Virus record (IMG/VR): IMGVR_UViG_3300030419_004762
Coordinates: 2,014 to 27,217 of that record
DNA: 25,204 bases
Source of the DNA: a virus
Direction: 5' to 3' (one strand)
Part shown: in pieces, positions 1-25,204 of the stretch
Layout: each line of letters begins with the position of its first letter
Numbering within the stretch: the first letter of the stretch is position 1
The notes under the pieces: model-generated
Seen by the model: only the letters and a program-made list of their open reading frames with translations
What the model was told of the DNA's origin: nothing
Databases searched by the model: none
Position numbers and translations under genes: made by a program

Positions 1-224
1 AAAGATTGTAGTGACCTCAACTCATCAACCAAGTCTATTATAACAGGGTCGCTAACGTAAATCTCTTTTTCTAAAACATTGCCTATAATAACTTCAAACA
101 GGCTGAGCCTATTATAAATATCATCATAGAAATCTCTATAGAAAGAAATTATACTAATTGACCTAAACAAAGCAATTGCTAATACTAAAATAAACAGCAG
201 AAAAACAACCAATACTACTTCCAT
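1..224 (-). CDS. Small N-terminally anchored membrane protein, 3' end cut by window
   Basis: An open frame runs from an ATG at 224 to the window edge without a stop (74 codons visible). The first ~20 residues (MEVVLVVFLLFILVLAIALF) form one strongly hydrophobic helix. The rest is a soluble, mixed-charge segment ending in acidic and leucine-rich residues. The start overlaps the last 10 bases of the FkbM gene, which fits the coupled layout of the region. This is probably a type II or signal-anchored membrane protein facing the periplasm or cytoplasm. No family is recognised and the C-terminus is missing, so no function is offered. The frame itself is well supported by its position and by the hydrophobic start. 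Confidence 0.6.
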   Translation of the reverse strand, partial: MEVVLVVFLLFILVLAIALFRSISIISFYRDFYDDIYNRLSLFEVIIGNVLEKEIYVSDPVIIDLVDELRSLQS

Positions 225-1075
225 GGCATCTCACTTTCGGTTGGTGAACATACTAATCTTAATTCAGAAGTGTTATCAAATAAACTAATATATTCATCAA
301 GACTTTCTATTTTCTTTCTCTGTAGAGTGTATATATCAAATTGTCTTTCTGACAGAAAGTCCCAAATATTTTGAGCAACATCATTATACATATTTAATAA
401 ATCTCTATGAACCTCTAAGAACATAAGTGGCCGCGCAATCATTAAATACTTCTCAGCGCCAAGCAAAACACGATAATCATAACCTTCCACATCTATCTTT
501 ATAGTATCAGGCAGTTTACGTTGCTTATCTATTGTGTATCTATAAAAATCATCTACCGTTGACATTTGACTATATGATGGTGGTGCACCACCTTTATCTA
601 TTTTAAATCTTGGGTCATCCTTCTTTTCATAAGTGACCGAAAGAGTATTAGAACCTCTTTCAAGTAAAAACTCACATTGGCCTTCTTTATCGCCCATGAA
701 CACTTCATAAACATAAACATTATCTAGTCTATCATCTTTATCATTGTGGACTAGTATCCTTCCTAATGTAGCTACTCCAACCTTACTTGGTTCAACACAA
801 TAAGCATATTTTCTCGCATCATCATTGTTGTTTACTAAAAAGGTAAGAGACATAAAGCCGATATTACCACCAACATCTAATAAACACTCTCTATCTCTTG
901 TTAGTTCAATAAAGTTTTTTAGTTCATGTGCTTGACCAGATTCATCATCCCATTCTTGATTGTAAGCATCAGCAATATCTGAAAGGTCACTTGGAACATT
1001 TAAACTAAGCGTATCTTGAATGTTTAATACTGCACCCTGCTTTTTTGGGGTTAAATGTTCAAAGTTAATTGTCAC
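215..1075 (-). CDS. FkbM-family SAM-dependent methyltransferase
   Basis: The 286-residue protein carries the class I methyltransferase core of the FkbM family. The SAM loop DVGGNIGF is near residues 67-74, an acidic end of strand 2 (CVEP) near 95, and the family signature KIDVEGYD near 193-200. FkbM enzymes usually O-methylate sugars or small metabolites; in phages they often sit with glycosyltransferases. I chose the GTG at 1075 because AGAAGG lies six bases upstream and this leaves only an 11-base overlap with the preceding gene. A further ATG at 1135 would add 20 very basic residues and a 71-base overlap. A glycosyltransferase lies three genes upstream, so a role in decorating a glycan is plausible. 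The real substrate cannot be read from sequence. Confidence 0.85.
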   Translation of the reverse strand: MTINFEHLTPKKQGAVLNIQDTLSLNVPSDLSDIADAYNQEWDDESGQAHELKNFIELTRDRECLLDVGGNIGFMSLTFLVNNNDDARKYAYCVEPSKVGVATLGRILVHNDKDDRLDNVYVYEVFMGDKEGQCEFLLERGSNTLSVTYEKKDDPRFKIDKGGAPPSYSQMSTVDDFYRYTIDKQRKLPDTIKIDVEGYDYRVLLGAEKYLMIARPLMFLEVHRDLLNMYNDVAQNIWDFLSERQFDIYTLQRKKIESLDEYISLFDNTSELRLVCSPTESEMPWK

Positions 1076-1283
1076 GTTTTGCCTTCTTCCTCTTTTTAGT
1101 CTTCTTTTCTTCCTTGTTGGTAGTGTTATTAACATCTCTTACCAACTGTTTCCAAGAAGTCTTACTAGTAAAAATCCACTCTCCACCACTAACTAACTTG
1201 AGAGCTTCCTCATCTTTTACACGGCGAATGTAAGTTGATGGGGATACACCTTCCTTAACATCTGCCATTTGTATTGTTTTCAT
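1065..1283 (-). CDS. Small basic protein of unknown function
   Basis: A 72-residue protein starting at ATG 1283, four bases inside the end of the upstream exported protein (ATGA-type coupling). The N-terminal ~50 residues look like a compact fold (…ADVKEGVSPSTYIRRVKDEE…), vaguely helix-turn-helix-like. The C-terminal ~20 residues are almost all lysine, arginine, asparagine and glutamate. Such tails commonly bind nucleic acid, so a DNA- or RNA-binding role is possible but not shown. No family is recognised. The frame is supported by coupling at both ends and lack of any competing frame. Confidence 0.65.
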   Translation of the reverse strand: MKTIQMADVKEGVSPSTYIRRVKDEEALKLVSGGEWIFTSKTSWKQLVRDVNNTTNKEEKKTKKRKKAKRDN

Positions 1284-1603
1284 TCGGGTTTCCTTATAAG
1301 AATCTTTCCGTTTGTTGTGTCAAAATAATGTCGTGCATCAATGTGTGTGTAACGACCAATACCAGCATTTTCTAATTCAATGTCAGTGAGTCTACTTTGT
1401 TGTGATAGAAGTGTCTGTAATGTAAACATAAAAGTACCGTGTGTCTTAATGTATCTGTCAATACGAGAGGCCATTCGTTCTACTTCAATATTTCCATAGT
1501 ACCCGCCTCCATCATCTTGTGCCTTCACATAAGAAAACTGACCGATTGCCAATGAAGCAATCAGAGTTAGTGTTCCGATTACAGCAAAAAACTTACTATT
1601 CAT
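1280..1603 (-). CDS. Small exported protein with signal peptide
   Basis: A 107-residue protein with a classical signal peptide: a short basic start (MNSK), a hydrophobic core at about 5-20, and a plausible signal peptidase I site after V-K-A near residue 29. The mature part (~78 residues) begins with an Asp/Gly-rich stretch, then helical segments, and has no cysteine, so it is not a lipoprotein. A phage-coded periplasmic protein may act in superinfection exclusion, lysis control or envelope change; none of these is shown. It starts at ATG 1603, sharing one base with the stop of the upstream gene (TAATG). Confidence 0.75.
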   Translation of the reverse strand: MNSKFFAVIGTLTLIASLAIGQFSYVKAQDDGGGYYGNIEVERMASRIDRYIKTHGTFMFTLQTLLSQQSRLTDIELENAGIGRYTHIDARHYFDTTNGKILIRKPE

Positions 1604-1830
1604 TATTCAATAACCTTTCCGTCTACATCTACTGTGCGAACTGTTGTAATCTTTGATTGCTTTGTGCTAATAACAGTAAAGTCACTTTCTCCTTTTAGAA
1701 TCTGATGAACCTGTGCCTCAGCATAAGAAGCACTATCAGCAGAAACCAAATAGTATTCCTTTGTCTTTTTGACCTTACCGTTGCCGTTATCAATCTCAAA
1801 CTGAACTGTTGTTTCCCAAAACTCTGCCAT
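1603..1830 (-). CDS. Small DUF4494-like protein
   Basis: A 75-residue protein starting MAEFWETTVQF. I chose the ATG at 1830 because AAGGAG lies six bases upstream; an in-frame ATG ten codons earlier has no ribosome site and would run into the upstream gene. The pattern W-x-T-x-V-x-F, then K-x-T-K-E-Y-Y-L-V-x-A, then A-E-A, then G-x-x-D-F-T-V resembles the DUF4494 family, small phage and Bacteroidetes proteins of unknown function. That assignment comes from memory of the family pattern and is moderate only. It sits 13 bases after a glycosyltransferase and is coupled to the exported protein gene. Confidence 0.7.
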   Translation of the reverse strand: MAEFWETTVQFEIDNGNGKVKKTKEYYLVSADSASYAEAQVHQILKGESDFTVISTKQSKITTVRTVDVDGKVIE

Positions 1831-1843
1831 GTGATTCTCCTTG

Positions 1844-2611
1844 TTAGTATTGATGTTCAAATAATGCTGGTTTTATGATTCCAACATTACACTTTTTCTT
1901 GACCCAACTATCTCCTATATTGCCTTCAAAGTCGGGGTGACGGGTGTATTCTTTTAAAACACGGTGTCTTAAATCTAAACCTATTTGACTAGCGTATTCT
2001 AAAAACCAATCTCTTCTACATAGAAAAGGGTTGTTAGACCAGTGAGCGTATTGTGAAGACATTCTCCACATCTCAATGTCATCATCTTTAGCAATCAATT
2101 CACAAATATCTAAATTGTTATGTCCGTATTCATCATCAGCGGTAAAACCTAAATGCCAAACGTATGGTTCAAAAGCGTGTCTACCACCTTTTTCAAACCA
2201 GCTTTTTGTTTCATTACAAGTGGTAAAATGGTCTTCTAATGACCTATACTTTACAAGGTCTAACTCATTTTGTTTTACCAGTTCTAAGCCCATAGAAAGT
2301 TGACGGTAGGTTTCTTCCTTAGATGTAGGTAATATAAAGTCGTTCTCCAAAAACAAAACATAGTCAGACTCAGCAACATTTATAGCACTGACCATACCCC
2401 AACCTATACCAAGATTATATTCACACCCACAATAAACCATTTCGTAATCTTCGGCAAGTGAAATATCATCTTTGCTCATTTTGTTGAAGTAAATGAAACT
2501 TTCGTCAACCATGTCAAGAAAACCAGATTCGTTATAAGAATCCAAAGTCTTTTGTATTTTTTCATGGCGTTCATAGCTAAGAATACAAACTGCTAAGTTT
2601 TCTAATTTCAT
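1844..2611 (-). CDS. GT-A fold (family 2-like) glycosyltransferase
   Basis: A 255-residue protein with the features of a GT2-type glycosyltransferase. It opens with AVCILSYERHEKIQKTL (residues 7-23), the usual first beta strand and helix that hold the nucleotide sugar. It then has the strand YVLFLENDF near 84-92, whose E-N-D takes the place of the DxD metal site. Length fits a single GT-A domain without membrane segments, so a cytoplasmic enzyme is expected. Possible acceptors are phage DNA bases, a virion protein or a host surface glycan. The gene directly upstream is a DNA methyltransferase (1-base TAATG overlap), which makes DNA modification worth considering, but acceptor and donor are unknown. 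Confidence 0.75.
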   Translation of the reverse strand: MKLENLAVCILSYERHEKIQKTLDSYNESGFLDMVDESFIYFNKMSKDDISLAEDYEMVYCGCEYNLGIGWGMVSAINVAESDYVLFLENDFILPTSKEETYRQLSMGLELVKQNELDLVKYRSLEDHFTTCNETKSWFEKGGRHAFEPYVWHLGFTADDEYGHNNLDICELIAKDDDIEMWRMSSQYAHWSNNPFLCRRDWFLEYASQIGLDLRHRVLKEYTRHPDFEGNIGDSWVKKKCNVGIIKPALFEHQY

Positions 2612-4380
2612 TATGGTTTCCAGAATACATACATAGGTTCATGTTTCATAATCTTACCATCTACTTTTACAGAGTTGTCAAGCCCCTCTTGGTCAACGCC
2701 AATCATGGAGGTCATCAACATTTTGATTACACCTTTATACTCAAGACCAAACTCTTCCAAGAACTTTCTACTATCTTGTTGTAGTGGCAACCAACCTGTG
2801 GGACAGGCCTTTGTCTTGTTTACCTTAATGTCAGCAATATTCCATACCAAGTATCGTTCATTGTTCAACCACTCTGATGCTGTTTTCAAAGTATTGTAAA
2901 GAAACCCATCACGCCAATCTTCATATGTTCCGTAAGCCTTGAATGATTGTGTTTCATCTTGACTATACTGTTCACGGAAGAAATAAGGTGGCGAAGTAAA
3001 CACAAAGTCCAACTTACCTTTATACTGTTGAAAGTCGGGGTGTTCTGAAATGACCTCACTACCTTGATTGAAAACATGATGAGTGTTTTCAAATCTAAAC
3101 GAGTTTCTCTTTTCTTCTATTTCGGCAGGGTCTAACTTCTTGAAATCCCTCTTATACATCTTAATGTATTCGGGGTGTTCTGTGTTAGGCACTGCCAACT
3201 TATTATAGAAATCAGCAACCCATTCATAACGTGATTGTGTTTTTACTTCTCCGTCAACTTCTGCAGTGACATTATGATTGTCGGTGTTAGGATCGGTGCC
3301 GACATAGTGTAAGGGACGAGCAGTAGACAATGCTCCGAGTATACGACCACCCCAACCAGATGATGGATCATAGACAGTAATCTTCTGGTCTTGTGGAATG
3401 TGTTTCGTAAAAAACTCATAAAGAAAACGGGCTGTAAGAGCAGGGAAATTAACGGCAGGTTGACCCAATCCCAAACGAAATGTTTGAAGCGCTTTAGGGA
3501 AAATCTTAAACTTTCTTGGGTAATACCTAACGAGATACATCGTGTACAACCTTCTATCAATTTCATCAAGTCTTTGACGTTCGACAAACTCTTCATCAGT
3601 TTCTTTTCTCTTTTGTTTGATAGGTTTTCTATCGCTGTGTGTATAATCCTTTACGCCATCAATTCCACCACAATACTTCAGCATAGCATCGTCAACAATA
3701 CCATTCTCATACATCTCTCTTACCTGTGAAGGCACTAGTGTAATGTATCCTTGCTTTTGATACTTGGTTAGAATCTTATCAAGGTCTTTATCCTCATATG
3801 GACGCAGAAAGATTCCGAAGTCTTCACTATTAGTATACTCAGTGATAAAGTCGGTAGCACTATCTCCCGTCCAATCAATGTCTGGATTCTTTTTTGTATG
3901 TAGTGACTTAGTATAGCTACACATACTATCTTTGATAAGTGTCCGAAGCATAGCGTGTTTGAATTGACTTCTCATATTATCATCAGCGAAGTAATCATAA
4001 ACACTACGAGCACCATCAACATTTACACCAGTAGTTATTCTGGTCTTCAACATGGTGGGGAAAAATTGATTTACTGCTCCAGCGTGTTTGGAAAAGTTTG
4101 CAATGATACCAAGTGATTCGGGGTCATCGGGGTCATCAATGTAGAAGTCATCAATATCATAAGACCTTAGTTGAGAAAAAGCCTTTATCATGTCTTCTTC
4201 ATTCTTACCGATTGTAGGGGGCGTTGGACTATCTGGGTCGTCCCACTGTTCCATAATCTCTTCACGAAGCCTATCAATCCATTTGTCCAACTCATCAAAC
4301 GACATTTTTACAAGGTCATCATAAAGGACATTGGATTCAAAATTTACTATGTTACTTTTTTCGTAGAATGGCTTAGCCAC
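2611..4380 (-). CDS. DNA methyltransferase (amino-methyltransferase) with large unknown N-terminal region
   Basis: The 589-residue protein has a SAM-binding motif I, YDPSSGWGGR (337-346), and a catalytic motif IV, FTSPPYF (461-467). The S-P-P-Y form and the order I then IV are typical of enzymes methylating the exocyclic amine of cytosine (m4C) or adenine (m6A). It ends with a strand containing PMYVFWKP. The first ~300 residues match nothing I recognise; they are charged, helical and contain no second motif. They may be the target-recognition or partner-binding part. The start is GTG 4380 with GAGG four bases upstream. No restriction nuclease of matched specificity is adjacent, so it is likely an orphan enzyme protecting phage DNA or marking it. 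Confidence 0.8.
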   Translation of the reverse strand: MAKPFYEKSNIVNFESNVLYDDLVKMSFDELDKWIDRLREEIMEQWDDPDSPTPPTIGKNEEDMIKAFSQLRSYDIDDFYIDDPDDPESLGIIANFSKHAGAVNQFFPTMLKTRITTGVNVDGARSVYDYFADDNMRSQFKHAMLRTLIKDSMCSYTKSLHTKKNPDIDWTGDSATDFITEYTNSEDFGIFLRPYEDKDLDKILTKYQKQGYITLVPSQVREMYENGIVDDAMLKYCGGIDGVKDYTHSDRKPIKQKRKETDEEFVERQRLDEIDRRLYTMYLVRYYPRKFKIFPKALQTFRLGLGQPAVNFPALTARFLYEFFTKHIPQDQKITVYDPSSGWGGRILGALSTARPLHYVGTDPNTDNHNVTAEVDGEVKTQSRYEWVADFYNKLAVPNTEHPEYIKMYKRDFKKLDPAEIEEKRNSFRFENTHHVFNQGSEVISEHPDFQQYKGKLDFVFTSPPYFFREQYSQDETQSFKAYGTYEDWRDGFLYNTLKTASEWLNNERYLVWNIADIKVNKTKACPTGWLPLQQDSRKFLEEFGLEYKGVIKMLMTSMIGVDQEGLDNSVKVDGKIMKHEPMYVFWKP

Positions 4381-4423
4381 GAAACCTCATTTCGTTTTTA
4401 TTGTTTCTATTATAATAACTTTT

Positions 4424-4987
4424 TTAATCAGCGTAAACTAATTTTACCATACGGGCATTGTCATACTTGTATGGTCTAACATCAACACCCTCTAAAATAT
4501 CAATACGGTCAGTGTATCTCTTATTCATCACATCACGGACTTGATACACTCCCGATTTTTTACCTGCATCAACCCATACGTAATCTCCAAACTTTAGAAA
4601 GCCTCCATTTTTTACTAACATATTTTGAGAGACAGCAACATAACGATACTCGCTTGCTCTGTCAACTTTTATTACTGTACCGTCAGCGGTTATGTTCGGG
4701 GTAGAATCAGTTTGTTCTGGCACTGGTTGATACATAGTAACAGTGACATTATGAACATTGTCTTTGTTTTTGTTTAACTCATCACTACATTTCTTTAGTG
4801 TTATTTGTAGTCCTACAATAGAACTAGTAGCAGCTCTCATTAACTGATTGCCGGAATCTACTAGTAATTGTAGTTTATCATTTTTGGATCGTAGTTCATC
4901 TATGATTGACTTCTTTTCAATAGAGTGTGCTATAAAAATTATAGACAGAAGTGTGATGATTATGGTCTTTATTGTTTCTTTTCTCAA
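4424..4987 (-). CDS. Membrane-anchored coiled coil with 3D/double-psi-barrel domain
   Basis: The 187-residue protein starts at TTG 4987, seven bases after AAGGAG. Residues ~7-20 form one hydrophobic anchor and 23-75 are predicted coiled coil. Residues ~80-175 resemble the 3D domain: T-A-D-G-T at 100-104, a strand RYVAVS at 115-120, DYVWVD at 135-140, and the pair V-R-D (150-152) and R-I-D-I (161-164). Those spaced aspartates define the 3D domain found in cell-wall-active proteins such as MltA-like and resuscitation-type enzymes. A membrane-tethered peptidoglycan-active protein is therefore plausible, perhaps for lysis. This is a motif-level reading, so the exact activity is uncertain. A consensus promoter lies just upstream, making it the first gene of its own transcript. 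Confidence 0.65.
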   Translation of the reverse strand: MRKETIKTIIITLLSIIFIAHSIEKKSIIDELRSKNDKLQLLVDSGNQLMRAATSSIVGLQITLKKCSDELNKNKDNVHNVTVTMYQPVPEQTDSTPNITADGTVIKVDRASEYRYVAVSQNMLVKNGGFLKFGDYVWVDAGKKSGVYQVRDVMNKRYTDRIDILEGVDVRPYKYDNARMVKLVYAD

Positions 4988-5021
4988 CTCTAATCTCCTT
5001 TTATAATTTTAATTATATACT

Positions 5022-5050
5022 AATATAAGGAAATTGAAGTGATTTGTCAA
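5022..5050 (-). promoter_or_regulatory. Consensus sigma-70-type promoter upstream of the 3D-domain gene
   Basis: On the minus strand GCTTGACA (-35 hexamer at 5045-5050) is followed by exactly 17 bases and TATATT (-10 at 5022-5027), then AGTATATAAT. It lies in the gap between the ferredoxin stop and the TTG start at 4987, giving a leader of about 28 bases that contains the AAGGAG site. It is one of five near-identical copies in the window. Confidence 0.85.
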
Positions 5051-5076
5051 GCACTATTTTCATATACCTGCAGCCA

Positions 5077-5397
5077 CTAAGGGTCTTCAATTTTTTCAAA
5101 CAAGGCAGAATTTTGCTCTTTCCATTCTGTCCACTCATTTTGCTCATCTTTTAGCTCAAAATATTTAGTGTTTACTTCTATATATTTCATCTCTTCATCG
5201 GGTAAATCATCTTCTGCATAGATTGCTTCTACGGGACATTCGGGTTCACAAGCACCGCAATCAATACACTCATCGGGGTCAATATATAACATGGGTTCAT
5301 TTTCACCATCGGTTGGGTGAATACAATCAACAGGGCAAACGTCCACACAGGCTTTATCTTTTACATCAATACAAGCATTGGTTATAAAATAGGCCAT
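5077..5397 (-). CDS. fdxA: 7Fe ([3Fe-4S][4Fe-4S]) bacterial-type ferredoxin
   Basis: A 106-residue soluble electron carrier. Cysteines at 9, 17, 21 and 25, then 44, 47, 50 and 54, match the spacing of the Azotobacter FdI type. There C9, C17 and C54 would hold a [3Fe-4S] cluster, C21, C44, C47 and C50 a [4Fe-4S] cluster, and C25 is free. Signatures are CVDVCPVDC (17-25) and [12 protein letters not shown] (44-55). The C-terminal half is acidic and helical, as in FdxA. Its partner is unknown. A phage copy could supply electrons to a flavin enzyme or to reduction of a thioredoxin-like system, or divert host metabolism. The start abuts the stop of the upstream gene, so it is part of a polycistron. 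Confidence 0.9.
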
Positions 5398-5706
5398 TTA
5401 ATTTTCCTCATCCGTATCTTGTAGTTCATCTAAAATCTCATCCAAACTATACAACTCTTTACCTTCTTGTATGTTCGTCTTTCTTTTCTTTTGTTCATCG
5501 GACAAGTGCTTGTCTAGTATTTCTTTCATAACCTCATCTTCTACTTCTTTATTAATCAAAGTATTATCTATCTCTGAGCCTTCTAATGCTGCACAATAAT
5601 CTTCTAAGTATTGGACATAATCAAGTAATTTTTCTTGGCGTTCTATTAGTGTGTTGATAATGTTTATTAGTTTAGCTGCATTTTCTGATTTTGACCTTCT
5701 ACTCAT
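5398..5706 (-). CDS. Small acidic coiled-coil protein, unknown
   Basis: A 102-residue, almost wholly helical protein. A basic start (MSRRSKSENAAK) is followed by heptad-like leucine/isoleucine spacing over residues ~12-45, and the C-terminus is strongly acidic (ELQDTDEEN). I chose the ATG at 5706 because GGGGAG sits five bases upstream; the in-frame GTG at 5712 touches the SD itself. It is likely an oligomeric or partner-binding protein. No family is recognised. It lies between the mini-MscS gene (15 bases upstream) and the ferredoxin (abutting), in one transcript. Confidence 0.7.
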   Translation of the reverse strand: MSRRSKSENAAKLINIINTLIERQEKLLDYVQYLEDYCAALEGSEIDNTLINKEVEDEVMKEILDKHLSDEQKKRKTNIQEGKELYSLDEILDELQDTDEEN

Positions 5707-5721
5707 TATCACTCCCCTATT

Positions 5722-6102
5722 TTAGTCGAGCAAAGTATCCAACTCAAAGTTTGGTAATGGTTTTTCTATTCTAAGATTTTTCAACTCTGCATTTTGTATA
5801 ACTACCTTAGTGCCACTTACAATATGTTTCTCCCCATCTTTATTCACTTTTACATTGTATAAAAAGAATGTTGTTTTCCAAAGTGTCACTCTAACTATTC
5901 TGCCTGGCCTACCATCAAGCAGAATAATGTCATCGTTGTTGTAGTCGTTACCAACAAAAACCAACAACCCAGATAGAAGTGATTCTATACTTGTTTTGAA
6001 GAACAATACTAACAGACCTGCCAAAAACATCCATCCGTATTCACCTATCAACAAACTAGTGCTAGATTGTATTGCTTGTTCTAATTCTTGTGTTGATTCC
6101 AA
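5722..6102 (-). CDS. Miniature MscS-like mechanosensitive-channel protein
   Basis: A 126-residue protein with one membrane helix (about 22-36), a second amphipathic glycine/serine-containing helix (37-50) and a beta domain. The run V-G-N-D-Y-N-N-D-D-I-I-L-L-D-G-R-P-G (50-67), then R-V-T-L-W-K-T-T, then S-G-T-K-V-V-I-Q-N-A, follows the MscS pore helix plus beta domain (…GDxVxxxGxxGxVxxIxxxxTxxxxxxxxxxIPN…). MscS itself is ~286 residues with three membrane helices; here the first two and the C-terminal vestibule are missing. The start is TTG 6102 with CTGGAG seven bases upstream, directly after a hairpin. It may be a minimal channel or may join host MscS as a dominant subunit; this is inference. 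Confidence 0.65.
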   Translation of the reverse strand: MESTQELEQAIQSSTSLLIGEYGWMFLAGLLVLFFKTSIESLLSGLLVFVGNDYNNDDIILLDGRPGRIVRVTLWKTTFFLYNVKVNKDGEKHIVSGTKVVIQNAELKNLRIEKPLPNFELDTLLD

Positions 6103-6112
6103 AATTTTTCTC

Positions 6113-6161
6113 CAGTTGGTATAAAATTTGTTTCATATACTTTAGGCGAATACACCAACTG
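6113..6161 (-). promoter_or_regulatory. Inverted repeat abutting the SD of the mini-MscS gene
   Basis: In the transcript, CAGUUGGUGUA (6161-6151) can pair with UAUACCAACUG (6123-6113): 11 pairs, ten Watson-Crick and one G-U, around a 27-base loop. The last three paired bases (CUG) are the first part of the CUGGAG ribosome site of the TTG-started gene at 6102. It fills nearly the whole gap between two genes. There is no following U-run, so it is not an intrinsic terminator. It is a candidate translational control element. Confidence 0.5.
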
Positions 6162-6163
6162 TT

Positions 6164-6604
6164 TTATGAAAGTTCTTCTGTAATTCTTTCCCTAACGAGA
6201 GAAAAGTTTTCTTGTATTTCCTTCTCTCTAATTCTTATCAGGCGATAGCCTTCTTTTTTTGCAATCCAGTTTTTTAACATATCATTCTTTTTGGCGGCCA
6301 TAATAACCCAACTTGGTTTACCTTGTGAGTTATGCCAATAGTCACCATCTACTTCTATCAGAAGTTTGTGTTGTGGTAGATAAAAATCATAATATCTCCA
6401 CTGACCTTTGATATATGGAAGTGGGTGCTCACGCAACCAATCAACACCCACCTCATCTAAAAGACCAGCAATAGCCTTCTCTAACGAACTCATTTCTCTA
6501 TAAGCTCTATTGACAGGCTTTTTATTCTGTGCTGTTTGAAGTCTCTTTTTTAATCTTTCTACAGACTTCTTATTATACTTTCTGTTTTGCTTCATCTTCG
6601 CCAT
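6164..6604 (-). CDS. Vsr/DUF559-like PD-(D/E)XK nuclease
   Basis: A 146-residue protein. After a very basic N-terminus (~1-30) comes a small nuclease fold: a helix with E42, the strand Y-Y-D-F-Y-L-P (71-77, D73), the core I-E-V-D-G-D-Y-W-H (83-91), the helix K-N-D-M-L-K-N (106-112) and R-L-I-R-I (121-125). That order is typical of the DUF559 and very-short-patch-repair-like endonucleases, which nick or cut DNA using a PD-(D/E)XK site. In phages such stand-alone nucleases may be homing-type or repair enzymes. The ORF overlaps the preceding gene by 32 bases; a later in-frame ATG (6595) would shorten the overlap to 23. Substrate is unknown. Confidence 0.75.
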   Translation of the reverse strand: MAKMKQNRKYNKKSVERLKKRLQTAQNKKPVNRAYREMSSLEKAIAGLLDEVGVDWLREHPLPYIKGQWRYYDFYLPQHKLLIEVDGDYWHNSQGKPSWVIMAAKKNDMLKNWIAKKEGYRLIRIREKEIQENFSLVRERITEELS

Positions 6605-6842
6605 ACACAGAAGAATATGGCGCTCCTAAAAGCTCATCCTCATCTTCATTTCTTTTTTCTAACTTTTCTATTCTCTCTTTTATCATCTCCAATTCTACTT
6701 GTAGGTTCTTGGCATGATTTCTATAACCCATCATTAGTTTTTCAGTATCAACTATTCTTTTATGAATTGCTGCTAATATCTGTGCTGGTTCGGCTTCTTG
6801 AGCCATTTGTATTTGGTCTGGTGTGAGAATTTTATCACTCAT
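6573..6842 (-). CDS. Small coiled-coil protein, unknown
   Basis: An 89-residue protein, largely helical. Residues ~30-70 show coiled-coil spacing (…QVELEMIKERIEKLEKR…), followed by an acidic patch (NEDEDE) and a short glycine/proline-containing tail. It is coupled to the upstream gene by an 8-base overlap (stop TGA lies inside ATGAGTGA) and overlaps the nuclease downstream. It belongs to the run of four unknown genes between 8389 and 6573. No family is recognised; a structural or adaptor role is only a guess. Confidence 0.7.
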   Translation of the reverse strand: MSDKILTPDQIQMAQEAEPAQILAAIHKRIVDTEKLMMGYRNHAKNLQVELEMIKERIEKLEKRNEDEDELLGAPYSSVYGEDEAKQKV

Positions 6843-7275
6843 CGTCTTTATCCTTTTTTGTTTCCATTCTTTCTTGTAGGTAATCTATTATGTTAAGAAC
6901 CAATTCATTTTTGTTTTTGTTCTTTCTCACAGTTTCCTCTATGCCCTGTACCTTTTCTTCTTTTGACTCTACTGCAGCTTTGGGAGCAGGCTCAAGTGGA
7001 ACTTCTTTTTTTGGTCTTTCTTTTTGTGGTGCTGATTTTATTTCATTAGCTATTGTCAGAATGGCAGCATGAAAATCTGAGATGTCGCCACTGATTGATT
7101 CTAGCTGACTCAATAAAGTAAAATAGTAATTATCAATAATGGCACTGATGGACTCATCAGCAAAAGTTATGTGTGCAGTTTTATTCAGATCACTAAATGT
7201 TGTCTTAAAAATTTCTATGTGACCCAAAAGAGAAATAATACTAGTTAGTCTTTCATCAAGATTATCTTCACTCAT
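6835..7275 (-). CDS. Unknown helical protein with Lys/Glu/Pro-rich linker
   Basis: A 146-residue protein. Residues 1-75 look like a compact helical domain (M-S-E-D-N-L-D-E-R-L… I-D-N-Y-Y-F-T-L-L). Residues ~80-118 are a low-complexity linker rich in K, E, P and A. A last short helix (N-I-I-D-Y-L-Q-E-R-M-E, ~127-137) ends in alternating K and D. No motif for catalysis is visible. Both ends are coupled by 8-base overlaps with its neighbours, so the three genes at 7648, 7275 and 6842 are very probably translated together. Confidence 0.7.
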   Translation of the reverse strand: MSEDNLDERLTSIISLLGHIEIFKTTFSDLNKTAHITFADESISAIIDNYYFTLLSQLESISGDISDFHAAILTIANEIKSAPQKERPKKEVPLEPAPKAAVESKEEKVQGIEETVRKNKNKNELVLNIIDYLQERMETKKDKDDE

Positions 7276-7648
7276 TTATCTCTCCGTCTTCTTCAAGAAC
7301 TACTAATTGAATATTGTCTAATTTACCATTACTATCCATATCAACCTTTATGTCATATTGACTAAGGAGTAAAGGAATATTGCCCTTTGTTTCCTCAAAC
7401 ATATAATACAACATTCTGTTAATACCTTCATTATTTAAATCTTTTATAGAGGCATCATAAATACTATTTGCAATAAACCACTGTTTAAAATGTTCGTTAG
7501 CAACCAAGTCTTCATTTGGAAGTCCTTCGGGAACTTCCTTACGTAATACTTCAGCAGCATCTAGCATCTTCTCTCTAATAAAAGTAACTCTGGCTGCTAA
7601 TGCTTCTTCATTTACATCAAGAATTTTTTCTTCTGATTGTTCTGTCAT
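7268..7648 (-). CDS. Unknown acidic protein
   Basis: A 126-residue acidic protein starting at ATG 7648, seven bases after AAAGG. It is mainly helical with conserved-looking aromatic positions (H-F-K-Q-W-F-I-A-N, ~73-81; R-M-L-Y-Y-M-F-E-E, ~98-106) and a C-terminal strand pair (Q-Y-D-I-K-V-D-M-D… L-D-N-I-Q-L-V-V-L-E-E). The family is not recognised. Its ribosome site directly follows the 92-nt hairpin element at 7669-7760, so translation of this gene, and of the two coupled to it, may be controlled by that structure. Confidence 0.7.
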   Translation of the reverse strand: MTEQSEEKILDVNEEALAARVTFIREKMLDAAEVLRKEVPEGLPNEDLVANEHFKQWFIANSIYDASIKDLNNEGINRMLYYMFEETKGNIPLLLSQYDIKVDMDSNGKLDNIQLVVLEEDGEINE

Positions 7649-7668
7649 TTCATAACCTTTCTTTTTTT

Positions 7669-7760
7669 AGAGGTTAGTCAAAAGCACTTACACATTAATG
7701 TTGGTAAAGAACCATTTATGAGAGATACCCAACGTGCATGATACTTTTTGACTAACCTCT
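7669..7760 (-). ncRNA. 92-nt structured RNA element closed by a 15-bp perfect stem
   Basis: AGAGGUUAGUCAAAA (7760-7746) is exactly complementary to UUUUGACUAACCUCU (7683-7669). Inside, GCAC (7737-7734)/GUGC (7687-7684) and GUUGG/CCAAC (7733-7729 with 7703-7699) can form further helices, leaving a 5' bulge, a 12-base internal loop and an apical loop that holds UGGU/ACCA. The element begins at the last base of the upstream stop codon and ends just before the SD of the next gene. No U-run follows, so it is not an ordinary terminator on either strand. Whether it is a leader switch, a processing site or a stable RNA is not known. Confidence 0.6.
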
Positions 7761-8389
7761 TACATTATATCTTTTTCATCTGATGAATCTGAATCACTAA
7801 TTTCTTTCAGCTCGTATCTTTTTGTTTCTTTATCCAATTTATATAACTCAAAAACAGCACTCTTTTGTTGTCCCTCTTCATCTTCATCATCATCATCATA
7901 AAAGAGGTCTTCAGATATTATCTTATCCATCATGTAATCTATGTTCAGAGGTATAAAACTTGCCTTTCCAGATGGATTTAGTATTATGGTTTCCAAAGGG
8001 TCTGGCCTAAAAGCATCAAGAATGTTTTGAGCCATAGGTGAACCAACAGTGATATCTTGACTATGAATGTGGTTGCTATTCATAATTTTGTGTATCTTTG
8101 GGAACGAAAACTCTACCAAAACAATCTTATCACCAAACATCTTAAAAAGAGTTTTCTTTACTTCAGGCTTATTGACGTATATAGAAGCAATTTCTTGAGA
8201 AGTAAAACCAACTACAACCCTTTCATTGTTTGATAACTCAACCGTGTATAAACAATTACCATCGGTATTACCTATGAACCACATTTTATAGCCATTATCA
8301 ATCAAATTGTTTAATACAATTTGTGCTGTAAGCCTACCTACATTACCCTCTATGTATTCTGCCGTCCATTTTCTTTTGTCTTTTTGCAT
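7760..8389 (-). CDS. Unknown protein with acidic low-complexity C-terminal region
   Basis: A 209-residue protein. The SD GGGAG lies eight bases before ATG 8389. Residues 1-150 look like an alpha/beta fold (…KMWFIGNTDGNCLYTVEL…, V-V-V-G-F-T-S-Q-E-I, E-T-I-I-L-N-P-S-G). Residues ~163-175 are almost pure Asp/Glu, and the end is Ser/Asp-rich (S-D-S-D-S-S-D-E-K-D). The F-T-S-x-E and I-L-N-P-S-G pieces loosely recall SseB-type domains, but the match is too weak to name it. It begins 21 bases after the dnaE stop and is probably co-transcribed with it. Confidence 0.7.
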   Translation of the reverse strand: MQKDKRKWTAEYIEGNVGRLTAQIVLNNLIDNGYKMWFIGNTDGNCLYTVELSNNERVVVGFTSQEIASIYVNKPEVKKTLFKMFGDKIVLVEFSFPKIHKIMNSNHIHSQDITVGSPMAQNILDAFRPDPLETIILNPSGKASFIPLNIDYMMDKIISEDLFYDDDDEDEEGQQKSAVFELYKLDKETKRYELKEISDSDSSDEKDIM

Positions 8390-8410
8390 GAATAGTCTCC
8401 CAAATAAATA

Positions 8411-11400
8411 TCAATCTATAGGATTAGGGTCTAGTAATGTCTCTATTATTTCTTCTTCACCTATCAAAGTCTTCTTGCCCCAACCGATACTGCGACCAAA
8501 TGTATCAGAAGAAAGTTTTACTATCAATACTTTGCCAGGTATCAAATCATCTTGGTGATACTGTAACTTGTTATGCCACACTCTAAAACCTGTTCCATCA
8601 TCAGCACGGACGTTAGCATAGGGTTTACCTTTCTTGGTCTTTAACATTTCAACCGTTGACACTGTAAGGTAAACAGCGTCATGGTCATCAAGACTATCAT
8701 CAAAGTTAGAGATGTGTGGCACACCTGCCTGTTCTACTAACTGGACAACCTTGTCGTGTAGTTCTCTATCTTCGTTGACACGGAAGCCGACATACTCTAA
8801 CTCAATACGGATTTGTTCTTTCTCAGTATACTCATCATCTTTATCAATATCAAAGGCAGCAACAATAGGTGATAAGAACTTGCCGCTGATAAGGTCATTG
8901 ATAGTCAACTTCTCTTCTTCATCGGGAAAGAGTTTTTCTGTGATAATCTTCAAGTCCCTCTTGGGCATCGTGGCTAATTTGTAATAAATATCCGTAATCT
9001 CATTGAGTGACTTGCGACTAAACTTCTGACCACAGAACTGTAGGTCATCAAATAAACCCAAATCAATAAGTAGTTTTAGGTCATTAGCAGAACACATCTT
9101 GTATTGTAGGTTGTCCTTGAGAAACTCGTTGAAATCTAACCATCCACCATCGGGCGTATATCTCTTTATCTTACCAAGAACAGACTTACCCAAACCCTTG
9201 ATACCCAATAGGCCAACGAAATATTGTTCATTAGTAACCTTGAACTCCAAAGAGAAGTCATTGATACTACCAAGTGTAACTTCGGGGTCATCCAACAATG
9301 TTCTTGCTGTCTGTAAGCACAGAGCGATTTGGTCGTGGTCATCAGCGTGATGATTCGACATAACCTCAACAAACTCTGCTGGGTGCTTAGCCTTGAAGTA
9401 ACTAGTCCAATAGGCAAGGATACTATAACTAATGGCGTGAGACTTGTTGAACAGGTAACCTGCATTGTCAATCAACTTACCGGCAACCTGTTTGGTTTCT
9501 TCCATAGATAAGACCAGCTTTTCGGGGTGGTCGTATAGATGTTCTTGTAGATAGGCATTACACTTGTCATGGTCTAACGATTCACCAATCTTACGAAGAA
9601 TGTCACCTTCACCAAAACTAAGACCCAACATATTGAACATCTGAATGAATTGCTCTTGGTAAATCATAATACCTTGAGTCGGTAAAAGTATGTCATCAAA
9701 CATTGGGTGATGGTCATTACTAACTTCTTCTTCACCATTTTTACGAGCAATGTAAGAATCCAAAGCACCCATCTGTATAACGCCTGGCCGATAGATAGCA
9801 TTGACAGCAGCAATGTCTTCTATGTTGGTGGGATTACACTGTGACAATACTCTTGAAATGTTTGAACCAGCAAACTGAAAGACACCGTATGTATTCCCCT
9901 CACATAAGAGCTGATAGGCTTTATCGTAATAGACCTGTTCATCCTCACTCAACAACTCACGGTCAACAGGCATGGTATACAGGTCTTCTATAGTCATTCC
10001 TACCTTGTCCATAATGTCTTTGATGATAGACAAAGTAGAGATACCTAACATATCAATCTTGAGAAACTTCATCTTAGCCAATTCATCTATCTGCCACTCA
10101 GTTACCAAGAGGTCATCTTTAGTCTTACGTAGTGGCATCATATCATACAGAGGACTAGATGAAATGATTACACCACCAGCGGCGATGGTCTGATTACGAG
10201 CATTACCGTTGAGTGTATCAATAATCTCAACAAAGTCAGAACTCTCTTCTTTTGGCATAGATTGAATAAACTTACGAACCTCTGGTTTATCCTTTGCAAT
10301 GTCAGCAAATGTAGCCATTGACTTGTTTAGAGAGATGTGACCAGAGATTGTCTTGGCAATCTTGTTGGACTCAGCGAATGGTAACTTCTTGTCCTTAGCT
10401 AAATCACGGAACAAAGTATTAACAGAGTAACGGGCATATGCAGCAACCGATGCAATATTAGCTTCACCCCACTTACTTGCTACATACTCTTTTACACGTT
10501 CTCTATCTTTATCAGCAAAGTCATTGTCAATGTCTGGTTCTTTGATACGAGTAGGGTTCATAAACCTCTCAAAGAACAGATTGTATTTGAGTGGGTTGAG
10601 ATGTGTAATACCCAACAACCAACACAACAAAGCGCCACTGGCACTACCACGGCCTGGCGACATCAGAATAGAGTTGTCATAAGCCCACTTACAGAAATCT
10701 TGTGTGATAAGAAAGTAATCAATGTAACCTTTGTCGGAAACCAACTCCAACTCTTTCTTAAGAGCTTCAGCGTATCTTGGTATCTCATCAATAGGTATCT
10801 GACCAGAATCAACCTTGTCTTGCATACCCGTCTTCAACTGACTAATAATGTATTCATTGTTGTCTTTGAAACCTTCGGGTGTAACAAACTGTGGCTCTTT
10901 CAATGTCTCAGTATCAAGTTTAGCGTGACACCGTGAAGCAATAAGTTTTGTAGACTCCACAGCTTCATCAAGGTATTCATCAGCGATAAGGTCACCATAA
11001 CCATTATTATGCCACAACGCTCTCATCTCATCTTCACTGGCCAAATAAAGAGAGTGGACACCAGCTTCATCAAACTTGCCGTCTGTATTCATTCTCCAGA
11101 GGAAGTCGTGTGTCTTGTCGTGTTGTTTCAACACAACGTGTGTATCGTTAGCCAAAACACAACGGACACCTTCATACTTCTTACGAAACAACTCAATCAG
11201 AGCAACATTGTAATCCCTCTGTATGTCAAGGTCGTGTGGGTGTAATTCAACGAAATAATTGTCCTTACCAAAGATACCCAACATCCTATCAAAGAACGCT
11301 GTCATCTTGTCGGTCTGCTTGGCTTGTAAATACCGTGCCATGTTACTAATCACACAAGTGGTAGTAGCGATAATGCCTTCAGAGTGTTTCTCCAATAAAT

Positions 11401-11842
11401 TCAAATCAATACGTGGCTTACCATAATAACCTTCTGTGTTAGCAAGATAATTTAGGCGAAACAGATTTCTAAGACCCGTATCATTCTCAGCTAACAGCAA
11501 CAAGTGTGGAGCACGTAGACGTAGTTTGTTCTTCTCCCTAACCTCTGTAGCAGTAAGACCTTTCTTCTCTTCATCAGTAAGTCCTCGTTGATACATATCT
11601 TCAACACAATACATCTCGTTACCAAGAATGGCCTTGACACCAGCTTTGGTCATCTCATCATAGAACTCATACACTCCACCCATTGTGCCGTGGTCAGTGA
11701 TAGCACAGGCTTCCATACCAAGCTCAACACAACGAGCAGCGTAATCCTTAGCCTTACCAACACCATCCAACATTGAGTATGTAGTGTGTAGGTGTAGATG
11801 AGTAAAAGTGTTTACTTGTTTTTCATGTAGCGCTGTGGTCAA
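8411..11842 (-). CDS. dnaE: DNA polymerase III alpha subunit (DnaE-type, family C)
   Basis: The replicative DNA polymerase, ~1143 residues, close to bacterial DnaE (~1160). In numbering from the TTG at 11842: PHP domain with H-L-H-L-H (15-19), L-D-G (25-27), T-D-H-G (49-52) and N-D-T-H (232-235); palm with P-G-R-G-S-A-S-G (396-403), catalytic P-D-I-D-N-D-F (436-442) and K-I-D-M-L-G (595-600); fingers with G-V-F-Q-F and R-P-G (685-687); helix-hairpin-helix I-K-G-L-G-K (881-886); an OB domain near 1057-1090. A TTG at 11860 would need a ~7-base leader from the promoter at 11874. The TTG at 11842 has GGAG six bases upstream and is preferred. A family C polymerase is uncommon in phages with gp32-like and gp41-like partners. 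Confidence 0.95.
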   Translation of the reverse strand: MTTALHEKQVNTFTHLHLHTTYSMLDGVGKAKDYAARCVELGMEACAITDHGTMGGVYEFYDEMTKAGVKAILGNEMYCVEDMYQRGLTDEEKKGLTATEVREKNKLRLRAPHLLLLAENDTGLRNLFRLNYLANTEGYYGKPRIDLNLLEKHSEGIIATTTCVISNMARYLQAKQTDKMTAFFDRMLGIFGKDNYFVELHPHDLDIQRDYNVALIELFRKKYEGVRCVLANDTHVVLKQHDKTHDFLWRMNTDGKFDEAGVHSLYLASEDEMRALWHNNGYGDLIADEYLDEAVESTKLIASRCHAKLDTETLKEPQFVTPEGFKDNNEYIISQLKTGMQDKVDSGQIPIDEIPRYAEALKKELELVSDKGYIDYFLITQDFCKWAYDNSILMSPGRGSASGALLCWLLGITHLNPLKYNLFFERFMNPTRIKEPDIDNDFADKDRERVKEYVASKWGEANIASVAAYARYSVNTLFRDLAKDKKLPFAESNKIAKTISGHISLNKSMATFADIAKDKPEVRKFIQSMPKEESSDFVEIIDTLNGNARNQTIAAGGVIISSSPLYDMMPLRKTKDDLLVTEWQIDELAKMKFLKIDMLGISTLSIIKDIMDKVGMTIEDLYTMPVDRELLSEDEQVYYDKAYQLLCEGNTYGVFQFAGSNISRVLSQCNPTNIEDIAAVNAIYRPGVIQMGALDSYIARKNGEEEVSNDHHPMFDDILLPTQGIMIYQEQFIQMFNMLGLSFGEGDILRKIGESLDHDKCNAYLQEHLYDHPEKLVLSMEETKQVAGKLIDNAGYLFNKSHAISYSILAYWTSYFKAKHPAEFVEVMSNHHADDHDQIALCLQTARTLLDDPEVTLGSINDFSLEFKVTNEQYFVGLLGIKGLGKSVLGKIKRYTPDGGWLDFNEFLKDNLQYKMCSANDLKLLIDLGLFDDLQFCGQKFSRKSLNEITDIYYKLATMPKRDLKIITEKLFPDEEEKLTINDLISGKFLSPIVAAFDIDKDDEYTEKEQIRIELEYVGFRVNEDRELHDKVVQLVEQAGVPHISNFDDSLDDHDAVYLTVSTVEMLKTKKGKPYANVRADDGTGFRVWHNKLQYHQDDLIPGKVLIVKLSSDTFGRSIGWGKKTLIGEEEIIETLLDPNPID

Positions 11843-11873
11843 ATCAATCTCCAATCCCAAAAGTTATATACAT

Positions 11874-11902
11874 AATATAACAAATGATTTCTGTCTTGTC
11901 AA
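11874..11902 (-). promoter_or_regulatory. Consensus sigma-70-type promoter of dnaE
   Basis: CTTGACA with the -35 hexamer at 11897-11902, exactly 17 bases, then TATATT at 11874-11879 followed by ATGTATATAAC. A start point about seven bases on (~11867) gives a leader of about 25 bases before TTG 11842. The -35 box lies just beyond the stop of the small membrane protein upstream. It belongs to the repeated promoter family described in the findings. Confidence 0.9.
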
Positions 11903-11907
11903 GAATA

Positions 11908-12069
11908 TTATTCATCATCATCCCAATCATCCTCATCATCCATATTGATTGTATCTTCTTCAAGTTTTTTCTTTACTTCTTTTGCCTTCTCTTCTGCAAA
12001 AATAACAAGCACTAAGAAAACTAAAAGAGGAACAAAAACAAAACTTACTAAAAATGTTACTGAACTCAT
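11908..12069 (-). CDS. Small membrane protein with acidic tail (53 residues)
   Basis: An ATG at 12069 overlaps the stop of the upstream gene (ATGA), and the frame runs 53 codons to a TAA at 11908-11910. Residues ~4-24 are one hydrophobic helix (VTFLVSFVFVPLLVFLVLVI), then a basic/acidic helix (A-E-E-K-A-K-E-V-K-K-K-L-E-E). The end is an Asp-rich tail (N-M-D-D-E-D-D-W-D-D-D-E). Overlap coupling and the clear one-helix design argue that it is real. It sits between two promoters, as the last gene of its transcript. No function can be assigned; small phage membrane proteins often target host membrane processes. Confidence 0.7.
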   Translation of the reverse strand: MSSVTFLVSFVFVPLLVFLVLVIFAEEKAKEVKKKLEEDTINMDDEDDWDDDE

Positions 12070-12557
12070 ACATTATACCACTTTGGTTTAGTGGAATCAT
12101 CCTTCCATTTAGCAATGTGTTTCTTTTCTATCTGATAATATTTCCTATAAGCAGCGATACTATCACCTTCTACCTTACAATGTGGGGGCATACATTGTGG
12201 TGGTTGAGTGAAATTACCGTAAGGTAAGTTTTTTGGTAGGTGACTAAGGGCGTGTGCAAACTTAGTGTCACAGAGATGTCTTCTGTTGTATCGGGAATAG
12301 TATTCTTCACATAGACCAATAAAGTGCCTATACAACCAACTATAATTTTCTGTGGTTTGTCTAGTCCAAATAGTAGACGGGTGATTCTTATGAACCACCC
12401 TATAAATAGGTTGACCTGCTACTACTTCAACATTATCAAGAACCCTATGAGCAGTACACAACATTTGAGCACTCTCAAGGGGCATCTTGACAACGTGTTT
12501 ATCTAATAGATTAGAGGCGGCAACTACGGGGTCTGTATCTACGTAAAAGATATTCAT
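12066..12557 (-). CDS. Conserved phage-type protein of unknown function (M-N-I-F-Y-x-D-x-D-P type)
   Basis: A 163-residue protein starting MNIFYVDTDPVVAA at ATG 12557, with GGGAG six bases upstream. A longer frame back to 12614 would run through the promoter and is rejected. The N-terminal pattern D-x-D-P…L-x-D-K-H-V-V-K-M-x-L-E-x-A-Q-x-L-C-T-A-H-R is one I recall from many uncharacterised phage proteins. The middle has aromatic and histidine residues (W-T-R-Q-T, Y-S-W-L-Y-R-H-F) and the end has K-P-K-W-Y-N-V. Some database entries link related proteins to DNA glycosylases, but I cannot support that from residues seen here. It is first in a short transcript from its own promoter. Confidence 0.75.
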   Translation of the reverse strand: MNIFYVDTDPVVAASNLLDKHVVKMPLESAQMLCTAHRVLDNVEVVAGQPIYRVVHKNHPSTIWTRQTTENYSWLYRHFIGLCEEYYSRYNRRHLCDTKFAHALSHLPKNLPYGNFTQPPQCMPPHCKVEGDSIAAYRKYYQIEKKHIAKWKDDSTKPKWYNV

Positions 12558-12585
12558 GTTTTCTCCCATTAAAATTTGTATATAT

Positions 12586-12614
12586 AATATACGAAACAAT
12601 CTATCTTTTGTCAA
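12586..12614 (-). promoter_or_regulatory. Consensus sigma-70-type promoter
   Basis: GCTTGACA with the -35 hexamer at 12609-12614, exactly 17 bases, TATATT at 12586-12591, then ATATATAC. Predicted start near 12579, giving a ~22-base leader for ATG 12557. It lies in the 65-base gap after the gene ending at 12623. Confidence 0.9.
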
Positions 12615-12622
12615 GCGTTTTT

Positions 12623-13048
12623 TTAGAAAGCCTCTCCCGTATTACAATCGTATAATAGTTTGCCTGTTTTTGCACAGTAAATCTTATTATCTTGCTCATT
12701 AGAACTATATTTGGCACATTGACCCAAAGTCATATACTTTGTCATTTCTTTAATGTCATTTCCAAAATCTTTACCTAGTTTTTCCAATGTCCCATAAAAG
12801 TATGTGCCAGGTTTTTGTTTTGTTTCTTTTGCTGGTTTTATCAAATCACTTAAGTCTGCTCCACCTACTGCCATTTGTTTCCTTCTGTATCTCTCATGTG
12901 TTTTTGTGGCCTCGTCTTTTAACTTCTCTTCTTCTATCTTTTCCAAGTATTCTGCTGACGGGCTGCTCTTGGGAAGTAGAGCAGCCCGTTGCTTTTCTAA
13001 CTTGGATTCAGTATCAATAGTGTTTAGTATTTGTCTTGACTTAGCCAT
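12623..13048 (-). CDS. Unknown charged protein with C-terminal cysteines
   Basis: A 141-residue protein starting at ATG 13048, three bases after the RNR stop. Residues 1-70 are very charged and helical (…EYLEKIEEEKLKDEATKT…), likely coiled coil or extended. Residues ~75-141 look folded, with K-P-G-T-Y-F-Y-G-T and three cysteines at the end (G-Q-C-A-K…I-Y-C-A-K-T-G-K-L-L-Y-D-C). The cysteines could bind metal but the spacing fits no finger I know. Being coupled to the reductase gene it may assist nucleotide or replication work; this is inference from position only. Confidence 0.65.
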   Translation of the reverse strand: MAKSRQILNTIDTESKLEKQRAALLPKSSPSAEYLEKIEEEKLKDEATKTHERYRRKQMAVGGADLSDLIKPAKETKQKPGTYFYGTLEKLGKDFGNDIKEMTKYMTLGQCAKYSSNEQDNKIYCAKTGKLLYDCNTGEAF

Positions 13049-13051
13049 TTA

Positions 13052-14932
13052 TTAACCTGCAGCTATAGCAGTGGATTCGGTTACTTCACAAGCGCCACCA
13101 GCACAAGCTAACTCACCCGTCAAATCAGTGTTATCAATCAACTCAACTACTTGTGACACATCCACTTCTTTTAGAGTTGACACTAGTTCGGTAAACTGTG
13201 TTTCATCAATATCCTCAAAAGGTAGTTGAGTATAGGTTGAATCAGCAGCAAAGTATGGTAGAACAGAAAGTCCATTGTAAAACTCTTTGTTGTCCCACAT
13301 CCACTTACCAACTAAATCCCATTCATCTTCTTTGACCGAAACAGTACAAGATACATTATGAGTATTGCTACCGGCAACGTGACCATTAGCAATCCATCTT
13401 TGATAAATGTCCTTCACTCTATCCAGCAACTCTATTGATGTTTCATGTCGTAGAATACCACCGTCTTCTGCTTTCTGTGGAATAGAAATGACGGCCTGTG
13501 TTTCTGGTTTGAAGAAATCATCTTCTACTAGTTCGGGGTGATTTATTTGTAAGTATGTATAAATTGCTTCGTTCTTACCAACACGAATACGTCTAATGTA
13601 ATAATCGTTATGCCAAGCATGAACACCGCTTGAAGTTCCTAATACACAAGATGTTGTACCACTAGGCTTCACAGTAGTTACTCTGGCAGCGGGGTTGACA
13701 CCTAACTCATTGGCATAATACTTATTTGTATCAACAGCAAGTTTAGCAGCAGCTTCCAAGTCTAAACCTTGAACCTTACCACTACCGATACCCGTCATAC
13801 CCAAACCAAGTAATGCATCTTTCTCTGTTGTCCTACGCCATACATCTCTTAGGTAATGAAAGTTTGTATAAGCGGCTTGTAGTGTTCCTATCAAAGAAGC
13901 AGCAGAAACTCTGTTATTCAATTCTTCTTGTGTCTCTATATCACTTACGTTTATCTCACAAAGGTTACAAAACTGAAAAGGTCTTAGAGCAATTTCAGCA
14001 CAAGGGTTAGTTCCCCAATCTTGGTCATTAGTAAAATAAATGCCTGGCTCCCCAGCTCCACTGGCCTTTACCTTTTCCCAAATATCAAAGAAGTCACTTT
14101 CTTTTACTCTATGTCTTACGACCACGGCAGAGTTGTTTGCTCTTGCTCTTTGTGGTTCTGTTTCCCACCAATTACCAAACTTACATTGTAGCATATCTTT
14201 ATCATCAAGAGAGAATAAACTGATAGTAGCACTTCTACGAATACCACCAGACAACACGGCATCAGCAATCCAACAAACAATGTCATGTACTTCTAGTGTA
14301 GTAAGCTGGTCACCGTTTTGCTTTCTGTTAAAAATTCTACGAATGTTATGGACACAATCTCTGAGGGGTTCTGGTCCTGGCGCTTTGCCTCCACTTGTTA
14401 CTAGTAGAGCACCTTTTGGTCTAATACCACTAAAATCAAAATCGGGGTCTGGCTTTCCAAGAAAGTAAGCCTTCATCAACATCTTTATACAATCAGCCCA
14501 ACCTTCAATACTATCACCGACTAAGTATCTACGTTTCTTTGTAGGTATAGTAATAGATGGTAGTTTTTCTACGTGGTGCTTTTGAACAGAATAGCCGACA
14601 CCTGTTCCACCTAATAGTAAAAACATTACTTCACTAAACGCTCTGTAATCATCAACTGGTAAATAAGCACAATTATAGATTCTTGTAGGTGTTTGAGAGA
14701 TTGCAGCACCAGCAAACTGCAATGACCTCATAGACGGTAAGACCTGTTTATTGTATACATACTCATAAGCCTTTTCTATGTTAGACTTGAGCTTAGGAAA
14801 ATTACTTACGTGCATTTCCTTATTACGAGTGATTAATTCTTCCCACGTTTCCCTTCTTTGTTTGTCTGGAATATACCGAGCATACTTCATATGCACAGTA
14901 ATCTCAGATAGTATTTGTTGAGTTATGTCCAA
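13052..14932 (-). CDS. nrdJ: Class II (adenosylcobalamin-dependent) ribonucleotide reductase, monomeric RTPR type
   Basis: The enzyme reduces ribonucleotides to deoxyribonucleotides for DNA synthesis, using coenzyme B12 rather than oxygen. Seen in the 626-residue protein: redox cysteine C88 (R-I-Y-N-C-A-Y); the active-site loop N-P-C-A-E-I (309-314) with thiyl cysteine C311 and E313; partner cysteine C322, 11 residues on as in the Lactobacillus RTPR (408/419); the substrate phosphate loop K-P-S-G-T-T (422-427); and C-terminal shuttle cysteines C610 and C615 (C-A-G-G-A-C). It is shorter than the ~740-residue Lactobacillus enzyme. The start is TTG 14932, with GGAG seven bases upstream. It is placed directly after the helicase group. 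Confidence 0.92.
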   Translation of the reverse strand: MDITQQILSEITVHMKYARYIPDKQRRETWEELITRNKEMHVSNFPKLKSNIEKAYEYVYNKQVLPSMRSLQFAGAAISQTPTRIYNCAYLPVDDYRAFSEVMFLLLGGTGVGYSVQKHHVEKLPSITIPTKKRRYLVGDSIEGWADCIKMLMKAYFLGKPDPDFDFSGIRPKGALLVTSGGKAPGPEPLRDCVHNIRRIFNRKQNGDQLTTLEVHDIVCWIADAVLSGGIRRSATISLFSLDDKDMLQCKFGNWWETEPQRARANNSAVVVRHRVKESDFFDIWEKVKASGAGEPGIYFTNDQDWGTNPCAEIALRPFQFCNLCEINVSDIETQEELNNRVSAASLIGTLQAAYTNFHYLRDVWRRTTEKDALLGLGMTGIGSGKVQGLDLEAAAKLAVDTNKYYANELGVNPAARVTTVKPSGTTSCVLGTSSGVHAWHNDYYIRRIRVGKNEAIYTYLQINHPELVEDDFFKPETQAVISIPQKAEDGGILRHETSIELLDRVKDIYQRWIANGHVAGSNTHNVSCTVSVKEDEWDLVGKWMWDNKEFYNGLSVLPYFAADSTYTQLPFEDIDETQFTELVSTLKEVDVSQVVELIDNTDLTGELACAGGACEVTESTAIAAG

Positions 14933-14934
14933 TG

Positions 14935-15159
14935 TTAGTCTCCGTCATTTGATTGTTGTACGTTCTTAGCTGATTGATAACCGTCCTTAAAAAAACCTGC
15001 ACCAAACTTGATAGCAGGTGGTGTAAAATTTCTTCTTACATTGTCTGGTGTTTTACACTTGGGGCAGTTTTGTTTTCTGTATCTATCATAATCCTTTATA
15101 GAAACTTTTACCTCAAATGTTTCTTTACACTTTTCACAAATGAAATCATAGGTTGGCAT
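14935..15159 (-). CDS. FmdB-type small zinc-ribbon protein
   Basis: A 74-residue protein beginning MPTYDFICEKC, the hallmark of the FmdB (CxxC_CxxC_SSSS) family. Cysteine pairs at 8/11 and 32/35 form a zinc ribbon. The C-terminal half is extended and polar (…KFGAGFFKDGYQSAK…). Family members are called putative regulators, but the biochemical role is unknown; they are frequent in phage and bacterial genomes. It is coupled upstream by a TAATG junction and ends two bases before the RNR TTG codon; its final codons contain the RNR ribosome site. Confidence 0.85.
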   Translation of the reverse strand: MPTYDFICEKCKETFEVKVSIKDYDRYRKQNCPKCKTPDNVRRNFTPPAIKFGAGFFKDGYQSAKNVQQSNDGD

Positions 15160-15404
15160 TATTTACTTTTTTCCCCAATCTTCTCAACACGGTGTATAAA
15201 CTCTGTATTACCGTTGTCGTGTGCCAACAAAACTTCATACTCAACTTCCTCATTAGTGTGAAGTCTTTCTCTCTCTATCATTTCATTTGCCATTCTAATT
15301 ACATCATCTCGTTTTGATTTTGACCGTGATGTGGAGTATACATTTCTGATGTTTATATCAGCATTGCCCCATCGGTGTGTTCTTGTTATTGTAAACCTAT
15401 CCAT
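15159..15404 (-). CDS. Small unknown protein following the helicase
   Basis: An 81-residue mixed alpha/beta protein (MDRFTITRTHRWGNADINIR…) with a central basic serine/arginine patch (S-T-S-R-S-K-S-K-R) and a helix (D-D-V-I-R-M-A-N-E-M-I-E-R-E). It starts at ATG 15404, eight bases inside the helicase gene, and is coupled to the zinc-ribbon gene (TAATG). GGAG precedes the ATG by only three bases. No family is recognised. Tight coupling to the helicase hints at a helicase accessory or a replication role, without direct evidence. Confidence 0.65.
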   Translation of the reverse strand: MDRFTITRTHRWGNADINIRNVYSTSRSKSKRDDVIRMANEMIERERLHTNEEVEYEVLLAHDNGNTEFIHRVEKIGEKSK

Positions 15405-16749
15405 TTACTCCGTCCTTGTATGTTCTATAAAGTGAACCGATCTTGTTCTCATTAGTGCCGTCCAATAACTTACTAAGTTTGTCGGTTGTTGTAAAGCCAG
15501 TTGGCATATCATCGTTGAGATCAATAAAACTTCTATCAGGCTTCATGTCAATGTTGAAGTTGACGTTGGCTTGTCCCATACGATTCTTACCAATGTGAAA
15601 CTTACGTTGTGAGAATGTTCCAAAGAAATCAACTACGTGAGCCTTGTTGATAGCTTCACCAACCTTGTCAATGGTAATAACTTCATCATTGAATCCATCA
15701 CGATTACTTTGTGTTGCTGTCCAAATAGGCTTCTTGATTTCCATAGACAACGCTCTAAGGTCTTCAAAGATACTCTCTAACTCAAATCTCTTTTGTTCAT
15801 AACCTCTACGTGACTTCATCAAATCACCATAGTCAATAATGATAAGGTCCGGCTCAATGTCATTAGAAATCAAACGACCAATGTGAAACTTGATTGTATT
15901 GATAGTGGCAACCTTTGGTGGATACTCTTTGATAAACAACTTACCACCAGTAAATCGTTGCATTTGATTAGCAGCTTCTGTTTGTCTTGAGATAAGTTCT
16001 TTAGTTGGAATACCAGTGATACGACTATCATAACGATTACCAACGTGTGATTCAGAAAGTTCAAATGTGTAGTGGACAACATTCTTACCGGCAGCCAAAG
16101 CACCATAACCAAAGTTGACCAACATAAAACTCTTACCACCACCTGTTGGTGCCATTACTACACCTAACTCACCAGCGGCCAATCCACCATCCAAAATGTT
16201 CTCTTGATCTAACAATGGAAAACCAGTTGGTATAGTTTGTCTGGTGTGAATTTGTCTACGTGATTCAAAACTATCAAAGAAGTCTTGACCTAAATCTTGT
16301 TCTGTGTTTATCTTCAAACTATTCTCAATAGTGCTTTGTATTTCTTCATAACGACCTTCCTTAAGAAGATCAACAGACTTTAGGATAGCCTGTTTCATAC
16401 TCATGTTCTTACAAAACTCTATTGACTTGTCCTTAGCATATTCTATCTCTTGACGATTGACTCTTGTCTGAATGTCAAGCAATACTTCAATAGTGTCTTC
16501 TTTCAATGCCCCATCTGGCATTGTTGATATTTCCACCTTTACTGTTTCATATGATGGTGGAGTATTATATTTGTTAAATAACTTTCTTATCTCTGTCCAT
16601 AGTGTTTTGTGGGCATCACTAGTAAAGTAATCATCCTTCAATGTTTCAAATGACTTCTCAAAGAAAACACGGTCAGTGATAAGACCTTGCAATACGCAAT
16701 TTTGAAAACCAATTCCAAAAGACTCAAATGTATCAGTATTGTTAGACAC
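15397..16749 (-). CDS. Replicative DNA helicase, DnaB / T4 gp41-like
   Basis: A ring helicase that unwinds the phage fork with ATP. In the 450-residue protein the N-terminal ~150 residues form the helical DnaB N-domain (C-V-L-Q-G-L-I near 18-24). A linker leads to the RecA-like motor: T-G-F-P-L-L-D (175-181), Walker A A-P-T-G-G-G-K-S (200-207), T-F-E-L-S (228-232, catalytic E), and Walker B D-L-I-I-I-D-Y (301-307). T-A-T-Q-S-N-R follows (sensor; DnaB motif H4-like). The start is GTG 16749, with AAGGAG eight bases upstream. No intein or primase fusion. It sits between the FEN nuclease and RNR genes in the replication cluster. Confidence 0.92.
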   Translation of the reverse strand: MSNNTDTFESFGIGFQNCVLQGLITDRVFFEKSFETLKDDYFTSDAHKTLWTEIRKLFNKYNTPPSYETVKVEISTMPDGALKEDTIEVLLDIQTRVNRQEIEYAKDKSIEFCKNMSMKQAILKSVDLLKEGRYEEIQSTIENSLKINTEQDLGQDFFDSFESRRQIHTRQTIPTGFPLLDQENILDGGLAAGELGVVMAPTGGGKSFMLVNFGYGALAAGKNVVHYTFELSESHVGNRYDSRITGIPTKELISRQTEAANQMQRFTGGKLFIKEYPPKVATINTIKFHIGRLISNDIEPDLIIIDYGDLMKSRRGYEQKRFELESIFEDLRALSMEIKKPIWTATQSNRDGFNDEVITIDKVGEAINKAHVVDFFGTFSQRKFHIGKNRMGQANVNFNIDMKPDRSFIDLNDDMPTGFTTTDKLSKLLDGTNENKIGSLYRTYKDGVNG

Positions 16750-16761
16750 CTAAATATCTCC

Positions 16762-17724
16762 TTAGTTTTTCAAGATGGAAAATGATGCTACCCAATTGTC
16801 CAAGTTTGATGGACTTACGTTTTCGTTTAGTAGGTTAATACGAAACTTGTAAGAATTAAACTTGGGTGTATCTCTTTTGTAAGAATTATCTATAGCATTA
16901 ATGGCTGTCATAGATATTTCTAACTCTTGTAGTTGGACGATACTATAGTTCAACTTAATCAACTTTTCATTCTCAATATACTTTTGATATTTCTTCTCAC
17001 TACGACCTTTTGCCCAATCTATAAACTCACCTGCATCATAACCTTTATTATCCCACAGAAGATGTATTTGATTACGAGCTGTTTTCTCACCGATACCTTT
17101 TACACCTTGTATGTTATCACTCTTGTCGCCAACAACGGCCTTGAGTAAGGCATAGTTTGGTGGGTGAATGTTTTCTTTTTGATGCATCCACTCTAAGTCA
17201 ATGAACTCACCTTGTTTGTTAGTCTTTGTTTTTACTGGTCTGAATACACTAGTATTCTCATCTACTAGTTGTAGATAATCTCTATCAGTGCTAACGATAA
17301 TCTTCTTACGATCTCTGATAGTATTCTTACACATATAAGCGATAACATCATCGGCCTCTAAGTATTGAACAGCTACTTGTTTCAATGGTAGAAACTCCAT
17401 AGCCTCTTTTAGAGCACCAAGTTGTCTGGCAAACGCTTCCTTTTCTGTCTCGTCTGATGTCTCAAACCCCCTTCTCATCCCAACCATTTTACGACCACGT
17501 TTGTAGTCCTCTAACTTCTTCCTTCGTTTCTGAGAAGAGCCAGCACCTTCCCAAGCGATTATACACTCACTTGGTGAAAACTTGTTGATGTAACTTTGAA
17601 GTGCATTTAGACTTCCATAAAAACCACCTACGTGTTCACCATCATCATTGGTCAATGGTATTGATGAAAAACAACGACAATAAAGATTGAGTAAGTCAAT
17701 CATTAATACAGGCTTATCGGACAC
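16762..17724 (-). CDS. 5'-3' exonuclease / flap endonuclease (FEN family, T4 RNase H-like)
   Basis: It removes RNA primers and flaps from lagging-strand fragments. The 320-residue protein keeps the metal site: D10 (L-M-I-D-L-L-N), E123/D125/D126 (L-E-A-D-D-V), D147/D149 (S-T-D-R-D-Y), and D200/D203 (V-G-D-K-S-D-N). The helix-hairpin-helix I-Q-G-V-K-G-I-G-E-K follows. I chose GTG 17724, because AAGGAG lies six bases upstream and it follows the deaminase stop by 11 bases. The longer frame to 17790 would overlap the deaminase gene. No polymerase domain is attached. The job next to DnaE and helicase is Okazaki fragment maturation. Confidence 0.92.
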   Translation of the reverse strand: MSDKPVLMIDLLNLYCRCFSSIPLTNDDGEHVGGFYGSLNALQSYINKFSPSECIIAWEGAGSSQKRRKKLEDYKRGRKMVGMRRGFETSDETEKEAFARQLGALKEAMEFLPLKQVAVQYLEADDVIAYMCKNTIRDRKKIIVSTDRDYLQLVDENTSVFRPVKTKTNKQGEFIDLEWMHQKENIHPPNYALLKAVVGDKSDNIQGVKGIGEKTARNQIHLLWDNKGYDAGEFIDWAKGRSEKKYQKYIENEKLIKLNYSIVQLQELEISMTAINAIDNSYKRDTPKFNSYKFRINLLNENVSPSNLDNWVASFSILKN

Positions 17725-17734
17725 TTGTTGCTCC

Positions 17735-18139
17735 TTATAATAGGGTAAAGTTAAAACCATTAGATGTAGTGTAGTAGCATTTCTTGACACCGTAGTCTTT
17801 CATTATCTTATAACAAGACTTACATGGGTGTGCTGGTTTGAGTAAACCGTTTCTATCTTCTCGGTAAACATACATTGTTGACCCTTGCAGATTGTCCTCA
17901 TATCGGTAGGGGTTTACCTTCAAGAGCACATCTAACTCAGCATGGATACTGTGTGCAAAAAAGTCATAATGTTTTCTAAGCATAGGGTGGCTTTTATCTT
18001 TATTACACCCTACGAAAGTCTTACCATTTTTAAGAATTAAAACTGTACCAAACCTAGTATGATGCATACTTTTCAAGCACTCATTACGAGCAATACGAAA
18101 CCATTTATGTTTCGTAACTTCTTGTACTGCACTATTCAT
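17735..18139 (-). CDS. Zinc-dependent cytidine/deoxycytidylate deaminase family protein
   Basis: A 134-residue enzyme of the CDA fold. The zinc site is H-A-E at 66-68 (F-A-H-S-I-H-A-E-L-D) and P-C-K-S-C at 105-109. In a phage replication cluster the likely reaction is dCMP to dUMP, which gives ThyX its substrate. It is short (T4 dCMP deaminase is ~190 residues) and lacks an obvious allosteric region. A substrate such as free cytidine or tRNA/other nucleotides cannot be excluded. The start ATG 18139 has AAAGG five to six bases upstream. Confidence 0.82.
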   Translation of the reverse strand: MNSAVQEVTKHKWFRIARNECLKSMHHTRFGTVLILKNGKTFVGCNKDKSHPMLRKHYDFFAHSIHAELDVLLKVNPYRYEDNLQGSTMYVYREDRNGLLKPAHPCKSCYKIMKDYGVKKCYYTTSNGFNFTLL

Positions 18140-18217
18140 TTTAACCTTTGGTAGAATAAATATAGACTAGAAAATTTTAGAAAAATGACTATCAATCAAA
18201 AAAATTTAAAATCATTT
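18140..18217 (-). other. AT-rich gap with weak inverted repeat
   Basis: A 78-base gap between the membrane protein and the deaminase gene. AAAAATGA and its complement TCATTTTT (18181-18188 and 18212-18219) form an A/T-only 8-bp inverted repeat with a 23-base spacer, followed in the transcript by T-rich sequence. It could be a weak terminator. A TATATT lies further on but has no -35 match at the right distance. Nothing stronger is seen. Confidence 0.3.
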
Positions 18218-18487
18218 TTAGGAATCTTTTTTAAAGATATTTTTTATGGCAAGTATGAAGAACCAGATGATTGTCCACTGCCACCAAAGTATGGTAGGTA
18301 GTCCAAGTGGCGCTATGCCGACATTCCATAGATAAGAAAATATCCATGAAATGCCGACAACCAAAGCACCAAAACCTACAAATATAGACAAACAAATTAC
18401 ACAAAGTATCAAAATACCACTGTTAGAATTTTCTATCTTTTCAGTGACTTGGTTTTGTATGTCTTCTGGTGTAAGTTTTGCGACCAT
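18218..18487 (-). CDS. Small two-helix membrane protein, unknown
   Basis: An 89-residue protein starting at ATG 18487, one base inside the RecA stop (TAATG). A soluble N-terminus (1-23, M-V-A-K-L-T-P-E-D-I-Q-N-Q-V-T-E-K) is followed by a hydrophobic helix at ~25-48, a second at ~60-82 with several tryptophans (I-L-W-W-Q-W-T-I-I-W-F-F), and a basic end (K-N-I-F-K-K-D-S). Topology with both ends in the cytoplasm is expected from the positive charges. No family is recognised. Its placement between RecA and the deaminase is the only clue, and a membrane link for replication would be speculation. Confidence 0.7.
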   Translation of the reverse strand: MVAKLTPEDIQNQVTEKIENSNSGILILCVICLSIFVGFGALVVGISWIFSYLWNVGIAPLGLPTILWWQWTIIWFFILAIKNIFKKDS

Positions 18488-19638
18488 TATATTTCTTCTT
18501 CTGGCTGTAAATCTTCGGTGGTTATTTCTTCTTCTCTCTTGTCGGGGTCTTGTTCAATAACAAGAGACTTCTTCACAAGAGCTTTACAATAAGTATGGGC
18601 TTCACTACTTTCTGGTTTACGAATCCATTCTACAAACTTACGGTTTTGGAACTCGTATACTTCACCCGTATCCTTATTGGTAATAGATGATTTCTGGGCA
18701 CTAATCTTTTCAGCATGACCAGCCTTCAGAAGTATGTCTAACCAACTTTCTTCATCTATCAAACCTTTTGTGAAATACATCTTCAATTCTGCTTCACGGT
18801 GAGGTGGGCCCATCCTGTTCTTGATGAGTTTTGGTTTGATGCCGACACCAATAACATCTTTACCGGCTTTGACCTTACCACCACTATACAACTTCATACG
18901 AACTGAAGAAAAGAATGGAATAGCCTTACCGCCTGGCGTTGTTGTATCGTCACCAAAGAATACACCAATCTTTTGTCTCACTTGATTTAGAAACACAAGA
19001 GCAACTCTTTGTTGACCAATAAAACGAATAGACTTTCTAAGACCTTGACCAATCATACGAGCGTGCATTCCAATCGTAGATTCGCCGTATTCGTTTTGTA
19101 ACTCAACATCAGTAGATGTGCCAGCTACACTATCCCACACTATACAGCATAGTTTGTCGGGTTCGTTTTCTCTAATCTTACGAATAATGTCTTCAATAGC
19201 TTGAAATACTTTTTCTACCGACTCAACTTGTATGTAAACAAGTGAACCTTCTGGATAAGGTTTCAAACCAAGTAAGTTTAGGAAATCTTCATTACAAGCA
19301 TTCTCTGTATCAATCAATACAGGAACACCGCCTTTGTCTTGACAATCTTTAAGAATCAAATATGACAATAAGGATTTACCTGTAGCCGCCTCACCAGATA
19401 TTTCGGTGAGGCGACCAACTGGTATGCCCCCATCGGCATTTTCATCATTAGAGATGATTGTGTCTAATACTGTAGAGCCAGTGGATAGCCACTCTTTTAC
19501 TTCGGGTGGACTATCACCTTTACCAAGAATATAAGCTACATCGCCAAGTTTCTTGTTAAGACTCTCTACAAGTATTTCATTTAGAACTGAATCCTTCTGT
19601 ATAGAAGATTCAGATGATTTTATTTTCTTTCTGGCCAT
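18487..19638 (-). CDS. recA: RecA-family recombinase, bacterial type
   Basis: A strand-exchange ATPase of 383 residues. Walker A is G-E-A-A-T-G-K-S (82-89), the catalytic glutamate is in D-T-E-N-A (110-114), and Walker B is C-C-I-V-W-D-S (164-170). Q-V-R-Q-K-I-G-V-F-F-G (209-219) with T-T-T-P-G-G-K-A follows the RecA L2 region, closer to bacterial RecA than to T4 UvsX. The N-terminus is basic and the C-terminus is a Glu-rich tail (E-E-E-I-T-T-E-D), as in RecA. It would drive recombination-dependent replication and repair with the gp32-like SSB. The start at ATG 19638 is coupled to the SSB stop (TAATG). Confidence 0.93.
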   Translation of the reverse strand: MARKKIKSSESSIQKDSVLNEILVESLNKKLGDVAYILGKGDSPPEVKEWLSTGSTVLDTIISNDENADGGIPVGRLTEISGEAATGKSLLSYLILKDCQDKGGVPVLIDTENACNEDFLNLLGLKPYPEGSLVYIQVESVEKVFQAIEDIIRKIRENEPDKLCCIVWDSVAGTSTDVELQNEYGESTIGMHARMIGQGLRKSIRFIGQQRVALVFLNQVRQKIGVFFGDDTTTPGGKAIPFFSSVRMKLYSGGKVKAGKDVIGVGIKPKLIKNRMGPPHREAELKMYFTKGLIDEESWLDILLKAGHAEKISAQKSSITNKDTGEVYEFQNRKFVEWIRKPESSEAHTYCKALVKKSLVIEQDPDKREEEITTEDLQPEEEI

Positions 19639-20477
19639 TACTTAAAGTCAATGTCCTTACCTTTACCACCAAGCAAACCATCAAAAGCAGCATCAATCTT
19701 TTTACTGGTCTTGTCTTCCTCAGCGGCAACAGTAGTGGTAGAACCATTGCCAAAGTCGCGGGTAGAACCAGCAGATGAATCAGAATCATCAGCATTGGGA
19801 TTGATGTGCTTGTCAAGAGCAATCTTCATCTCTTCAGCAGGGCTGTAGTCAAAGAGTGTCTCAACAGGTGTAACACTATCAATGATTTTTTCAATATCAC
19901 TCTTTGAACCAGCCAAAGGCGTAGGCTTAAGAGCGGTAGTGATGGTAGTAGGCATCAACCAACCATTATAGCCAGGCTCAACTGTAACCATCAAGTCCAA
20001 ACCTTCATTGGCATCAGTGATATCAACATTCTGACGCAAACCACTACGAACATGATTTAGAACTTCCTTATAAGTAGTGCGAGGTGAAATACTCCACCAA
20101 CGAATACCCTTATCTTCTTGACCACGAACCACAATAGGAACGTAAACACGGAGCGTAGGCGCCATCGTCTTAAACATCTCCTTGAATGATTCATCGTTGG
20201 TCTTAGTATACTCATTCCAACAAGTGGTAGCGAAATCACAAATAGGGTCAGGCTCACCCTTCATCTTGTTGGGACACAAAAAAGTGCGACCACCAATACG
20301 AAAGTGAAACCACAACTCTCTGAAAGGCATCTCCAAATCTTCCTTGTAAGGAGCGATACGAATCTGATGTTCTCCCTCTTCAAGTTTAACCAAAGCATCT
20401 TGGTTCTGATTAGAGCTACCGCCTTTGTTATCAAGGCGATCCAAAGCATTGTTGATTTTGTCCAAACTAATAGGCAT
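19638..20477 (-). CDS. Single-stranded DNA-binding protein, T4 gp32-like
   Basis: It coats single-stranded DNA at forks and recombination sites. The 279-residue protein has the gp32 plan: a short basic/helical N-terminus for cooperativity, an OB-type core with aromatic strands (E-L-W-F-H-F-R, I-R-W-W-S-I-S), a zinc site suggested by H58, C68, C80 and C86 (gp32 uses H64, C77, C87, C90), and a flexible Ser/Asp/Gly-rich C-terminal region (~229-279) that ends acidic (G-K-D-I-D-F-K) for partner binding. Start ATG 20477 has AAGGAG nine bases upstream. Two consensus promoters lie in front, in keeping with high expression. Confidence 0.88.
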   Translation of the reverse strand: MPISLDKINNALDRLDNKGGSSNQNQDALVKLEEGEHQIRIAPYKEDLEMPFRELWFHFRIGGRTFLCPNKMKGEPDPICDFATTCWNEYTKTNDESFKEMFKTMAPTLRVYVPIVVRGQEDKGIRWWSISPRTTYKEVLNHVRSGLRQNVDITDANEGLDLMVTVEPGYNGWLMPTTITTALKPTPLAGSKSDIEKIIDSVTPVETLFDYSPAEEMKIALDKHINPNADDSDSSAGSTRDFGNGSTTTVAAEEDKTSKKIDAAFDGLLGGKGKDIDFK

Positions 20478-20521
20478 AAGTTATATCTCCTTTGCCATAA
20501 TGAAACTGCATGATGGGGTTT

Positions 20522-20540
20522 GTTTATCATAATAATAAAC
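20522..20540 (-). promoter_or_regulatory. Small hairpin in the SSB mRNA leader
   Basis: GTTTAT (20540 side) pairs with ATAAAC (20522 side) around a 7-base loop, inside the ~66-base leader expected from the promoter at 20550. T4 gene 32 mRNA is autoregulated through a structured, A/U-rich leader, so this may be the counterpart. It is a 6-bp AT-rich stem and could be chance. Confidence 0.3.
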
Positions 20541-20549
20541 TATACACAT

Positions 20550-20578
20550 AATATAAACAACTTTTTCTATTTTGTCAA
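20550..20578 (-). promoter_or_regulatory. Proximal consensus promoter of the SSB-RecA operon
   Basis: GCTTGACA with the -35 hexamer at 20573-20578, exactly 17 bases, TATATT at 20550-20555, then ATGTGTATAG. Predicted start ~20543, leaving a 66-base leader before ATG 20477. It is the second of two tandem copies, 102 bases apart. Confidence 0.9.
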
Positions 20579-20734
20579 GCACTTTTTTTCTTCAAAACAA
20601 TCACACGATTCACCACATGATTGAAATGGTTTATCTCTAAATCTTGATAATAATATAAGTAATAAGGTAGGAATTGTCAAGCATAAAATGCATGCTATAG
20701 CAATTTTTATTTCAACACCAACCAATGGGTTCAT
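20567..20734 (-). CDS. Doubtful small membrane protein ORF (55 residues)
   Basis: An open frame from ATG 20734 (purine-rich G-A-A-G-A-G-G directly before it) to TAG at 20567. It reads as one hydrophobic helix (~8-31) followed by a cysteine-rich tail (C-G-E-S-C-D-C-F-E-E-K-K-C). It overlaps two -35/-10 promoter pairs; both GCTTGACA copies are read in this frame as C-L-T. The hydrophobic run could therefore come from promoter sequence and not from a gene. It fills part of the 337-base stretch 20478-20814 that otherwise holds only the two promoters and a hairpin. Confidence 0.3.
   Translation of the reverse strand: MNPLVGVEIKIAIACILCLTIPTLLLILLSRFRDKPFQSCGESCDCFEEKKCLTK
20652..20680 (-). promoter_or_regulatory. 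Distal consensus promoter of the SSB-RecA operon
   Basis: GCTTGACA with the -35 hexamer at 20675-20680, exactly 17 bases, TATATT at 20652-20657, then ATTATC. The -35, spacing and -10 are identical to the other four copies. It would give a leader of ~165 bases for the SSB gene that includes the second promoter. Confidence 0.85.
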
Positions 20735-20746
20735 CCTCTTCACTCT

Positions 20747-20790
20747 TTTGCTCTTTATTGCCCAAAAGAGCAAGAGCAATAAAGAGCAAA
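20747..20790 (-). other. 15-bp perfect hairpin just downstream of thyX
   Basis: TTTGCTCTTTATTGC (20790-20776) and GCAATAAAGAGCAAA (20761-20747) are exact complements with a 14-base loop, starting 25 bases after the thyX stop. No T-run follows on either strand, so a standard intrinsic terminator is unlikely. A second pairing, CTCTTTTG with CAAAAGAG, uses part of the same bases and would exclude the first. Confidence 0.65.
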
Positions 20791-20814
20791 GGTGATAGTA
20801 ATAAGATTAGTATT

Positions 20815-21528
20815 TTAGTTTTGGAAAATGGTTTCTTCCCAAATTTGAGATGTTTTAGGATAGATTTGATGTAGGACGTGCCTGACCGCCTTGGCATATT
20901 CTCTTATCTCCCACTGAGAGTCTGGTTTATCTCTCAATTCAACAAAGTTCATTAGTGCTTGAAATGATGCTGTCCAGATAACTTCTGTATACTGTGACAA
21001 CGGTAACATAACTCTTGCTTGTTCTTTTGCTACTCCAAGTTTTAGTAACTCTTCGTAATTATGTTTGATTAGTTTTATCGCGTTTTCATATCTTTCGCTG
21101 GCTTCTTCTTGTAGCGGGATTTCACCCACGCTCGCCTGCTTTGAGTCTGGTGACTGCTGACGCCAGATTTCGGGAAAATAATATTCCTCAACCGGCACAT
21201 AACGGCCACTAATTTCATTCCAAGCATGATCTTTTGTAGAGTGTGATGATGACGTTTCAATTCCAACTACGTGTTTATACGCCTGTCTCATAACGAACTC
21301 TGGCGCTTTTATGTGTAGTTGAACTATAAGATGCCTAAACGGTGAGAAGTGTTTGTGTTTAGCGAGGTATCTAACAAGTTTTTCATCTGATTTTTCATAC
21401 GTTTCTTTTCTCTTTCCAAAGGATACACGGGCAGAATTTACTACTGTTAAATCTGTGCCGCAAAAATCTAACAACTCTACGAAACCCTTGTCCAAAACCT
21501 TTGGCTTGATAGCAAACTTACCTTCCAT
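20815..21528 (-). CDS. thyX: Flavin-dependent thymidylate synthase ThyX
   Basis: It makes dTMP from dUMP with methylene-tetrahydrofolate, FAD and NADPH. The 237-residue protein shows the ThyX pattern: S-A-R-V-S-F (32-37), H-x-S-P-F-R-H (60-66), and the signature region F-V-M-R-Q-A-Y-K-H (78-86) followed by W-N-E-I-S-G-R-Y (103-110). The usual R-H-R is replaced by R-Q-x-x-K-H, as in many phage ThyX proteins, and about twelve extra residues rich in Ser/His (90-102) separate the two halves. The C-terminal half has Q-A-R-x-x-L-P (~167-173). The start ATG 21528 has AGAGGAAG about nine bases upstream. It pairs with the deaminase and RNR in dTTP supply. Confidence 0.92.
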   Translation of the reverse strand: MEGKFAIKPKVLDKGFVELLDFCGTDLTVVNSARVSFGKRKETYEKSDEKLVRYLAKHKHFSPFRHLIVQLHIKAPEFVMRQAYKHVVGIETSSSHSTKDHAWNEISGRYVPVEEYYFPEIWRQQSPDSKQASVGEIPLQEEASERYENAIKLIKHNYEELLKLGVAKEQARVMLPLSQYTEVIWTASFQALMNFVELRDKPDSQWEIREYAKAVRHVLHQIYPKTSQIWEETIFQN

Positions 21529-21691
21529 CGTATAAATCTTCCTCTAATTCATCAAAGTTAGGGTCATTATAGTCAATGTTTTTTATTGCTGTCTTAGTAT
21601 TACTTCTTCGTGTCTTACGTTGATTCTTCTTTACTCCACGATTGGGCTTAACTACTTCACTCGCATCTTTTCTGCGATTTGTCCGAGCCAT
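21518..21691 (-). CDS. Small basic-then-acidic protein (57 residues)
   Basis: An ATG at 21691, preceded by AAAGGAAAGAA, opens a 57-codon frame to TAA at 21518-21520. The N-terminal ~35 residues are very rich in Arg and Lys (M-A-R-T-N-R-R-K… K-K-N-Q-R-K-T-R-R). The C-terminal ~15 are acidic (D-E-L-E-E-D-L-Y-D). It fills exactly the gap between the ligase-like gene and thyX and overlaps the thyX start by 11 bases, carrying that gene's SD. A good ribosome site and full gap occupancy make it credible. Function unknown; the basic half could bind nucleic acid. Confidence 0.65.
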   Translation of the reverse strand: MARTNRRKDASEVVKPNRGVKKNQRKTRRSNTKTAIKNIDYNDPNFDELEEDLYDGR

Positions 21692-21702
21692 TTCTTTCCT
21701 TT

Positions 21703-22941
21703 CTAAAATTTGGTCATACCTAATATTTGGTTTATGGGTGCAAACAATCCTGTCAACTTATAAGTGTTTCCCTTATAGTCAAAAACGATTCCCTCACTAG
21801 GAACAATTTTATTGAAACCACCTGCTTTCTTAAATCTCTGTATTTGTCTTTTTAGTTGCTTCAGTTTGGTGATATCACCCCCTTTACGTAGATCGGAAAC
21901 AGTATTTCCTAAATCTTTCTTCATGTCTCTTACACCCTTTGCGGGTGATACAGCGATAAAATTTTTGGCGTTTTCTAAAACCTCAGCTCCTAGTGAGAGA
22001 AATACATCCTCAAAAGGTGCTACATTTTTCTGAAACAATCCTTTTGAATCAACCTTGTCAAGTTTACTTGCAAAGTTGTAAATCTTCTCATCTTTTAGGT
22101 TGGCCTTACTCAGAGCAAAACTCTTGTCACCTTCAGCAAATCTTTTCACTAGTTTTACTTTCAAGTCCCTACTTAGTTTCACTCTACTCTTACGTGCTTC
22201 TTTTTCTACCATCTGTAGCCAAAATTTTCTATGGTATTGTAATAAATTATCTTTGTCACCTAAACCATATTTTCTTTGTAATACAGAAATTCTTTTGAGG
22301 TATTTGTCTGCATTCTTTGAGAAATCTTTTGACTTTGGTAATTCAACTGCTTGTGGTCCTCTAATCTCAAACGTGTCTTGTTTGTTTTGGTTGATTTGTT
22401 TTATCATACCAGCAAGCTCTTTACCTTCTTTTGATGATGACCCTACTTTGTTTCCACCCGCATCAAACTCGTTGACACCGTGAAATTGTAGTAAGTCCAT
22501 ATTATAAGGTATTACATTCCTTGTTGGTTGATAAATGATTTCTATATTCATCCATTTATGACCGTTGTCAAATATACGACTTCTTTGTTTCTCTGTCAAG
22601 GAAGAAATAGCTTTCTCTAAATCGACCATAGATGAAACAAATGCTTTTTCTAACTCACCTCTACCAGCAAACATCTTCTTCATACCTGCAAGAGTCAAAC
22701 CATTCTCACCAAAGTTCTTACTCTGTGTCTTGTTTCTTGCAGCAACTAGTTGACCATTATGCCATGTTATGTTTAGATTTTGACCGTCTGTTTTCTCACT
22801 TACCTTTTCTATCTCCATACCACCAGTAAGTAAGGCACGTATCATCTTCTTCATTTCAGCAAAGGTCATGTCAATGTTTTCCCACGGGTGAGCCATGTGA
22901 CCACTGGCACCACCTTCTTGTAGTACGTGTTTTAATTTCAT
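21703..22941 (-). CDS. RNA/DNA-ligase-superfamily nucleotidyltransferase
   Basis: A 412-residue protein with covalent nucleotidyltransferase motifs. Motif I is E-K-T-D-G-Q-N (49-55; K50 would take the AMP), then A-R-N-K (68-71, motif Ia-like), M-N-I-E-I-I-Y (~131-137, motif III-like), E-G-I-V-F (383-387, motif IV) and Y-K-L-T-G (394-398, motif V). About 240 residues, mainly charged helices, lie between III and IV, far longer than in T4 RNA ligases. It may seal RNA or DNA nicks, cap a nucleic acid, or label something else. The N-terminus begins M-K-L-K-H-V-L-Q-E-G, similar to the gene at 23731. SD is weak, so the start is less certain. Confidence 0.75.
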   Translation of the reverse strand: MKLKHVLQEGGASGHMAHPWENIDMTFAEMKKMIRALLTGGMEIEKVSEKTDGQNLNITWHNGQLVAARNKTQSKNFGENGLTLAGMKKMFAGRGELEKAFVSSMVDLEKAISSLTEKQRSRIFDNGHKWMNIEIIYQPTRNVIPYNMDLLQFHGVNEFDAGGNKVGSSSKEGKELAGMIKQINQNKQDTFEIRGPQAVELPKSKDFSKNADKYLKRISVLQRKYGLGDKDNLLQYHRKFWLQMVEKEARKSRVKLSRDLKVKLVKRFAEGDKSFALSKANLKDEKIYNFASKLDKVDSKGLFQKNVAPFEDVFLSLGAEVLENAKNFIAVSPAKGVRDMKKDLGNTVSDLRKGGDITKLKQLKRQIQRFKKAGGFNKIVPSEGIVFDYKGNTYKLTGLFAPINQILGMTKF

Positions 22942-22950
22942 TTATTTTCT

Positions 22951-23151
22951 CTATGCCTGTATATCTAAATTGTCACCAAGATTGTTTGAGTGTTTTAGTC
23001 TTTTTGGTTTTCTCTTACAAAGACAAGAGGAACACACACCATACCGTGCTAAATTTTTCACCGTGTTTCCACACTCAGTGCATCTTGTCTTTTGTTTGGG
23101 TGGTATGTATTCAACATAATAGTCTGTGTTTTTTACTGGCCTTATAAGCAT
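22951..23151 (-). CDS. Small four-cysteine zinc-finger protein
   Basis: A 66-residue protein with C24-x-x-C27 and C40-x-x-C43 (C-T-E-C-G-N… V-C-S-S-C-L-C), a zinc-ribbon-like knuckle, then a basic stretch (K-R-K-P-K-R-L-K-H). Such small proteins may bind nucleic acid or act as transcription adaptors. It starts one base after the stop of the adenylyltransferase-like gene (TAG-T-ATG), so it is probably translated by re-initiation. No named family. Confidence 0.7.
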   Translation of the reverse strand: MLIRPVKNTDYYVEYIPPKQKTRCTECGNTVKNLARYGVCSSCLCKRKPKRLKHSNNLGDNLDIQA

Positions 23152-23152
23152 A

Positions 23153-23731
23153 CTACGCTAACTTGTTTAAGAGCATCTTCTCTATAGATGGATTGTTGAA
23201 ACCTGTAATCTGTTTAAAAATATCTTTTCGTTCTTTTGGTGATAGGTCTTTATTACTAAGGGCTTGACGTATGGCAGTGCCTGACATTTCTTGACCATTC
23301 ACCTTCAAAGATACGTGTGGAACAATGTAGATGTATCCACGGTCTTTATATGATGAAAGTTCTGCACCCTTCTTATACTTATCAAAATACTTACCAGATA
23401 CTAGTCTATCACCGTCCTTAGCACCGACAGCCCATAAGACAGCGGTATCGTCTGGCAACTTAGATGTAATCTCATCTGACCTGTAAGGATTCTTTACTTT
23501 GACAATTTGTTTTGCAGGTATACCGTAAGCACTAATGACCTTCTTTTTCTCATTGAAGTTTAGTGGACTCTTGTCACCAGTTTTATCACTGGTAGCAACA
23601 AAGACGTTGGCTTTACCAAACTTACTTACTAAATGTTTATATGCTTGGAAGTGATGACTTCCCATTGGTTGGAATCTGCCAGGATATATGACAACTGTTC
23701 TTTGTCCCTTTATTGCTTCTTTTAGTTTCAT
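23153..23731 (-). CDS. NMN-adenylyltransferase-like (cytidylyltransferase superfamily) protein
   Basis: A 192-residue Rossmann-like nucleotidyltransferase. The phosphate-binding strand-loop Y-P-G-R-F-Q-P-M-G-S-H-H (16-27) is the (H/T)xGH motif in the G-S-H-H form, and S-G-T-A-I-R (150-155) is the C-terminal S-x-x-x-x-R motif that grips the ATP phosphates. The G-R-F-Q-P form is common in NadM/NadR-type NMN adenylyltransferases, so NAD formation from NMN and ATP is likely. Other transfers of CMP or AMP are possible. The start begins M-K-L-K-E-A-I-K-G-Q. It lies upstream of the ligase-superfamily protein with one small gene between. Confidence 0.8.
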   Translation of the reverse strand: MKLKEAIKGQRTVVIYPGRFQPMGSHHFQAYKHLVSKFGKANVFVATSDKTGDKSPLNFNEKKKVISAYGIPAKQIVKVKNPYRSDEITSKLPDDTAVLWAVGAKDGDRLVSGKYFDKYKKGAELSSYKDRGYIYIVPHVSLKVNGQEMSGTAIRQALSNKDLSPKERKDIFKQITGFNNPSIEKMLLNKLA

Positions 23732-23769
23732 TTGGAATTTCTCAAGCTAGTTTTTATGAAATGCTATAT

Positions 23770-24747
23770 CTATAAATATCTGTCTATTAGAGAAAGAAAC
23801 TCCTTTGCTCTGTATTCAGTTGTATGATATTTTAGTAGTTTAGTAAAACCTCTATCAGCAATTTTTCTGGCTTCTTCGGGGTGACCCACATAATACTTGG
23901 CCTTATCTACTAACTCATCTAAATCATTATAGATGACAAAATCTTCTTCATCTATATAGGTGTTAGTCCAAATATACGGTTCAATAGGTTGATACATGAC
24001 CATACACCCATTAGCAAGACTTTCCCAAAAGCGACCTGTTTGTCGTGCCTCTCCACAACCGTAAGCATCCACACTTATCTTAGCGTTTAAAAGTTTTTTG
24101 AAGTATCCATCAAAGTGTCTATCACCTGTGTCAACACTAGTCAATGCTGCACCTTCTCTATACTCACCAACAAAAACAGTTTCTTCACGACCAAAAGCAT
24201 CCTTGAGTGATTTCATAATACCGTATCTATGTGGTCGTTTTTCACAAGCAGACATGATACAAACTAAATCATCTGTTTTGTTTTGCCACAAATTTATATG
24301 GGAAACATTAGGTTTAGTGAAGTGTCTATCTTCCGCAGCGAAAATAAGAGTCTCAACATTATTGCCTACAGGCTTTCCATTTATCTCTAAAATTGAGCCG
24401 TTTAATTCTCTCTTTATATATAGTTTGTATTTATTGGGGTCATCTTCATATGTGTAATAATCACTACCATCTAAAAATATGTCTATCTTACCTTGTAGTT
24501 CGGAAACCAATGGGCCGATTATGTTTTTGTATTTTGACTCTAATGCAGAATGAGACAGCATTACATAGTCTGCCATTTCTGCTACTTGTATTTGTGTCTT
24601 AAGATTTTGTACAGTATTTTTACAATAGTTGTGACTTGTATTTGAAAGTACTTTTATTCCATCTGACTTATTAAGTCCCTCAACAAGTGTTGCTGTTGAA
24701 TGACAGTAATGATGTGGTGATATTACAAATAAATTTTTAGTTTTCAT
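23770..24747 (-). CDS. CgeB-like (GT-B fold) glycosyltransferase
   Basis: A 325-residue cytoplasmic protein. The first half has alternating strands and helices (L-F-V-I-S-P-H-H-Y at 6-14). The second half carries the GT-B C-domain pattern: A-C-E-K-R-P-H-R (~167), D-A-Y-G-C-G-E (~228-234), then R-F-W-E-S-L-A-N-G-C-M-V-M (~239-251). The end R-K-I-A-D-R-G-F…H-T-T-E-Y-R-A (~289-307) is shared with spore-maturation-protein CgeB-like transferases. In a phage it may glycosylate a virion protein, a host glycan or modified DNA. It starts at ATG 24747 overlapping the upstream stop (ATGA). Confidence 0.75.
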   Translation of the reverse strand: MKTKNLFVISPHHYCHSTATLVEGLNKSDGIKVLSNTSHNYCKNTVQNLKTQIQVAEMADYVMLSHSALESKYKNIIGPLVSELQGKIDIFLDGSDYYTYEDDPNKYKLYIKRELNGSILEINGKPVGNNVETLIFAAEDRHFTKPNVSHINLWQNKTDDLVCIMSACEKRPHRYGIMKSLKDAFGREETVFVGEYREGAALTSVDTGDRHFDGYFKKLLNAKISVDAYGCGEARQTGRFWESLANGCMVMYQPIEPYIWTNTYIDEEDFVIYNDLDELVDKAKYYVGHPEEARKIADRGFTKLLKYHTTEYRAKEFLSLIDRYL

Positions 24748-24944
24748 CTACGATTAGCTTTTCTACTCTCTCTGGCCATCTTTAGACGAGTCTTTCTTGT
24801 CTTTCTCCAACGTCTTGTGTATGGAAACTTAGTCTTTGGACGAGGTGAGCCGCCTAATACTTTTGTATCTTGTTTTCTTTCTTTGCCTTCTTGTTCATCA
24901 AAGGCGTCCATCAACTGTCTTTCTAAACTACCGATACTATTCAT
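24744..24944 (-). CDS. Small very basic protein, unknown
   Basis: A 66-residue protein coupled at both ends (TAATG at 24944, ATGA at 24747). Its first 20 residues are acidic/helical (S-L-E-R-Q-L-M-D-A-F-D-E-Q-E). From ~28 on it is packed with Arg, Lys and aromatic residues (P-K-T-K-F-P-Y-T-R-R-W-R-K-T-R-K-T-R), resembling ribosomal or nucleic-acid-binding tails. The basic part argues for RNA or DNA contact. No family known. Confidence 0.65.
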   Translation of the reverse strand: MNSIGSLERQLMDAFDEQEGKERKQDTKVLGGSPRPKTKFPYTRRWRKTRKTRLKMARESRKANRR

Positions 24945-25204
24945 TATTTTTTTCTTCCTTCCATTATCATTTGATAAAGACGTTCGTAAACTGCCCGATT
25001 ATCAGCTCTCCAATATTCTATATCTTCAGATATTCTACCGAATGTTTTTAGTTGTCTTTCGTAATAACCGGCCTTATCAGTATCTCTATTTGTGTATTCA
25101 CTACCATCAACTTGGTCTAAGGTAAATAAGTCACACACTAAACTATCAAACTTACATTCACTACCGTTATTTTTAGCAATAGAAAATGCTTTCTCTATGA
25201 CCAT
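24944..25204 (-). CDS. Unknown protein, possibly truncated at the window edge
   Basis: The frame reaches the window end with an ATG at its very last bases (25202-25204); the true start could be there or further upstream outside the window. The 86 visible residues are mixed-charge and helical, with several Tyr and Asp (D-K-A-G-Y-Y-E-R-Q-L-K, E-Y-W-R-A-D-N-R-A). No signal peptide or membrane helix. The stop shares one base with the following ATG. Function unknown. Confidence 0.6.
   Translation of the reverse strand: MVIEKAFSIAKNNGSECKFDSLVCDLFTLDQVDGSEYTNRDTDKAGYYERQLKTFGRISEDIEYWRADNRAVYERLYQMIMEGRKK

Follow-up and report, generated by a model that had tools for sequence, protein, structure and literature searches.

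Background

One of the closest described systems is the mRNA hairpin upstream of gene 43 in the phages T4 and RB69, an autogenous gp43 operator with conserved apical bases and a freer lower stem (PMC3014915). In T4, mRNA hairpins also occlude the ribosome binding sites (RBSs) of the late genes e, soc, 49 and I-TevI (PMC3014915). The hairpin described here was found in a 25,204-nt stretch of DNA (the window) within a 27-kb IMG/VR virus record. It resembles the gp43 operator in being carried by a phage replication-operon mRNA upstream of an RBS; in 12/12 copies it keeps a place about 20 nt ahead of the ATG. Unlike that operator, it sits after the polymerase gene and one more gene, its binder is only putative, and it measures 85–92 nt in three stacked helices, compared with 16–18 nt for T4 operator hairpins. 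As with the T4 late-gene hairpins, it adjoins an RBS and could time expression; unlike them, it leaves the Shine-Dalgarno sequence (SD) outside, between the last pair and the ATG, and the SD is open in the folded state in most members.

T7-type intercistronic RNase III sites are long imperfect hairpins between cistrons, and in UCCC-loop RNAs (RNAIII of S. aureus, LhrC of Listeria) a C-rich apical loop can pair with SDs. In contrast to the T7 sites, the present hairpin occurs once per record and has an invariant tip, with cleavage only a candidate activity; in contrast to the UCCC-loop RNAs, a separate RNA is only putative and target complementarity is weak outside the window lineage (defined below). 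Intrinsic terminators are matched by a sister lineage, in which the stem is followed by a U-run, whereas the window lineage has no U-run; the family also differs from terminators in that the stem is topped by some 60 nt of conserved sequence with a structure of its own.

Locus and hairpin architecture

Nearly all genes in the window are encoded on the minus strand. Given that this holds for every gene around the hairpin, the RNA was read on the minus (coding) strand from 7760 to 7669. The hairpin occupies the 111-nt gap between the stop codon of a 209-aa gene (7762–7760) and the ATG of a 126-aa gene (7648), both listed in Table 1. The 209-aa gene comes just after a DnaE-type DNA polymerase (a phrog_405 match); a UvsX-like recombinase is also encoded in the window, together with what we take, from reading the sequences, to be ThyX and a ribonucleotide reductase. 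Downstream of the hairpin, ORFs of 126, 146, 89 and 146 aa overlap end to start in series.

The 209-aa protein had no match in PHROG or Pfam and no homologue in the bacterial genomes searched, and its predicted structure was a poor model with no significant PDB match. For the 126-aa protein, the predicted structure (pLDDT 81) matched no PDB fold at E ≤ 0.001. Neither fold revealed an RNA-binding protein next to the hairpin.

Two further features were observed among these genes. A conserved UGAUAUUUAUU stands just before the 209-aa gene (8402–8413, minus strand) and at the same place in the set of 12 relatives; the UGA within it is the DnaE stop codon in the window. A small endonuclease-like protein (6164–6604, minus strand), with matches to DUF559 and to PHROGs of phage HNH/homing endonucleases, overlaps the 89-aa gene of the downstream cluster at its end.

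Read on the minus strand, the hairpin sequence is AGAGGUUAGUCAAAAAGUAUCAUGCACGUUGGGUAUCUCUCAUAAAUGGUUCUUUACCAACAUUAAUGUGUAAGUGCUUUUGACUAACCUCU. An initial annotation of this DNA had reported a perfect 15-bp stem, and the repeat is indeed perfect, its two copies forming the arms of the outer helix P1 (Table 1). Base 7683 can pair in either P1 or P2, by a slip in an A/U run. The minus-strand fold of positions 7640–7770 (131 nt) has an energy of −37.1 kcal/mol (z −5.6), equalled by 0/200 shuffles, and the plus-strand fold of 7669–7760 has −25.9 kcal/mol (z −4.3); the minus strand thus folds better than the plus. A covariance model of the family (R1) matches 7757–7672 with 81 bits. The same annotation had noted that no terminator U-run follows, and the window 3′ of the stem in fact reads CUCU-AAAAAAAG (A7 after CUCU). 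The AACCU of the 3′ arm and the AGGUU of the next RBS, for which it had proposed pairing, are both present.

Table 1 Features of the hairpin locus in window coordinates
Feature	Position	Strand	Basis or remark
209-aa gene, adjoins hairpin upstream	7760..8389	minus	homologues in relatives
126-aa gene, adjoins hairpin downstream	7268..7648	minus	homologues in relatives
Whole RNA hairpin	7669..7760	minus	perfect 15-bp repeat, fold and covariance-model matches
P1 5′ arm	7746..7760	minus	first base is last base of 209-aa stop codon
P1 5′ core GGUUAGUC	7757-7750	minus	100% paired in 12/12
P1 3′ arm	7669..7683	minus	core GACUAACC at 7679-7672
P2 5′ strand AGUAU	7741..7745	minus	pairs with 7687-7683
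P2 3′ strand GUGCU	7683..7687	minus	
P3 5′ strand GUUGG	7729..7733	minus	invariant in 12/12
P3 3′ strand CCAAC	7700..7704	minus	invariant in 12/12
Apical loop, candidate recognition site	7705..7728	minus	UCUCYCA (7725-7719) and GGUUY (7713-7709) conserved
SD AAAGG of 126-aa gene	7656..7660	minus	
UGGGAGA in 209-aa RBS, tentative possible loop partner	8396..8402	minus	complementary to UCUCYCA, window lineage

Relatives and distribution

Protein and pattern searches recovered 11 further distinct copies in viral contigs (L008, L009, L010, L109, L012–L016, L156 and L159; L011 has the same sequence as L010, and the two were counted once). All 12 copies lie in the same gap, flanked by homologues of the 209-aa gene and the 126-aa gene, with one copy per record. 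The protein tree splits them into a window lineage (the window, L008–L010 and L109; n = 5) and a sister lineage (L012–L016, L156 and L159; n = 7). The flanking proteins of the relatives share just 38–54% identity with those of the window.

A search of the whole window with the Rfam 15 covariance models gave no match at the gathering cut-off, and at E ≤ 10 only sub-threshold chance hits fell within 7600–7800. Neither the locus nor the 126-aa protein had a match among named phages in distant blastn and tblastn searches, and DnaE matches there reached about 30% only. The loop motif was not found in bacterial genomes. In IMG/VR, 118 sites found with a loose loop pattern were examined and yielded one new true member (L109), the others being chance; a stricter pattern occurred in four other contigs, none of which fit the covariance model. 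No account of the element was found in a search of open-access literature text. Since all members belong to one clade of metagenomic phage fragments, their conservation may come partly from descent. Judged by comparison of these sequences, the hairpin represents a genuine RNA family, so far uncatalogued, within a single phage clade.

Covariation and selection at the RNA level

Two-sided changes were found at four of the eight pairs of the P1 core (pairs 3, 6, 7 and 8). The arms seen in the window are replaced in relatives by GGCUAUUC/GAAUAGCC, GGCUAAUC/GAUUAGCC, GGUUAGCU/AGCUAACC and GGUUAACU/AGUUAACC, and P2 covaries as C-G, U-G and U-A. Over the whole structure, 26 cells carried two-sided changes; shuffling gave 9.2, and sliding the partner gave 7 at most. 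To control for relatedness, 1000 simulations placed the changes of each column, in unaltered number, at random on the protein tree. None of these reached the observed number of paired cells, the number of double-change cells or the covariation score, and two contained as many doubly changed pairs as were observed. P3 never varies, and its pairing therefore lies outside the reach of this test.

One-sided changes, counted on the coding strand in cells that are not all independent events, gave 16 G-U and 0 A-C pairs. Both kinds would be expected of a DNA palindrome, so selection on the RNA is indicated; the sense fold was also stronger than the antisense in 11/12 copies. A held-out covariance model (R2), built from the seven sister-lineage sequences only, recovered 5/5 window-lineage copies and nothing else in 156 kb, with the window copy as its best match (54 bits, E 4.8e-10). 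Compensatory changes beyond phylogeny therefore occur together with strand-specific G-U pairs, as expected of a structured RNA. The initial annotation had called the hairpin a structured RNA in an uncharacterised operon and a candidate for an undescribed regulatory RNA, and had proposed related phages as the place to seek covariation; with compensatory changes across 12 distinct sequences and no Rfam match, the description as a structured RNA stands.

Conserved tip and placement

The most conserved part of the element is the P3 apical loop, in which UCUCYCA and GGUUY are nearly invariant; it had gone unmentioned in the initial annotation, whose proposed SD switch does not need it. P3 is identical, and the loop almost so, across sequences whose flanking proteins have diverged to 38–54% identity with those of the window. 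From a stem that is free in sequence but kept paired beneath a frozen tip, we infer a recognition hairpin, of which this combination is the usual mark.

Other candidates were rejected on inspection of the sequences. A mini-ORF in the loop (AUGGUU..) is missing from several members, and mimicry of the 16S 3′ end (GUUGGAU..CUCC) would need a CCUCC core that is not kept, two members having UCUCUC. In an integron attC site the GTTRRRY and RYYYAAC halves have the opposite order to that seen here.

From the last P1 pair to the ATG of the 126-aa gene, the distance is 18–23 nt in 12/12 copies (20 nt in 6/12), whereas that from the upstream stop codon to the P1 core varies from 2 to 21 nt. A point about 20 nt before a start codon is approximately the 5′ edge of the 30S footprint. 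The near-fixed distance on one side and the variable one on the other mean either that the element is registered to the downstream start or that it merely keeps the smallest distance that spares the ribosome, as could be the case in a compact genome.

Proposed function

The hairpin is most likely a cis-acting control or processing element of the replication operon. We give about an even chance to a particular form of this, a cis-acting phage mRNA element at whose tip a putative trans factor would set the output of the downstream cluster against that of the upstream part of the operon. The transcript segment of 85–92 nt would fold into the three stacked helices P1, P2 and P3, capped by the sequence-conserved apical loop. 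P1 and P2 would act as a scaffold in which pairing is kept and sequence is free, with P1 ending about 20 nt before the 126-aa start codon, where the 30S footprint has its 5′ edge. The sequence read by the factor would be that of P3 and the loop; the factor may be a protein, of the phage or of the host, or a second RNA. Binding, or the hairpin alone, would then set the output of the overlapping cluster relative to the DnaE/209-aa part, most likely at the level of translation initiation or mRNA processing; we infer both that a factor binds and which way control runs. Where P1 is followed directly by U4–U8, as in the sister lineage, the element would probably also be an intrinsic terminator, perhaps a partial one.

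Alternative explanations

It is possible, if on the doubtful side, that RNase III cleaves the hairpin, or that the hairpin protects 3′ or 5′ ends, and that the DnaE/209-aa and 126-aa messages are parted there in a T7-like manner. The long, near-continuous helix of P1 and P2, with internal loops, lies exactly between two genes and keeps its pairing while its sequence is free; cleavage or protection would also suit lineages with and without the U-run, and by shape alone an RNase III site is compatible. Such a role leaves the invariant apical loop and P3 unexplained, however, and a single copy per record contrasts with the many sites of T7.

A trans-acting small RNA derived from the 3′-UTR, ended or processed after P1, is unlikely. 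Its loop sequence UCUCCC would be an anti-SD seed for GGAGA-type RBSs in mRNAs of the phage or the host, the 209-aa RBS among them, and UCUCC is complementary to GGAGA. A U-tail follows the stem in 7/12 copies. In the window lineage, the loop is complementary to the UGGGAGA of the 209-aa RBS over 7 nt (with one G-U in the window), GGGAG being carried by only 4% of background RBSs; for loop pairing, the 209-aa RBSs of this lineage rank in the best 6–16% of the background and that of a 146-aa gene in the window, GGAGAGAUA, in the best 3%. The window lineage nevertheless has no U-tail, and the sister-lineage 209-aa RBS is a GGAGA without extra pairs, in which the third loop C finds no partner and the energies are mostly ordinary (4–55% of background, with the L016 start mis-called). 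Seed complementarity to the target RBS was thus not found in all lineages, and the loops outdid shuffled loops in RBS pairing only weakly (1–8 of 30 shuffles were equally good).

The SD switch of the initial annotation, in which the 3′ arm of P1 would mask the 126-aa SD while a ribosome at the upstream stop codon holds the 5′ arm, is distinctly unlikely for the family. SD accessibility was compared between the whole hairpin, the hairpin with its 5′ arm removed and the RBSs of other genes placed behind the same 3′ arm, the control sets being small (1–16 genes). The SD was open in the folded state in most members. In the window, its accessibility fell from 0.77 with the whole hairpin to 0.40 without the 5′ arm, but the other RBSs averaged 0.48 and 6/16 were as low, so that the SD was not hidden better than chance. 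Without the 5′ arm, the SDs of L008 and L010 were still open (0.87 and 0.80), and that of L109 went from 0.57 to 0.44, with 3/10 controls as low. The SD of L009 was hidden, and L008 and L009 share a 7–8 bp AUAGCCC/GGGUUAU complementarity. In the sister lineage (7/12), accessibility without the 5′ arm was 0.07–0.29, below all of its controls, because the CCUUUU of the U-run pairs with AAAGG(AG), and a switch is plausible there. Taken with the window-lineage results, this means that an SD switch is not a property of the whole family: the claim is not supported for the window and survives as a possibility in the sister lineage. A stop codon 20–21 nt ahead of the P1 core in L014 and L015 also speaks against it, as does the conserved loop, which a switch does not need.

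It is quite improbable that the loop is an anti-SD seed for long-range pairing, whether in cis or from a processed small RNA, with GGAGA sites in the RBSs of the upstream 209-aa gene and further phage genes. If true, the start of a gene would be repressed by the hairpin that lies behind it, which would couple the two parts of the replication operon.

That the hairpin is only an intrinsic terminator or attenuator between two gene groups is very improbable. U4–U8 stands directly after P1 in 7/7 sister-lineage members, but the U-run is absent from 5/5 window-lineage members, in which hairpin and loop are nonetheless conserved; the window itself does not have a G+C-rich stem followed by a U-run, and terminators do not require a conserved tip. 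Finally, a DNA-level palindrome (a protein site or a recombination or replication structure), suggested by the inverted repeat itself, is largely refuted by the strand bias in G-U pairs and folding and is extremely improbable.

Other intergenic features

The 8-mer ATATTTAT was enriched in gaps, occurring in 16 of 107 gaps as against 17 copies across 188 kb of coding sequence. It was strand-biased, the reverse form being seen in one gap, and was often followed by NYTACC (in the window at about 18160). This box is a candidate for a promoter or signal motif of the phages. Words resembling a −35 element of the TTGACA type (CTTGACAA) and TATATTAT were also enriched in gaps beside ATATTTAT in six records (G000, G001, G003, G009, G011 and G012), which suggests two promoter classes.

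Another strong hairpin between genes (z about −5) is similar in the relatives L165 (G001:C1:51324-51461) and L171 (G003:C1:2933-3068), where it comes after the 89-aa gene that follows uvsX; the equivalent gap of the window (18140–18217) is without it. In the window, a perfect 15-bp hairpin (TTTGCTCTTTATTGC..GCAATAAAGAGCAAA) was found beside the thyX-like gene at 20747–20790 on the minus strand, in a gap with a fold z of −6.7. An ORF of a relative (L164, G001:C1:35363-36496) reads, by its sequence alone, like an ammonium transporter (Amt) and is a possible auxiliary metabolic gene.

Implications

Few structured RNAs of uncultivated phages are established, and the evidence for the present family, from covariation tested on a tree, G-U strand bias and the held-out model, is unusually clean. 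A hairpin with a fixed address behind a DnaE-type polymerase offers a ready model, an exact tip and a gene pair. Should the cis-acting element proposed above be a translational operator, DnaE-encoding phages would have in it their equivalent of the RNA control of the T4 polymerase operon.
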